Shown: positions 1 through 64,000 of the stretch, piece by piece | How positions within the stretch are numbered: the stretch's first letter is position 1 | How the letters are laid out: every line of letters starts with the position of its first letter | NCBI GenBank assembly: GCA_947479915.1 | Contig: CANKAU010000004.1 | Location: 60,655-124,654, forward strand | Direction: 5' to 3' | Length of the DNA: 64,000 bases | Origin: Chloroflexota bacterium | GTDB taxonomy: Bacteria > Chloroflexota > Dehalococcoidia > UBA2979 | Notes under the pieces: generated by a model | What the model was told of the DNA's origin: nothing | What the model saw: only the letters and a program-made list of their open reading frames with translations | The model's database searches: none | Made by a program: the position numbers and the translations under genes

Positions 1-1166
1 GTGCGCACGCCGCCCAGCGCGACGCCCATCGCGCCGGTCAGCGTCGCGACGTCGAGGATCGCGGTCGCGCCCTTCGACTTCGCGTAGGCGATGCCGTCCG
101 CGAGCACGAGGCGGCCTTCGGCGTCGGTGTTCAGTACCTCGATGCTGGTGCCGTCCATCGCGTAGACGACGTCGCCGGGCTTGGTGGCGGTGCCGCCGGG
201 CATGTTCTCGGTGCACGGGGCGATCGCGATCACGTTGACGCGTGCCTGCAGTCGCGCCAGCGCGCCGATCGCGGCGATGACGCTGGCTGCGCCGCTCATG
301 TCGCCCTTCATCGCGTCCATGCCCTCGGCGGGCTTCAGCGAGATGCCGCCCGTGTCGAAGGTGATGCCCTTGCCGACGAGGGCGATCGGGCGGCCGTTCC
401 CGGCGCCCTTGTACGTCAGGACGATGAACTTCGGCGGCTGCGCGGAGCCGTTCGCGACCGACAGGTACGAGCCCATCTTCAGCCGCTCAGCCTCGGCGCG
501 CTCGATGATCGTGCACTCAATGCCGAGCTCCGCCGCCATCTGCTGCGCGCGCGCCGCGACGATCGTCGGGGTCATCAGGTTGGACGGCTCGTTCGCCAGG
601 TCACGCGCGAGGTTGGTCTGCTCGCCGAGCACGACGCCCTCGGCGACCCCGCGCTGCATCGCGTTCGCGCGGCGCGTCGAGGTCTCCACGAGCGTCACGT
701 CGCCGACCGCGTGGCGGGGGCGATCCTGCTCGCGCGTGTGGTGGCGGTCGAAGCGGTAGAGGCCCATCACGATCGCCTCGGCGGCGGCGCGGCCCGCGTC
801 GGTCGGGTCGAGGGCGGTCGCGCTCTCCTGCAGCGACAGCGCCACGGTGCCTGCGTTCATGTCCCGCAGTCGGCGCGACAGGTTGCCGAGGCGCGTCCGC
901 ACGGCGTCGGCCGTCACGCCCTCGCGCTTGCCGGTGCCCAGCACCACGACGCGCTTCGCCTTCAGGCGTCGCCCGGCCGGGAGGACGGTCACCTCGCCGC
1001 TGCGGCCAGTCAGCAGGCCGTCCGCGATCATCTGCGCGACGACTCCGCCGAGCGCGGCGTCGACTGCGGCTGCCTCCGAGGCGAGTCGTCCGTCCTCGGT
1101 GACCTCGATCACGGCGGTGTCCGCCGTCTGCGCCGTGATGCCACCGCCCGCGACCGTGATCTTCAT
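1..1166 (-). CDS. pepA: Leucyl aminopeptidase (M17), C-terminus truncated by window edge
   Basis: Reverse-strand translation from ATG at 1166 gives MKITVAGGGITAQ...; contains LVGKGITFDTGGISLKPAEGMDAMKGDMSGAASV and NTDAEGRLVLADG, M17 metal-binding signatures. Confidence 0.93.
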   Translation of the reverse strand, partial: MKITVAGGGITAQTADTAVIEVTEDGRLASEAAAVDAALGGVVAQMIADGLLTGRSGEVTVLPAGRRLKAKRVVVLGTGKREGVTADAVRTRLGNLSRRLRDMNAGTVALSLQESATALDPTDAGRAAAEAIVMGLYRFDRHHTREQDRPRHAVGDVTLVETSTRRANAMQRGVAEGVVLGEQTNLARDLANEPSNLMTPTIVAARAQQMAAELGIECTIIERAEAERLKMGSYLSVANGSAQPPKFIVLTYKGAGNGRPIALVGKGITFDTGGISLKPAEGMDAMKGDMSGAASVIAAIGALARLQARVNVIAIAPCTENMPGGTATKPGDVVYAMDGTSIEVLNTDAEGRLVLADGIAYAKSKGATAILDVATLTGAMGVALGGVR

Positions 1167-1357
1167 CGCCCGTCCTCGTCCTGTGCCCGGAGGCGCGTCG
1201 TGTCTGGAATCCGTCCTGTCGAATGCATCGCGAGCATAGGCGGTGCGATTCCGGCCCTTCAATAAGCGGTCGCCCCGAGCGGGTGAGGATTCGGTAATGG
1301 TCGCGCGGGTTCCTCGCCCCCGGCGTGCGGTCTACACTGGGGCGACCGGGAGTCATC

Positions 1358-2140
1358 TTGCGAATCAAGCTGCTGCGCTACATGCACGAGGTGACCGCGC
1401 CCGATCGGACGCGGGTCGCGTGGTTCGATCTCGTCGAGCTCGCGCTCGTGGTGCTCGGTTTTCTCCTCTACTTCCTCGTGCGCGGAGGCGTGGTCGACCG
1501 GACCGCCGAGGCGTTCGCGCACGCCCGCTGGATCATCGACGGCCAGCGCGCCGCCGGTGTGTTCATTGAGCCGATGGTGAACGAGTGGGCACTCGCCGCC
1601 TCGTGGCGCGTGGCGCTGTTCAACTTCGTGTACTTCTGGCTCGACTTCCCGCTCATCGTGGGCGTGGGGCTGTTCCTCTTCTGGCGGAGCCGCCGGCACT
1701 ACACGCTGTTGCGGGACTCCCTGCTGATCTCGGGTGCCTTCGCGCTGGTCGTGTACTGGACGTTCCCCGTGGCGCCGCCGCGCTACCTGCCGGAGTGGGG
1801 CTTCGTGGACACCATGCAGCAGTACGCGAAGCTCTCGTACCAGGCGCAGTCGCTGGCGCCGTTCGTGAACCCGTTCGCCGCCGTCCCCAGTCTCCACGTG
1901 GGCTGGGCGCTGCTTTTCGCGATCGTCCTGTACGAGGTGTCCCCGTCGCGGATCGTGCGCGTCGGCGGCCTCGGCGTGCTGGGGCTGCAGAGCGTCGCGG
2001 TGATCGCGACGGCGAACCACTTCCTGTTCGACGCCCTGGTCGGCATCGTCATCTCGCTGGCCGCGCTCGGGGTCGCCTACTGGCTGGACCGCGCGGGCTA
2101 CCCGATGATCCGCGACTCGCTCCGCCGCCGTCTGAGCTAG
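1358..2140 (+). CDS. PAP2-superfamily phosphatase / inositol phosphorylceramide synthase-like membrane protein
   Basis: Multiple TM helices, PSLHVGWAL and ANHFLFDALVG motifs; -10-like TACACT at 1333 implies a TTG start at 1358 rather than 1325. Confidence 0.8.
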   Translation: MRIKLLRYMHEVTAPDRTRVAWFDLVELALVVLGFLLYFLVRGGVVDRTAEAFAHARWIIDGQRAAGVFIEPMVNEWALAASWRVALFNFVYFWLDFPLIVGVGLFLFWRSRRHYTLLRDSLLISGAFALVVYWTFPVAPPRYLPEWGFVDTMQQYAKLSYQAQSLAPFVNPFAAVPSLHVGWALLFAIVLYEVSPSRIVRVGGLGVLGLQSVAVIATANHFLFDALVGIVISLAALGVAYWLDRAGYPMIRDSLRRRLS

Positions 2141-2190
2141 TTAGCGTCCTTCGGCTCCGCGGGGCGCAGGGGCACAGCCCCCACGTCGTG

Positions 2191-3000
2191 CTACTCCGCC
2201 CGCAGCCATGCCAGCGCGAGGAAGCCCGGCCCGAGGCGGGCCGCCTCGTGGCGCGTGATCGCCGCGATCACCACCTCCACCGCGTCCAGGTTCCGTTCGC
2301 ACCAGAGCGCCATCGCCTCGGCGGCGGGGCCGGCCGCGCCGTGGTGCACGGCCACACGCGGCCGCCCGCCCTCCGCGCGGACGGCGGCTGCGAACTGGTC
2401 GCGTAGCGCGATGAGCGCGTCCGGGCGCTTCGGCGAGGCGACGAGCGTGGTCAGCACCTCGCCGGCCATCTCGGTCACCATGCGGTTCGGGGTCACATAG
2501 AGGCTCGGCGCGATCAGGCCCACCACCTCCGGGTGCTCGTGCATCGCCAGCACGCGGCTACGACGCCCCGCCGCGCGCGCCTGCTCGGCGGCGTCCTCGA
2601 CGCTCGCGCCCGCCGCCGCGGCCTCGGCCGCGACGACCGCCGCCCAGCCCGCCGCCATCAGCGCCGCGCCGGTCTCGACGAGGTGGAAGGTGGCCCCGCG
2701 GGCCTCGACGGCGGCTCGGGCGGCCTCGCCCGCCTCGTCCGGGCTGCCGTAGCCGTCGCCGGTGCGGATATAGATGACACCCTCGCCCGGCTCGGCGACC
2801 GCGGCGCACGCTTGAGCGATGACCTCCGCCTCGAACGGCCCGCGCTCCAGCGCGAGGCGCGGGATCGGGATGCGCTCCAGGAGCAGCTCCGGCTCTGCGG
2901 GGGTGACGGCGATGCGCAACGTGGCGCGCACCTCGGGCGGGACGCAGGCATCGGCGTCCACGATGACGCGGAAGCGTGCCGGGGTGGCGGGAGTGGGCAT
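2191..3000 (-). CDS. DegV-like fatty-acid-binding family protein (divergent)
   Basis: N-terminal IVDADACVPPEV and C-terminal HHGAAGPAAEAMALWCERNL...GPGFLALAW resemble DegV; start ATG at 3000. Confidence 0.6.
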   Translation of the reverse strand: MPTPATPARFRVIVDADACVPPEVRATLRIAVTPAEPELLLERIPIPRLALERGPFEAEVIAQACAAVAEPGEGVIYIRTGDGYGSPDEAGEAARAAVEARGATFHLVETGAALMAAGWAAVVAAEAAAAGASVEDAAEQARAAGRRSRVLAMHEHPEVVGLIAPSLYVTPNRMVTEMAGEVLTTLVASPKRPDALIALRDQFAAAVRAEGGRPRVAVHHGAAGPAAEAMALWCERNLDAVEVVIAAITRHEAARLGPGFLALAWLRAE

Positions 3001-3151
3001 GGCGCAGCCTCTCAGGGCGGCCCGTAGCGTCTCGTCGGGCGTCTGTGCTAGCGTGATCGAGTCTCTGGGGCCTTCCGTTATGGGGGTCTCGGGCGACCTC
3101 ACACTCCCCAGCCCCTCCGACAATACCGGGATGGCGGGCCGAGATCACACC

Positions 3152-3205
3152 GGGTGAGGTCGCGAAGTGTGTCCCCGTTTCGAGAACTAGGTAACTGACT
3201 CACCC
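3152..3205 (+). promoter_or_regulatory. Candidate rpsO 5' leader structure pairing next to the start codon
   Basis: GGGTGAG (3152-3158) is perfectly complementary to CTCACCC (3199-3205), which abuts the rpsO ATG at 3207. Confidence 0.35.
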
Positions 3206-3206
3206 A

Positions 3207-3473
3207 ATGCAGACGGCCGAACGCAAGCAAGAGATCATCGAGCAGTACAAGCAGCACGAAGGTGACACCGGGTCTCCCGAGGTCCAGGTCGCGCTGCTGA
3301 CGGACCGGATCGTCCGGCTTACCGACCACCTTCGAGCGCACAAGCACGACTTCGCCACCCGGCGCGGCCTGCTGAAGCTCGTGGGCCAGCGCCGCCGAAT
3401 GTTGCGCTACCTGAGCAACACGGACGTCGCCCGATACCACGCCCTCATTCAGTCCCTCGGTCTGCGCCGATAG
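3207..3473 (+). CDS. rpsO: 30S ribosomal protein S15
   Basis: [28 protein letters not shown]...[32 protein letters not shown]. Confidence 0.98.
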
Positions 3474-3495
3474 CGCAGGCCTCGGCGTTCTGAGT

Positions 3496-3523
3496 CGCCG
3501 CACGGCCATGTGGTCGTGCGGCG
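3496..3523 (+). terminator. Hairpin downstream of rpsO (attenuator or processing site before pnp)
   Basis: CGCCGCACG-GCCATGTGGT-CGTGCGGCG, 9-bp perfect stem; no strong U tract. Confidence 0.45.
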
Positions 3524-3785
3524 CGGATGTGTAGTAGCGAGAGATTATCCAACCCATTCCGCGGACGTTCAGTCCGATCCGCAGTTGCGGCAGCCATCAG
3601 CCCTCCGTCGCCCTCGCAGAGTGGCCGGCGAAGCGCTCCGGCACTCAACTCACCGTGGCGCACCAACCAATACGCGCCCGGCTGCACCGCCGCCCCGCAG
3701 ACTCGAACGTTCGCGCCCCGGCTGAGGGCCGGTCGGCGATCCCAGCGATCGCCCTGTGATGACGAGAGAGATAAGAGGTATACCT

Positions 3786-6245
3786 GTGACCACTACTGGT
3801 GCGCAGACGCGCACATTCACGACCGAGATCGAGGGCAAGACCCTGGAGATCGGCCTCGGCCGGCTGGCCCAGAACGCCGCCGCCTCCTGCACCATCCGTT
3901 ACGGCGACACGGTGCTCCTGATGACGGTCTGCGAGGGCGACCCGCGCCCCGGACTGGACTTCTTCCCGCTGACCGTCGACTACGAAGAGCGCATGTACGC
4001 GATCGGCAAGATCCCGGGCTCGTTCTTCCGTCGCGAGGGTCGCCCCGGCACGGACGCGACGCTCACCGCGCGCATGACCGACCGCCCGATCCGCCCGCTC
4101 TTCCCGAAGGGCTTCAAGCGCGAGGTGGAGATCGCCGCGCTGCTGATCGCCTCCGACCGTGAGAACCCTGCGGACCCGCTGGCCGCCACGGCTGCCTCGG
4201 TCTGCATCAACATCTCGAAGCTGCCGTTCGAGGGCCCGGTGTCCTCGGTCCGCGTCGGTCGTGTGAACGGCAAGTTCAAGGCGTTCCCGACGTACGCCGA
4301 GCTCAAGGAGTCCGACCTTGAGCTGACCGTCGCCGCCACGCCCGACTCGATCGTCATGCTCGAGGCCGGCGCGAACCAGATGCCCGAGGCCGAGCTCATC
4401 GAGGCCATCGAGTACGGCGAGAAGATCTGCCAGCAGCTCAACGACCTGCAGAAGCAGATCATCGCTGAGATGGCCCAGCCGAAGATGGCGTGGAGCAAGC
4501 CCGAGGAAGACCACACCCTCGAGGACCGCATCCGCGAGCACCTGAAGGACCGCGGCCAGGAGATGCTGGACGCCGTCCAGGGCGAGGGCTTCCGCGGCAT
4601 CGACGAGATGGGCAAGCGCGTCTACGCGGAGCTCTCCGCGACCGACGCTGCGATCGACGAGAAGGCCGTGCGCGGCGCCACCGAGGTGGTGCTGAAGGCG
4701 TACGTCCGCAGTCGCGTGCTGAACGACGACGTCCGCGCCGACGGCCGCACCTCCACCCAGATCCGCCCGATCTCCGCTGACGTCGGCGTGCTGCCGCGCG
4801 TCCACGGCTCGGGCCTCTTCCAGCGCGGCCAGACGCAGGTTCTGACCGTTGCCACGCTGGGCGCCATTCGTGACCGGGCCAAGATGGACAACATCGACCC
4901 GACCGAGTGGAAGATGTACATGCACCACTACAACTTCCCGGCCTTCTCGGTCGGCGAGGCGCGTGGTCTGCGTGGTCCGGGCCGTCGCGAGATCGGTCAC
5001 GGCATGCTCGCCGAGAAGGCGCTGCTGCCGGTGCTCCCCTCTTTCGCGGACTTCCCCTACACGCTGCGTGTCGTCTCTGACGTGCTGCAGTCCAACGGGT
5101 CGACCTCGCAGGGTGCGGTGTGTGGTTCCACGCTCGCGCTGATGGACGCCGGTGTCCCGATCAAGGCGCCGGTTTCCGGCATCGCGATGGGCCTGATGAC
5201 GTCCGACGAGAACGCCACGTCGTACAAGATCCTCACCGACATCGCCGGCATCGAGGACGCGTTCGGCGACATGGACTTCAAGGTCGCGGGCACCGAGACC
5301 GGTGTCACCGCGGTTCAGCTGGACATCAAGCTGAAGAAGCTCCCGGCGAACTTCCTGCAGGACGTGTTCTCCCGCGCCCGCGAGGCGCGCATGCACATCA
5401 TGGGCGTCATGCTGGCCGCGCTCCCCGCACCGCGCGAGGAAGTCGGCGAGTTCGCGCCGAAGATCACCTCGATCAAGATCGACCCGAGCAAGATCGGTGC
5501 GGTCATTGGACCGGGCGGCCGCGTGATCAACGCGATCATCGCCGCTACGGGCGCCTCCATCGACGTGGAGGAGGACGGCTCGATCTTCGTGGGTGGCGCT
5601 GACGCCGAGGGCGTGAAGCAGGCCATCCGCCAGATCCAGGGCCTGACGAAGGAGATCATCCCGGGCGAGGTCTTCGAAGGCCCTGTGTCGCGGATCATGT
5701 CCTTCGGCGCGTTTGTCGAGATCCTGCCCGGCAAGGACGGCATGGTCCACATCTCCGAGCTGGCCGAGGGCCGCGTGGAGCGTGTGGAGGACGTCGTCCA
5801 GGTCGGCGACCGCGTCAAGGTGAAGGTGATCGAGGTGGACAACCTCGGCCGCATCAACCTCTCGATGCGTGACGTGGACAACGCCGACGGCGGCGTCGGC
5901 ATGAGCGACGACGATGTCGCGCGTGGCGATGGCCCGCGCGGCGGTGGTGGCTTCGGCGGCGGCGACCGTGGCCCGCGCCCGGGTGGCGGCGGTGGTCGCG
6001 GTGGCGACCGCGGCGGCCCGCCCCGTGGCGGCGGCGGTGGCCGTGGTGGCGACCGAGGTGGCCCGCCGCGTGGTGGCGGGGACCGTGGTCCTCGTCCCGG
6101 TGGCGCCTTCGACCGCAACGACGGTCCCCCGCGCAACGACGCTCCTCGCGAGGACCGTCCGCCCCGTGAGGACCGCCCCCCGCGCGAGGATCGCCCCGCC
6201 GGTGGGGACGCCCCTCGTCCCGGTGGCGGCGGGCGTCGCTGGTAA
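3786..6245 (+). CDS. pnp: Polyribonucleotide nucleotidyltransferase with RG/G-rich C-terminal tail
   Basis: PNPase core, KH (KIGAVIGPGGRVINAI) and S1 (GEVFEGPVSRIMSFGAFVEILPGKDGMVHISEL) domains; GTG start at 3786 preceded by AAGAGGT. Confidence 0.97.
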   Translation: MTTTGAQTRTFTTEIEGKTLEIGLGRLAQNAAASCTIRYGDTVLLMTVCEGDPRPGLDFFPLTVDYEERMYAIGKIPGSFFRREGRPGTDATLTARMTDRPIRPLFPKGFKREVEIAALLIASDRENPADPLAATAASVCINISKLPFEGPVSSVRVGRVNGKFKAFPTYAELKESDLELTVAATPDSIVMLEAGANQMPEAELIEAIEYGEKICQQLNDLQKQIIAEMAQPKMAWSKPEEDHTLEDRIREHLKDRGQEMLDAVQGEGFRGIDEMGKRVYAELSATDAAIDEKAVRGATEVVLKAYVRSRVLNDDVRADGRTSTQIRPISADVGVLPRVHGSGLFQRGQTQVLTVATLGAIRDRAKMDNIDPTEWKMYMHHYNFPAFSVGEARGLRGPGRREIGHGMLAEKALLPVLPSFADFPYTLRVVSDVLQSNGSTSQGAVCGSTLALMDAGVPIKAPVSGIAMGLMTSDENATSYKILTDIAGIEDAFGDMDFKVAGTETGVTAVQLDIKLKKLPANFLQDVFSRAREARMHIMGVMLAALPAPREEVGEFAPKITSIKIDPSKIGAVIGPGGRVINAIIAATGASIDVEEDGSIFVGGADAEGVKQAIRQIQGLTKEIIPGEVFEGPVSRIMSFGAFVEILPGKDGMVHISELAEGRVERVEDVVQVGDRVKVKVIEVDNLGRINLSMRDVDNADGGVGMSDDDVARGDGPRGGGGFGGGDRGPRPGGGGGRGGDRGGPPRGGGGGRGGDRGGPPRGGGDRGPRPGGAFDRNDGPPRNDAPREDRPPREDRPPREDRPAGGDAPRPGGGGRRW

Positions 6246-6269
6246 GCCAGCGCGCGTAAGCGAACATCG

Positions 6270-6297
6270 AGAAGCCCGGCAGCAATGCCGGGCTTCT
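6270..6297 (+). terminator. Rho-independent terminator after pnp
   Basis: AGAAGCCCGGC-AGCAAT-GCCGGGCTTCT then TGTT. Confidence 0.8.
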
Positions 6298-6344
6298 TGT
6301 TGCCCTCGGGCGGATCGCGGAGCAGCGACCGCCTGGGCCAGCGA

Positions 6345-6605
6345 TGCTCGGGGCGTTGAGGTGCCTTGCGGTGGGCGGCCCACCCCTGCCCCTCCCGGCG
6401 CGGGAGGGGGATGAAGTTCAAAGGGCTGTGCCCTTTGAGGATCCCGATCTCGGTCGGATCTGCGGGCCGCGCACCGCTGGGAGACTCGATGCCTCCGCCG
6501 GGAGTGTGAGGGGGCGCAGCCCCTCACAACATCCTCTGAATTCTGAGCCGCTCCCGCGCCGGGAGGGGGCAGGGGTGGGCCCCCGTAGCACCTCGACGCT
6601 GCGAG
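6345..6605. repeat. Composite inverted-pair intergenic repeat, element A (upstream of dapB)
   Basis: Left arm GGCGGCCCACCCCTGCCCCTCCCGGCGCGGGAGGGGG (~6374-6410) and right arm CTCCCGCGCCGGGAGGGGGCAGGGGTGGGC (~6551-6580) are inverted copies; internal hairpins at 6418-6438 and 6506-6527. Confidence 0.8.
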
Positions 6606-6724
6606 GCGAGCGACGACTACGCGTCGCGCCGATGCCGCTCCCCCCGCGCCCGGATAGACTGCGCACCACGACAGCAACGACCTCGCGCGCAGCCCGAGCG
6701 GCGTCGAGGAGACAGGGGACGGCG

Positions 6725-7519
6725 ATGATCCGCGTAGCGATCTGCGGCACCGGGACGATGGGCCAGCTCGTGCTCGAAACGATCGAGGCGCAGGAGGACC
6801 TGCAGCCCGTCGGCTTCGTCGAGCCGCTCGCGCAGGGCGACGAGGAGCACCGCGCCAGCAGCGGCACCACCTACGGCGTGCACGCCGACCCGAACGCGCT
6901 GTTCGAGCGCACGCACCCGGACGTGGTGGTGGACTTCACCAACGCGCAGTTCACCCCCGCGCTGGTGGACGCCGCGCTCAAGCACGGCGTGCGCCCCGTC
7001 ATCGGCACGTCGGGCGTGGACGCCGCCACGATCGCGAAGCTGCGCGAGGGCTCCGCGGCCGCCGGGCGCGGCGCGGTCTACGCCGCGAACTTCGCCATCG
7101 GCGCCGTGCTCCAGATGTACATGGCCGCGCTCGCGTCGAGGTTCTTCGACAGTGCGGAGATCATCGAGCTGCACCACGACCGCAAGGTGGACGCGCCCAG
7201 CGGCACCGCGCTCACCACGGCGCGCCTCATGCGCGCCGCGCGCGACAGCGACTTCACCATGAACGTGCCCGCGCTGGAGCATCTCCCCGGCGGTCGAGGC
7301 GCGGACACCGGCGGCGTGCCCATCCACTCCGTGCGGCTGCCCGGCTTCGTCGCGTCGCAGGAGGTGATCTTCGGCGGCTTCGGCCAGACGCTGACGCTCC
7401 GCCACGACACCACCGGCCGCGAGGCGTTCATGCCCGGCGTGGTGATTGCCGTGCGCGAGGTGATGAACCGCACCGGTCTCGTCGAGGGCCTCGACCAGCT
7501 CGTCGGCCTCGGAGGGTAG
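6725..7519 (+). CDS. dapB: 4-hydroxy-tetrahydrodipicolinate reductase
   Basis: ICGTGTMGQLV, ANFAIGAVLQMYMA, ELHHDRKVDAPSGTAL. Confidence 0.95.
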   Translation: MIRVAICGTGTMGQLVLETIEAQEDLQPVGFVEPLAQGDEEHRASSGTTYGVHADPNALFERTHPDVVVDFTNAQFTPALVDAALKHGVRPVIGTSGVDAATIAKLREGSAAAGRGAVYAANFAIGAVLQMYMAALASRFFDSAEIIELHHDRKVDAPSGTALTTARLMRAARDSDFTMNVPALEHLPGGRGADTGGVPIHSVRLPGFVASQEVIFGGFGQTLTLRHDTTGREAFMPGVVIAVREVMNRTGLVEGLDQLVGLGG

Positions 7520-7524
7520 TTTCC

Positions 7525-7812
7525 ATGAACATGCAGTCGTTCGGTCTGATGGACATGCAGCTCCGCATCGACCCGGACGCGCGCACGCTCTACATCGTCC
7601 TCGGCCACAGCGGCGAGATGGCGATGGAGTCCCGCGAGCTGGATGAGCGCCGCACGCTGGAGTACGACCTGAAGGGCGACCTCGTCGGCGTCGAGTTCCT
7701 CGACATCGACGAGGGCATCGACCTCGACGGCGTCCCCGCCGCCTCGAGGATCGCGCGCGCGCTCGGCATCATGCGCGCGGTGGAGTGGACGTGGAGTGAG
7801 GGGCAGGGGTAG
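7525..7812 (+). CDS. DUF2283-like small protein
   Basis: LRIDPDARTLYIVL...LEYDLKGDLVGVEFLDIDEGIDL pattern. Confidence 0.55.
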   Translation: MNMQSFGLMDMQLRIDPDARTLYIVLGHSGEMAMESRELDERRTLEYDLKGDLVGVEFLDIDEGIDLDGVPAASRIARALGIMRAVEWTWSEGQG

Positions 7813-7817
7813 GCGAC

Positions 7818-8699
7818 GTGCAGCCTTTCGAGCGTATCGGGCTGAACGAACGTGACCTCGCGTTGGTGGCATGGCTGAGCATCGGCCTGTCTGCAGCATT
7901 GCTAAAGCGCGATGTCCGACAGAGCGCGTTGTCCGTCCTCAAACTGGCAATCACTCCGAAGCTCCTCGTCCCCTGCGTGGTCCGAGCGATTGGCACCTTT
8001 TGGGCCTGTCGTCTCGGGTCTTCATTCGGCCTTTGGAATCAAGGGCTCGCGAAGGACACTGTCGTTTGGTACTTGAGCGCGGGTCTTGGCGGATTTGGGT
8101 CTGCGGTCTCAGCGAAGAACTCACATTTCATCTGGCTGTTCGTACGCCGATCGGTCGCGTTAGCCGCGGTGGCGGAGCTCTTCACGAACGGTCTGTTCGT
8201 GTTCTCCCTTCCGACTGAACTTCTGCTTCAACCGGTTCTTATCTTCGTTGGTGTGTTGGGGGCCGTCGCCGCGACGAAGGCAGAGTACAAGTCGGTGAAG
8301 CGGCTCACCGATGGGATCCTCTTCACGCTCGGACTCTTAATCGTGGTCTTCGTGACCCGACGACTTGTTGAAGCGTGGGACAAGCTCGACGGCGCGCAGT
8401 TGGTTAGAGAACTGGTGTTGCCACTGTGGCTATCAAGCGCCACCGTCGCCTTCTTGTTTGGAATGTCTCTGTTCTCTGGTTATGAGCAGCTCTTCACACA
8501 CCTCCGGTCGCAGAGCACAACGAGTCAAATTCGATGGTTCGTGACGCTTTCGTTGGTGTTTCGTCTCAACATTCGACTTGCGGCAGTGACATCGCTTAGT
8601 CATGCGTGGCGGTGGAAATTGGCCCGCGCGGAGTCCCTCCGCGAGGCCTGGGTTCTCGTGGGAACGTACCTGCGTGAGCCCGACTCCGAGCCTGTCTAA
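7818..8699 (+). CDS. Multi-pass membrane protein of unknown function
   Basis: 293-aa ORF, several hydrophobic segments, visibly lower GC than neighbours. Confidence 0.6.
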   Translation: MQPFERIGLNERDLALVAWLSIGLSAALLKRDVRQSALSVLKLAITPKLLVPCVVRAIGTFWACRLGSSFGLWNQGLAKDTVVWYLSAGLGGFGSAVSAKNSHFIWLFVRRSVALAAVAELFTNGLFVFSLPTELLLQPVLIFVGVLGAVAATKAEYKSVKRLTDGILFTLGLLIVVFVTRRLVEAWDKLDGAQLVRELVLPLWLSSATVAFLFGMSLFSGYEQLFTHLRSQSTTSQIRWFVTLSLVFRLNIRLAAVTSLSHAWRWKLARAESLREAWVLVGTYLREPDSEPV

Positions 8700-8822
8700 G
8701 CGCATGCTTCTGCCTCCTCGCCCCTGCCTTCCCCGCCCGTTATCCTGAACGCACGTCGCTCGCGGTGGGCGACGACCCCTGGCGCTGTATCCGCCCACGA
8801 GGGCTTCGAGGTGCGCGCCCCC

Positions 8823-9860
8823 ATGTCCGAGGAGCCGATCGTGGAGCCAGTTGTCGCCGTCATCGGGGCCACCGGTGCCGTGGGGGATGTCTTCCTTCGC
8901 GTCGCTGAGCAGCGCGAGTTCCCGATGAAGCAGCTCAAGCTCCTCGCCTCGCCCCGCTCCGTGGGCAAGCAGCTCATGTTCCGCGGCCAGCCGATCACCG
9001 TGGAGGACACCACCGAGCAGACGCTCGAGGGCGCCGACATCGTCTTCTGCTCCGCGTCCAGCGCCGTGTCGAAGCAGTGGGGCCCATGGCTCCGCGCTCG
9101 CAACGCCGTGATGATCGATGACGGCTCCGCGTTCCGCATGGACGCGGACGTGCCGCTGGTCGTCCCGGAGGTCAACGGCGACGACCTCGAATGGCACAAG
9201 GGCATCGTCTCGATCCCGAACTGCACCACCACCCCGCTGGTCATGGCGCTCAACGCCATGCGGCAGGTCGCGCCGCTGAAGCGCGTCACGGCTGCCAGCT
9301 ACCAGGCGGTCACCGGCACGGGCGCGGCGGCGAAGGCCGAGCTGGAGGCGCAGATCGGCCACATCGGTCGCGGCGAGCCCGTGCCCGCTCCCACCGTGTA
9401 CCCCGTCCAGATCGCGATGAACGTGCTGCCGCAGGTGGACGACTTTGACGAGGACGACTACACGAAGGAGGAGCTGAAGATGCGCAACGAGACGCGCAAG
9501 ATCCTCCACCTCGACACGCTGCCGTTCGCGGCGACCTGCGTGCGCGTCCCCGTGGTCGTCTCGCACTCCGAGGCCGTGCACGCCGAGTTCACGTCCGAGG
9601 CCTCCATCGCGCGGATCATCGACGCGCTGAAGTCGCAGGCCGGCGTGGTGGTGACCGAGGACCCGACGACGTACATGACCCCGCTGCAGGCGGCGGGCGA
9701 CGACCTGGTCTACGTCTCGCGCATCCGTCGCGACCCGACGGTGGAGCACGGCATCGTCTTCTGGTGCGTCACGGACAACCTGCGCAAGGGCGCCGCCACC
9801 AACGCGATCCAGATCGCCGAGGAGATGCTGCGCCGCAACCTGGTCCCCGGCGCGAAGTAG
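8823..9860 (+). CDS. asd: Aspartate-semialdehyde dehydrogenase
   Basis: VAVIGATGAVGDVFLRVAEQREFP, ISIPNCTTTPLVMAL-like active site (VSIPNCTTTPLVMAL). Confidence 0.95.
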   Translation: MSEEPIVEPVVAVIGATGAVGDVFLRVAEQREFPMKQLKLLASPRSVGKQLMFRGQPITVEDTTEQTLEGADIVFCSASSAVSKQWGPWLRARNAVMIDDGSAFRMDADVPLVVPEVNGDDLEWHKGIVSIPNCTTTPLVMALNAMRQVAPLKRVTAASYQAVTGTGAAAKAELEAQIGHIGRGEPVPAPTVYPVQIAMNVLPQVDDFDEDDYTKEELKMRNETRKILHLDTLPFAATCVRVPVVVSHSEAVHAEFTSEASIARIIDALKSQAGVVVTEDPTTYMTPLQAAGDDLVYVSRIRRDPTVEHGIVFWCVTDNLRKGAATNAIQIAEEMLRRNLVPGAK

Positions 9861-9903
9861 CGCCGGAGCCCCCGCGGAGCGGCGAGGCCGTCGCGCGCGA
9901 GGG

Positions 9904-10316
9904 CGGTCGAGGAGACTGCGAGGGGCGGCCCATCCCCCTGCCCCCTTCCCGGCGCGGGAAGGGGGATAAGAAGCGAGGGCTACCGCCCTCGCGCTCCCCG
10001 TCCGAACCGAGGGTGCTGCGCACCTCGGGATACAGAACTCGCCGATCCCACACCCCGCCTTCACGTCGACGCCCGGCCTCCGGCCCCCTCGCCCACGCAG
10101 TGGGAGAGGGCGGGGGGTGAGGGCGCACCACGCACCTCGTCAGCGCGGCGCCCCCTCGACATCCCCGTCCCACGACCGCGCCCTCGTCCGACCCGCCCGA
10201 GGTGGGCCGCACGCTCGGTTCCGGGATGCTCGAAGGGGCGCAGCCCCTTCGAATCTCAACCCCTCCCGCGCCGGGAGGGGCAGGGGTGGGCCGCCCCTCG
10301 CAGTCTCCTCGACGTC
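9904..10316. repeat. Composite inverted-pair intergenic repeat, element B (upstream of dapA)
   Basis: TCGAGGAGACTGCGAGGGGCGGCCCA (from 9908) recurs inverted at ~10288-10313; arms extend through CCCCTCCCGGCGCGGGAGGGG; internal hairpins 9973-9992, 10086-10110, 10230-10252. Confidence 0.85.
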
Positions 10317-10434
10317 GCTGGTCCCTCGCCCCGGCGCGCCGAGGGGAGTGGGCCGCCCCCCATCCCAGCGGCTACACTGCGCACCTGACACCCAGCGGCT
10401 CGCCGCCGCCCCGCCTGCCCTCGAGGACCCGACC

Positions 10435-11349
10435 ATGACTGCACCGCTCGGCCGCCTGCTCACCGCGATGGTCACGCCCATGACGCCCGCCGGCGACGTG
10501 GACCTGGAGGCGACGAAGGTGCTCGCGAAGGCGCTGGTCGCCTCGGGCACGGACGGCATCGTCTCCACCGGCAGCACCGGCGAGGCCGCCACCCTGTCCG
10601 ACGAGGAGACCGTGGCCGTGTGGGTCGCGACGAAGGAGGCGGTGGGCGCGGACGTCGCCGTGATCGCCGGCGCGACGAACAACGACACGCGCCGCTCGAT
10701 CCGCCTCGCCCGCGAGGCCGATCGCGTGGGCCTGGACGGCGTCCTGCTCACGGTGCCCGCGTACAGCAAACCGCCGCAGTCCGGCCTCATCCGCCACTTC
10801 ACGGCGATCGCGGAGGCCACCTCGCTGCCCGGCATCCTGTACAACGTGCCGAGCCGCGCCGCCCTGAACATGCCGATGCCGACCGTGGCCACGCTGGCCA
10901 ACGTGCCGAACATCGTCGGCATCAAGGAGGCGAGCGGCGACCTCAACCAGATCAGCGCGATCATCGACGCCACGTCCTCGCACGGCGACGGCTTCCGCGT
11001 GTGGTCAGGCAACGACAGCGACACGCTCGCGGTGATAGCACTCGGCGGCTACGGCGTGGTCAGCGTCGCGAGCCACCTCGTCGGCCGCCAGATCCGCGCG
11101 ATGATCGACGCGAGCCTCGCGGGCCGCAACGCCGAGGCCGCCGCGATCCACCACCGCCTGACGCCGCTCGTCGACATGCTGTTCGTGGAGAGCAACCCGA
11201 TCCCCGTGAAGTACGCGGTGAACCTCGCCGGCATCGTCGTCGGCGACTGCCGCCTCCCGCTCGTCCCCCCGTCCGAGTCCGCCGCCACGCTGCTGCGCGC
11301 CGAGCTCGCCCGCCACGCGATCGACCTCAAGGCCGCTGTGGGGGTGTAG
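10435..11349 (+). CDS. dapA: 4-hydroxy-tetrahydrodipicolinate synthase
   Basis: GRLLTAMVTPMTPAGDVDLEA, STGSTGEAATLSDEE, YNVPSRAALNM, GIKEASGDLNQIS. Confidence 0.96.
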   Translation: MTAPLGRLLTAMVTPMTPAGDVDLEATKVLAKALVASGTDGIVSTGSTGEAATLSDEETVAVWVATKEAVGADVAVIAGATNNDTRRSIRLAREADRVGLDGVLLTVPAYSKPPQSGLIRHFTAIAEATSLPGILYNVPSRAALNMPMPTVATLANVPNIVGIKEASGDLNQISAIIDATSSHGDGFRVWSGNDSDTLAVIALGGYGVVSVASHLVGRQIRAMIDASLAGRNAEAAAIHHRLTPLVDMLFVESNPIPVKYAVNLAGIVVGDCRLPLVPPSESAATLLRAELARHAIDLKAAVGV

Positions 11350-11889
11350 TTGCCTTACCCGCTGTGGACGTACTACCCGAACCGCGATCGACCACCCCGA
11401 TGGGTGGATGAGTTTGTTGCTGTCGTGAGTTCGAGCCAATCGCAGATCGACTCCGCGTCCGCGCTGCATCTCACTAGTGACACGGTTCTACGCCACGTTC
11501 GCGACGGGCTCGAAGCACTTGGGTACGAGGTGGAGAGCGGTAAGACAGCGAGCGGCAAGATTCGGCGTCCTGTGCTCTTCGGTGAGAACGGTCGCGAGCG
11601 GGTCGCGTATGAAGTTGACGCGGTGCATGACGAACTCGGGATCGTCGTCGAGATCGAAGCTGGACGTGGCGCACGAGGCAACGCTGTCTACCGAGATATC
11701 ATCCGCGCTGCTCTGCTTGTCGACGCCCGCTACCTGGCCGTGGGTGTCATGGCAGAGTACCGGCATCAGAGCAGCGGACGAGAAATGGTCGTGAAAAGGT
11801 ACGCGGATGCGCGTGGACAACTCGACGCCATCTACGCGAGCGGCAGACTTCAGCTGCCGTTCGAAGGTGTCCTTCTCTTCGGTTACTAG
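11350..11889 (+). CDS. Restriction-endonuclease-like (PD-(D/E)XK-type) hypothetical protein
   Basis: YEVDAVHDELGIVVEIEAGRGARGNAVYRDIIRAALL resembles a D-x(n)-ExE/K-type nuclease core; no methylase partner nearby. Confidence 0.5.
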   Translation: MPYPLWTYYPNRDRPPRWVDEFVAVVSSSQSQIDSASALHLTSDTVLRHVRDGLEALGYEVESGKTASGKIRRPVLFGENGRERVAYEVDAVHDELGIVVEIEAGRGARGNAVYRDIIRAALLVDARYLAVGVMAEYRHQSSGREMVVKRYADARGQLDAIYASGRLQLPFEGVLLFGY

Positions 11890-11891
11890 CG

Positions 11892-12401
11892 ATGGAGCTG
11901 CGCCTCCCCTCCTGCACCATCCGCCCGTGGCGTGCGAGCGATCTTGAGTCGCTGGTGCTGCATGCGGACAATCCGAGGATCGCCGCGAACCTGCGCGACG
12001 TGTTCCCGTCGCCGTACACGCGCGCGGACGGCGAGGCGTGGCTCGCGGTCGCGGCACGTCCCTCGAACTTCGCGATCGAGGTGGACGGCGCGGCGGTCGG
12101 CGGCATCGGGCTGCGGCTCGGCGAGGACGTGCACCGGCGCACGGCGGAGATCGGCTACTGGCTCGGCGAGGCGTACTGGGGCCGCGGCATCGTGACCGAG
12201 GCGGTGGGCGCGCTCACGCGCTGGGGCGTCGAGGCGTTCGACCTCGTGCGGGTCGATGCGCACGTCTTCGCGCCGAACGTGGCGAGCGCGCGCGTGCTGG
12301 AGAAGAACGGCTACGTGCTCGAAGGCCGCCTGCGCAGGCGCGTTGAGAAGCGCGGCGAGATCCTCGATGCGCTCGTGTACGCGTACGTCCTCGAGGACTA
12401 G
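11892..12401 (+). CDS. GNAT-family N-acetyltransferase (RimJ/RimL-like)
   Basis: IRPWRASDLESLVLHADNPRIAANLRD...EIGYWLGEAYWGRGIVTEAV...NVASARVLEKNGYVLEG. Confidence 0.9.
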   Translation: MELRLPSCTIRPWRASDLESLVLHADNPRIAANLRDVFPSPYTRADGEAWLAVAARPSNFAIEVDGAAVGGIGLRLGEDVHRRTAEIGYWLGEAYWGRGIVTEAVGALTRWGVEAFDLVRVDAHVFAPNVASARVLEKNGYVLEGRLRRRVEKRGEILDALVYAYVLED

Positions 12402-12410
12402 CGCGCGAGG

Positions 12411-12944
12411 CTAGCGCTGCGGCTGATCGCGCTTCGCGACCCACTCGGCCCAGGCCTCGCGGGTCTTCGTGCGGGCCTTCTCGTAGCCCATGCGGTCGCC
12501 GAAGTAGCCGCCGAGGATCGCGGGGAGCACGCGGCTCATCACAAGCAGGTACACGCCGTAGAAGAGCGTCGCCCAGATCAGCGAGTCGCGGAACATCGGC
12601 ACGCCGAGGACAATCGCGAGCCCCGTGGTCGCGGCGATAATGATGCCGAGGTACGCGAAGCCGTTGACCCAATTCGCCTCGATGGCGCGCTGGATGCGCA
12701 GCGTCTCGAGGAGCGTGTCCGGCACAGCGTCCACGGGAGCTCGGCCGGCGCGGACGTCCTCGCGGCAGTGCGGGCACATCTCCGTGTCACGCGAGAGCGG
12801 GGTGTAACAGTTGCCGCAGAACCGCCCCACGTTCGGCGCTTGCCCACGCGAGATCGCGACGATGTGATCCTCCAGCTCCTGGCTGAAGATCGGGCAGTCG
12901 TCGTCCGGGCGGAAGCGCACATCGTTCGGGTCGTCGAAGCTCAC
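12411..12944 (-). CDS. Zinc-ribbon-containing membrane protein
   Basis: CGNCYTPLSRDTEMCPHC zinc ribbon followed by two hydrophobic segments. Confidence 0.65.
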   Translation of the reverse strand: MSFDDPNDVRFRPDDDCPIFSQELEDHIVAISRGQAPNVGRFCGNCYTPLSRDTEMCPHCREDVRAGRAPVDAVPDTLLETLRIQRAIEANWVNGFAYLGIIIAATTGLAIVLGVPMFRDSLIWATLFYGVYLLVMSRVLPAILGGYFGDRMGYEKARTKTREAWAEWVAKRDQPQR

Positions 12945-13609
12945 GCGCCTGCTCGCTTCCGGGTTGTGGTCTCGCGGTGCTCCCCCAACATTCCCACCCC
13001 GCCCGCGCTGCGGGAAGGGGGCGTCGAGGGCTGTCCCGCGGTGAGCGCGCCCGCGAGGTCCGCGAGCACCGCCGCCGCCTCACCGTGGTACGCCGCCGCG
13101 CGGCCGGACGGCGAGGGCATCACCCACACCTCGGCGCCCTCGAGCGGCTCAACGGGCTGGCGGCCCCAGCCGCGCGCCCGCCACGCTCGCGCGTAGATCG
13201 CACCGAAGCCGCGCGTGGTCGTGAAGCACACCGCTCGAGGCCGCGCGGCACGGATGCGCTCGCGGAACGCCGGCGCGGAGTCGCGCAGCTCGGCGTCGGT
13301 GATGCCGGTCGAGTCGGTGAGCACGCGCTTCACCACGTCGGTGAAGCCGATGCGGAATGGGCCGCGCCCGCTCCCTGCTGCGTCGGCCAGCGCCGCGTCG
13401 TCCTCGGGCGTGACAGGGCCGGCGACGAGCGGCGACGAGGACAGCGTGCGCCAGAAGGCGTTGCCGGGGTGCCCGTAGTAGTGGCCGCGCAGCGCGGATC
13501 GCTCCCCCGGGTTGATCCCGACGAACACGAGGTCGAGGCCGGGGATGAGCAGATCCGGGAGCGTGCGCACCTCGTCGGCGCGGGGCTCCTCGGACAGCGC
13601 GGGGGTCAC
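12941..13609 (-). CDS. mug: Mismatch-specific (G/U, Mug-type) uracil-DNA glycosylase
   Basis: LDLVFVGINPGERSALRGHYYGHPGNAFWRTL and WVMPSPSGRAAAYH; ATGA overlap with the downstream gene. Confidence 0.82.
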   Translation of the reverse strand: MTPALSEEPRADEVRTLPDLLIPGLDLVFVGINPGERSALRGHYYGHPGNAFWRTLSSSPLVAGPVTPEDDAALADAAGSGRGPFRIGFTDVVKRVLTDSTGITDAELRDSAPAFRERIRAARPRAVCFTTTRGFGAIYARAWRARGWGRQPVEPLEGAEVWVMPSPSGRAAAYHGEAAAVLADLAGALTAGQPSTPPSRSAGGVGMLGEHRETTTRKRAGA

Positions 13610-14166
13610 GGGTTCAGCTGGGCCCAGGCGAACGACTCGTGGCCCAGCGCGACGCCGAGCCACATGGTGACCAGCGACGCGCCAAGGATGAAGACCGAGA
13701 ACCCGAAGGACTTCTGCCGCGCGCGCTCCAGTTCGGTGCGCACCTCGTTCGCCTCTTCCGTGCTGGCGGAGAACGGGTCGTCCTGGATCGCGATCACGCG
13801 GTCGGAGAGCCCGGCGATGCGCTTGCCGTAGTAGCGCATGTGGATGCCGATGAGGATCATCGTCACCACGAACATGATCATCTTCAGCGAGAAGAGCGGC
13901 CCGAAGACGTACTCCTCGGGCGACTCGCGGACGTTCACCGGGACGATCGTGTAGTACTGGTACAGCCCGGTCACGATGAGCACGACGATCGAGATCGTCG
14001 CGAGCATCCCGAATCGCGCCGCGACCACGCGGGTGACGCCGCGCTTGAGGCGCTCGTCATCCTCGATCAGCCACGTCGCGGGGACGACCGCGAGGAACAT
14101 CAGGATCTGCGGCCCCACGAGGATCGCCGCAGCCGTGACGTGAAGCGCGAGCGCGATCGTTCCCAC
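13606..14166 (-). CDS. Membrane protein, DUF2269/CopD-like
   Basis: Four hydrophobic helices, HVTAAAILVGPQILMFLAVVPA. Confidence 0.5.
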   Translation of the reverse strand: MGTIALALHVTAAAILVGPQILMFLAVVPATWLIEDDERLKRGVTRVVAARFGMLATISIVVLIVTGLYQYYTIVPVNVRESPEEYVFGPLFSLKMIMFVVTMILIGIHMRYYGKRIAGLSDRVIAIQDDPFSASTEEANEVRTELERARQKSFGFSVFILGASLVTMWLGVALGHESFAWAQLNP

Positions 14167-14182
14167 TGTGTTCCTCTTCTCG

Positions 14183-14228
14183 GGGCGGGCTGCTGGGCGG
14201 GCTGCTGGGCGGGCTGCTGGGCGGGCTA
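14183..14228. repeat. 12-bp tandem repeat GGGCGGGCTGCT, ~3.8 copies, G-quadruplex-like
   Basis: Exact tandem copies at 14183, 14195, 14207 and partial at 14219. Confidence 0.95.
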
Positions 14229-14238
14229 CAGGCCCCGA

Positions 14239-16423
<2,185 letters not shown>

Positions 16424-16472
16424 GCCGCGAGCGGGTCGCGCCGCCGCTGCCCCGCACCCTCGAAGAACTGCC

Positions 16473-17384
16473 CTAGCGCACACCCTCGCGGGCGCCGATC
16501 GCGTCGGCGTAGGCGAGCAGGGCCCGCGCGCGGCGGACGGTGCGACGGTCGACGAGACGGTCGTAGGTCGAGGCCTCGGGCATCTCGCCGGCGACCACCC
16601 CCACCCACGCGTCGGCGGCCCGCACGCGATCCCATTCCGCCAGCGTCGCGCGGGCGACCGCGACCTCGACGGGGTCGGGGGCGAACAGCGCGTTCATCGC
16701 GCGGGCCTCGTCCTCGTCATGCACGAGGGCGCCCGCGGCGCCGAGGTCGTGGGCGCGGCGGGCGAGGTCGGCGGTCTCCGGACGGTGGTGCACCACCGAG
16801 ACGATCCACGGCAGGCGTGCGGTGTGCGCCGCGACCGCCAGGTCCGCCATCGCGTGGTCGTAGAGCGACCCGGCGCGGTTGCCCAGGCCCATGTCCTCGC
16901 GCAGCCCGTCGATCGACAGCGCGACCCCGCTGTGCCGGTCCACGGCGTCGAGGATCCTCGACAGGTGGGAGAGCGCCTCGGCGGAGTCGACCTCCGGGAT
17001 CAGGCGGATGCCTCCGGGGTTGATGCCCTGCCGCATCTCGCGCTTGCGGATCGCGACATCCGCGTCGCGGGCGTCCTGCGGGATCTCCGCCCCCGAGAGG
17101 ACGATCGCTGTCACGTGTGCGCCGGTCTCCCCGGCGACGATGGCGTCCAGGTCGCCCTCGAGCTCCCCGGAACGGGTGTCCGAGACGCGGACGTGCACCG
17201 GGCGCCCGGTCGCCGCAATGGCGAGGATGGCGCGCTGGGCGTTGGCGCGGGCCTGCGCCCGTCGCCCGTGCACCGAGGGCGCGGCGAGGTTGATCGCCAC
17301 GGCGTCCGCAGCGGAGCTGGTGGCGGCCGCCAGGGCCGCCTCGTCCAGGGCATCGATCAGGAGAGTGCTGCGCAGCGCGAGCAT
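16473..17384 (-). CDS. HpcH/HpaI aldolase / citrate lyase beta-like
   Basis: CitE-like order: ADAVAINLAAPSV, RVSDTRSGELEGDLDAIV, SAEALSHLSRILDA, HDEDEARAMNALFAPDPVEVAVARATLAEWDR. Confidence 0.7.
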   Translation of the reverse strand: MLALRSTLLIDALDEAALAAATSSAADAVAINLAAPSVHGRRAQARANAQRAILAIAATGRPVHVRVSDTRSGELEGDLDAIVAGETGAHVTAIVLSGAEIPQDARDADVAIRKREMRQGINPGGIRLIPEVDSAEALSHLSRILDAVDRHSGVALSIDGLREDMGLGNRAGSLYDHAMADLAVAAHTARLPWIVSVVHHRPETADLARRAHDLGAAGALVHDEDEARAMNALFAPDPVEVAVARATLAEWDRVRAADAWVGVVAGEMPEASTYDRLVDRRTVRRARALLAYADAIGAREGVR

Positions 17385-17481
17385 CGGAGGTTCCGTTCTT
17401 GGGGCCGTTCGTCCGCGGAAGGGTACCCCATGTCGCACGGAGGGGGTCGTGACCGCACGCGCGTCGGGTTCCCGCCCCGGC

Positions 17482-18759
17482 CTAGCCCCCCGCGAGGATC
17501 GCGTCCAGCCGGTCGGCGTCTGCCGATGGCCCGACGACCGCCAGGGAGTAGCGGCGCTCGCCGAAGACCCGCTTCGCGACGCGCTGCACATCCTCCGCTG
17601 TGACGGATCGGAGGCGCTCGACGGTGACGTCGGGCGGTTCGATCTGTCCGTCCATCAGCAGCTGGGTGCCCCGGCGTTGCCCGAGCGACATCGGCGTCTC
17701 CAGCGAGAGGCGGAACGAACCGCAGGCGTAGTCCTTCGTGCGCTGGAGCTCCTCGTCCCCCATCGGCTCGTCGACCATGCGCTGGAGCTCGGCGGTGATC
17801 ACCTGCAGCGCCTCCTCCTGGTGCTCGCGGGTGACGCCGGCGCTCACCGACACCGTGCCGATGTCCATGTAGCGCGACGCGCCCGAGGACACCGAGTACG
17901 CCAGCCCGCGGCGCTCCCGCACCTCCTTGAACAGGCGGGACGACATGCCTCGACCGAGCGCGGTGTTCATGATGTCCAGCGCGTAGCGCTCCGGGTCGTT
18001 GCGGCCCATGCCGGGCGCGGAAAGCGCGAGGTTGGTCTGCTCGATCTCGCGCTGTTCGATGAGGATGTGCTCCGCGGGTCGCTCGCCCCGGCCGGGCGCG
18101 AACGTGGCGGCGGCGCCCAGCGGCAGCCCGCCGAACTCGCGCTCGGCGAACGCGCGCACCTGCGCGACGTCGATGTTCCCCGCGACCGACAGCACGGCGT
18201 TCGCGGCGTTGTAGAAGGACGCCATGTGCGCCACGAAGTCCTCGCGCTGCATCGCCTGCACCGTCTCGATGGTCCCGGCGATCGGCCAGCCGACCGGCTG
18301 GTCGCCGTAGGCGGCGGTGGAGAGCAGCTCACCCACGTATGCGCCCGGCGAGTCGTGCGAGCGCCGGATCTCTTGCTGCACCACCGTGCGCTCCCGCTCG
18401 ATCTCCTCGGACGACAGGAGCGAGCGGAGCAGCATGTCCCCGAGCACCTCGATGCCCGTCTCCACGCGCTCGAACGGCAGGTTGTTCCAGTAGCAGGTGA
18501 TCTCCTTCGTCGTGAAGGCGTTCAGCCCGCCCCCCGCGCCCTCGATCGCCTCGGAGATCTCCGGCGCCGTCGGCCGCCGCTCCGTCCCCTTGAACAGCAT
18601 GTGCTCGATGTAGTGCGACAGCCCGTTCGTCCTCGGGTTCTCGTCCCGCGACCCGACCCGCACGAAGAAGGAGGTGGCGGCGCTCTGCGCCGTGGGGATA
18701 ACGGTGGTGACCAGCCGCAGCCCGTTGGACAGCGTGAAGAGCTCGGGTTCGTTCGCCAA
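17482..18759 (-). CDS. M16 (pitrilysin) zinc protease
   Basis: TNGLSHYIEHMLFKGTERR (HxxEH) and C-terminal M16 pattern. Confidence 0.93.
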   Translation of the reverse strand: MANEPELFTLSNGLRLVTTVIPTAQSAATSFFVRVGSRDENPRTNGLSHYIEHMLFKGTERRPTAPEISEAIEGAGGGLNAFTTKEITCYWNNLPFERVETGIEVLGDMLLRSLLSSEEIERERTVVQQEIRRSHDSPGAYVGELLSTAAYGDQPVGWPIAGTIETVQAMQREDFVAHMASFYNAANAVLSVAGNIDVAQVRAFAEREFGGLPLGAAATFAPGRGERPAEHILIEQREIEQTNLALSAPGMGRNDPERYALDIMNTALGRGMSSRLFKEVRERRGLAYSVSSGASRYMDIGTVSVSAGVTREHQEEALQVITAELQRMVDEPMGDEELQRTKDYACGSFRLSLETPMSLGQRRGTQLLMDGQIEPPDVTVERLRSVTAEDVQRVAKRVFGERRYSLAVVGPSADADRLDAILAGG

Positions 18760-18926
18760 GACAGCACCTTCTTCTACGGGTGTCCGAGGGAGGAGTAGTG
18801 GCGATCAGCCTAGGCACGCTCGGTCGGGGGTGGCAACGCTGCGGCCCGCGTGGCCTGCCGTTCGACACGCCTCGACCGCGTCCGTAAGATGGGACAAACC
18901 AGACGTCTCCCCCAGGCGCTCACCCC

Positions 18927-20579
18927 ATGACTTCCTACATCTTCGTGACCGGCGGCGTGGTCTCTTCCGTAGGGAAGGGCATTGTCACCGCTTCCCTCGG
19001 CCGCATCCTGAAGGCCCGCGGGCTGCAGGTGTCCATCCTGAAGCTGGACCCCTACATCAACGTGGATCCCGGCACCATGTCGCCCTACCAGCACGGCGAG
19101 GTCTTCGTGACCGACGACGGTGCTGAGACCGACCTGGACCTCGGCCACTACGAGCGCTTCATCGACATCGACCTGACGCGGGGCAATTCCACCTCCTCCG
19201 GGCAGGTGTACGAGGAAGTCATCCGCAAGGAGCGTCGGGGCGACTACCTCGGCGGCACGATCCAGGCGATTCCGCACGTCACGAACGAGATCAAGCGCCG
19301 CATCCGCGCCGCTGGCACCGCGCTGAAGGCGGACGTGGTGGTGGTGGAGGTCGGCGGCACCGTCGGCGACATCGAGAGCCAGCCGTTCCTCGAGGCGATC
19401 TCGCAGATGCGCTACTCGTCGCCCAAGGACGAGACGCTCTCCATCCACGTCACGCTGCTGCCGTACATCGGCTCCACGCACGAGCTGAAGACGAAGCCGA
19501 CGCAGCACTCCGTGCGCGAGCTCCGCGCCTTCGGCATCCAGCCGGACGTGATCGTCGCGCGCTCGGACTTCCCGGTGCCGGAGTCGCTCCGCGAGAAGAT
19601 CGCGCTGTTCTGCAACGTCCAGCGCGAGGCGGTGATCCCGCTGCAGACCGCGGACTCGATCTACGAAGTGCCGCTGATCCTCGAGCGCTCCGGCCTCGGG
19701 CTCATCGTCACGCGCACGCTCGACCTCGGCGAGGCGTCGCCGGACCTGGACGAGTGGACGAGGTTCGTGGAGCGCCTGCAGGCGCCGAAGCGGGCCGCGC
19801 GCATCGGTATCGTCGGCAAGTACGTGGAGCTGCACGACGCCTACCTCTCGATCAAGGAGGCGCTGGTGCACGCCGGAGTCCACCACGAGGCGGAGCTGGA
19901 CCTGCGCTGGATCCACGCCGAGGACCTAGAGACGAACGACGCGGAGCAGGTCATCGGCGACGTCGATGGCGTGATGCTCTGCCCCGGCTTCGGTGACCGC
20001 GGCCTGGAGGGCAAGATCCAGGCCGTCCAGTACGCCCGCGAGCGGAAGATCCCGTACCTGGGCGATTGCCTCGGCCTGCAGATGCTCGTCGTCGAGTTCG
20101 CGCGCAACGTCGCCGGGCTGCCCGAGGCGAACACGACCGAGGCCGACCCGAAGACGCCGTTCCCCGTCATCTCGCTGCTCTCCGAGCAGCAGCAGGTGCA
20201 CGAGCTGGGCGGGACCATGCGCCTGGGCGGTTACGACTGCAACCTCGTGCCCGGCACGAAGGCGGCCGCCGCCTACGGCACGCCGACCGCTCGCGAGCGT
20301 CACCGCCACCGCTACGAGGTGAACAACGCCCTGCTGCCGCAGCTGGAGCAGGCGGGCCTCGTCGTCGCGGGTCGTGACGCGGAGAGCGGCCTCGTGGAGA
20401 TCGTGGAGCTGAAGGACCACCCGTTCATGGTGGGCGCGCAGTTCCACCCGGAGTTCACCAGCCGCCCGAACCGCCCGAACGCGCTGTTCCGCGAGTTCGT
20501 CGGCGCCGCCTGCGACCGCGCCCAGCTCCGCCTCGCGAACGAGGCCGCCGAGGGCGCTGCGGCCTCGAGCGCCATCTAG
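18927..20579 (+). CDS. pyrG: CTP synthase
   Basis: YIFVTGGVVSSVGKGIVTASLGRILKARGLQV; GATase domain CPGFGDRGLEGKI. Confidence 0.97.
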   Translation: MTSYIFVTGGVVSSVGKGIVTASLGRILKARGLQVSILKLDPYINVDPGTMSPYQHGEVFVTDDGAETDLDLGHYERFIDIDLTRGNSTSSGQVYEEVIRKERRGDYLGGTIQAIPHVTNEIKRRIRAAGTALKADVVVVEVGGTVGDIESQPFLEAISQMRYSSPKDETLSIHVTLLPYIGSTHELKTKPTQHSVRELRAFGIQPDVIVARSDFPVPESLREKIALFCNVQREAVIPLQTADSIYEVPLILERSGLGLIVTRTLDLGEASPDLDEWTRFVERLQAPKRAARIGIVGKYVELHDAYLSIKEALVHAGVHHEAELDLRWIHAEDLETNDAEQVIGDVDGVMLCPGFGDRGLEGKIQAVQYARERKIPYLGDCLGLQMLVVEFARNVAGLPEANTTEADPKTPFPVISLLSEQQQVHELGGTMRLGGYDCNLVPGTKAAAAYGTPTARERHRHRYEVNNALLPQLEQAGLVVAGRDAESGLVEIVELKDHPFMVGAQFHPEFTSRPNRPNALFREFVGAACDRAQLRLANEAAEGAAASSAI

Positions 20580-20616
20580 TGCAGGCCGGGGTGGGTTTCC
20601 TCCGTAGGGAGTACGC

Positions 20617-21084
20617 GTGAGTTTCTGGCGGCTGCTTCACATCCTGTCGCTCTGCCTGATGATGGCCGGCGTTGGCGGCACCCTCGTCCCGATCTGGCGG
20701 GCGTGGGCGACCGAGGCGATTGAGCGTCGTGTGATGCTCCTCGACGAGGCGCACCGCAACGAGACGATCATGCTGCTGCCGGGCACGATCGCGATGATGT
20801 TCAGCGGCTACGCATGGGCGACGGCCACCGGCGTGAACGTCATCGTCACGTGGTGGCTGGTGGCGCTGCAGGTGCTGACCATGGTCGACCTGTTCATCTT
20901 CCTGCCGCTGATGGGCGTGGGCCTGCGCCGCGTGCGCTACCTCGCGCTGGCGGCGGCGAAGGAAGGCACCGTGACTGACGAGTTGCGCGACGCCATGTCG
21001 GACAACGTGCCGCTGGTCTTCAGTACGTTGATCGCGCTCACCATCCCGCTGATGGTGTGGCTGCCGATCTTCAAGCCCTTCTAG
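20617..21084 (+). CDS. DUF2269-like membrane protein
   Basis: Four hydrophobic helices. Confidence 0.5.
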   Translation: MSFWRLLHILSLCLMMAGVGGTLVPIWRAWATEAIERRVMLLDEAHRNETIMLLPGTIAMMFSGYAWATATGVNVIVTWWLVALQVLTMVDLFIFLPLMGVGLRRVRYLALAAAKEGTVTDELRDAMSDNVPLVFSTLIALTIPLMVWLPIFKPF

Positions 21085-21110
21085 TCCCCTAGTCCCTTCG
21101 GGAGCTGACG

Positions 21111-21758
21111 ATGCAGATCTTCATGGACACCGCGAACATCGATGAGATCCGGCGCGGAGCCGCGCTCGGCGTGGTGGACGGCGTCACCACGAACCCCTCG
21201 CTCCTGGCGAAGGAGGGCGTCGAGTATCGCGACCGCGTGCTGGAGATCGCCTCTGTCGTGGACGGCCCGATCTCTGCCGAGTGCATCTCGACCGAGCTCG
21301 AGCCGCTGCTCGCGGAGGCGCGCCGCGTCGCCGCGTGGCACGACAGCGTCGTCGTGAAGATCCCGATGGGCGAGGTCGGCCTGCAGGCGATCAAGCGACT
21401 GTCCGCCGAGGGCATCCGCATCAACACCACGCTGATCTTCTCCGCGAACCAGGCACTGCTCGCCGCGAAGGCCGGCGCGACCTACGTCTCGCCCTTCGTC
21501 GGGCGCCTGAACGACGGCGGCCAGGACGGCCTCGCGGTCATCCGCGAGTCGGTCGAGATCTTCGAGAACTTCGACCTCGACTGCGAGGTGCTCGCCGCCA
21601 GCATCCGCGGCGCACGCGACGTGACCGAGTGCGCGCTGGCGGGATCGCACGTCGCCACGCTGCCGCCCGCGGTGCTGTTCCAGATGATCGGGCACCCGCT
21701 GACGGACAAGGGCATCGAGATCTTCCTGCGCGACGCGCAGAAGTACTCGGCGGTCTAG
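21111..21758 (+). CDS. fsa: Fructose-6-phosphate aldolase / transaldolase-like
   Basis: MQIFMDTANIDEIRRGAALGVVDGVTTNPSLLAKEG, VVKIPMGEVGLQAIK. Confidence 0.93.
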   Translation: MQIFMDTANIDEIRRGAALGVVDGVTTNPSLLAKEGVEYRDRVLEIASVVDGPISAECISTELEPLLAEARRVAAWHDSVVVKIPMGEVGLQAIKRLSAEGIRINTTLIFSANQALLAAKAGATYVSPFVGRLNDGGQDGLAVIRESVEIFENFDLDCEVLAASIRGARDVTECALAGSHVATLPPAVLFQMIGHPLTDKGIEIFLRDAQKYSAV

Positions 21759-21948
21759 GCGGCTCGACGCGCGGATCCCCGCGCCGCCGTCCGCATACCT
21801 CGACGAGACGGGAACAACGGCCACTTGCCGAGGTGACAACACATTCGCTACGATGAAGCCCAGCACCGCGTTCGCGGCTTGCTCCTCAAACCGCCCCTCG
21901 TGATTCCTCAACGCGCCGGGCGACGCATATTTCAGACCAGGCACATAT

Positions 21949-23406
21949 ATGACGAGTTCTCCGCGTGGACGCGAGTTGGCGTCCGCTGATGCCGCGAATC
22001 GACCGCGAGGTCGTCGCCCGGGTGGTAGTAGCGGCGGCGGTCGAGGGCGACCCCGCTCCGGCGGTGGTGGTGGCGGCAACGGCCGAGCCCCCCAGGCCGA
22101 CGTGTCGCTGGAGTCGATGCCCGACATCGACCCCTCGGTTCCCGTCCTCAACATCTCGGAGCTGGAAGACCGGTCGCGCGACGACCTGATCGACCTCGCC
22201 GAGGAAGAGTTCGAGATCGAGAACGCGGCCGGTTACGCGAAGAACGAGCTGATCTTCCGGGTCCTTGAGGCCCAGGCCGAGCGCAACGGCACGATCTTCT
22301 CCGGCGGCATCCTCAACATCGTCGACGACGGCTTCGGCTTCATGCGGGGCGAGCGTCTGCTCCCCGGCCCGAACGACGTGTACGTCTCGCAGTCGCAGAT
22401 CCGCCGCTTCGGCCTCCGCTCCGGCGACTACGTCACGGGCCAGGTGCGCCAGCCGAAGTCGTCCGAGAAGTACTACGGTCTGCTGCGCGTGGACGCGGTC
22501 AACGGCATCGACCCGGAGGAGGCCAAGCGCCGCCCCGACTTCGACAGCCTGACGCCGATCTTCCCGAACAAGATGATGCATCTCGAGACGGCGCAGCACG
22601 AAGTCGGCCAGCGCATGGTCGACCTCTTCTCGCCGATCGGTGGCGGCCAGCGCGGCCTCATCGTCTCGCCGCCGAAGGCCGGCAAGACGATGCTGCTGAA
22701 GTCGATCGCCCACGGCATTGTGCAGAACCACCCGGAGGCGCACCTGATGGTGCTGCTGATCGGTGAGCGCCCCGAGGAAGTCACCGACATGCGTCGCTCC
22801 GTGCGTGGCGAGGTTATCGCCAGCACCTTCGACGAGCCGGTGGAGGACCACACCCGCGTCGCCGAGGCAGCGCTGGAGCGCGCGAAGCGCCTGGTGGAGG
22901 GCGGCACCGACGTCGTGATCCTGATGGACTCGATCACGCGACTGGCCCGCGCCTACAACACCGCCATGCCCACCAGCGGCCGCACGCTGTCCGGTGGTAT
23001 GGACCCGATCGCCCTCTACCCGCCCAAGCGCTTCTTCGGCGCGGCCCGCAACACGGAAGAGGGCGGCAGCCTGACGATCATCGCGACCTGCCTCGTGGAG
23101 ACGGGCTCGCGCATGGACGACGTCATTTTCGAGGAGTTCAAGGGCACCGGTAACATGGAGCTCCGGCTCACCCGGCGCCTCGCGGAGAAGCGCGTCTTCC
23201 CCGCGATCGACGTCCTCGGATCGTCGACCCGCCGCGAGGATCTGCTCTTCGAGGCGGACGAGCTGCGCCAGGTCTGGCTGCTCCGCCGCATGGCTTCCAT
23301 GCTGGAGGAGGACTCCTCGGACGCCGCCGAGCGCATCATCGACCGCCTGTCGAAGACGCCGACGAACGCCGAGTTCCTGGCGACGCTGAAGACAGACGTC
23401 ATCTAG
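21949..23406 (+). CDS. rho: Transcription termination factor Rho with RG/G-rich N-terminal extension
   Basis: [28 protein letters not shown]; Rho RNA-binding domain [23 protein letters not shown]. Confidence 0.97.
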
Positions 23407-23505
23407 GTCGGGCTCGCCGCGCCCACGCCCGTAGAGGGTGCGTGCGCGGCGCTGGTGGACCGCTGAGGTCGGTGCGACCGGCATTCGAATGACACGGCAG
23501 ACGAA

Positions 23506-23537
23506 CAACGGCGGGCATCGCAAGGTGCCCGCCGTTG
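23506..23537 (+). terminator. Hairpin downstream of rho
   Basis: CAACGGCGGGCA-TCGCAAGG-TGCCCGCCGTTG, 12-bp perfect stem followed by CATTTCG. Confidence 0.7.
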
Positions 23538-23613
23538 CATTTCGCAACGACCGAGCGGACCTCGAAGGTCGCACAAACGTGCGCCGAGGGGGTTGCCAAG
23601 ACTGCCATAGAGG

Positions 23614-25032
23614 GTGGTAGCCTACCCGAAGTCAGGTGGTTGTGAGAGCGCGCACAAACACGCGCCTTCGGCGGGGCCGACCAACCAACCGGACGCGCGG
23701 CGCTTCCCAGCCAGCCGCGCCTCTGGAAACAGAGAGCAACGCTCGACCCTCCGCAGGGCGAGCACGGAGAGCGCGCGACACCGGGTACCGGTGGCGGGCG
23801 TGCCGCAGGGGAGTCCGCTCATCCAGGGAACGCTTACCCCCGCGCCGGGGCCGCGACGAAGTCGCCGCCTGCTCCGCGCGAGGATCCATCCCACGGTGCT
23901 CACGCCTCGCGAGTCACTGCGTCGACCGCTGACGCAGTTCGGCTTCGTCGCCGCGATTTTCGTCACTGTGCTGGGGCTCGGCTTCTTCCCCGTCCAGGTC
24001 GCCGCCGTCACGACGACTCCGAATGTGCAGGCTTCGCGCCTCTCGCTCCCCGGCCTCGCTGCCGTCGCCTCACCTGCTACGTCTGATGCCCTCGTCTCCC
24101 GCGCGGTTCCGCTCACGCTCGTCGCGCCGAACTCCGGCCCCGGCGACGCCGTGGTCCGTCCGTCCGAGGCGATCCCGCGCGACGGCCAGCCTGCTGGCGC
24201 CGCTGGCGATGTGGTGCGCGCCGCAGCAGCCCTGTCGCAGACCGACCGCGTTCCCGTGTTCTTCGAATACAAGGTGCAGACCGGCGACACCGTCTCCGGC
24301 GTCGCCTCGCGCTTCGGCATTCGCTCCTCGTACGTCTCGTGGAACAACGCGGACGTGACGAACGCGAACGCGCTCACGGTGGGTCAGACGCTGCAGGTAC
24401 CGGCGGTCGAGGGCATCATCCACTCCGTCCGCCTCGGCGAGTCCGTCTCCGAGATCGCTGCCCGCTACGACGCGAACGCACAGGACATCATCGAGTTCCG
24501 CGCGAACGGCCTGCAGGGCGACCCGAACCGCCTCCGCGAGGGATCGCAGATCCTCGTCCCGGGTGGCCGCAAGGTGGAGATCGCCGCCACGATCGCCCCG
24601 CCGCGCCAGGCCGCAGCCGCCGCGCCGACGACCGCGCCCCGCACCCCCGCAGTTACCGTTGCTCCGAACAGCGCGTGGTCGTGGCCCGTCCGAGGTCTCC
24701 TGACCTCGCCGTTTGGCCCCTCGCACCCGCTCGGCATCGACGTCGCCGTCCCGGTGGGCACGCCGGTGCAGGCGTCGGCCGCAGGCACGGTCACCTTCGT
24801 CGGCGGCAACCCGTGCTGCTCGTACGGCTACCACATCATCGTGGACAACGGTGCCGGCTACGAAACGCTGTACGCCCACCTCTCCGCATTCGCCGTCGCC
24901 AAGGGCGACAAGGTTGCCGCCGGTCAGCGCATCGGCAGTAGCGGCAACTCCGGTGCCTCCACCGGCCCGCACGTGCACTTCGAACTGCACCTTGGTGGTC
25001 GCGTGCAGGACCCGATGCAGTACCTCCCGTAG
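23614..25032 (+). CDS. LysM-domain M23 peptidase (murein DD-endopeptidase-like); start likely internal
   Basis: Two LysM repeats (YKVQTGDTVSGVASRFGI; HSVRLGESVSEIAARYDA) and M23 core (HPLGIDVAVPVGTPV...GNSGASTGPHVHFELHLGG). Confidence 0.88.
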   Translation: MVAYPKSGGCESAHKHAPSAGPTNQPDARRFPASRASGNREQRSTLRRASTESARHRVPVAGVPQGSPLIQGTLTPAPGPRRSRRLLRARIHPTVLTPRESLRRPLTQFGFVAAIFVTVLGLGFFPVQVAAVTTTPNVQASRLSLPGLAAVASPATSDALVSRAVPLTLVAPNSGPGDAVVRPSEAIPRDGQPAGAAGDVVRAAAALSQTDRVPVFFEYKVQTGDTVSGVASRFGIRSSYVSWNNADVTNANALTVGQTLQVPAVEGIIHSVRLGESVSEIAARYDANAQDIIEFRANGLQGDPNRLREGSQILVPGGRKVEIAATIAPPRQAAAAAPTTAPRTPAVTVAPNSAWSWPVRGLLTSPFGPSHPLGIDVAVPVGTPVQASAAGTVTFVGGNPCCSYGYHIIVDNGAGYETLYAHLSAFAVAKGDKVAAGQRIGSSGNSGASTGPHVHFELHLGGRVQDPMQYLP

Positions 25033-25054
25033 CGAGCTGCCTCACGAGTACACA

Positions 25055-25083
25055 AGAAGAGCCGCCCATCGGGCGGCTCTTCT
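25055..25083. terminator. Bidirectional terminator between convergent genes
   Basis: AGAAGAGCCGCCC-ATC-GGGCGGCTCTTCT, 13-bp perfect stem, then TGTTTGT. Confidence 0.85.
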
Positions 25084-25172
25084 GTTTGTGCCACGCAGTT
25101 CGGAAAGGAGGGGCGTCCCCGTGGCGAGTGTGGTGATCGCGGCAGCGGCAGGCGTGCCCGCCGGAGTCGCTG

Positions 25173-25826
25173 CTAGGCGCGTGCCTCGAGGATCACGAGA
25201 CGGCGTTCCTCGGTCGCGCCGCGGCGCGCGATGGAGAAGCGCGAGACGGGCTCCTCGGGCTTCAGGGCGAGCGCCTCTGCGAATGCCTTGAGCTCCGCGC
25301 CGTCGCCGGCCGGGTCGTAGCCGACCGGGATCGTGATCGTCGGCTCCAGCGCGCGGATCGCCTTCGCCGCGTCCGCGGGGGACAGCGTGTCGGCGAGGCC
25401 GATCGGCACGATCACAATGTCGACGTCCGAGAGCAGATCGAGCTGCTCCTTGGTCGGGTGGCCACCGAGACCGCCGAGGTGCGCGACGCGCAACTCCTCC
25501 GCCTCGAAGTGCCACAGCACGCTGCGAAGTGCCTCGGGCGGATCGGGCAGGCGGCCCTCGACCTGGCGGAGCGTCGCGCGCACCGACTCGATCAGCACGC
25601 CGCGGATCTCGTACTCACCGGGGCCATCCAGCACCATCGGCGCGCCGTCGGTGGGGGCCACGCTCGCCACGCCGTTCCGCATTGGGTCCTGGTGGCTGAT
25701 GGTGATGATGTGCGCGTCCGGGCGGCCCATGGTGCCGCCGACGGACTTGTCGTACGGATCCATCACCACGGCAGCGGCTCGCGTCCGGATGCGCGTCGCG
25801 GCATGCCCAAGCCAGGTGATGTCCAT
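25173..25826 (-). CDS. Metallo-beta-lactamase-fold hydrolase (UlaG/L-ascorbate lactonase-like)
   Basis: MDITWLGHAATRIRTRAAAVVMDPYDKSVG...ISHQDPMRNGV. Confidence 0.75.
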   Translation of the reverse strand: MDITWLGHAATRIRTRAAAVVMDPYDKSVGGTMGRPDAHIITISHQDPMRNGVASVAPTDGAPMVLDGPGEYEIRGVLIESVRATLRQVEGRLPDPPEALRSVLWHFEAEELRVAHLGGLGGHPTKEQLDLLSDVDIVIVPIGLADTLSPADAAKAIRALEPTITIPVGYDPAGDGAELKAFAEALALKPEEPVSRFSIARRGATEERRLVILEARA

Positions 25827-25921
25827 GCGGACCTCCGAGGTCACGAAACGCGGGGGAGTGTCGGTACCTCGATTCTATCCGAGGCAGCGGGGTGCGGCGA
25901 GCCGCGGCGTGTGGTGCGGGA

Positions 25922-26995
25922 TTAGGCCCGCGCCACCGCGCGAGGCGCCTCGAGGCCGGCGCGGGAGGCGCGGACGCCGGCCCACTCCAGCACCATCGCG
26001 CTCCACGAGAGCCCGCCGCCGAACGCGGCGAGGAGCACCCGGTCGCCCGGCTTCAGACGGCCGTCTGCCTCCGCCTCCGCGAGCGCGATCGGGATCGTCG
26101 CGCTGGACGTGTTCCCGTAGCGATCGACGTTCACGTAGACGCGCTCCATCGGCAGGCCCACGCGCTCGGCCATCGCGGTGATGATCCGGCGGTTCGCCTG
26201 GTGCGGCACGCAGAGCGCGATGTCGTCGATGGTCAGCCCCGCCTTCGCGATCGCCTCGGCGGACGTCTCGGAGAGCGCATTGACCGCGCTGCGGAAGACG
26301 GCCGCGCCGTTCATGACGATGTGCGCCTCCTGCGCGAGCGCCGCGCCGAAGGGGTTCGTGGCGCCGGGGGCGCCCGGGGTGCACGGCCCGGAGGCCCACA
26401 GCAGTCCTGCCTGCGATCCATCCGAGCGCAGCAGCATGGCGCCCACGCCGCCCGGCTCGCCCTCGACGGCGCGCTCGACGATCGCGGCGCCGGCGCCGTC
26501 GCCGAAGAGCACGCAGGTGCTGCGGTCGGTCCAGTCGACGATGCGCGTCATCGTCTCGGTGCCCACTACGAGCGCGCGCTGCGAGGTGCCCGCGGCGACG
26601 AACTGCACGGCGGTGGAGAGGGCAGACATGAAGCCGTTGCACGCCGCGTTCACATCGAACGCGCCGGCGCGGCCCGCGCCCACGGCGTGCTGGATGCGCG
26701 TGGCGGAGGCGGGGAACATCCCGTCCGGCGTGCACGTCGCTGCGATGACGAGATCGATCGTGGCCGGGTCGATCTGGGCCGACTCGATCGCGGCGAGGCC
26801 CGCGCGGGCGCCCATGGTGCTGGACGTTTCGTCGGGCGCGGCAACGCGCCGCTCGCGGATGCCGGTGCGCTCCACGATCCACTCGTTCGTGGTGTCCAAG
26901 GTCTGCTCGAGCTCGGCGTTGGTGACGATGCGGTCGGGGACGTAGCGGCCGACGCCGGTGATGCGAGCACCGTACCCCGAGGAGGTGGGGGTCAT
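25922..26995 (-). CDS. fabH: 3-oxoacyl-ACP synthase III
   Basis: ITGVGRYVPDRIVTNAELEQTLDTTNEWIVERTGIRERRVA, FDVNAACNGFMSAL, CVPHQANRRII. Confidence 0.95.
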   Translation of the reverse strand: MTPTSSGYGARITGVGRYVPDRIVTNAELEQTLDTTNEWIVERTGIRERRVAAPDETSSTMGARAGLAAIESAQIDPATIDLVIAATCTPDGMFPASATRIQHAVGAGRAGAFDVNAACNGFMSALSTAVQFVAAGTSQRALVVGTETMTRIVDWTDRSTCVLFGDGAGAAIVERAVEGEPGGVGAMLLRSDGSQAGLLWASGPCTPGAPGATNPFGAALAQEAHIVMNGAAVFRSAVNALSETSAEAIAKAGLTIDDIALCVPHQANRRIITAMAERVGLPMERVYVNVDRYGNTSSATIPIALAEAEADGRLKPGDRVLLAAFGGGLSWSAMVLEWAGVRASRAGLEAPRAVARA

Positions 26996-27426
26996 CGGCG
27001 GCTCCCTTCGCGCGGCGGCCTCACGGTTGAGGAGCCACGCTCTTCATCTCCCAGCAACCGCTGGAGTTCGCGCAGGGTGCGATGGTGCAGTGCCTTCACC
27101 GCCCCCTCGGTTCGCGCCATGATACGGCCAATCTCGGCATTCGAGAGACCGTCGACATACTTCAGAGAGATCAGCTGCTGCCGGTCCGGGGCCAGCGCGC
27201 TGATCGCCGCCCGCACCCGCGCGATGCTCTCGTTCTGTTCGAGGCTCGCCTCGGGGCCGGGTGTCGCGGCGGGAATCTGGAGCGCGGCGTCCAGCGCCTC
27301 GGTCGGGGGGCGGCGGCCGCGGTCGCGGTACCAGTTCACCAGCAGGTTGTGGGCGATGCTCATGAGCCACGCCGGGAAGCCGGCGCCGCGCCCCCGGTAC
27401 TGATCGAGGCCCGCGAGCGCCCGCAC
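26992..27426 (-). CDS. RNA polymerase sigma factor, sigma-70/ECF type (true 5' end lies upstream, possibly ~27579)
   Basis: FPAWLMSIAHNLLVNWYRDRGRR and LISLKYVDGLSNAEIGRIMARTEGAVKALHHRTL; in-frame upstream sequence FSDLYEAHAPRVYRYLLSRTSNPSDAEELTSRTF completes sigma region 2. Confidence 0.85.
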   Translation of the reverse strand: MRALAGLDQYRGRGAGFPAWLMSIAHNLLVNWYRDRGRRPPTEALDAALQIPAATPGPEASLEQNESIARVRAAISALAPDRQQLISLKYVDGLSNAEIGRIMARTEGAVKALHHRTLRELQRLLGDEERGSSTVRPPREGSRR

Positions 27427-27702
27427 GAATGTGCGCGAGGTCAGTTCTTCGGCGTCGCTGGGATTCGAGGTGCGGGAGAGCAGGTAGCGGTAGACCCGAG
27501 GCGCGTGGGCCTCGTACAGGTCGGAGAACGCACTGCGGTCGGGGAGGGCGCCGTCGGCGTCCTCGTGCTGGTCGGGCGTAGCGGGACTCCTGCTGCGGGC
27601 GCGCCCTCGGTGTCCGCAGTATAGGCGGCGCGCCTGCGGGCGCGGGTGGCCGGGGCGCGACCGCGAGGAGGGCGGTTACTACGAAGTCGTAATCGAATCT
27701 GG

Positions 27703-27733
27703 ATTGACCCGCCGGGGGCGGTCTGCCTACAAT
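27703..27733 (+). promoter_or_regulatory. Candidate sigma-70-type promoter of hrcA operon
   Basis: TTGACC (27703-27708), 19-nt spacer, TACAAT (27728-27733), immediately upstream of CIRCE. Confidence 0.55.
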
Positions 27734-27743
27734 TCAAGGGCAG

Positions 27744-27770
27744 TTAGCACTCTCGACTGGAGAGTGCTAA
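27744..27770 (+). promoter_or_regulatory. CIRCE operator (HrcA binding site)
   Basis: TTAGCACTC-N9-GAGTGCTAA, perfect match to the consensus, upstream of hrcA. Confidence 0.97.
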
Positions 27771-27803
27771 TCGACGGAAACACAGCCCGAGCGGAGGTCG
27801 AAG

Positions 27804-28820
27804 GTGCTCACCGAGCGTCGCGCGGCAATCCTGGGCATGGTCGTGAACGAGTACATCAGCACCGCTGAGCCGGTCAGCTCGCGGGCGATCGTCGCGCGTC
27901 ACCACCTCGACATTTCCACGGCCACGATCCGGAACGAGCTCGCGCGCCTCGAGGAGGACGGGTACATCACCCAGCCCTATACCTCGGCCGGGCGCGTTCC
28001 CTCCGACATGGGCTACCGCACCTTCGTCGAGATGCTGATGTCCGAGGAGCCCGTCGAGGCCCAGGAGCAGCGGACGATCGAGCACCAGCTGCACCAGGTG
28101 ATGGGCGGACTGGACGAGTGGTTGAGCCTGTCCGCCACGATCCTCGCGGGCTCCGTGGGGAACGCCGCCGTCGTGACGAGGCCGCGCGCGGCGTCCAGCC
28201 GCATCCGGCATGCGCAGCTGGTTGAGCTGAACCACGACACGGCGCTGCTGGTGGCGGTGATGGACGACGGGCGCGTGCGACAGCGCATGCTGCCGCTCCA
28301 GTCGCCCACCTCGCAGGCGCAGCTCACGGACCGAGCGGTGCGACTGAACGTGCGCATCGAGGGGGCCGACGCGCGGATCGCGCGCGCGGTCGCCGCGGAG
28401 CTGCCGGATCCGGACGAGGCGGCGACGGCGCGTGCGATCGCCGATCTGATCGACGAGCAGCGCATCGCCGAGGAGACGTTCCTCGATGGACTGAACGCCG
28501 TGCTGAAGCAGCCGGAGTTCCTGGACACCGATCGCATGCTGGAGGCCGTGGCCACGCTGCAGGCCTACCGCGTGCGTCGTGTGCTGGAGCAGGCAATCGA
28601 CGCGCAGATCGGCTCGACGCAGGTCGTGATCGGTCGCGAGCACGGTGACGATTCGATGCAGGAGTGGAGCATGGTGATCTCGCGCTACGGCGACGAGGAC
28701 GCCATCGGCACCGTGGCGGTGATCGGCCCCACGCGGATGGCGTACCACCGCACCATCCCGCGCGTCCGCTACGTCGCGCGACTGATGAGCCACTTGCTGC
28801 ACGAGGTTCGCCAGGCGTAG
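27804..28820 (+). CDS. hrcA: Heat-inducible transcription repressor HrcA
   Basis: LTERRAAILGMVVNEYISTAEPVSSRAIV...ISTATIRNELARLEEDGYITQPYTSAGRVPSDMGYR. Confidence 0.96.
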   Translation: MLTERRAAILGMVVNEYISTAEPVSSRAIVARHHLDISTATIRNELARLEEDGYITQPYTSAGRVPSDMGYRTFVEMLMSEEPVEAQEQRTIEHQLHQVMGGLDEWLSLSATILAGSVGNAAVVTRPRAASSRIRHAQLVELNHDTALLVAVMDDGRVRQRMLPLQSPTSQAQLTDRAVRLNVRIEGADARIARAVAAELPDPDEAATARAIADLIDEQRIAEETFLDGLNAVLKQPEFLDTDRMLEAVATLQAYRVRRVLEQAIDAQIGSTQVVIGREHGDDSMQEWSMVISRYGDEDAIGTVAVIGPTRMAYHRTIPRVRYVARLMSHLLHEVRQA

Positions 28821-28898
28821 GCCGGCGCACCGCGAGACCTCGTCCGGCCGCCGTGTGGCGCGGCAGTCGGACGATCATCCGATGTTGAGGGAGACCCG

Positions 28899-29441
28899 AT
28901 GACCGAAGAACGGAGCGACGCCGTCGCACCGGAGTCTGACTCGTCCGTGTCCGATGGGGCGTCCGAGCCCGTGGAGACGGTGGAGTCGTTGCGCGCGGAT
29001 CTGGAACAGGCGCGCGCGCAGCACCTGCGCGCCGTGGCCGATTACCAGAACCTGCAGCGTCGAGCACAGGAGGAGCGTGCGGAGTTCGGTCGCTACCAGC
29101 TGACCGCGAGCATCCTCAACTTCCTCCCGGTGCTGGACGACCTGGAGCGCGCGGTGGAGACGCCGCACGAGGACATCAAGGACCACGCGTGGGTGGCGGG
29201 CGTGGAGCTCGTCATGTCGAAGTTCCGCAGCGTGCTGGAGTCCGCCGGCGTGACGGAGATCCTCGCGCTCGGCGCGGCGTTCGACCCCGCGAAGCACGAG
29301 GCCGTCGGCAGCGCGCCGGGGCCGGACGGCACCGTGGTGCGCGTGCTGCGGCGCGGCTACACGCTGAACGATCGCGTGATGCGCGCCGCGATGGTGCTGG
29401 TGGGCGACGGCGACCGCGCCTCGACGCCTCCGACCGAGTAA
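28899..29441 (+). CDS. grpE: Nucleotide exchange factor GrpE
   Basis: AVADYQNLQRRAQEERAEFGRY...VVRVLRRGYTLNDRVMRAAMV. Confidence 0.94.
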   Translation: MTEERSDAVAPESDSSVSDGASEPVETVESLRADLEQARAQHLRAVADYQNLQRRAQEERAEFGRYQLTASILNFLPVLDDLERAVETPHEDIKDHAWVAGVELVMSKFRSVLESAGVTEILALGAAFDPAKHEAVGSAPGPDGTVVRVLRRGYTLNDRVMRAAMVLVGDGDRASTPPTE

Positions 29442-29522
29442 CCGCCACCTGCCCCGACGGGGCGATTCGAATACGAGATAGAGCCGTCACGCGTGACCGC
29501 GACGGCAGGAGAAGAGGGCCAC

Positions 29523-31421
<1,899 letters not shown>

Positions 31422-31446
31422 TCGCGGCCTCGAAGGTCACACACAC

Positions 31447-31491
31447 AGCGCGGGAGTCGGTCGATGGAAACAGCGCACCGGCTCCCGCGCT
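31447..31491 (+). terminator. Rho-independent-like terminator after dnaK
   Basis: AGCGCGGGAGTCGGT ... ACCGGCTCCCGCGCT, 15-bp stem with one U.G pair, followed by TCTTTGTGTTGTG. Confidence 0.8.
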
Positions 31492-32246
31492 TCTTTGTGT
31501 TGTGGAGCACGTTGGTGTGGGTGGTCGCGTGGGGCCTGTGGTTCGCGGTGTATCACGCGATTGCGCCAGTTCCCCCGAGTCCGGTTGACCTTCGAGCCGA
31601 CCCGGATCGCATTCTCGCGTACACGAAACAGTTGACGTTGATCGCGGCAGTCGTCGGTCCGCTGTACTGGGGCGTAGGGATCGCTCTACAAGCCGCTGTT
31701 GTCCGGGCCGTGATACGGATGCGGCCGCTCGAGTGGGTCGCATGGTCGGTGCTGCTCGTGATCGCGTACGTGGCCATCGATACGGTGCTCAACGTGCTAA
31801 GCACGCTGCTAGTTATGGCCCTGCCGTTTCTCGCGATCGAGATCTTTGGTTCTGAATTCGGGAATGTGCGCGGGCTCTTCGCGGCCCGGGACGTCTTTAG
31901 AATCGCTGCCGGTCTCGTGTCCGGTCTTGTGTTCGCCGCCGTGTTTGCCGCGAGGCAGAGCACGGTGCTGCGGCGAGGCGGTCATGACGCCGCAGCGCGC
32001 GCATGGCGACGGTCGGCGGCATCCGGATGGGCGATCGTGGCTTTCGCGAGCGTTCTCGCGGTAATCCTTTCAGACGTGGCGCGGTTGCTCGATGTTGAAC
32101 CGCTCGTCGCACCCTTTCGTCAGGGCCTCGCGGTCGCGGCCCAGGCGAGCGTCGGCCTCCTGACCGGCCTCGCCCTCAAGCACATCGTCGAGGCGGCACC
32201 CGCGCCGGCCGAGGCTACGCCTGCACCCGTGGACATCGAGGCATAG
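31464..32246 (+). CDS. Multi-pass membrane protein of unknown function (start 31464 or GTG 31497)
   Basis: Hydrophobic helices, visibly lower GC than flanking chaperone genes. Confidence 0.6.
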   Translation: METAHRLPRFFVLWSTLVWVVAWGLWFAVYHAIAPVPPSPVDLRADPDRILAYTKQLTLIAAVVGPLYWGVGIALQAAVVRAVIRMRPLEWVAWSVLLVIAYVAIDTVLNVLSTLLVMALPFLAIEIFGSEFGNVRGLFAARDVFRIAAGLVSGLVFAAVFAARQSTVLRRGGHDAAARAWRRSAASGWAIVAFASVLAVILSDVARLLDVEPLVAPFRQGLAVAAQASVGLLTGLALKHIVEAAPAPAEATPAPVDIEA

Positions 32247-32248
32247 CG

Positions 32249-32278
32249 AACAGGCCCGGGCGAAAGCCCGGGCCTGTT
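32249..32278. terminator. Bidirectional terminator between convergent genes
   Basis: AACAGGCCCGGGC-GAAA-GCCCGGGCCTGTT, 13-bp perfect stem with GNRA tetraloop. Confidence 0.85.
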
Positions 32279-32301
32279 GCGTTCGATGCCGCCCGGCGGG
32301 G

Positions 32302-33498
32302 TTACGGCTTCGGCGTGGCGGTCGCGGTCGCGGTGCCGGAGGCCGCCGGAGTCGCGGTCGCGCCGGCGGGGGTCGCCGTCGGGACGGGGCCGGTGGCGGT
32401 CGGGGCCGGCGAGCCGGGGATCATCGGCTCGAAGACGAAGACGTTGCGGCTCGTCGGGTCCACGGTGACCTTCACCCACGCGGCGTTGGCGCTGCCGAAG
32501 GTCTGCACGCGCGTGAAGTTCGCCACGGCCTTCGCGTTGTCACCGACGACGAACTTGTTCGCGCCCGGCTTCACAGCGGGGTCGATCGCCAGCGGCTTGT
32601 CGACCTTGAAGAAGTGGGTGTCGCCGTGCACGTACACGACCTGGCCGTTGAACTTCATCGTCTCGTCCGCCATCGCGTTGAAGAAGGCGTTGAGGCCGTT
32701 GAAGTTCGGGTCGCTGCGCTCGTCGATCGTCGGCGTCTCGGGGACGTCGAAGGACAGATCGGCCTGCGCGATGATCATGACGCCGGCGAGCTTGCGCTGC
32801 TTGGCGATCGCGAACGTGTCGCGCAGCCACGAGATGTTCGCGGCGTCGCGCTCGGCGGCCTCGATGTTGTCGGCGAGGCAGTCGTTCAGGGTGCGCTTGG
32901 TGCGGCCGCCGTCATCGCAGCCCTTCGCGTCGAGGACGAAGTTGTTGTTGCTGCCGATCATGTTGATGCCGATGAACGCCACGTTGCCGTAGATCCAGCG
33001 GGTGTTCTCGGCGTACTTGCCGCCCACGGGGCCCTGGTGCTCCAGCGGCATGGTCGCCTTCCCGAAGGACGCGACGGTGTTGAACATGGTCTTGCGCAGG
33101 TAGTCCAGGCGCTCCAGCGCGTTGAAGTCGCCGTTGTTGGAACGGTGGCAGTCCGTCCACTCGTTGTCACCAACGACGTAGACGGTCGGGGCGGTGGTGG
33201 AGTTGAAGCGCGCCTTCGCGTCGTCGTAGGACGAGTTGTCGCAGCGCGACGATCCGTCCTTCGTGTCGCCGTCGAAGACGGTGAAGGCGAGGCCGGACGC
33301 GTTCATGTCGCTGATCATGACGGGGATGTCGGCGGCGTTGTTCGCCTTCGCGTAGGGGACGTCGCCCCAGAGCGCGAAGCTGAAGCGCTGGGGGTCATCC
33401 GCGCTGGCGCGGCGCGCCGGGATGGTGATCGCCGCCGCGGCGACGAGGACGAGAGCGATGGCAATCATCGCCCAGCGGCTGGACTGGATCAGATGCAT
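32302..33498 (-). CDS. Secreted metallophosphoesterase-like protein
   Basis: Signal peptide, WGDVPY, FDGDTKDG, VVGDNEWTDC, VHGDTHFF metal-site motifs; Ala/Thr/Pro-rich C-terminal tail. Confidence 0.75.
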   Translation of the reverse strand: MHLIQSSRWAMIAIALVLVAAAAITIPARRASADDPQRFSFALWGDVPYAKANNAADIPVMISDMNASGLAFTVFDGDTKDGSSRCDNSSYDDAKARFNSTTAPTVYVVGDNEWTDCHRSNNGDFNALERLDYLRKTMFNTVASFGKATMPLEHQGPVGGKYAENTRWIYGNVAFIGINMIGSNNNFVLDAKGCDDGGRTKRTLNDCLADNIEAAERDAANISWLRDTFAIAKQRKLAGVMIIAQADLSFDVPETPTIDERSDPNFNGLNAFFNAMADETMKFNGQVVYVHGDTHFFKVDKPLAIDPAVKPGANKFVVGDNAKAVANFTRVQTFGSANAAWVKVTVDPTSRNVFVFEPMIPGSPAPTATGPVPTATPAGATATPAASGTATATATPKP

Positions 33499-33633
33499 GG
33501 GGCCTCCGAGGCGTGGTCTGGACGTTCAAGCGGTTCTGAACGGCGACGCTATGCCTCGGCTCGCGCTGGTCGGTTCGCATCGTGTTAAGGGCGGATCGGG
33601 GTCTTCCCCGGGCGCTCAGCACTGGCGACCCGG

Positions 33634-33639
33634 TACAAT
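33634..33639 (+). promoter_or_regulatory. -10-like TACAAT very close to dnaJ start
   Basis: TACAAT ends at 33639; dnaJ ATG at 33649. Confidence 0.45.
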
Positions 33640-33648
33640 AGATCGCCT

Positions 33649-34764
33649 ATGACGACTGAAACTGACCTCTACGGCGTCCTCGGCGTGGCGCGGAATGCGT
33701 CCGCCGACGAGATCAAGCGTGCGTTCCGCAAGCTCGCCATGGAGTTCCACCCCGACCGGAACAAGGACCCTGAGGCGGAGACCCGCTTCAAGCAGGTCAA
33801 TGCCGCCTACGAGGTGCTGTCCGACCAGGACAAGCGCGCGAAGTACGACCGCTTTGGCATGGGCGGCGTCAACGGCGGCGCGCAGGGCTTCTCCGGCCAC
33901 GAGGGCTTCGGCGGCTTCGGCGACATCTTCGACGCGTTCTTCCGCGGCACGGCGCAGCGACGTGCGGGGCCGCAGCCCGGCTCCGACCTGCGCGCCACGC
34001 TGGAGCTGACGCTCGAGGAGGCCGTGTTCGGCGTGGAGAAGGAGATCGTCTACCAGCGCACGGAGCGGTGTAACGACTGCAAGGCCACCGGTCAGGCGGA
34101 CGGCGCGCCTCGCGACACCTGTCCTGAGTGCAACGGCGCGGGCGAGCTGCGGCGCGTGCAGCAGTCGCTCTTCGGTCAGTTCGTGAACGTCACCGCCTGC
34201 GGTCGTTGCCGCGGCGAGGGCCAGATCGTCACGAACCCGTGCCCCGCGTGTCGCGGCGCCGGTGCTAAGCGCGCGCGCGTGAAGCGCACGGTGCGCATCC
34301 CCGGCGGCGTGGACGAGGGCTCGCAGATCCGCATCGCCGGCGAGGGCGACGCCGGCCAGCACGGCGGCCCGGGCGGCAATCTGTACGTCGAACTGGCGGT
34401 GAAGGACCACCCGGTCTTCAAGCGCCTCGACCAGAACCTCGTGTACGACCTGCCGCTGAACGTCGCGCAGGCCGCGCTCGGCATGGACGTCGAGATCCCG
34501 ACGCTCGAGGGCGACACGGAAGAGCTCAAGCTCAAGGGCGGCATCCAGCCCGGCGAAGTGCACGTCATCAAGGGTCGAGGCGTCCCGCACCTGCGCGGTG
34601 GCGGGCGCGGCGACCTCCTCGTGCGGACCTTCGTGGTGGTGCCGGACAAGCTCTCCACGCAGCAGAAGGAACTCATGCGCCAGCTCGCGGAGTCCCTCGG
34701 CACGCCCGAGGTGCCGGACGAGGACTCGTCCTTCTTCGGGCGCATCCGCGACGTCTTCTCCTAG
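33649..34764 (+). CDS. dnaJ: Chaperone DnaJ
   Basis: J domain (HPDRN), G/F region, four CxxCxGxG-type zinc motifs. Confidence 0.97.
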
Positions 34765-34767
34765 CGC

Positions 34768-35751
34768 ATGACGAACCCCACTGCCGATCAGCGCTGGGTG
34801 GAGGTCGTGGTGCGCGTCGTCCCGGACGACGTGGACGCCGTCGCCGACGCGATGCGCGAAGCGGGCGCCGAGGGCATCTCGATCGAGCCCGCGATCCAGG
34901 TCGATGACAACGCCGACTTCCACTACGAGGAACTCGACGAGCCGTCGCTGGTGCGCGCCACGTTCCCCGCGCTGGCACCGGGCGCGCCGCGTCGCGCGCT
35001 GCGTCGGCGCCTCGATGCGCTCGCTCTGACCGCGCCGCTGCCGCGCCTCCGCATCAGCGAGGTGGGTGCGCACGTGTGGTCGGAGGAGTGGAAGCGCTTC
35101 TACCACGTGCAGCACATCGGCCCGCGCCTTGTCGTGCGTCCCACGTGGGAGCCGTACACGCCCGAACCCGGCCAGGTGGTCGTGGAGCTCGACCCTGGCA
35201 CCGCCTTCGGCACCGGCCAGCACGAGACGACGCGCCTGTGCCTGATCGCGCTCGAAGCAGAGCAGCACGGCCCGCTCGAGGTGCTGGATGTCGGCACCGG
35301 CTCCGGCATCCTCGCGATCGCCAGCGCGCTCCTGGGTGCGCGTGAGGTGCGCGCGATCGACAACGACCCGGACACGATCGCGATCGCAGCAGAGAACGCC
35401 GCGATCAATGGCGTCGCCGATCAGATCGTCTTCGCCGCGGGATCGCTGCCCGGCGCGCCGGAGAAGGGCGCGCCGATGATCGGCACGCCGATCCTCGGCT
35501 GGCCGTGGCCGGAGCGTCCGCCCGAGGCGTGCTGCGACGTGCTCGTCGCGAACATCTCGTCGACCGTGAACATCGCGCTGCTGCCCGCGTTCGCGCGCGC
35601 CATCCGCCCCGGCGGCATCGTGATCCTCAGCGGCTTCATCGCCCGCGACGCGGACGAGGTCAGCGACGCTGCGCGCGCCGTGGGCCTCGACCCGCAGCGC
35701 ATCGAGGGCGAAGTGGAGTGGCGCTGCCTGATCGCGCGGGCACCGAAGTAG
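34768..35751 (+). CDS. prmA: Ribosomal protein L11 methyltransferase
   Basis: ELDPGTAFGTGQHETTRLCLIALE, VLDVGTGSGILAIAS. Confidence 0.93.
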   Translation: MTNPTADQRWVEVVVRVVPDDVDAVADAMREAGAEGISIEPAIQVDDNADFHYEELDEPSLVRATFPALAPGAPRRALRRRLDALALTAPLPRLRISEVGAHVWSEEWKRFYHVQHIGPRLVVRPTWEPYTPEPGQVVVELDPGTAFGTGQHETTRLCLIALEAEQHGPLEVLDVGTGSGILAIASALLGAREVRAIDNDPDTIAIAAENAAINGVADQIVFAAGSLPGAPEKGAPMIGTPILGWPWPERPPEACCDVLVANISSTVNIALLPAFARAIRPGGIVILSGFIARDADEVSDAARAVGLDPQRIEGEVEWRCLIARAPK

Positions 35752-35760
35752 CGCGTCCCG

Positions 35761-36546
35761 CTAGTGCGGGAACGTGCGCGTAGTCCACGTCTCCGGGTCC
35801 ACGTTCACGCCGAAGATCGTGAGCTCCCAGTGCAGGTGCGGTCCGGTGGAGAAGCCGGTTGATCCCACGTGCCCGAGCAGCGCGCCGCCCTCGACCTGCT
35901 GGCCGACGACGACCGCCGTGTCGAGGAGATGGTGGTAGCCGGTCTTCACGCCGCCGCCGTGATCGACGATCACGCTGTTGCCGCGGATCGGCATCGCACC
36001 TACCCATGACACGCGACCGGGCGCGGCGGCGGTGACGTTCACACCCTCGTCCACGGCGAGGTCCTCGCCCGAATGGAAGTCGCCGACGGGGCCGCCGTTG
36101 ATTGAGCGCCCCGATCCGAACTGCGTCGACACTTCGAAGCCCAGCACCGGGTGGCGGAACGCCGTGCGCCAGCGCGGGGTCGCGTCGAACGATGCGAACT
36201 GCTCGCCGCGGAGTCGCGTCTCGGTCGCGCCCGCTTCCGGCGTCAGGATCGCGGCGGTCTCCTCGGTCGTGACGAGGTAGTCGGCGGGGCGCGCGGGGTC
36301 GACCACGGTGTAGCGCGCGCTGACCGCGCCGAGCGATGCACCGGCTTCGTCCGTGCCGGTCACGGTGATCGTCGCGTTGCCCAGGGGCACGTACAGCCCG
36401 ACGCCGAGCACCGCCCACGCGCCGGTCGCCGAGGGCAGCAGCGGAACCTTGCCGCCAGCGGCCGTCGTCACCGTGCCGCCGGCCGCGCCGTTCACCCGCA
36501 CCAACACCGTCTCGCCCTGAGCGACGAACGGCGGGTCGAGGCGCAC
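35761..36546 (-). CDS. M23 peptidase, probable lipoprotein (frame remains open upstream to ~36921)
   Basis: FHSGEDLAVDEGVNVTAAAPGRVSWVG...GHVGSTGFSTGPHLHWEL; upstream in-frame LVALLALLGAVTAGC lipobox. Confidence 0.85.
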   Translation of the reverse strand: MRLDPPFVAQGETVLVRVNGAAGGTVTTAAGGKVPLLPSATGAWAVLGVGLYVPLGNATITVTGTDEAGASLGAVSARYTVVDPARPADYLVTTEETAAILTPEAGATETRLRGEQFASFDATPRWRTAFRHPVLGFEVSTQFGSGRSINGGPVGDFHSGEDLAVDEGVNVTAAAPGRVSWVGAMPIRGNSVIVDHGGGVKTGYHHLLDTAVVVGQQVEGGALLGHVGSTGFSTGPHLHWELTIFGVNVDPETWTTRTFPH

Positions 36547-37021
36547 CTCGAAGGCTGGGGGCGCGGGGGGCGTCGTGACGGGTGTCGGCGAGGTGGCAGC
36601 GGGCGGCCTGGTGCCGGCGGGAGGCGTCGAGGCGGTGCCGCTCGGGGTGGGGGTGGCGGCGGGAGTCGCCGGTGACGCCTCAACGCGCGGGAGGGGCGAG
36701 GCGGTTGGGGTGGGGGTCTCGGATGCGCCGGAGGCCGTGCGCGGCGGGGTGCCGGGGACGGTGGCGGGCGGGCGGTTCGCGCAGCCAGCCGTTACCGCGC
36801 CCAGCAGGGCGAGGAGTGCGACAAGCGCGCGGACAGTGCGGAGCCGGGCAGGCTTCGGCGGCAGCGGAGGCTCCGATCCGGGCGAGGGCGAAACGTCGAC
36901 GTAATCGTGTTGATCGTACAGTCGGAGGGCGAGGCGGGGTTGCAGAATTGCTATACTCCGGGGACTTCGGGAGCGGTGCCCGGGGCAACGGACCCACCAC
37001 CTGCGAGGTCATACCCCACGC

Positions 37022-38038
37022 ATGGCGGACGCCACCTCGGCGTCCGTCTCGATAGTTGGCCCCTTGCGGCCGGAGGGCGTGATGGAGGATCCCAGGCTGA
37101 TCGCGGAACGCGTGCTCGAGAACGTCGAGCACGTGATCATCGGCAAGACGCACGAGGCGCGCCTCGCGCTGATTACGCTCCTCTGCCGTGGCCACCTGCT
37201 GATCGAGGACGTGCCGGGCGTGGGTAAGACCATGCTCGCGCGTGCGCTCGCGCGGTCCACGGGCTGTAACTTCTCCCGCATCCAGTTCACGCCGGACCTG
37301 CTGCCCACGGACGTCACGGGCGTGACGATCTACCAGCAGGGGTCAGGTCGCTTCGAATTCCGTCCCGGCCCGATCATGGCGCAGATCGTCCTCGCCGACG
37401 AAGTGAACCGCGCGACGCCGAAGACGCAGTCCGCACTCCTCGAGGCGATGGAGGAGCACCAGGTCACGGTGGACGGCGTCACGCACCCGCTGCCGCGCCC
37501 TTCCATGGTCATGGCGACGCAGAACCCCATCGAGTACGAAGGCACGTTCCCGCTGCCGGAGGCGCAGCTGGACCGTTTCCTGCTCCGCATCCACCTCGGC
37601 TACCCGTCCCAGACGGACGAGGTGCTGATCATGGACGCGCAGCAGAACCGCCACCCGATCGACGAGCTGCCTGCGGTGATCACGCCCGAAGAGGTCGTCG
37701 AGATGCAGGAGGCCGTTGGCCGCATCTACGTGGACCCGTTGATCAAGCAGTACATCGTGTCGCTGGTGAACGCGACGCGTGAGCACGAGTCCGTCTACCT
37801 GGGTGCGTCGCCTCGAGGCTCGCTCGCGCTGATGCGCACCACGCAGGCGCACGCGCTGCTGGACGGGCGCGACTTCGTGCAGCCGGATGATGTGAAGCTG
37901 CTGGCGTACCCCACCCTTGGACACCGCGTCATCGTGAGTCCGAGCGCCCGCGTCCGCGACATCGACAGTGCGCAGGTCGTCACCGAGGCGGTCGAGCGCG
38001 TTCCCGTCCCGGGCGTCCGCGCCCGCGGCGGGTCGTAG
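37022..38038 (+). CDS. MoxR-family AAA+ ATPase
   Basis: [79 protein letters not shown]. Confidence 0.95.
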
Positions 38039-38096
38039 TCACGCGCGACTGAGGGCCGGCCGGGAACGTCCCGGACGGCCCGAACAGGGGGACCCC

Positions 38097-39362
38097 GTGG
38101 AGCGACTCTTCGCCCTCGGCGCCGCGATCCGGCGGAACGTGAACGTCTCGATCGCCGTGATCCTCACGGTCGGTTGCTTCGTGCTCGCGTTCGCCACGGG
38201 CTTCTGGCTGCTCTTCCGCCTTGCGTATATCACCGCGTTCGCGCTGCCGCTGCTGTACTTCTGGACGAAGGCGATGGCGGAGAGCCTCGACGTCGAGGTG
38301 CAGCGCACCACGCAGCGCGTGACGCAGGGCCAGCCAATCGAGGGCCGCGTCACGGTGCGGTCGCGATCGATCCTGCCGAAGGTGTGGCTGGAGGTGGAGG
38401 ATCCGTCCTCCGTCCCCGGTCACAACTCGAAGCGCGTGCTCACGCTCGGATCGCGCGGCGTCGTCTCGTGGGACTACCGCACGAGGACGCGCGTGCGCGG
38501 GCTGTACACGCTCGGCCCGGTGCGCGTTACCGCGTCCGACCCGTTCGGCTTCTTCCACGTCACCCGTACGTTCGGTGACCAGACCTCGCTCCTCGTCTAT
38601 CCGAACGCGCCGGAGCTGCCGAACTTCTACATCCCGCCCGCCAACCTGCCCGGCGAGGGGCGCATCCGCCGCCGTACCCACAACGTCACGCCGAACGTCG
38701 CGGGTGTGCGTCCCTACGAGCCGGGCGACTCGTACAACCGCATCCACTGGCCGGCGACTGCGCACCGCGGTCAGCCGATGGTGAAGATCTTCGAACTCGA
38801 CCCCGCCTCGGACATCTGGCTCGTGCTCGACCTCGAGCAGCAGCGCCACGCGGGCGAGGGCGAAGAGGGCACCGAGGAGATGGCGGTGTCGGTCGCGGCA
38901 TCCGTCGCGCGCTTCTTCTTGAACGCGCACCGCTCCGTCGGCCTCATTTCCTTCGGCGATGACCTGCGCATCAATGAGCCGGATCGCGGCCAGAACCACT
39001 ACACGCGGCTCCTCGAATCGCTCGCGCTCGCGCGGGCGACGGGGGACGTGTCGCTGCACCATCTGCTGATCGAGGAGTCTCGGCGCTTCGGTCGGCACAC
39101 CACCGTGGTCGTGGTCACGCCATCCGCCGATCAGTCGTGGGCGCTCACGCTCATGTCGCTGCAGGGGCGCGGCGTGAAGGTGGCCGCGGTGCTGCTGGAA
39201 GCGGACACCTTCGGCGGTACACAGAGCCCGCTCGACGTATACGGCACGCTGGCCGCGGGCGGCGTATACGCCTACACCGTGAAGCACCACGACGACCTGA
39301 CCCGCGCGCTCTCCGAGGGCAGCGATCCGAGCCTGGGGCGCATCGCCCCGGCGAAGCGCTAG
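38097..39362 (+). CDS. DUF58 domain protein
   Basis: YEPGDSYNRIHWPATAHRGQPMVKIFELDPASDIWLVLDLE; GTG start. Confidence 0.9.
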   Translation: MERLFALGAAIRRNVNVSIAVILTVGCFVLAFATGFWLLFRLAYITAFALPLLYFWTKAMAESLDVEVQRTTQRVTQGQPIEGRVTVRSRSILPKVWLEVEDPSSVPGHNSKRVLTLGSRGVVSWDYRTRTRVRGLYTLGPVRVTASDPFGFFHVTRTFGDQTSLLVYPNAPELPNFYIPPANLPGEGRIRRRTHNVTPNVAGVRPYEPGDSYNRIHWPATAHRGQPMVKIFELDPASDIWLVLDLEQQRHAGEGEEGTEEMAVSVAASVARFFLNAHRSVGLISFGDDLRINEPDRGQNHYTRLLESLALARATGDVSLHHLLIEESRRFGRHTTVVVVTPSADQSWALTLMSLQGRGVKVAAVLLEADTFGGTQSPLDVYGTLAAGGVYAYTVKHHDDLTRALSEGSDPSLGRIAPAKR

Positions 39363-39377
39363 GCACGAGGTACCGCG

Positions 39378-41795
39378 ATGGCACACGCAGCATCCAACTT
39401 CGATGAGCTGTTCAACCCCGAGGCGCAGCAACAGCACACGGGCGAGCCGGTGCGTGTCGCGCGCTGGTGGACCTCGTGGGAAGCGTGGCTCACGTTCTCG
39501 CTGATCCTGCTCGCGCAGCTACCGGTGATCGGATCGCTCCAGTCGTCCGACTGGGTGGATGAGATGCCGTCGCTGATCACCGTCGCCACGTTCGGCGTGA
39601 TCGCCGGGTGGCTGCTGGCACAGTCACGGCTGCACTCCTCGATCGCCGCGGTGGTCGGTGCGCTGTTCGGCGCGGCGGTCGTGCTGATGCTGGTGCTGCA
39701 GCGCGTCCCGATCATCGACGAATCGCTGGGCACCGGGTGGGCAGGCCGCTGGGCGGAGTTCTCGCTGCGCATGCAGGCGTGGGGGACGGCGTTCTGGAAT
39801 TCCGCGATCTCCGCGGACTCGCTGCCGTTTGTCGTGCTCCTCGTCGCACTCGTCTACGTCGTCGTGTTCCTGTCCTGCTGGGCCGTGGTGCGCTGGCAGA
39901 ACGCGTGGGCGGCCCTGATCCCCGGCGGGATCATCCTGCTCACCAACATCTCGTACCTGCCCGGTCAGCCCTCGCTCGGGTTCATCATCTTCCTGCTCGC
40001 CTCCGTACTGCTGGTGACGCGCATGGAGTTCCTGCGCGCGGGAGCGAGGTGGCGCAACGAGCACATTGCGCTGCCGGAGTTCATGTCGCTCGAGGTGATG
40101 TTCGTCGGGCTGATCGTCGCGGTCGCCCTCGTCACTGCGGCGTGGATCGTGCCGACGGCAAACCACTGGGGTCCGGTGGCACGCGTGTGGGACAAGGCGC
40201 TGGAGCCGGTGACCTCCAGGGTGGAGGCGCTGGGCCAGTTGTTCGTCGGCATCAACTCGAAGCGCGAGGTGCCCGTTCACACGTTCGGCGCGACGCTCCC
40301 GCTGCAGGGCAAAGTCGCGCTGGGCACGACTCCGCTGTACAAGGTCTCCGCGACGGCGCCCGGCAACCTGCGCGGTGCGGTGTACGACGAGTACACGGGG
40401 GGCGGCTGGAAGCTCACCGACGCCGCGCCGGTCCCGCTGAACGGGACGACGGTGCAGGCCGCGGAGTTCGGTACGCAGAAGTCGAAGGCCGAGGTACGCC
40501 AGACGGTCACCTCGCAGATCGAGGTCGTCGGCGCAGGTGCGCCGGATCGTCGGCTGCTGTCGGTGGGCGACCCGCTCACCGCGAACGTTCCCGGCCGCCA
40601 GCTGATCGACCCGAGCGCGTTGCCGCTGGGCGTCATCCCCAACGATCCCGCCGCGGTCGGCAAGACCTACACCACGGTGGGCACCGTCTCTGCGGCCGCG
40701 GTGCCCACGCTGCTCAACTCAGGCACCGCCTATCCGCAGGCGATCATCGACTCCTACACGGAGCTGCCGGCGACCCTGCCGCCCGAGGTCGCCGAGCTGG
40801 CGAAGCAGGTGGCCGGTAACTCGCGCACGCCGTACGAGGCGGCGCGACGCATCGAGCAGCACCTGCGCCGGAACTACAACTACACGCTGGAGCCGCCGCC
40901 CGCTCCGCCGCGTCGCGACGCGGTGGCCGCGTTCCTGTTCGACCAGAAGGCCGGCTACTTCGACCAGTTCTCATCGTCGATGGCGGTGATGCTGCGCACG
41001 CTCGGCATCCCCGCGCGCGTGGCGACGGGCTTCGTCCTTGACCCGAACGACGTGGACAACGTCACGAAGCAGTACACCGTCACGGAGCAGCGCGCGTGGG
41101 CGTGGCCCGAGGTCTACTTCCCGAACCTCGGCTGGGTCGAGTTCAACCCGACGCCCTCGCGGCCCGTCGTCACGCGCCCCGGCGATGACAAGGACGCGCT
41201 CGCGGAGGCCGAGGCGGCACGTTCGACGACGTCGCCGGACGACATGCCGGTCGACGTGTTCCCGGACGAGTTCGCCGGTGACACCGGCGCGGACCTCAAC
41301 GGCCTGTCGTCGCAGTCGTTCTTCGAGACACGCGTCGGGCAGATCCTCGTGCAGCTCATTTCCGTGCTGCTGGTGCTCTCCGTCGTCGCGATCGTGGTGG
41401 CCGTAGTCGGGCGAGTGCTGTGGGAGCGATCGTTCCGCGGCCTGAACGCCGCCGCGTCGCGCTGGGCGAAGGTGTACCGGCTCGCCTCGTGGGCCGGCAT
41501 CCCGCCGCCCTCGTACCTCACGCCGTCGGAGGCCGCCGAGTGGCTTGGCGCGATCACGGGCGAGGCCGCCGGCATGCGCAACCTCGCGCAGGCGTACACG
41601 CGCGATCGATACGGGCGGCCGCGCGAGACGGCGATCGAGGAAGACGAGCAGACGCAGCGCATCGCGGACCGCGACTACCGCCGCGTGCGTGACCAGTTGC
41701 GGTCGAGGATCGTGGCGCGCGTGATGCACGCCGGCCGCGTACCCGAGGATCGCCTAACGCGGCGGTACACCGCCGCGCGGGTTGCGGGGCGCTAG
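39378..41795 (+). CDS. Membrane transglutaminase-like protein (DUF3488/TgpA type)
   Basis: N-terminal TM bundle, transglutaminase core YFDQFSSSMAVMLRTLGIPARVATGF...RAWAWPEVYFPNLGWVEFNPTP. Confidence 0.92.
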   Translation: MAHAASNFDELFNPEAQQQHTGEPVRVARWWTSWEAWLTFSLILLAQLPVIGSLQSSDWVDEMPSLITVATFGVIAGWLLAQSRLHSSIAAVVGALFGAAVVLMLVLQRVPIIDESLGTGWAGRWAEFSLRMQAWGTAFWNSAISADSLPFVVLLVALVYVVVFLSCWAVVRWQNAWAALIPGGIILLTNISYLPGQPSLGFIIFLLASVLLVTRMEFLRAGARWRNEHIALPEFMSLEVMFVGLIVAVALVTAAWIVPTANHWGPVARVWDKALEPVTSRVEALGQLFVGINSKREVPVHTFGATLPLQGKVALGTTPLYKVSATAPGNLRGAVYDEYTGGGWKLTDAAPVPLNGTTVQAAEFGTQKSKAEVRQTVTSQIEVVGAGAPDRRLLSVGDPLTANVPGRQLIDPSALPLGVIPNDPAAVGKTYTTVGTVSAAAVPTLLNSGTAYPQAIIDSYTELPATLPPEVAELAKQVAGNSRTPYEAARRIEQHLRRNYNYTLEPPPAPPRRDAVAAFLFDQKAGYFDQFSSSMAVMLRTLGIPARVATGFVLDPNDVDNVTKQYTVTEQRAWAWPEVYFPNLGWVEFNPTPSRPVVTRPGDDKDALAEAEAARSTTSPDDMPVDVFPDEFAGDTGADLNGLSSQSFFETRVGQILVQLISVLLVLSVVAIVVAVVGRVLWERSFRGLNAAASRWAKVYRLASWAGIPPPSYLTPSEAAEWLGAITGEAAGMRNLAQAYTRDRYGRPRETAIEEDEQTQRIADRDYRRVRDQLRSRIVARVMHAGRVPEDRLTRRYTAARVAGR

Positions 41796-43646
41796 CCCGG
41801 ACAGGTCATTGGCGCGCTGGGCGAGCTCCAGGATGCGCGCGGCCTCCTGCGGGGATACCTCCGGCCCGAGCTGCGCCAGCGCGGCCTCGAGCGCCGCGTT
41901 GGCAGCGGCGAGCGCGGCCTGGGAGCCCGTCGGGTCATTGCGGTTCAGCGCGCCGGACGGCGTGCCCTGCGTCCCGCCGCCACCGGGTTGGCCCGGCTGA
42001 GGCGTACCGTTCTGTCCGTCCGCGCCCGGTTGCCCCTGCTGACCGGGCTGGCCCTGCCCGGGCTGCTGGCCCGGCTGTCCCTGTTGCCCGGGTTGCTGCC
42101 CCTGCTGGCCTTGCTGACCCTGTTGTCCTTGCTGGCCCTGTCCCTGCTGTCCGTTCTGTCCCGGCGGCGGGGTGGGCGTGGGCGTGGGGGGCGGCGGCAG
42201 GCGGCGCAACACGAGTTCCAGGTTCGCCTTCGCGTCCTGGTCCTCGGAGTCCTGTCGCAGCACCTGGCGGAACGCGGAGCGCGCGCGCTCGAGTTCGCTC
42301 CGCTGCATCGCGCTGTTGCCCGCGCTGTAATGCAGCCGCGTAGAGAGCGTGGCCTCCGGGTTCTTCGTCAGCGCGAGGTCGATCGTGGCGAGCGCCTGGT
42401 CGGTGCGCCCGAGGCGGATGAGCCCGTTCGCGATGTTGTACTGGATCGCCAGGTCGTTGGGCGCGAGGTCAGCGGCGGCGCGGTACGCCTCGATCGCCTC
42501 GTTGAACTGGCCTGCGTTGTAGAGGCGGTTGCCTGTCTCCACCTGCCGGTACGCCGGCGTCCCGCCGACGCACGCGGTGAGCATGACGACCAGCGCGGAG
42601 AGCGCGATGCCCGCGGCGTTGCGCCGCGCGCGCACCGATCGAGGCAGGGGAAGGTGCGGCAGCAGCGGCGCTTCGCCGGTCGTCGGCACGAGGGCCTGCG
42701 CGAGCAGCAGCACCAGCGCCGCGCCCACGAACCAAGCAAAGCGCTCGCGCGGCACGCGAGTGTCGGCGACCTCGAACTGCGTCTGGCGGAGGCGGTGGAA
42801 GTCCACGGCGAGGCCCGCCATGCCTCGGACGTCGCGCGTCGCGCCGCCGGTGCCGCGCGCGATCGCGGCGAGGGTGCGCGGATCGCCCCGCGTGACGTCG
42901 GTGCCACCGCTGGCCTGCGGCAGCGGCGTCGGCGTTTCGGTGCCGGCGAACACGGTGTAGATCGCGATGTGCTGCGCGTTGGCGCGGTCGATGGCGCTCT
43001 GCACGTCGGCGCTCAGGTCCTCGCCGTCGGAGACCACCACGATCACCTGCGCTCCCGCGCGATCGGTGACCGAGAGCAGGAGTACGGCCGACTCGATCGC
43101 GGCGCGGAGGTCGCTGCCCGGCTGCACCAGCGGCGAGTCGTTCTGCGCGCGGTCGACGAGGTTGGCGACGGCGGGCAGGTCGACGGTCAGTGGCGACCGC
43201 GTGAACGAGGATCCCGCAAACGTGATCAGCGCGACGCGGTTCCCGTCCAGGTGCTCCAGCATCTCGCGGATGCCCTGCGCGGCGGCGCGCGCGCGTGTGG
43301 GCGCGATGTCCGTCGCGAGCATCGAACGCGAAACGTCGAGGACGACCGCGACGTCGATGCCGCGCTGCTCGACCTCGCCGTCCTCGAAGCCCCACTGCGG
43401 GCGTGCGGCCGCGATGATCAGCAGCATCACAGCGGCGATCAGCATCGCGCCCTGCAGCGCGCGTCGCCGGGGTGCCGCCCCGATACGCAGCGAAGGTGAG
43501 CCGCCGTAGCGTGCGTTCGCCGTCGCGCGACGACGCGCCTCGAACCACGCGAGCGCGATCAGCAGCGGTACGAGTGCGAGCGCAGCGAACGCGATGGGCA
43601 TGCCGAAGCGCAGCGCACCAAACGTCATGGCTGTGTCCTCAGCCAC
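41754..43646 (-). CDS. VWA (BatB-like) + TPR (BatC-like) fusion with Gln/Gly/Pro repeat region
   Basis: VAVVLDVSRSMLATDIAPTR MIDAS; TPR segments AGQFNEAIEAYRAAADLAPNDLAIQYNIANGLIRLGRTDQAL; GQQGQQGQQ repeats. Confidence 0.88.
   Translation of the reverse strand: MAEDTAMTFGALRFGMPIAFAALALVPLLIALAWFEARRRATANARYGGSPSLRIGAAPRRRALQGAMLIAAVMLLIIAAARPQWGFEDGEVEQRGIDVAVVLDVSRSMLATDIAPTRARAAAQGIREMLEHLDGNRVALITFAGSSFTRSPLTVDLPAVANLVDRAQNDSPLVQPGSDLRAAIESAVLLLSVTDRAGAQVIVVVSDGEDLSADVQSAIDRANAQHIAIYTVFAGTETPTPLPQASGGTDVTRGDPRTLAAIARGTGGATRDVRGMAGLAVDFHRLRQTQFEVADTRVPRERFAWFVGAALVLLLAQALVPTTGEAPLLPHLPLPRSVRARRNAAGIALSALVVMLTACVGGTPAYRQVETGNRLYNAGQFNEAIEAYRAAADLAPNDLAIQYNIANGLIRLGRTDQALATIDLALTKNPEATLSTRLHYSAGNSAMQRSELERARSAFRQVLRQDSEDQDAKANLELVLRRLPPPPTPTPTPPPGQNGQQGQGQQGQQGQQGQQGQQPGQQGQPGQQPGQGQPGQQGQPGADGQNGTPQPGQPGGGGTQGTPSGALNRNDPTGSQAALAAANAALEAALAQLGPEVSPQEAARILELAQRANDLSGLAPRNPRGGVPPR
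42009..42165 (-). repeat. Coding low-complexity repeat encoding GQQGQQ/GQPGQQ tract
   Basis: Imperfect tandem repeats such as CTGCTGGCCTTGCTGACCCTGTTGTCCTTGCTGGCCC. Confidence 0.85.
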
Positions 43647-44563
43647 GTCGAGCGCAGCAGCCCGTCCGTGGCGAGCAGCCCGACGGCGACGATCGCGAGG
43701 TACGGCGCGAACTCGTTGTAGCGCGTGAAGCGCCGCTCACCGAGCCGCGAACGTTCCAGCGTGGAGATGTCGTTGTAGGCGCGTGCCAGCTCGGCCTGCG
43801 TGCGCGCGTCGTAGGTGCGGCCCCCGGTGGCCTCCGCCATTGTGGCGAGCTGCTGGCGATCCGTGCCGGTCCCGCTCTGCCCCTGGAAGCCGATGGTGTA
43901 CACGCGGATGCCCAGCGCCTGCGCGACGCGCGCGGCCTGCAGCGGCGTGATCGTGCCGGCGTTGTTCTCGCCGTCGGTGAGCAGCACCACCACGCGGCTC
44001 TTCGCCGGCGACTCTTTGATGACGCCGATCGCCTCGGATAGCCCGAGGCCGATCGCCGTGCCGTCGTTCAGCAGTCCCGGTTGCAGCGTGCCGATGCGCG
44101 ACCGGATCGCCGCGAGGTCGCCTGACAGCGGCGCGAGCGTCAGTGCGCGCGCCTGGAAGATGACGAGCCCGACACGATCGCCCTTCAGTGAGTTCACGAA
44201 GTCGGTCACCACGGTGCGAGCGGCCTCGAGCCGCGTGGTGCGGCCGCCCTCGATCGGCGAGGTCATCGAGGAGGACACGTCGAACGCAACGACGACGTCG
44301 ATGCCTTCCTCGGGCACGGTCGTCACGGTGAGCCCCTGGCGGGGCCGCGCGAACGCGAGGATCGCGACGGCGATCGCGAGCGCGCGCAGAATCGTCGGCA
44401 GCGCGCGCAGGCGGATGCGCCACGACTTCCGCGCGGCCGTGCGCAACGGTGCGAGGTCCGCGACGACGAGAACCGGCGAGATGCGGCGCGCGCGTACCTC
44501 GCGCCAGACGAGGAGCGCGAGCGGCAGGAGGAGCAGCAGCGCCCACGGGAACATCAGCGTCAT
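43625..44563 (-). CDS. VWA domain membrane protein (BatA-like)
   Basis: DVVVAFDVSSSMTSPIEGGRTTRLEAAR, N-terminal LLLLPLALLVWREVR. Confidence 0.88.
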   Translation of the reverse strand: MTLMFPWALLLLLPLALLVWREVRARRISPVLVVADLAPLRTAARKSWRIRLRALPTILRALAIAVAILAFARPRQGLTVTTVPEEGIDVVVAFDVSSSMTSPIEGGRTTRLEAARTVVTDFVNSLKGDRVGLVIFQARALTLAPLSGDLAAIRSRIGTLQPGLLNDGTAIGLGLSEAIGVIKESPAKSRVVVLLTDGENNAGTITPLQAARVAQALGIRVYTIGFQGQSGTGTDRQQLATMAEATGGRTYDARTQAELARAYNDISTLERSRLGERRFTRYNEFAPYLAIVAVGLLATDGLLRSTWLRTQP

Positions 44564-45549
44564 GCGAGCGCCGCCTGTCCCTCGACGCCGCGGTCGCGCG
44601 GCCGCGACAGTTCGACGATCTCGTAGGCGACCGTGAGGTCGTGGTCGGCGGACGCGAAGTCGGGGTGTCGGTGTGCGTATACCGCGTCATCGCACCGCTC
44701 GAGGAGTCCGGCGACGAGGCGGGCCTGCCAGCGATCCACGCCGTGCGACACCATGCGGCGCTCCAGCTCGCGCGTGGTGAGCGCGTGGGCGTTGAAGCCG
44801 AAGCGCGCCGCGAGGTACGTGCGCACGGTGAGCGCGAGCCCGCCGTAGTAGGTCGGGTAGTCGAGGCGCGCCGGGCCGGCAGCGGCGCCGAGCGCATCGA
44901 GGGCCTCGCGGGCGACGCGGTCGGGTGAGTTGTCGGTCGGGCCGACCTCGATCGACGTGTCGCGGCGTCTGCGGCGCAGCAGCCGCACGGCAAGCGCGAG
45001 GACGAGGGAGAGCGCGAGGACGGCGACGCCGCCGATCGCGGGACGCACCCACGCGGGCGGCGCCCCGGCGATGCTCGCCTGCGGCTTGAGCGGCCGCAGC
45101 GCCTGGTCATTCTGGGCGCGCACCGGCGCGACGATAAGCTTCGCACCGGGCACATCGAACGTCCCGGTCGCGCCGTCGGCACGCAGCCACGACAGCCGCA
45201 GCGTGCCGGTGTCCACGGTGCCGAGGACGAACGGCTGCAGCGTGTACGTGAACGTGGTCGCCTGCGTGCCGGGCCCGGCGGGCGCCGAGGTCGCCGGCGC
45301 GGTGTTCACCACGTCGATCTGGTCGAGGTTCGGCGGGGTGGCCTTCAGGATCACGTCCTCGGGGTGGGTGACGCGCAGCGTCAGCGTGACGCGATCGCCG
45401 ATCGAGGCGGACGGCGGGTCGAACGACGCTGCGGCCTGCAGCGACGGCGCGGCGCGCTGGGCGAGCACAGGCGCCGGGACGATCGCACTCGAACCGACGA
45501 GGGCGATGACCAGGGCGACGAGGTACGCGAGCGCGCTGCGGCGGCTCAT
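44560..45549 (-). CDS. BatD/oxygen-tolerance-like membrane protein
   Basis: Signal peptide, beta-rich domain, TM then cytoplasmic tail; position in MoxR-DUF58-VWA operon; ATGA overlap. Confidence 0.6.
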   Translation of the reverse strand: MSRRSALAYLVALVIALVGSSAIVPAPVLAQRAAPSLQAAASFDPPSASIGDRVTLTLRVTHPEDVILKATPPNLDQIDVVNTAPATSAPAGPGTQATTFTYTLQPFVLGTVDTGTLRLSWLRADGATGTFDVPGAKLIVAPVRAQNDQALRPLKPQASIAGAPPAWVRPAIGGVAVLALSLVLALAVRLLRRRRRDTSIEVGPTDNSPDRVAREALDALGAAAGPARLDYPTYYGGLALTVRTYLAARFGFNAHALTTRELERRMVSHGVDRWQARLVAGLLERCDDAVYAHRHPDFASADHDLTVAYEIVELSRPRDRGVEGQAALA

Positions 45550-46460
45550 CGCGACTGCGCTCGTCGACGGAAGTACGCGGCGAGCGGCGCGATGACGTCG
45601 CCGGTGACCGGGATCGTGATCTCCTCAACACCGCAGGAGGCGATCGCGCGGCGGCGCGCTTCGGCGCGCGCGGCGGCAGCCTCGGCGTAACGCGCTCGCA
45701 CACGGGCGTCGCCCGTGTCCACCCACATGCGCTCGCCGGTCTCGGCGTCGGCGACGGCGACCATGCCCATGTCCGGGAGCGCGCCGTCCACTGGATCGAC
45801 GAGGACGAGCGCGACCACCTCGTGTCGGCGGGCAAGCCCGCGCAGCGCCTCCTCGTACCCGGCGTCGAGGAAGTCGGAGATCACGAAGACGACGGAACGC
45901 CGCCGCAGCACGCGCCCGAGGTAGTCCACTGCGTCAGCGATCTTCGTGCGGCGGCCGAAGTCGGGCTCGGCGGCGAGGACATCGCGGACGAGGCGCAGGG
46001 CGTGGCGCGTGCCGCGCTCGGGCTTCAGGTACACGTCGGGCGCGTCGCTGAACGTGAGCAGTCCGGCGCGGTCGCCGTTCTGCGTCGCCGCGAACGCGAG
46101 CAGCGCGACCAGGTCGGCCGCGGCGCCGAAGCGGCCGCGCTCCGGCGTGCCAACGCGCGCCGAGGCGGATCGATCGACAACGCACATCACCGACAGGTCG
46201 CGTTCCTCGACGAACTGTTTCACCCAGGGCGTGCCCATGCGCGCGGTGACGTTCCAGTCGATCATGCGTACGTCGTCACCGTCCACGTACTCGCGCGCCT
46301 CAGCGAACTCGATGCCCGCGCCGCGGAACACGGAGCGGTACTCGCCGCCCAGCAGCGAGGCGGTGAGTCGACGCGTGCGAATCTCGATCGCGTGGATGCG
46401 GGCAAGCAGATCGGCGCTCAGGGTCAGCGCGGGATAGGACTGGGGTGCGACGCGGGCCAC
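45546..46460 (-). CDS. DUF58 domain protein
   Basis: GIEFAEAREYVDGDDVRMIDWNVTARMGTPWVKQFVEERD. Confidence 0.92.
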   Translation of the reverse strand: MARVAPQSYPALTLSADLLARIHAIEIRTRRLTASLLGGEYRSVFRGAGIEFAEAREYVDGDDVRMIDWNVTARMGTPWVKQFVEERDLSVMCVVDRSASARVGTPERGRFGAAADLVALLAFAATQNGDRAGLLTFSDAPDVYLKPERGTRHALRLVRDVLAAEPDFGRRTKIADAVDYLGRVLRRRSVVFVISDFLDAGYEEALRGLARRHEVVALVLVDPVDGALPDMGMVAVADAETGERMWVDTGDARVRARYAEAAAARAEARRRAIASCGVEEITIPVTGDVIAPLAAYFRRRAQSR

Positions 46461-46470
46461 GACCGTGGCC

Positions 46471-47463
46471 CTACGGAAGCCCGACGCCTTCGAGGATGCG
46501 GGTCACCACCTGGTCGGCGGTGACGGCGCGCGCCTCGGCCTCGTAGGTCAGCACCAGGCGATGGCGCAGCACGTCCGGCGCCAGCGCCTTCACATCCTCC
46601 GGCGTGGCGTAGTCGCGGCCGTTGATGAACGCGTACGCCTGCGCGCCCCGCGCGAGGAACACCGCGGCGCGCGGCGAGACGCCGTACTCGATCAGCGGGT
46701 CGATGTCCGCGAGCGAGAAGCGCACCGGGTCGCGCGTCGACTCCACGATCCGCACGATGTACTCGCGCAGGCGGTCGTTGACCTCGACGTTCCGCACCGC
46801 GGCACGGAGTCGCGCGATCTCGGTGATGTCGATGACTGAGCGCGAGGTGACGAGGTCGTCGTCCAGCGCGCGCTGGAGGATCGAGCGCTCTTCGTCGCGC
46901 TTCGGGTAGTCGACGACGATCTTCAGCATGAACCGGTCGAGCTGCGCCTCGGGCAGCGGGTAGGTGCCCTCCTGCTCGATGGGGTTCTGCGTGGCCAGCA
47001 CCATGAACGGGTCGGGCAGCGGCATCGACTCGCCGCCGATCGAGACGGTGCGCTCCTGCATCGCCTCGAGGAGCGCGGACTGCACCTTCGCGGGCGCGCG
47101 GTTGATCTCGTCGGCGAGGATCACGTTCGCGAAGATAGGGCCGCGGCGCGTGTGAAACTCGCCGTCCTTCGGGCTGAAGATCAGCGTGCCCGTGATGTCC
47201 GCGGGCAGCAGGTCCGGCGTGAACTGAATGCGCGCGAAGGAGCACTCGATGCTCCGAGCCAGCGTGGACACCGTGAGGGTCTTCGCCAGGCCGGGGACGC
47301 CCTCGATCAACGCGTGGTTGTTGGTGAGCAGCGCCACCAGCAGCCGATCGACGAGGTCCGTCTGTCCGACGATGACGCGAGCGACCTCGGCGCGGACGGC
47401 CTCGATGGAGTGGTGGAGAACGGCGCTGCCGGGAGCCCTGACGGGATCGGGTGCCTGGGCCAT
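46471..47463 (-). CDS. MoxR-family AAA+ ATPase
   Basis: [65 protein letters not shown]. Confidence 0.95.
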   Translation of the reverse strand: MAQAPDPVRAPGSAVLHHSIEAVRAEVARVIVGQTDLVDRLLVALLTNNHALIEGVPGLAKTLTVSTLARSIECSFARIQFTPDLLPADITGTLIFSPKDGEFHTRRGPIFANVILADEINRAPAKVQSALLEAMQERTVSIGGESMPLPDPFMVLATQNPIEQEGTYPLPEAQLDRFMLKIVVDYPKRDEERSILQRALDDDLVTSRSVIDITEIARLRAAVRNVEVNDRLREYIVRIVESTRDPVRFSLADIDPLIEYGVSPRAAVFLARGAQAYAFINGRDYATPEDVKALAPDVLRHRLVLTYEAEARAVTADQVVTRILEGVGLP

Positions 47464-47558
47464 CGGTACCTCACATGTGGCGGCGCTGGGAGACCAAAGT
47501 CTACCCGAACGGAAGCCGCCCCTGTGGGGATGTGCGAGGCCGAGTCGTGATCGTTGTG

Positions 47559-50500
47559 TTAAGCGCCGCCCACGGCGATGAGGCCGGACTCGCGGCGCGC
47601 GGACTCCGCTTCGCCCACCTCGGCCGCGTCGCCGAGGACGCCGAGCAGCGCCTTCAGCCTCGGCACGAGCGCTTCGAGGCGCCCGGCATCGACTGCGCCG
47701 CGCGCGAAACGGGATTCCGCACCCCGAACGCGGAAACACAGCTCGACCGGCAGGTCGCCGACGAACTCGTCCAGCACCGCGCAGAGGCGCGCGACGCGAC
47801 GGCGGTCTGCCGCCTCGTCGGTGGTCTCGTCCATGGTCACCAGCAGGCGGTGCGGCCCACCCACGGCGCGGCGCGCCGGCGGCATGGCAGCAGAGGGCGC
47901 GGGCGTGGTGTACGTCTCGCTCGCCTCGGCCACGGCGGCCTCGATCGAGTTGGGCACGATGCGCAGGTCAGGGCGTTGTTCCCTTGGCCCGCCCGGGGGA
48001 CCTCCGGGGCCAGCAGGCGGCCCCCCGGGCGGGTTGGGGAACGCTGGTCCCGCGCTGAAGCGCGCGGCGGAGAAGCCGGCCCGGATCGTGAACTTCGCGG
48101 GAACGAAGTCAGATGCCAGCCTGCCGGCGTCATAGTCATAGGCGCACACCTCGAGGGCGGCGACGTTCACGCGGCCGCCACGAGGGCGCACCGCTACCTT
48201 CGCGAGGATCACGTTGCCCTCGAAGAGCAGACCGCGGCTCTTGGCGGCCTCGTACTCCGTGGACCAGAAGGTGATCTCGCACTGGCCGCTCAGGTCTTCG
48301 ATCGTGACGGCGGCGAAGGACTTGCCGGTCTTGGTGCTGAGCGCGCGCACGTTGATCACGGTGCCCGCGATCACGGCGTCCTGCCCACCGAGTTCCTCGG
48401 TCAGCTCGATCGCCTGGTGCGTGACGTAGCGCGCGATGCGCTGCGAGGCGGCGCGGAACGGGTGCTCGGACACGTACGTGCCCAGCAGCTCCTTCTCCCA
48501 CGCGAGTAGCTGCGGCTGCGGGATGATCTCCTCGGTCAGTTCGAGGCCGGGGAGCGGCGTGTTCACCTCGTCGCCGAACATGTCGAACATGCTCGTCTGG
48601 CCGGTGTCGCGCAGCTTCTGCTCCTGCTGCGCGAGCGACAGGATGCGGTCCACGCTGGTGATCACCGCCGCGCGCGCGGCGAGCGTGTCGAGGGCGCCCG
48701 CCTTCGCGAGCGATTCCAGGACGCGCTTGTTCATCTCGCGCGCGGGGACGCGCCGGGCGAAGTCCTCCACGCTCTGGAAGTCGCCGCGTGCGTCGCGCTC
48801 GGCGATTAGCGCCTCGACCCCACCGAGGCCGACGTTCTTGATCTGCGCCAGACCGAAGCGGATCGCGTCCGTGCCGTCCGCGAGGCGCTCGATGCTGAAG
48901 TTGGCCTCGCTGGCGTTCACGTCCGGCTGGAGCACCGGGACGCCGAGTCGCGTGCATTCCGCGATGCCCGGGGCGATGCGGTCAGAGTTGCCGTTCGCGG
49001 CCTGCAGCACGGCGGCCATGTACTCGACGGGGTAGTGCGCCTTCAGGTACGCGGTCTGGTAGGCGATCGTGCCATAGCAGACCGCGTGGGCCTTGTTGAA
49101 CGCGTACCCGGCGAACGGCTCGATGAGGTCGAAGAGCTGCTCGCCGAGGTGCTGCTCGTAGCCGAGGCGCTCGACGCCCTCGAGGAATCGCACGCGCTCC
49201 TCGAGCATGACGGAGGCGATCTTCTTGCCCATCGCCTTGCGCATGACGTCGGCCTGGCCCAGCGAGTAACCGGCGAACTTGCGCGCGATCTGGAGCACCT
49301 GCTCCTGGTACGTGATGACGCCGTACGTCTCGGCGAGGATCGGCTCGAGGTCGGGGTGCGGGTAGTTCACCGCGGCGCGCCCGTGCTTCACGTCGATGTA
49401 CGTCGGGATGTGCTCCAGCGGGCCGGGTCGGAAGAGCGCGACCATGGCGGAGAGCTCGCGGATGTTCTGCGGCTTCAGCTCCACCACGTAGCGGCGCATG
49501 CCCGCCGACTCCATCTGGAACACGCCGAACGTCTCGCCCTCGCTCAGGAGCCGGCTGGTGGCGGGGTCCGCGTCCGGGATCTTCCACAGATCCACGCGCT
49601 CGCCGCGCTGCCGCTCGATGAGCTCGATGGCGCGCGCGAGGATCGTGAGGTTCGTCAGGCCGAGGTAGTCGATCTTCAGGAGGCCGATCTTGTCGATCTC
49701 CGCCATCGCCCACTGCGTGGTGGGGAGTGCGGTCTCCTCGTCGGCGTCCTTCTTCGTCGCGCGCTGCAGCGGCACGACGTCGCTCAGCGGCTCGCGCGAG
49801 ATGACGACGCCGGCCGCGTGCGTGCTCGCGTGCCTCGACACGCCCTCGAGCTGGCGCGCGGTGTCGATGAGGTCGCGCGTGGTCTCTTCGACCTCGTACG
49901 CGGCCTTCAGCTCGTTGGACTGCTTCAGCGACTCGTCGAGGCTGATGTTGAGCTGGTCGGGGATCATCCGCGCGATTCGGTCGGCGGCACCGAAGTCGAG
50001 GCCCAGCGCGCGCCCGGTGTCGCGGATCGCGGCCTTCGCGCCCAGCGTCCCAAAGGTGCCGATCTGGGCCACGCGGTCGCGGCCGTACTTCTCCGCGGTG
50101 TAGCGGATCACTTCCTCGCGACGGTCGTCAGCGAAGTCGAAGTCGACATCGGGCATGCCGATGCGCTCCGGGTTCAGGAAGCGCTCGAAGACGAGATCGT
50201 ACTCCAGCGGGTCGATGTCCGTGACGTCCAGCGTGTACAGGATGATCGAGGCAGCCGCGGAGCCGCGCACACCCATCCGGATGCCGTGGCTCTTCGCGAA
50301 CTGCGCGATGTCGCGCACGATCAGCATGTACTCGTCGAAGCCGGTCAGCTCCACGACGTGCAGCTCGTAGTTGAGCCGTTCGATGTGCGCGTCGGTGTGG
50401 TTCGGGTAGCGGCGGCGCAGGCCTTCCTCGGTCAGCCGACGCAGGTACTGGCGCGCGGTCATGCCCTCGGGCACACCGGGGTCGGGCAGCATGGTGCGGC

Positions 50501-51323
50501 CGAAGGTGAGCTTGAAGTCGATCTGCTCGGCGATGACCTGCGTGTTGTCTGCGGCCTCCGGGTGATCCGGGAACAGCGCGCGCATCTCCGCCTCGGAGCG
50601 CAGGTAGAACTTGTCGCTGTCCAGCTTGAAGCGGTTCGCGTCGTTCATCGTGCTGTTGGAGCCGATGCACAGCAGCACGTCGTGCGCGCGGTGCTGCGCC
50701 GGCGTCGTGTAGTGCGAGTCGTTCGTCACGACCGTCGGCAGGTCCATCGACTTCGCGATGCGGAAGACGTCCGGCATCAGCTTCGTGAACTGCTCCATGC
50801 CGTGTTCCATGGTCTCGAGGTAGTAGCGCCCCTTGAACAGGTCGCTGTAGTACCCGACCACCTCGCGCGCCTTCGACTCGTCGTCGTTGCGCAGCGCGGT
50901 CATGAACTCACCCGACGGGCAGCCGGACAGCGCGATCAGCCCCTCGCTGTGCGCCTCCAGCAGCTCCCGGTCCATGCGAGGGCGGTAGTAGAAGCCCTCG
51001 AGGTGAGACGCGGACGAGAGCTTGAGGAGGTTGCGGTAGCCGATCTCGTTCTGCGCGAGGAGCGTGAGGTGAAACGGCCAGCGTTGCTTCGGATCCTTCT
51101 CGAACCGCGAGCCCGGCGCGACGTACGCCTCGATGCCGATGATCGGCTTGATGTCGTGCTTCTTGGCCGCCTGGTAGAACTCGATCGCCCCGTACAGCGC
51201 GCCGTGATCGGTGATCGCCAGCGACTGCATCCCCAGCTCGTGCGCGCGCTCCATCAACGGATCGATCTTCGAGAGACCGTCCAGGAGGGAGTACTCGGTG
51301 TGGGTGTGGAGGTGGGTGAACAT
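47559..51323 (-). CDS. dnaE: DNA polymerase III subunit alpha
   Basis: MFTHLHTHTEYSLLDGLSKIDPLMERAHELGM; PDVDFDFADDRREEVIRY; Gly/Pro insertion near C-terminus. Confidence 0.97.
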   Translation of the reverse strand: MFTHLHTHTEYSLLDGLSKIDPLMERAHELGMQSLAITDHGALYGAIEFYQAAKKHDIKPIIGIEAYVAPGSRFEKDPKQRWPFHLTLLAQNEIGYRNLLKLSSASHLEGFYYRPRMDRELLEAHSEGLIALSGCPSGEFMTALRNDDESKAREVVGYYSDLFKGRYYLETMEHGMEQFTKLMPDVFRIAKSMDLPTVVTNDSHYTTPAQHRAHDVLLCIGSNSTMNDANRFKLDSDKFYLRSEAEMRALFPDHPEAADNTQVIAEQIDFKLTFGRTMLPDPGVPEGMTARQYLRRLTEEGLRRRYPNHTDAHIERLNYELHVVELTGFDEYMLIVRDIAQFAKSHGIRMGVRGSAAASIILYTLDVTDIDPLEYDLVFERFLNPERIGMPDVDFDFADDRREEVIRYTAEKYGRDRVAQIGTFGTLGAKAAIRDTGRALGLDFGAADRIARMIPDQLNISLDESLKQSNELKAAYEVEETTRDLIDTARQLEGVSRHASTHAAGVVISREPLSDVVPLQRATKKDADEETALPTTQWAMAEIDKIGLLKIDYLGLTNLTILARAIELIERQRGERVDLWKIPDADPATSRLLSEGETFGVFQMESAGMRRYVVELKPQNIRELSAMVALFRPGPLEHIPTYIDVKHGRAAVNYPHPDLEPILAETYGVITYQEQVLQIARKFAGYSLGQADVMRKAMGKKIASVMLEERVRFLEGVERLGYEQHLGEQLFDLIEPFAGYAFNKAHAVCYGTIAYQTAYLKAHYPVEYMAAVLQAANGNSDRIAPGIAECTRLGVPVLQPDVNASEANFSIERLADGTDAIRFGLAQIKNVGLGGVEALIAERDARGDFQSVEDFARRVPAREMNKRVLESLAKAGALDTLAARAAVITSVDRILSLAQQEQKLRDTGQTSMFDMFGDEVNTPLPGLELTEEIIPQPQLLAWEKELLGTYVSEHPFRAASQRIARYVTHQAIELTEELGGQDAVIAGTVINVRALSTKTGKSFAAVTIEDLSGQCEITFWSTEYEAAKSRGLLFEGNVILAKVAVRPRGGRVNVAALEVCAYDYDAGRLASDFVPAKFTIRAGFSAARFSAGPAFPNPPGGPPAGPGGPPGGPREQRPDLRIVPNSIEAAVAEASETYTTPAPSAAMPPARRAVGGPHRLLVTMDETTDEAADRRRVARLCAVLDEFVGDLPVELCFRVRGAESRFARGAVDAGRLEALVPRLKALLGVLGDAAEVGEAESARRESGLIAVGGA

Positions 51324-51583
51324 GCTTCGGTTCGAGGAATCCGTGTAGGCGGTTACGCGAACGGGCGTACTACGACCGTAGGATTCGGATGCTACACCCG
51401 CCGTTCGCACCTGTCACGACCGAGCAGGCGCCCGCCGTCCAAATCCTGTCGACGCCGCGTTGAGGGGGCATGTGCGAGAGGGGGGGCAAAGGAATCCGTG
51501 AGTTGAGTCGTTCTGGCACCGGAGGGCGCGCTGGGTGGTCGCGTGCCGACGCGCCCGTATCGAGTCGTCCTCTGAGCGCTTCG

Positions 51584-52081
51584 CTAGCGGTAGTTGCCGA
51601 ACTCCAGCTCGACGCCCCAGTCCTCGCCCTTGAGGGCGGCCATGGCGGACTGGAGGTCGTCGCGAGAGGGGCCTGAGACGCGGACGGCATCGCCCTGGAT
51701 CTGGGCGGTCACCTTCTTGTACTTCTGGTCGCGGATGAACTTGCTGATCGACTTCGCGGTGTCGCTGTCGATCGCCTGCACCAGCGTGATCTCCTGGCGC
51801 ACGGTGTTGCCACCGGCCTGCGCCATGTCCCCGCGCTTCAGGTTCTTGATCGGTACCTTGCGCGCGATCAGCCGGCCGAGGAGCGCGTCCCAGATCGCGT
51901 CGAGCTTGTACTCGTCCGTGGTGTGCACGGAGATCTTGTTGTCGGCGCGGCTGAACTCGATCTCGACCAGCACGTTCTTGAAGTCGAAGCGGCCGGTGAT
52001 CTCACGCAGCGCCTGGTTCACGGCGTTGTCGACCTCCTGCAGGTCGCAGCCGGTCGTGATGTCGAAGGACTCGTTCGCCAT
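51584..52081 (-). CDS. yajQ: YajQ-family nucleotide-binding protein
   Basis: ESFDITTGCDLQEVDNAVNQALREITGRFDFKN. Confidence 0.95.
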   Translation of the reverse strand: MANESFDITTGCDLQEVDNAVNQALREITGRFDFKNVLVEIEFSRADNKISVHTTDEYKLDAIWDALLGRLIARKVPIKNLKRGDMAQAGGNTVRQEITLVQAIDSDTAKSISKFIRDQKYKKVTAQIQGDAVRVSGPSRDDLQSAMAALKGEDWGVELEFGNYR

Positions 52082-52153
52082 GATTGCTTCCTCTTGGGCC
52101 TCATGCCGGAGACACCCGGCCCGCCCCGCTTCCGGCCTGCGGGCGCCGAGGTG

Positions 52154-53377
52154 CTAGCCCGCGCGGTCGAGCTCGAACGCGGCGTGCAGTGCGCGCACCG
52201 CGTCGCCGACGCGGCTGGACTCCACGACGCAGGTGATACGGATGTCGCTGGTGCTGATCATCTCGATGTTGATCGAGTTGTCGAAGAGCGTCTTGAACAT
52301 GAGCGCTGCGTAACCGGGCGCGCTCGCCATGCCGGTGCCCACGACGGACACGGTGCCGAGGTCCGGCGCTGAGACCACGCCGCCGCCGCCGATCTGCGAC
52401 AGCAGCCCGTTGATCACCTCGAGCGCCTTCGCGAGGTCGCCGGGCGCGACGGTGAACGTCAGGTCCGTGAGGTCCTCGACGCTCGCGTTCTGGACGATCG
52501 TGTCGACGGAGACGCCGGCCGTCGCGAGCGGCTCGAAGATGCGCGCCGCGATGCCCGGCTGGTCCGGGACGCCCCGCACCGTGACCTTCGCAATGTGGTC
52601 CTGATGGGCGATGCCGCGAACCTTGTTGCCCTGCTCCATGGTCGTCTCTCCGTGAATCAGCGTGCCGGGGGCGGCCGCATCGAACGTGCTCGCCACGAGG
52701 ATGTCGACGTTGTAGATCGCACCGACCTCGACGGCGCGGGCGTGCATCACGCGCGCGCCGGTCGTGGCCAGCTCGAGCATCTCCTCGTAGCCGATGTCGC
52801 GGAGCGGGCGCGCCTGCGGGCACACACGCGGGTCAGCGGTGAAGATGCCCGCGACGTCCGTGTAGATCTCGCAGGCGTCCGCCTTAAGCGCCGCCGCCAG
52901 CGCCACCGCCGTGGTGTCGCTGCCGCCGCGCCCGAGGGTTGTGACGTCAAAGTTCTCCGAGATGCCCTGGAACCCCGCGACGATGACGACGCGGCCCGCG
53001 CCCAGCTCGCGCTCGAGGCGGCCCGTCTCGATCTGCGCGATGCGCGCGCGACCGTAGACCTCATCGGTGTGGATGCCCGCCTGCGCGCCCGTGAGGCTGA
53101 TCGCGTCGAGGCCCTCGGCCTCCAACGCCATCGATAGCAGCGTGCTGGAGACGATCTCGCCGGTGGACAGCAGCACGTCCATCTCGCGCGGGTTGGGCTT
53201 CGCGTTGATCTTTGCGGCGAGTTCGATCAGGTCGTCCGTGGTGTCGCCCATGGCGGACACCACCGCGACCACGTCGTCGCCGTTGCGTCGACGCTCCGCG
53301 ATGCGGCGCGCGACGTGCTGGATCTTCTCGGCCGTGGCGACCGAAGAGCCGCCGTACTTCTGGACGATGCGGCTCAT
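52154..53377 (-). CDS. lysC: Aspartate kinase
   Basis: IVQKYGGSSVATAEKIQHVA, FDVTTLGRGGSDTTAVALAAAL; two ACT domains. Confidence 0.96.
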   Translation of the reverse strand: MSRIVQKYGGSSVATAEKIQHVARRIAERRRNGDDVVAVVSAMGDTTDDLIELAAKINAKPNPREMDVLLSTGEIVSSTLLSMALEAEGLDAISLTGAQAGIHTDEVYGRARIAQIETGRLERELGAGRVVIVAGFQGISENFDVTTLGRGGSDTTAVALAAALKADACEIYTDVAGIFTADPRVCPQARPLRDIGYEEMLELATTGARVMHARAVEVGAIYNVDILVASTFDAAAPGTLIHGETTMEQGNKVRGIAHQDHIAKVTVRGVPDQPGIAARIFEPLATAGVSVDTIVQNASVEDLTDLTFTVAPGDLAKALEVINGLLSQIGGGGVVSAPDLGTVSVVGTGMASAPGYAALMFKTLFDNSINIEMISTSDIRITCVVESSRVGDAVRALHAAFELDRAG

Positions 53378-54258
53378 GCCTCCACGACCTCCGTGCCGCG
53401 CGCGCTGAATCCGACGACGCGCGTCTGTGCCTGCAACCCGTGCGCCGCAGCGGCCTGGCGCATTGCGCCCGTGACAGCGTCGTCGTGGTCGGTGATGAAC
53501 GCGGCGATCGTGGAGCCGCCGCCGGAGAGGTACACGCCATGCGCACCCGCCGCTCGCGCCGCGTCGAAGATCGGGTACATCGCGGGGAACAGCGTGCTGC
53601 GCGCCGGCTGGTGCAGGATGTCCTCGGTCGCGATGTTCAGCAGTTCGTACCGGTGGCCCGCGATCGCCGCGACGACGAGCGCCGCGCGGCCGATGTTGTG
53701 CACCGCCTGGTTGCGCGTCAGCGTCTCGGGCAGCCGCTTGCGCGACTCGTTCGTCGGCATGTCGAACTCGGGGATGAGCAGCGCGAGGCGCAGGTCATCC
53801 GGGATCGCGACGGGTGCGTGGTACTGGGTGCCTTCGTTCTCCACGACCACCTGCATCCCGCCGAGGAGCGCGGGGATGATGTTGTCCCCGTGTCCTTCGA
53901 GGCGGACGGCCAGCGGCAGCATCTCCTCCATCGACAGGCGGTTGCCCAGCAGTGCGTTCGCGGCGACCACACCGGCAGCGCGCGCCGCGGCCGACATGCC
54001 GAGGCCACGCCCGACGGGCATGTCGCCCACGCACGCAACGCGGATACCGCCGTGCGGCTCGCCCGCGGCGTCGAAGAACGAGGCCACGGCCTGCGCGGCC
54101 ATGCGCTCGATCGGGTCGACGGGCTCCGGAGCCGCGTGGTCCTGCACCTCGACGGTGAAGAGCGCGGTCCAGTCCAGCGCCACGCCCAGGCTGTCGAAGC
54201 CGGGGCCGAGGTTGGCCGAGGTGGTGGGGACGCGGACGGAAACGGTTCGGTCAGGCAT
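53374..54258 (-). CDS. thrB: Homoserine kinase
   Basis: VRVPTTSANLGPGFDSLGVALD, GMPVGRGLGMSAAA-like GHMP motif (GDMPVGRGLGMSAAARAA). Confidence 0.94.
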   Translation of the reverse strand: MPDRTVSVRVPTTSANLGPGFDSLGVALDWTALFTVEVQDHAAPEPVDPIERMAAQAVASFFDAAGEPHGGIRVACVGDMPVGRGLGMSAAARAAGVVAANALLGNRLSMEEMLPLAVRLEGHGDNIIPALLGGMQVVVENEGTQYHAPVAIPDDLRLALLIPEFDMPTNESRKRLPETLTRNQAVHNIGRAALVVAAIAGHRYELLNIATEDILHQPARSTLFPAMYPIFDAARAAGAHGVYLSGGGSTIAAFITDHDDAVTGAMRQAAAAHGLQAQTRVVGFSARGTEVVEA

Positions 54259-54392
54259 GTGCCCAAGTCTACCCGAGGCGCCACGTAGGGACACCGCGCA
54301 CGCGTGAACCGGGGCGGCGCCGGGGCTACACTTCCCGAGTGGCGCGCCCCCGCGGAACAGCCGCGGACAACGGGGTGCAGAAGGGGATCGGC

Positions 54393-55568
54393 ATGGAAGA
54401 CATCGTCATCGTGGATGGCGTCCGCACCGCGATCGGCACTCTGGGCGGTTCGTTCTCGGACACCTCGGTCTCGGAGCTCGGCTCGATCGTGGTGCGCGAG
54501 GTGCTGCAGCGCGCGGGGCTGGCCCCGGAGCACGTGGACCAGGTGATCCTGGGCAATGTGGGCGGCGCGCCCGAGGATGCCTACTTCGCGCGGAACGCAT
54601 CGCTGAAGGCCGGCCTCCCGATTGAAGTGCCTGCGCTGGCCGTCAGCCGCGCCTGTGGCTCCGGCCTTGAGGCCATCCACAACGCCGCACGCTGGATCCA
54701 GGCCGGTGACGCCGAGGTAGTGGTCGCGGGTGGCGCGGAGAACATGACGCGCATCCCCTACTACCTCCGCAAGGCGCGCACGGGCTACCGCTACGGCAAC
54801 GACGTGCTGGAGGACGGCGTCCAGGCGCTGCTCACCGACCCCAATGCCGACATGATCATGGGCATCACCGCGGAGAACCTCGCCGCGAAGTTCGAACTGT
54901 CCCGCCAGGTGCAGGACGAGTACGCCCTGCGCTCGCAGGAGCGCGCTGCCCACGCCATCGAGGCGGGCTACTTCGACTCGCAGATTGTGCCGGTCGAGGT
55001 GCGCAAGGGCCGCGAGACGGTGCAGTTCGCAAAGGACGAGCACCCGCGCGCGACCAGCATGGAGACGCTCGGGAAGCTCCGCCCCGTCTTCAAGAAGGAC
55101 GGCGACGTGACGGCCGGGAACTCCTCCGGCATCAACGACGGCGCGGCGGCGGTCATCGTCACCACGGCGACGAAGGCGAAGGAGCTCGGCCTGCGGCCGC
55201 GGCTGCGGATGCTGTCGAAGGCCGTCTCCGGCGTCGACCCGACGATCATGGGCTCCGGCCCGATCCCGGCCAGCCAGGCGGCGTTGAAGCGCGCCAACCT
55301 GACCGTGGACGACATGGACGTCATCGAGCTGAACGAGGCGTTCGCCTCGGTCGCGGCGGCCTGCTCGCTGGGTCTCAACCTCCCGTTGGACAAGACGAAC
55401 CCGAACGGCGGCGCGATCGCCCTCGGTCACCCGGTCGGCGCGACGGGCGCGATCCTGACGGTGAAGGTGATGAACGAGCTGGAGCGCACCGGCGGCCGCT
55501 ATGGCCTCGTGACGCTCTGCATCGGCGGCGGCCAGGGCATCGCGGCCGTATTCGAGCGCATCTCCTAG
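54393..55568 (+). CDS. Acetyl-CoA acetyltransferase (thiolase)
   Basis: SRACGSGLEAIHNAA, GGAENMTRIPYYLRK, NGGAIALGHPVGATGA, CIGGGQG. Confidence 0.95.
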   Translation: MEDIVIVDGVRTAIGTLGGSFSDTSVSELGSIVVREVLQRAGLAPEHVDQVILGNVGGAPEDAYFARNASLKAGLPIEVPALAVSRACGSGLEAIHNAARWIQAGDAEVVVAGGAENMTRIPYYLRKARTGYRYGNDVLEDGVQALLTDPNADMIMGITAENLAAKFELSRQVQDEYALRSQERAAHAIEAGYFDSQIVPVEVRKGRETVQFAKDEHPRATSMETLGKLRPVFKKDGDVTAGNSSGINDGAAAVIVTTATKAKELGLRPRLRMLSKAVSGVDPTIMGSGPIPASQAALKRANLTVDDMDVIELNEAFASVAAACSLGLNLPLDKTNPNGGAIALGHPVGATGAILTVKVMNELERTGGRYGLVTLCIGGGQGIAAVFERIS

Positions 55569-55592
55569 CGCGACCTTCCGGTCACGACACGT

Positions 55593-55622
55593 AACGAGGC
55601 CCGCCGATCGGCGGGCCTCGTT
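55593..55622. terminator. Bidirectional terminator, perfect palindrome
   Basis: AACGAGGCCCGCCGATCGGCGGGCCTCGTT between convergent genes. Confidence 0.8.
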
Positions 55623-55658
55623 CGATCTTCGGAGCGGAGGGTCGAGACTAGGCGGCGC

Positions 55659-55898
55659 TCACGTTGCGGGCGATCTGGCCGGAGCGCCGGGCTTCGGCGT
55701 GGCCCTGTCGCAGGTACTCCATCGCCTCCCGCGTCCACTGGCCGCAGGAGTCGCAGAGGAGGTCATGGTGGTGCCGTCGCGCGAGACGATGCGCGAGCCA
55801 CCGGACTCCGAGTGGACCGCCTCACCGTGGATGAAGTGGATCTCGAAGGCCTTGCCCCGGATCGGAAGGTCGCAGATGTCGCAAAGCACGACCTGCAT
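55659..55898 (-). CDS. Small zinc-knuckle protein, probably frameshifted near 55773 (natural -1 continuation to stop at 55648)
   Basis: MQVVLCDICDLPIRGKAFEIHFIHGEAVHSESGGSRIVSRDG in frame 0; HHHDLLCDSCGQWTREAMEYLRQGHAEARRSGQIARNVSAA* in -1 frame. Confidence 0.6.
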   Translation of the reverse strand: MQVVLCDICDLPIRGKAFEIHFIHGEAVHSESGGSRIVSRDGTTMTSSATPAASGRGRRWSTCDRATPKPGAPARSPAT

Positions 55899-56038
55899 CG
55901 GAAGGCTCCCTCAGAGCGGCGCCCACTGCACGTGGGTCTCGTCTCGGGATCATCGGCAGGTTGGGTGGGGTTCCGTCGGTCTGTCGCTGGCAAATATCTG
56001 ACGCTCGGCTGGCCCTATCGCGGGCGTGATGCGTTCTG

Positions 56039-56695
56039 TCAGGTGCCCAGCAGGCCCCGAATTCGTTCCCACGCGGTGTGGGTGATTTGCATCTCCGGCG
56101 TCGTCGCGTCGAGGACGAGCCAACGCTCCGGTTCCGCGGCCGCCAGGTTCAGGAACCCCCGGCGCACGCGGCGGTGAAACTCCATGTCCTCGCGTTCGAG
56201 GTAGTCCAGCCCACGCTGGCCCCGCTGGAAGCCGTCCTCCGGCGCCAGGTCCAGGAGCAGCGTCAGATCCGGTACGAGGCCCTGCGTCGCTGCGCGGTTC
56301 GCTGCCTCCACCATCGGTAACTCAAGACCACGTCCGTAGTGCTGATACGCGAGTGTTGAGTCGCCAAACCGGTCGCAGATCACCAGCGCGCCCCGGTCGA
56401 GCGCCGGGCGGATGACCTCGGCGACCAGCTGCGCACGGGCGGCGGTGAAGACGAGGAGCTCCGCGGCCGGCGCCGGTGGCGTCTCGCCCTCGGCGGTGGC
56501 GAAGAGCGCGGCGCGCAGCCGCTCGCCCAGCAGCGTGCCGCCCGGCTCCCGGCACGTGACCACCTCGCGCCCGACCGCCGAAGCGAGGCGCGCGATCGCG
56601 GCGATCTGGGTGCTCTTCCCCGCGCCCTCGCCGCCTTCCAGCGTGACGAAGACGCCGCGACTCACGGCCGTCACCGGGCGCGTGTCTCGCCCCAC
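56039..56695 (-). CDS. tmk: Thymidylate kinase
   Basis: [54 protein letters not shown]. Confidence 0.95.
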
Positions 56696-58458
56696 GGCAG
56701 GCCGCGGTTGGGCGGCGACGCCTCGCCGATGACGGTGACGCGGCGGAACGGTTCGTTGCCCTTCGAGACGGTGCGCAGGCCGTGGCGTGTCGCCAGCTCG
56801 TGCTGGAGGCGGCGGATGTACGCGCTTTGCGGCGCGAGTTCCACGCTGGGCGTCCCGCGCGTGGAGACGTCGGCGATCGCCTCCTCGGTCTCGCGGAGCG
56901 CGGCGGTCGTCGGGTCGGTCGGCTCGCCCTCCCCGCGGAGCGCGAGGAGCTGACGCTCCATCTGCTGCGTGGTGTTGTTGCGCAGCACGTAGATCGGGAT
57001 GCCGCGCTCCTCGGCCTGCTTCAGCGGGCCGCTGCGACGCCGGTAGTACGGGCGCAGCGTGAACACCGCGTCCGCGTCGCGTACGCTGTCCACAATCGAG
57101 GCGCCTGATCGCGTCTGGTCGATGGCGGACTCGAGCCGCGCGCGCGAGATCCCGAACGGGAGCAGGCGGCGCTGCGGGCCGCCCGGCGCGGCCGTCAGCG
57201 CCTGGCGGCGCTCCGGCTCCTCGCGCGCCTCCAGCGGCTCGCGCGCGGAGGTGCGAAGCGGCATGCGCTCCACCATCTCGATGCCGCCGCCGTCGCCGAT
57301 GACGCGGATCTCGGCCTCGGCCTCGTAGCCACGGAGCAACGCATCCACCGTGGTCGCGACGTCCTCGTGCACCGCCAGGCGCTGGAAGCCCTGGATCTCG
57401 ATGAGCACCTCGAAGGTCGGGGGCGAGCGCCGCTCGAGGATCGTCTTCTGCGTGCCACGCCGTCGCGCCTCCTCGTCGCCGAGGGTGACCGACTCGATGC
57501 CGCCGATGAGGTCGGAGAGCGTCGGGTTCTGCATCAGGTTGGAGAGGGTGGTGCCGTGGGCGGTGCCGACGAGCTGCACGCCGCGCTCGGCGATCGTGCG
57601 CGCAGCGTCAGCCTCGAGGGCCGTGCCAATCTCGTCGATGACGATGACCTCGGGCGTGTGGTTCTCCACCGCTTCGATCATCACCTCGTGCTGGAGGTGC
57701 GGGGTCCGAACCTGCATCCGGCGCGCCCGGCCGATGCCGTGGTGCGGGATGTCGCCGTCGCCGCCGATCTCGTTCGAGGAGTCGACGATCACGACGCGCT
57801 TGCGCAGATCGTCCGCGAGCATCCTCGCGACGTCGCGCAGCATCGTCGTCTTGCCGACGCCCGGGCGGCCGAGCAGAAGGATGCTGCGACCGCTCTCGAT
57901 CAGGTCGCGCATGATGCGCCCCGACCCGGACACGGATCGTCCGATGCGGCAGGTGAGGCCGACGATGTGCCCGCGGCGGTTGCGGATCGCAGAGATGCGG
58001 TGGAGCGTGCGCGGGATGCCGGCGCGGTTGTCCTCGCCAAACTCGGACACCTGCGCGACGACCTGCGTCAGCTCCTGCTCCGTGACTTCCACGGTGGAGA
58101 GCGCGATGTCGCCGGAGCCGTAGCGTGCGGTGGGGATGCGGCCGAGGTCGAGGACGATCTCGATCATCCCGGCGAGTCCCTGCGCGCGCGCGGACTCCGC
58201 GATGCGGGCAGGCATGATGCCCACCAGCAGTTCGATCTCGGTGCGTTCTTCCTCGGTGAGCTCGGCGGTCGCGGCGATGCGCTGGACGCGCTCCAGCTCT
58301 GGATCGCGCGCGTCGGCGACGCCGTCGTCCTCGCCGTCGTCGTCGAACTCGTCATCCTCGAAGTCGGTGTCGTCGAAGTCCTCGCCGTCGAGGGAGTCCT
58401 CGATCTCGTCGTCGAAGTCCTGGTCGTCGGTGTCTAGGCCGTCGCGCATGTCATTCAT
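56671..58458 (-). CDS. R3H/AAA ATPase (SpoIIIAA/Ycf45-like) with acidic N-terminal tail
   Basis: [81 protein letters not shown]-terminal R3H-like [21 protein letters not shown]. Confidence 0.9.
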
Positions 58459-58512
58459 CGGCTGAGGCAGACCTCCACTGGCTGCGCTTCGCAGCACTCT
58501 GCACGCCCGGTG

Positions 58513-59448
58513 TTACCCCCCTGTTAATGGGATGCCGGCGCGTGCATACGTTTCTTCCCGCACGGGATGCAGCAGTCGCTTGCAGAACAGCGCGTAGGCG
58601 GTCGGCTCGCAGACGAGCCCGGCGCGCCGCAGTGCTGCGTCCTCCGTGGCGCCCGAGGCTGCGATGAGCGCCATGTGGCGCTCCGCGTCCCCGAGCCGTC
58701 GTGCGATCGCGGCGACCAGCGCGTCCGTTGCGGCGTGGGCCTCGGGCTCCGCGACCAGCGTGAACTGGCCGGTGCCACGGGCGTATCGCGCCGCCCCGAC
58801 CACGCGCCCCTGCGACTCGACGAGGAGCGCGCCGTCGCCACGATCCTGCCAGCGTCGGTCGCGTGTCGCGGTCCATTCATCCACGGTCATCGCCATCGCC
58901 TGTCGCGCGCTCACCGGGATCGATCGGCAGTAGACCTGGAACTGCGCGAACGAATCCTCCTCCGTCCACTCGCGCACCCCGTGCGTGGTCGTGGAAGTCG
59001 GTGCGAGGCGTCCCGTCCACAGTCGCTCCGACTGCACGGGCGCGAAGCCCGCGCGCGGTGCGACCTCCGCCGCGAGGCTATCTTCGGGCGTGCGGAGCAG
59101 CAGGTGTGTCACCTCTGCCTCCTGCGCTGCGACGATCGCCTGACGGAGCAGATCGCCCAGCACCTCGGGGCCGAGGCGGTCGTCCGCCTCGATCAGCGTG
59201 TCGATCTCCCACGCGTGTTTCGCGCCGAGGTCACGCGCGGTGGCGATGCCGCGGATCTGGCGTCCGGAGACGTTCACCCACATGCGGCGGCCCAGGTGCA
59301 GCCACTGCGCGATCGCCGCGGCGATGGGAAGCGGCGCGTCGTTCCCCTGCGCGAGCCGCTCGCGCGTCACCGCCAGGTTCTCGCGCACATCCTCGTCAAA
59401 CGTGACGAGCGCGACGAGGTCCGTGGGGCGCGGGGCGCGCGTGCTCAT
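58513..59448 (-). CDS. GNAT-family acetyltransferase (possibly two-domain)
   Basis: VVGAARYARGTGQFTLVAEPEAHAATDALVAAIARRLGDAERHMALIAASGATEDAALRRAGL. Confidence 0.6.
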   Translation of the reverse strand: MSTRAPRPTDLVALVTFDEDVRENLAVTRERLAQGNDAPLPIAAAIAQWLHLGRRMWVNVSGRQIRGIATARDLGAKHAWEIDTLIEADDRLGPEVLGDLLRQAIVAAQEAEVTHLLLRTPEDSLAAEVAPRAGFAPVQSERLWTGRLAPTSTTTHGVREWTEEDSFAQFQVYCRSIPVSARQAMAMTVDEWTATRDRRWQDRGDGALLVESQGRVVGAARYARGTGQFTLVAEPEAHAATDALVAAIARRLGDAERHMALIAASGATEDAALRRAGLVCEPTAYALFCKRLLHPVREETYARAGIPLTGG

Positions 59449-59449
59449 C

Positions 59450-60124
59450 TCAGCTGGTCTCCACCGCCGCGCGCGCTCGCCCATGACCTGGCGCGTGGTC
59501 CAGCACCATCCGCGCGAACATCGCGTGGATGCGGTGGTCCGGGGTCAGCTCCGGATGGAACGCCGTGGCGAGGAGGCTCCCCTGCCGCGCCGCGACGATG
59601 CGACCGTCCTCGAGGCGGCACAGCACATCGACGCCGGCGCCGGCGCGCGTGATCACGGGCGCCCGGATGAAGACGGCATGGATCGGGCCGTCGAGGCCCG
59701 TGACCGTCAGGTCTTCCTCGAAGGAGTCGATCTGGCGGCCGAACGCGTTGCGCTCCACGGTGATGTCCATCGCGGCGATCGGTGGACGGTCGAGGTTCGT
59801 CACCTCAGTCGCGAGCATGATCGCGCCGGCGCAGGTGCCCCAGACCGGCAGGCCTTCGCGAATGCGCGCGCGCAGTGGATCCATCAGGTCGAACGCCAGC
59901 AACAGCCGCGCGATCGTGGTGCTCTCACCGCCGGGGATGATCAGTCCGTCCACGGACTCCAGCTGGGCGAGCGTCCGCACCTCGATCACGTCGATGCCCT
60001 CGACGCCGCAGGCGCGGAGGGATGCGAGGTGCTCGGCGAAGTCGCCCTGCAGCGCCAGCACGCCGATCAGGACGCGTCCCGTCTCAGCGACGGGCGCCGG
60101 GGAGCCCGAGGTGGCCGGAGTCAT
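59450..60124 (-). CDS. pdxT: Pyridoxal 5'-phosphate synthase glutaminase subunit
   Basis: IGVLALQGDFAEHLASL, LIIPGGESTTI, PVWGTCAGAIMLA. Confidence 0.95.
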   Translation of the reverse strand: MTPATSGSPAPVAETGRVLIGVLALQGDFAEHLASLRACGVEGIDVIEVRTLAQLESVDGLIIPGGESTTIARLLLAFDLMDPLRARIREGLPVWGTCAGAIMLATEVTNLDRPPIAAMDITVERNAFGRQIDSFEEDLTVTGLDGPIHAVFIRAPVITRAGAGVDVLCRLEDGRIVAARQGSLLATAFHPELTPDHRIHAMFARMVLDHAPGHGRARAAVETS

Positions 60125-60134
60125 GCTCGGCGCG

Positions 60135-61091
60135 TTAGTTCCCTCGACCGGCGAGGAGCTCAGAGGGCGCCATGGACGACACGGACTGGCCGCGCATGGA
60201 CTCCGGGATGTCCTGCGACACCTCCGCGAGGATCTGCGGGTCGTTGAAGTGCGTCACAGCCTTCACGATCGCGGTGGCCATGCGGCGCTGCGCCTCCAGG
60301 CGCTCGCGCGAGCCCTCCGGGAACTCCTTGCCGGACTCGAAGATGCCCGAGCCGACGAAGACGCCCTCGGCGCCTAGTTGCATCATCAGCGCCGCGTCTG
60401 CCGGGCCGGCCACGCCGCCCGCGGAGAAGTTCACCACCGGCAGCTTGCCGAGGCGCTTCACGTCACGGACGAGGTCGATGGAGACCTGCAGGTCCTTCGC
60501 CACCACGTAGAGCTCGTCATCGCGCATGCCCTGGATGCGGCGGATGTCCGCCCACAGCGCGCGCATGTGGCGCACGGCCTCCACGATGTCGCCGGTGCCG
60601 GCCTCGCCCTTGGTGCGGATCATCGCCGCGCCCTCAGAGATGCGCCGCAGCGCCTCGCCCAGGTTCCGGCAGCCGCAGACGAAGGGGACGCTGAACTCGG
60701 CCTTGTCGATGTGGTGCACGTCGTCGGCGGGGGTCAGCACCTCGGACTCGTCGATGTAGTCCACGCCGAGCGCCTGCAGGATCTGCGCCTCGACGAAGTG
60801 GCCGATGCGCGCCTTCGCCATGACGGGGATCGAGACGGCGGACTGGATTTCCTTGATCTTGTTCACGTGGCTCATGCGGGCCACGCCGCCGGCCGCGCGG
60901 ATCTGAGAGGGGATGCGCTCCAGCGCCATCACGGCGCACGCCCCGGCCTCCTGCGCCACAATGGCCTGCTCGGCCTCCATGACGTCCATGATCACGCCAC
61001 CCTTGAGCATCTGCGCGAGACCGCTCTTCTCAACCCACGTGCCCGTGGCGCGGTTCGGAGAGGTGCCGTTGGTGTTGCCGTTGGTGGTCAT
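60135..61091 (-). CDS. pdxS: Pyridoxal 5'-phosphate synthase lyase subunit
   Basis: [52 protein letters not shown]. Confidence 0.97.
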
Positions 61092-61216
61092 GGTGCTCCC
61101 GGTCACGCGAGGGGGTGATGCGAAGACCCGCGCGAGGCGGGACACCCACATTGTACGCCGCGTGCGCCGCTCGGGCGCTGGCCGCGCGCCGCATCCCGCG
61201 CGGCTACCCTGTGGCC

Positions 61217-61876
61217 ATGGCCGCCCCCACCCCCGACCGATCCTGGCGCGACGAGCACGCCCTCCCGGCAGATCTGCTCATCGGCCTGATCAGTGACACG
61301 CACATTCCCGAGGCGCGCCCCGCGCTGTTCGAGGAGGTCTACGCCGCCTTCCGCGACGTTGACCTGATCCTGCATGCGGGGGACATCCACGACCTCGTCG
61401 TCCTCGACTGGCTGGAGCAGCGCTGTGGCGTCCCGGTGCTCGCGGTCTGCGGGAACGGCGACGACGGCTCCAGCGGCCGCCCGATCGCCCCGGACGACGC
61501 CCGCCTGCCGTACAACCAACTCCTCGTCGCCGGCGACGGCGCTGGGGGCGGCGGTGCGACGGTACGCATCGGCATGACGCACGCGTTCCCCGAGGTCGAG
61601 ATTCCCGGCTCCGCGGGCACGCTCGCGCGCATGGAGCGGCACTTCGGCGGACCGGTGGACGTGGTGGTGGCGGGCGACACCCACGTGCCCGGCGTCTGGC
61701 GGTGGACGCCCGCCGCCGCCGCCCAGGACAACGTGGGCGTTGCCGGCGTGACGATCGTGAACTCCGGCTCGCCCACCTTCCCGTGGAACCTCGCGACGCA
61801 GCTGGGGACGGTGGGGTTCCTGCAGGTGCGCGCGCCCAGGTTCGACGCGTGGATTGAGCAGCTGCACGCGCACTGA
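61217..61876 (+). CDS. YfcE/MJ0936-type metallophosphodiesterase
   Basis: [61 protein letters not shown]. Confidence 0.88.
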
Positions 61877-61992
61877 ATGAAACATCTCAGACGCTAGACC
61901 GGGGCTCGGGACGCGTTCACACTTTCACCTCAGGGTCGCGCGCTCCGCGCGACGCCGATCGAGTCGCGGCGACGCGAGAACGTGACGGCCCC

Positions 61993-62178
61993 ATGCAGCG
62001 AGGAAGCCTGATCGCCGGTGTGCTGTCGCTCCTGGGAGCGTCGGTCGCACTGGCCCTGGCGGCGGCCTTCCGTGAGGTGGTCAGCATGTACACCGTGATC
62101 GGCGTCGTGCTCCTGGTGAACGCGGGCGTCCGCTTCAAGCTCGCGTCTTCGGGCCGGCCCAGGAACGACCACCGCTAG
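61993..62178 (+). CDS. Small membrane protein of unknown function
   Basis: Two hydrophobic stretches in 61 aa. Confidence 0.4.
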   Translation: MQRGSLIAGVLSLLGASVALALAAAFREVVSMYTVIGVVLLVNAGVRFKLASSGRPRNDHR

Positions 62179-62208
62179 TCATCCGCTGCGCCCGTCACGC
62201 GCAAGAGA

Positions 62209-62673
62209 GTGCCCCTGCTGATGCCTCAGACCGAACCCGCTCCGCGCAGTTACCTCGTGGCCGTGGACGGCAGCGACGCGGCGTACGCCGCGCTCGGCGC
62301 CGCGTGCGACCTCGCCAAGCGCACCAAGGCCAGCGTCAGCGTGCTGTACGTGATCGAGGTGCCGCGCTCCGTGGCGCTCGACGCTGAGCTCGCCGACCAG
62401 GTCGAGCGCGGCGAGGGCATCCTGGCCGATGCAGAGCACATCGCGGCCGAGCACGGAATCACCGTGCAGGCCGATCTGATCCAGGCGCGGCAGGCAGGCC
62501 ACGCTGTGGTGGACGAGGCGATCGACCGCGGAGCCGAGGCGATCGTCCTCGGTGTGGAGTACCACCGGCCGCTCGGCCAGTTCACGCTCGGACGGCTGCC
62601 GCTGTACGTCCTCGAGCACGCACCCACGCAGGTCTGGTTGATCCGCTACCCCGCCGTCGAGTCGGCGCGGTAA
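62209..62673 (+). CDS. Universal stress protein family
   Basis: YLVAVDGSDAAYAALGAACDLAKRTKASVSVLYVIEVPR. Confidence 0.88.
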   Translation: MPLLMPQTEPAPRSYLVAVDGSDAAYAALGAACDLAKRTKASVSVLYVIEVPRSVALDAELADQVERGEGILADAEHIAAEHGITVQADLIQARQAGHAVVDEAIDRGAEAIVLGVEYHRPLGQFTLGRLPLYVLEHAPTQVWLIRYPAVESAR

Positions 62674-62688
62674 CGGAGGAGGTTGAAG

Positions 62689-63093
62689 ATGCGCATCCTG
62701 ATCATGGGCTGCGGACGCGTGGGCGCGGGCCTCGCGACGCAGCTGACGGACGAGGGCCACGAGGTGACCGTGCTGGACACGGACGCCTTCGCGTTCCGCC
62801 GGCTGCTCCCCAACTTCCACGGCACCCGGCTCGTGGGCTCCGGTACGGACGACCGCATCCTGCAGGAGGCGGGCATTGAGCAGACCGACTGCTTCATCGC
62901 GCTCGCGTCCGGCGACAACCGCAACATCCTCGCCTCGCAGAAGGCGAAGGAGATCTACGGCGTGAAGACGGTGGTGACGCGCGTGAAGGATCCGCTGCGC
63001 GCCGAGCTCTTCAGTCGCCTCGGTCTCCACACGTTCAGCCCGACCAAGGTCGGCGTGACGCTGGCGCACGACGCCATCTTCCAGGGGGCCTAG
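62689..63093 (+). CDS. TrkA-N domain potassium uptake regulator
   Basis: MRILIMGCGRVGAGLATQLTDEGHEVTVLDTD. Confidence 0.9.
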   Translation: MRILIMGCGRVGAGLATQLTDEGHEVTVLDTDAFAFRRLLPNFHGTRLVGSGTDDRILQEAGIEQTDCFIALASGDNRNILASQKAKEIYGVKTVVTRVKDPLRAELFSRLGLHTFSPTKVGVTLAHDAIFQGA

Positions 63094-63095
63094 GG

Positions 63096-63770
63096 ATGTA
63101 CATCATCGTCGTCGGTGGTGGCGCGGTCGGACACGGCCTCGCACTGGAACTGCAGCAGATGCCCGACCACGAGGTCGCGATCGTGGAGCTCAGCGGCAGC
63201 CGCGCCTCCTCGCTTCGCAGCGAGATCGGCGAGATGGTCGTCCACGGTGACGGCAGCGAGATCGCGTTCCTCGAGGGTGTCGGCGCGGGTCGTGCAGACC
63301 TGCTGATCGCGGTCACGGCAGACGACGGTGCGAACCTCGTCACGTGCCAGGTCGCGAAGCACTGGTTCAACGTGAAGCGCACCATCGCCCGCGTGAACGA
63401 CCCGCGGAACGAGGCGTTGTTCCTGCGGCTGGGCGTGGACTCCATCGTCTCCGCCGCCGGAGCGGTTATGGCCCAGATCGAGGCGACCCTGCCCGAGCAC
63501 ACGATCATCCCGCTCATGGCGCTGGAGGGCTCGCGCCTGCATGTGGTAGATATCCGCGTGCAGGAAGGCTCCCCGGCTGCCGGACGCGCGCTGCGCGATC
63601 TGGAGTTCCCGCCGGAAGTGCTGGTCTCCGTGGTCATCGGCAAGCAGGGCGCGAACGTCCCCAGCGGGGACACGGTGCTGCAGGTCGGTGACGAGGTGAT
63701 CGCGGTCATCCCGCGCGAGTCCGATGCTGCCGTCCGGAAGATGATCGCCGGCCCGACCGAAGGAGCGTAA
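63096..63770 (+). CDS. TrkA potassium uptake regulator (TrkA-N + TrkA-C)
   Basis: MYIIVVGGGAVGHGLALELQQMPDHEVAIVE; C-terminal VLQVGDEVIAVIPRE. Confidence 0.9.
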   Translation: MYIIVVGGGAVGHGLALELQQMPDHEVAIVELSGSRASSLRSEIGEMVVHGDGSEIAFLEGVGAGRADLLIAVTADDGANLVTCQVAKHWFNVKRTIARVNDPRNEALFLRLGVDSIVSAAGAVMAQIEATLPEHTIIPLMALEGSRLHVVDIRVQEGSPAAGRALRDLEFPPEVLVSVVIGKQGANVPSGDTVLQVGDEVIAVIPRESDAAVRKMIAGPTEGA

Positions 63771-63773
63771 CCA

Positions 63774-64000
63774 GTGCGCATCTCGCACCTCGGACCCACC
63801 GGGACCTACACCGAGGCTGCGGCGCGCCGGTACAGCGCGGACGCGGATCTGCTGCCGGTCGCGACCGTCACCGCGGCGATCCAGGCGGTGCGTGACGGCG
63901 AGGCCGACGCCGCCGTGTGCGCGATGGAAAACTCGATCGAGGGCTCCGTCTCGATCGAGACGATGGATCTGCTGATCGGACCGGAGTTCGACCTCCGCAT
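63774..64000 (+). CDS. pheA: Prephenate dehydratase, truncated by window edge
   Basis: VRISHLGPTGTYTEAAARRYSADADLLP...AVCAMENSIEGSVSIETMDLL. Confidence 0.88.
   Translation, partial: MRISHLGPTGTYTEAAARRYSADADLLPVATVTAAIQAVRDGEADAAVCAMENSIEGSVSIETMDLLIGPEFDLR

Follow-up and report, generated by a model that had tools for sequence, protein, structure and literature searches.

Two composite elements near dapB and dapA

In the window (the whole stretch of 64,000 nucleotides that was analysed), the lysine genes dapB and dapA and the gene asd are accompanied by four two-hairpin units, which stand in intergenic DNA as two inverted pairs (6345-6605 and 9904-10316). The coordinates and orientations reported for these units in the preliminary description were confirmed, while the outer limit had to be moved, as the units reach outward to a TCGAGGTG-type motif ~18 nt before GGCGGCCC. 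The ATCCCG...ACCGAG-GTGC-GC-CACC tail is also real and corresponds to a further hairpin, CCGAGGGTGCTGCGCACCTCGG, which recurs in relatives as CCGAGGTGCGAAGCACCCTCGG. The features are presented in Table 1.

Table 1 Coordinates of the repeat units and neighbouring genes in the window
Feature	Position	Strand	Description
Composite element 1	6340..6612	.	between pnp and dapB; ATCCCG-tail half on +, C-type half on -
Composite element 1, conserved arm ends	6355-6363 and 6589-6596		GTTGAGGTG and ACCTCGAC
Unit 1	6355..6446	+	terminal arm, GGGCGGCCCACCCC, hairpin 1, hairpin 2, ATCCCG tail
Unit 1 hairpin 1	6389..6409	+	CCCCTCCCG-GCG-CGGGAGGGG; covarying helix 1
Unit 1 hairpin 2	6418..6438	+	TCAAAGGGC-TGT-GCCCTTTGA; covarying helix 2
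Unit 2, C-type half	6495..6597	-	arm, imperfect hairpin 1 (6549-6569), hairpin 2, CTCCCGGCGG tail
Unit 2 hairpin 2	6505-6528	-	TGTGAGGGG...CCCCTCACA
dapB	6725..7519	+	neighbour, outside element; Pfam DapB_N/DapB_C
asd, aspartate-semialdehyde dehydrogenase	8811..9860	+	neighbour; Pfam Semialdhyde_dh, Semialdhyde_dhC
Composite element 2	9895..10330	.	between asd and dapA; B-type half on +, ATCCCG-type half on -
Unit 3, B-type half	9907..10029	+	arm, hairpin 1 (9941-9965), hairpin 2 (9973-9992), further hairpin CCGAGGGTGCTGCGCACCTCGG (10007-10028)
Unit 4	10222..10313	-	arm (10283-10313), hairpin 1 (10260-10280), hairpin 2 (10230-10252), ATCCCGG tail
dapA	10435..11349	+	neighbour; Pfam DHDPS

A whole-genome search with the covariance model R1 recovered unit 4 with 103.7 bits (E 2.0e-20; this unit belongs to the seed of the model), unit 1 with 82.3 bits (E 1.6e-15) and unit 3 with 50.8 bits (E 2.7e-8); unit 1 was also present in the BLAST family. 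For unit 2, which was classed as C, the R1 match was located at 6536-6588 (31.6 bits). The arm motif CCCCTGCCCCTCCCGSCGCGGGAGGGG (up to three mismatches) was found twice in the window and never in 100 dinucleotide shuffles. The outer arms of composite element 2, GTCGAGGAGACTGCGAGGGGCGGCCCA, are near-perfect, forming an inverted match of 31 nt with 97% complementarity.

Architecture of the repeat and pairing of the stems

The inverted arrangement of the units holds, but each pair is better viewed as a single composite element: the basic unit of the family is a composite of two dissimilar halves, C and B, in facing orientation, each with a terminal arm followed by hairpin 1 and then hairpin 2. 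A full copy spans ~300-400 bp, and its inverted terminal arms, with the consensus TCGAGGTG..CG.GGGGCGGCCCAyCCCC, enclose the ordered short hairpins. Hairpin 1 is entered via CCCAyCCCC(C)TG, and the (g)TCGAGG motif lies ~18 nt before GGCGGCCC, distant from the stem. Among neighbouring units less than 800 bp apart, 39 of 43 pairs were convergent ('+-'), with a spacing of 74-298 bp (p ~1e-19 against equal orientations). An arm is better matched by its partner in the same copy than by arms from other copies, out to ~60 bp (permutation p ~0.0002); this copy-specific complementarity is weaker beyond the TCGAGGTG-type motif and continues to ~60 nt.

An important question is whether the stems belong to a transcript or to the DNA itself. 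As noticed earlier, the stems of the second hairpin vary among copies while pairing persists, and the covariation analysis of the copies bore this out: of the changes that preserved pairing, 118 were two-sided and 2 one-sided. The hairpin-2 alignment A5 was excluded as covariation evidence because it had been picked on complementarity. In a selection-free test, stems of at least 8 bp were present in 41% of the units and in 0.6% of shuffles. Mismatches are strand-symmetric, with A.C and G.T in a ratio of 99:83 in the outer arms. Together, the two-sided changes and the strand-symmetric mismatches point to stems that reflect DNA structure rather than one RNA; covariation among repeat copies need not signify RNA function.

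Copy number, distribution and genomic setting

Further copies, which the preliminary description had expected of a repeat family, were found genome-wide with both the covariance model and BLAST. The source genome contains 26 covariance-model matches at E<=0.01, and four of five same-genus genomes contain at least 87-118 matches each. A genome has dozens of copies or, as estimated from density, up to about two hundred, and sister species differ several-fold in this number. A regular-expression search identified 147 units in 2.39 Mb, whereas order-3 Markov sequence of comparable length yielded 3; backward-read sequence was dropped as the control, since the element is nearly symmetric and 41 of the 45 control matches sat on real units. 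The repeat is restricted to one Dehalococcoidia genus plus a few relatives: its exact motif occurs in all six genus members and in 1 of 387 other genomes of the class searched (reversed-pattern control, 0). Comparison with phages, plasmids and viral contigs gave no match, and the literature searched contained no description of palindromic interspersed repeats for this uncultured Chloroflexota lineage. The family had not been described before and is spread through the intergenic DNA of a single genus of uncultured Chloroflexota. Copies cluster on the source contig (C4), whose composition and identity to relatives are ordinary, so that a foreign contig is unsupported as the cause.

Intergenic DNA accommodates 128 of 141 units, against about 11.5% expected. 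Convergent intergenic regions are enriched (odds ratio 3.3, p 2e-6) and divergent (promoter) regions are depleted (odds ratio 0.33, p 0.001), while unit orientation relative to genes is random (8:7). The neighbouring genes are functionally mixed, with the lysine genes being two among many. The position just before dapB and dapA, to which attention had been drawn, is therefore unremarkable, and nothing points to a function peculiar to lysine biosynthesis.

Relation to known repeats and probable origin

The units fall outside called genes, are multicopy and without coding capacity, and have terminal inverted repeats, as MITEs do; their inverted, closely spaced, intergenic arrangement is that of BIME-like dimers. 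MITEs such as ERIC, NEMIS and RUP are 70-300 bp long with TIRs of 15-30 bp (PMC3733652). The present repeat shares with them non-coding content, inverted termini and an interspersed, patchy distribution with presence/absence between relatives, but differs in its longer arms with internal hairpins, in the fixed order of these hairpins, and in that no target duplication was demonstrated and no parental IS found. With BIMEs and REP dimers of the GTAG and CGTC super-families (PMC3733652), it shares multicopy intergenic palindromic units, mostly in inverted dimers, located between convergent and tandem genes and mostly 3' of genes; CGTC REPs are also without a known transposase (PMC3733652). In contrast to REPs of 20-40 bp, the unit here measures ~100 nt and comprises an extended arm and two hairpins, there is no RAYT and no GTAG or CGTC tag at the stem foot, and the dimer halves are unlike (C and B), with additional hairpins connecting them.

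In our view, each unit is likely to be one half of a MITE/BIME-like repeat, a non-coding DNA element of the mobile type that is interspersed in the genome. Of the two possibilities raised at the outset, REP/MITE-like element or regulatory RNA, the first is retained in view of the multicopy, palindromic, intergenic inverted dimers and their presence/absence differences, and the second is not. The repeat has the appearance of a relic mobile element, not of a lysine-gene switch. The element would fold as a DNA hairpin or cruciform, and its original spread was probably transposition in trans by an enzyme unseen in these genomes. Copies would have inserted into intergenic DNA, with selection clearing them from promoters and leaving most 3' of genes. 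The arms and contents of inserted copies may then have been exchanged or inverted via recombination or template switching between complementary arms, and such exchange could keep the stems paired without strand-specific selection.

Several observations count against this explanation. No target-site duplication was demonstrated: in a scan of all offsets, no offset or length gave a standout direct-repeat excess, empty sites being too diverged for exact junctions. Among the incomplete genus genomes and the transposase families tested, no transposon carrying these arms turned up as a possible parent, and a spacing of 0.8-5 kb was observed for a single '+-' pair in 2.39 Mb. The tested transposase families are sparsely represented in the genus (PF01609 in 1/6, PF00872 in 0/6 and PF00665 above the cut-off in 1/6 of its incomplete genomes). 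Finally, several species carry the element at the dapA and dapB sites, a pattern that would not necessarily be expected of a purely parasitic element with high turnover.

Orthologous sites and alternative explanations

Some sites carry the element in one species while another species is without it there, and often a different, inverted copy occupies the orthologous site in a sister species. The regions upstream of dapB and dapA are both occupied in the source genome, L031 and L032, that of dapA also in L033 and that of dapB in L045; in the relative L034, the aligned flanks of asd and dapA are only ~120 bp apart, and a search for a unit there found none. No base-exact clean empty site was found among the compared sites because the flanks are too diverged. 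In one reading that we regard as unlikely, sites are conserved and content is not: complementary arms would let whole composites swap or flip among copies, leaving sister species with near-identical flanks but different, often inverted, composites at one site. A self-homogenising palindromic element, possibly flipping within a population, would then be maintained by recombination or template switching without a dedicated transposase.

Mobilisation of a REP/REPIN by a RAYT (TnpA-REP, a Y1 HUH transposase) would agree with intergenic, 3'-biased hairpin units in inverted dimers, as in REPs (PMC3733652), and with hairpins preserved at the DNA level, which a transposase specific for single strands would need. 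However, the Y1 transposase suggested as a check was missing: PF01797 is absent from the source genome (G000) and from every related carrier (G001-G005, G014, G016 and G019), incomplete genomes in which the controls matched, and Y1 was found only in genomes without the repeat. Given also the untagged stem foot and a unit far longer than a REP, RAYT mobilisation is quite improbable. REPINs likewise consist of two inverted repeat units forming one replicating entity (PMC3116915), but they are paired REPs tied to RAYT, and arms, length and enzyme differ here. The TIR families of TIRYTs ('TIRtrons', PMC3733652) share long, sometimes doubly palindromic terminal repeats multiplying as dimers; TIRYTs, however, are Y1 proteins, of which the carriers have none, and the GGGGWSAS motif of some such TIRs is missing from the arm consensus. 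The MITE/BIME-like repeat is notable because no enzyme able to move it was found. It enlarges the range of bacterial palindromic interspersed repeats by a family that is specific to one genus and has an unusual hairpin composite with two sides, C and B. With few tested transposases, no Y1 found and yet many copies, it offers a clean setting in which to ask how REP/MITE-like repeats spread, and how their stems stay perfect, without a resident mobilising enzyme.

Could the copies instead act as bidirectional transcription terminators or mRNA 3'-end stabilisers between genes? Their 3' location, convergent enrichment and GC-rich hairpins would suit such a function, but no U-run follows the hairpins, a terminator-like hairpin belonging to pnp itself already lies upstream of element 1 (6274-6300), and copy number varies several-fold among sister species with sites often empty; we find this function quite improbable.

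A structured cis-regulatory RNA or small RNA (riboswitch/attenuator-like) controlling the downstream lysine genes is highly improbable, even with strong predicted folds, covariation and occupied regions upstream of dapB and dapA in the source genome and several relatives. The window has no Rfam 15 match at the gathering threshold, and a permissive search of 6250-10450 gave two sub-threshold matches, both on the pnp terminator-like hairpin and none within the units. Both gene-relative orientations are equally common, mismatches are strand-symmetric, divergent promoters are avoided in favour of regions between convergent genes, many unrelated genes are flanked, and no unit was found in the asd-dapA interval of L034.

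Equally improbable is an invertible DNA switch, in which inverted arms flip the enclosed segment and change the sequence facing the neighbouring gene. Orientation is indeed opposite in sister species at three of five shared sites (dapB, dapA and CL32; flanks 85-97% identical) and agrees at the two others, but the inverted contents are no closer than random copies at dapB and CL32 (ranks 22/18 and 14/9 of 27), which argues against simple recent inversion at two of the three sites. Since the contents at these two sites are not recognisably orthologous, replacement or independent insertion explains the pattern no less well; at dapA, the inverted contents are weakly closer than random copies (rank 6/2 of 27).

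Identification of the repeat family

The window was taken from positions 60655-124654 of contig C4 (CANKAU010000004.1) of genome G000 (GCA_947479915.1; 2.32 Mb in 67 contigs, 93.6% complete). In named genome collections, the relatives of its asd product belong to Chloroflexota, class Dehalococcoidia. Genes and elements follow one another as pnp - element 1 - dapB - DUF2283 protein gene - 293-aa ORF - asd - element 2 - dapA, and all four repeat units of the preliminary description were found in the two elements at their described places.

Features of the window around the repeat elements
Feature	Position	Strand	Remarks
PNPase C-terminal tail	5905-6245	+	long, glycine/arginine/aspartate/proline-rich (RGG-like)
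Terminator-like hairpin (intrinsic type), AAGCCCGGCAGCAATGCCGGGCTTCTTGTT	6274-6300	+	directly 3' of pnp; resembles Rfam CC0196 weakly, below threshold
Element 1	6340-6612		units 1 and 2; pnp-dapB gap
293-aa ORF	7818-8699	+	between the DUF2283 gene and asd; no Pfam match
Element 2	9895-10330		units 3 and 4; asd-dapA gap
Second palindromic repeat type	10083-10125		inside element 2

The hairpin-1 motif gave two matches in the window and none in 100 shuffles, and its chance occurrence is not expected. Further copies exist in the genome: BLAST of unit 1 against G000 returned 26 matches with E < 0.01, and a covariance model of the unit (R1), built from seven copies, returned 33 matches at E <= 1, of which 26 had E <= 0.01. 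Among the matches listed, for which no more than 118 candidates were scored, the five other genus genomes gave 87, 92, 117, 18 and 118; R1 also matched the same-family genomes G014, G016 and G019 (36, 8 and 26 matches, respectively), and most remaining family members had zero. Across 393 genomes of the class, the exact motif was present in 6/6 genus members and one other genome (G014), and the reversed pattern used as a control gave zero matches. A regular expression recovered 147 units, versus 3 in Markov sequence of approximately equal total length; the resulting densities, which cover the readable parts of each genome and, for G000, a sample biased to contigs with hits, were ~22 (G000), 52 (G002), 86 (G003) and 96 (G005) units per Mb. 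The family is real: it consists of composite palindromic repeats of a MITE/BIME-like kind, and the literature searched contains no earlier description of it. Contig C4 is rich in clusters of the repeat (6 of ~23 on 5% of the genome, p ~0.001), despite which its composition and divergence are ordinary.

Structure of the unit and the composite

From 5' to 3', a unit consists of a terminal arm (TCGAGGTGc..CG.GG), GGGCGGCCCAyCCCC, hairpin 1 (CCCCTCCCG-GCG-CGGGAGGGG or CCCCCTTCCC-TGC-GCGGGAAGGGGG), a linker, hairpin 2 and a tail, and conservation ends ~18 nt ahead of GGCGGCCC; the earlier structural reading of the units was accurate. Neighbouring units less than 800 bp apart are convergent in 39/43 cases, with a spacing of 74-298 bp, and form composites of two facing halves, which are of types C and B in 28/39. 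The C half terminates in GTGTGAGGAGCTGCGCCCCTCACACTCCCGGCGGA and the other halves in GCGAGGGCTTCGCCCTCGC-GCTCCC, TTCAAAGGGCTTCGCCCTTTGA-GGATCCC and similar sequences, while palindromic GGTGCGAGTGATTCGnACC and CCGAGGTGCGAAGCACCCTCGG, common to many copies, lie between the halves. Beyond the arms, complementarity between the left and right flanks of one copy exceeds that with flanks from other copies as far as ~60 nt and no further (permutation p 0.0002-0.0004), so the whole element measures ~300-400 bp; its predicted fold is a single long, branched hairpin. The second palindromic repeat type (CCCTCGCCCACGCAGTGGGAGAGGG..., CCCTCTCCC...GGGAGAGGG) also adjoins other units, for example, after unit G000:C1:82386 (locus L008).

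Another question is whether the constraint is exerted on RNA or on DNA. When 57 copies were aligned with the model, 97.7% of cells were paired, and there were 118 two-sided and 2 one-sided changes, compared with 30 two-sided changes in shuffles; because this alignment was fitted to the structure, all these absolute values lean towards it. In a selection-free test, hairpin 1 was followed by a perfect stem of >=8 bp in 41% of 146 units (shuffles, 0.6%). A structural RNA is expected to show many G-U intermediates. Outer-arm mismatches comprised 83 G.T and 99 A.C, and since these numbers are about equal, neither strand is favoured. Relative to tandem genes, composites point either way (8:7). These observations point to DNA as the level at which a constraint, or a form of templated repair, is at work. 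One mutational process known to act in this templated manner is quasipalindrome template switching (PMC7202029). It may be what keeps the pairing in this repeat.

Genomic setting

With genes called by a simple codon-usage caller, 128/141 units were intergenic, versus 11.5% expected. Units were over-represented in convergent regions (31/84, odds ratio 3.3, p 2e-6) and under-represented in divergent ones (9/84, odds ratio 0.33, p 0.001). Element 1 itself comes after pnp's own terminator-like hairpin. In addition to the DapB and DapA genes, the repeat neighbours in G000 include genes that presumably encode a MerR-type regulator, a CoA-binding protein, Lgt, MoeA, MreB, MenD, isochorismate synthase, aminopeptidase N, CinA and TsaD. 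Neighbours of so many functions make the place before lysine genes two cases of many, and neither the lysine-specific role nor the regulatory reading proposed earlier finds support. The 293-aa ORF, which has an atypical composition and was missed by the caller, is probably a horizontally acquired membrane protein.

Turnover at shared sites and the search for a mobilizer

G003 (locus L031) and G005 (L032) are closely related, with 91-97% identity between their flanks at these sites. The composites are in opposite orientation at dapB, dapA and a third site, and in the same orientation at two further sites. At dapB (ranks 22/18 of 27) and at the third site (14/9 of 27), the contents resemble each other no more than random copies do; at dapA (6/2 of 27), they do so only somewhat more. 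At several other sites, the element is absent or a remnant in one of the two genomes, and a large number of the G002 sites have a short counterpart in G000. Gain, loss, swapping or flipping of copies therefore outpaces divergence of the flanks. With these genomes, replacement of a copy at a shared site would look the same as independent insertion; no target duplication emerged at the copies.

The predicted TnpA-REP (RAYT) transposase was not recovered: the Y1 domain PF01797 gave 0 matches in G000 and in every carrier genome, although these negatives, like the others for a mobilizer, come from incomplete genomes (72-94%) from whose assemblies the gene may be missing. On control genomes the search performs properly, and six relatives, all without a match to the repeat model, do have the gene. 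DDE_Tnp_1 occurred in 1/6 genus genomes, rve above the cut-off in 1/6 and Transposase_mut in 0/6; transposases of the four tested families are very few in this genus. Only one convergent arm pair 0.8-5 kb apart was present in 2.39 Mb, so no parental transposon is seen. Exchange or inversion of contents at fixed sites with no visible enzyme would be the least ordinary part of this system.

The public record titles of L032 (CAMDAY010000002.1) and L037 (CAMBFG010000003.1) read Dehalococcoides mccartyi; for L032 this label looks wrong, since its genome has ~69% GC and is a member of the repeat-carrying lineage.
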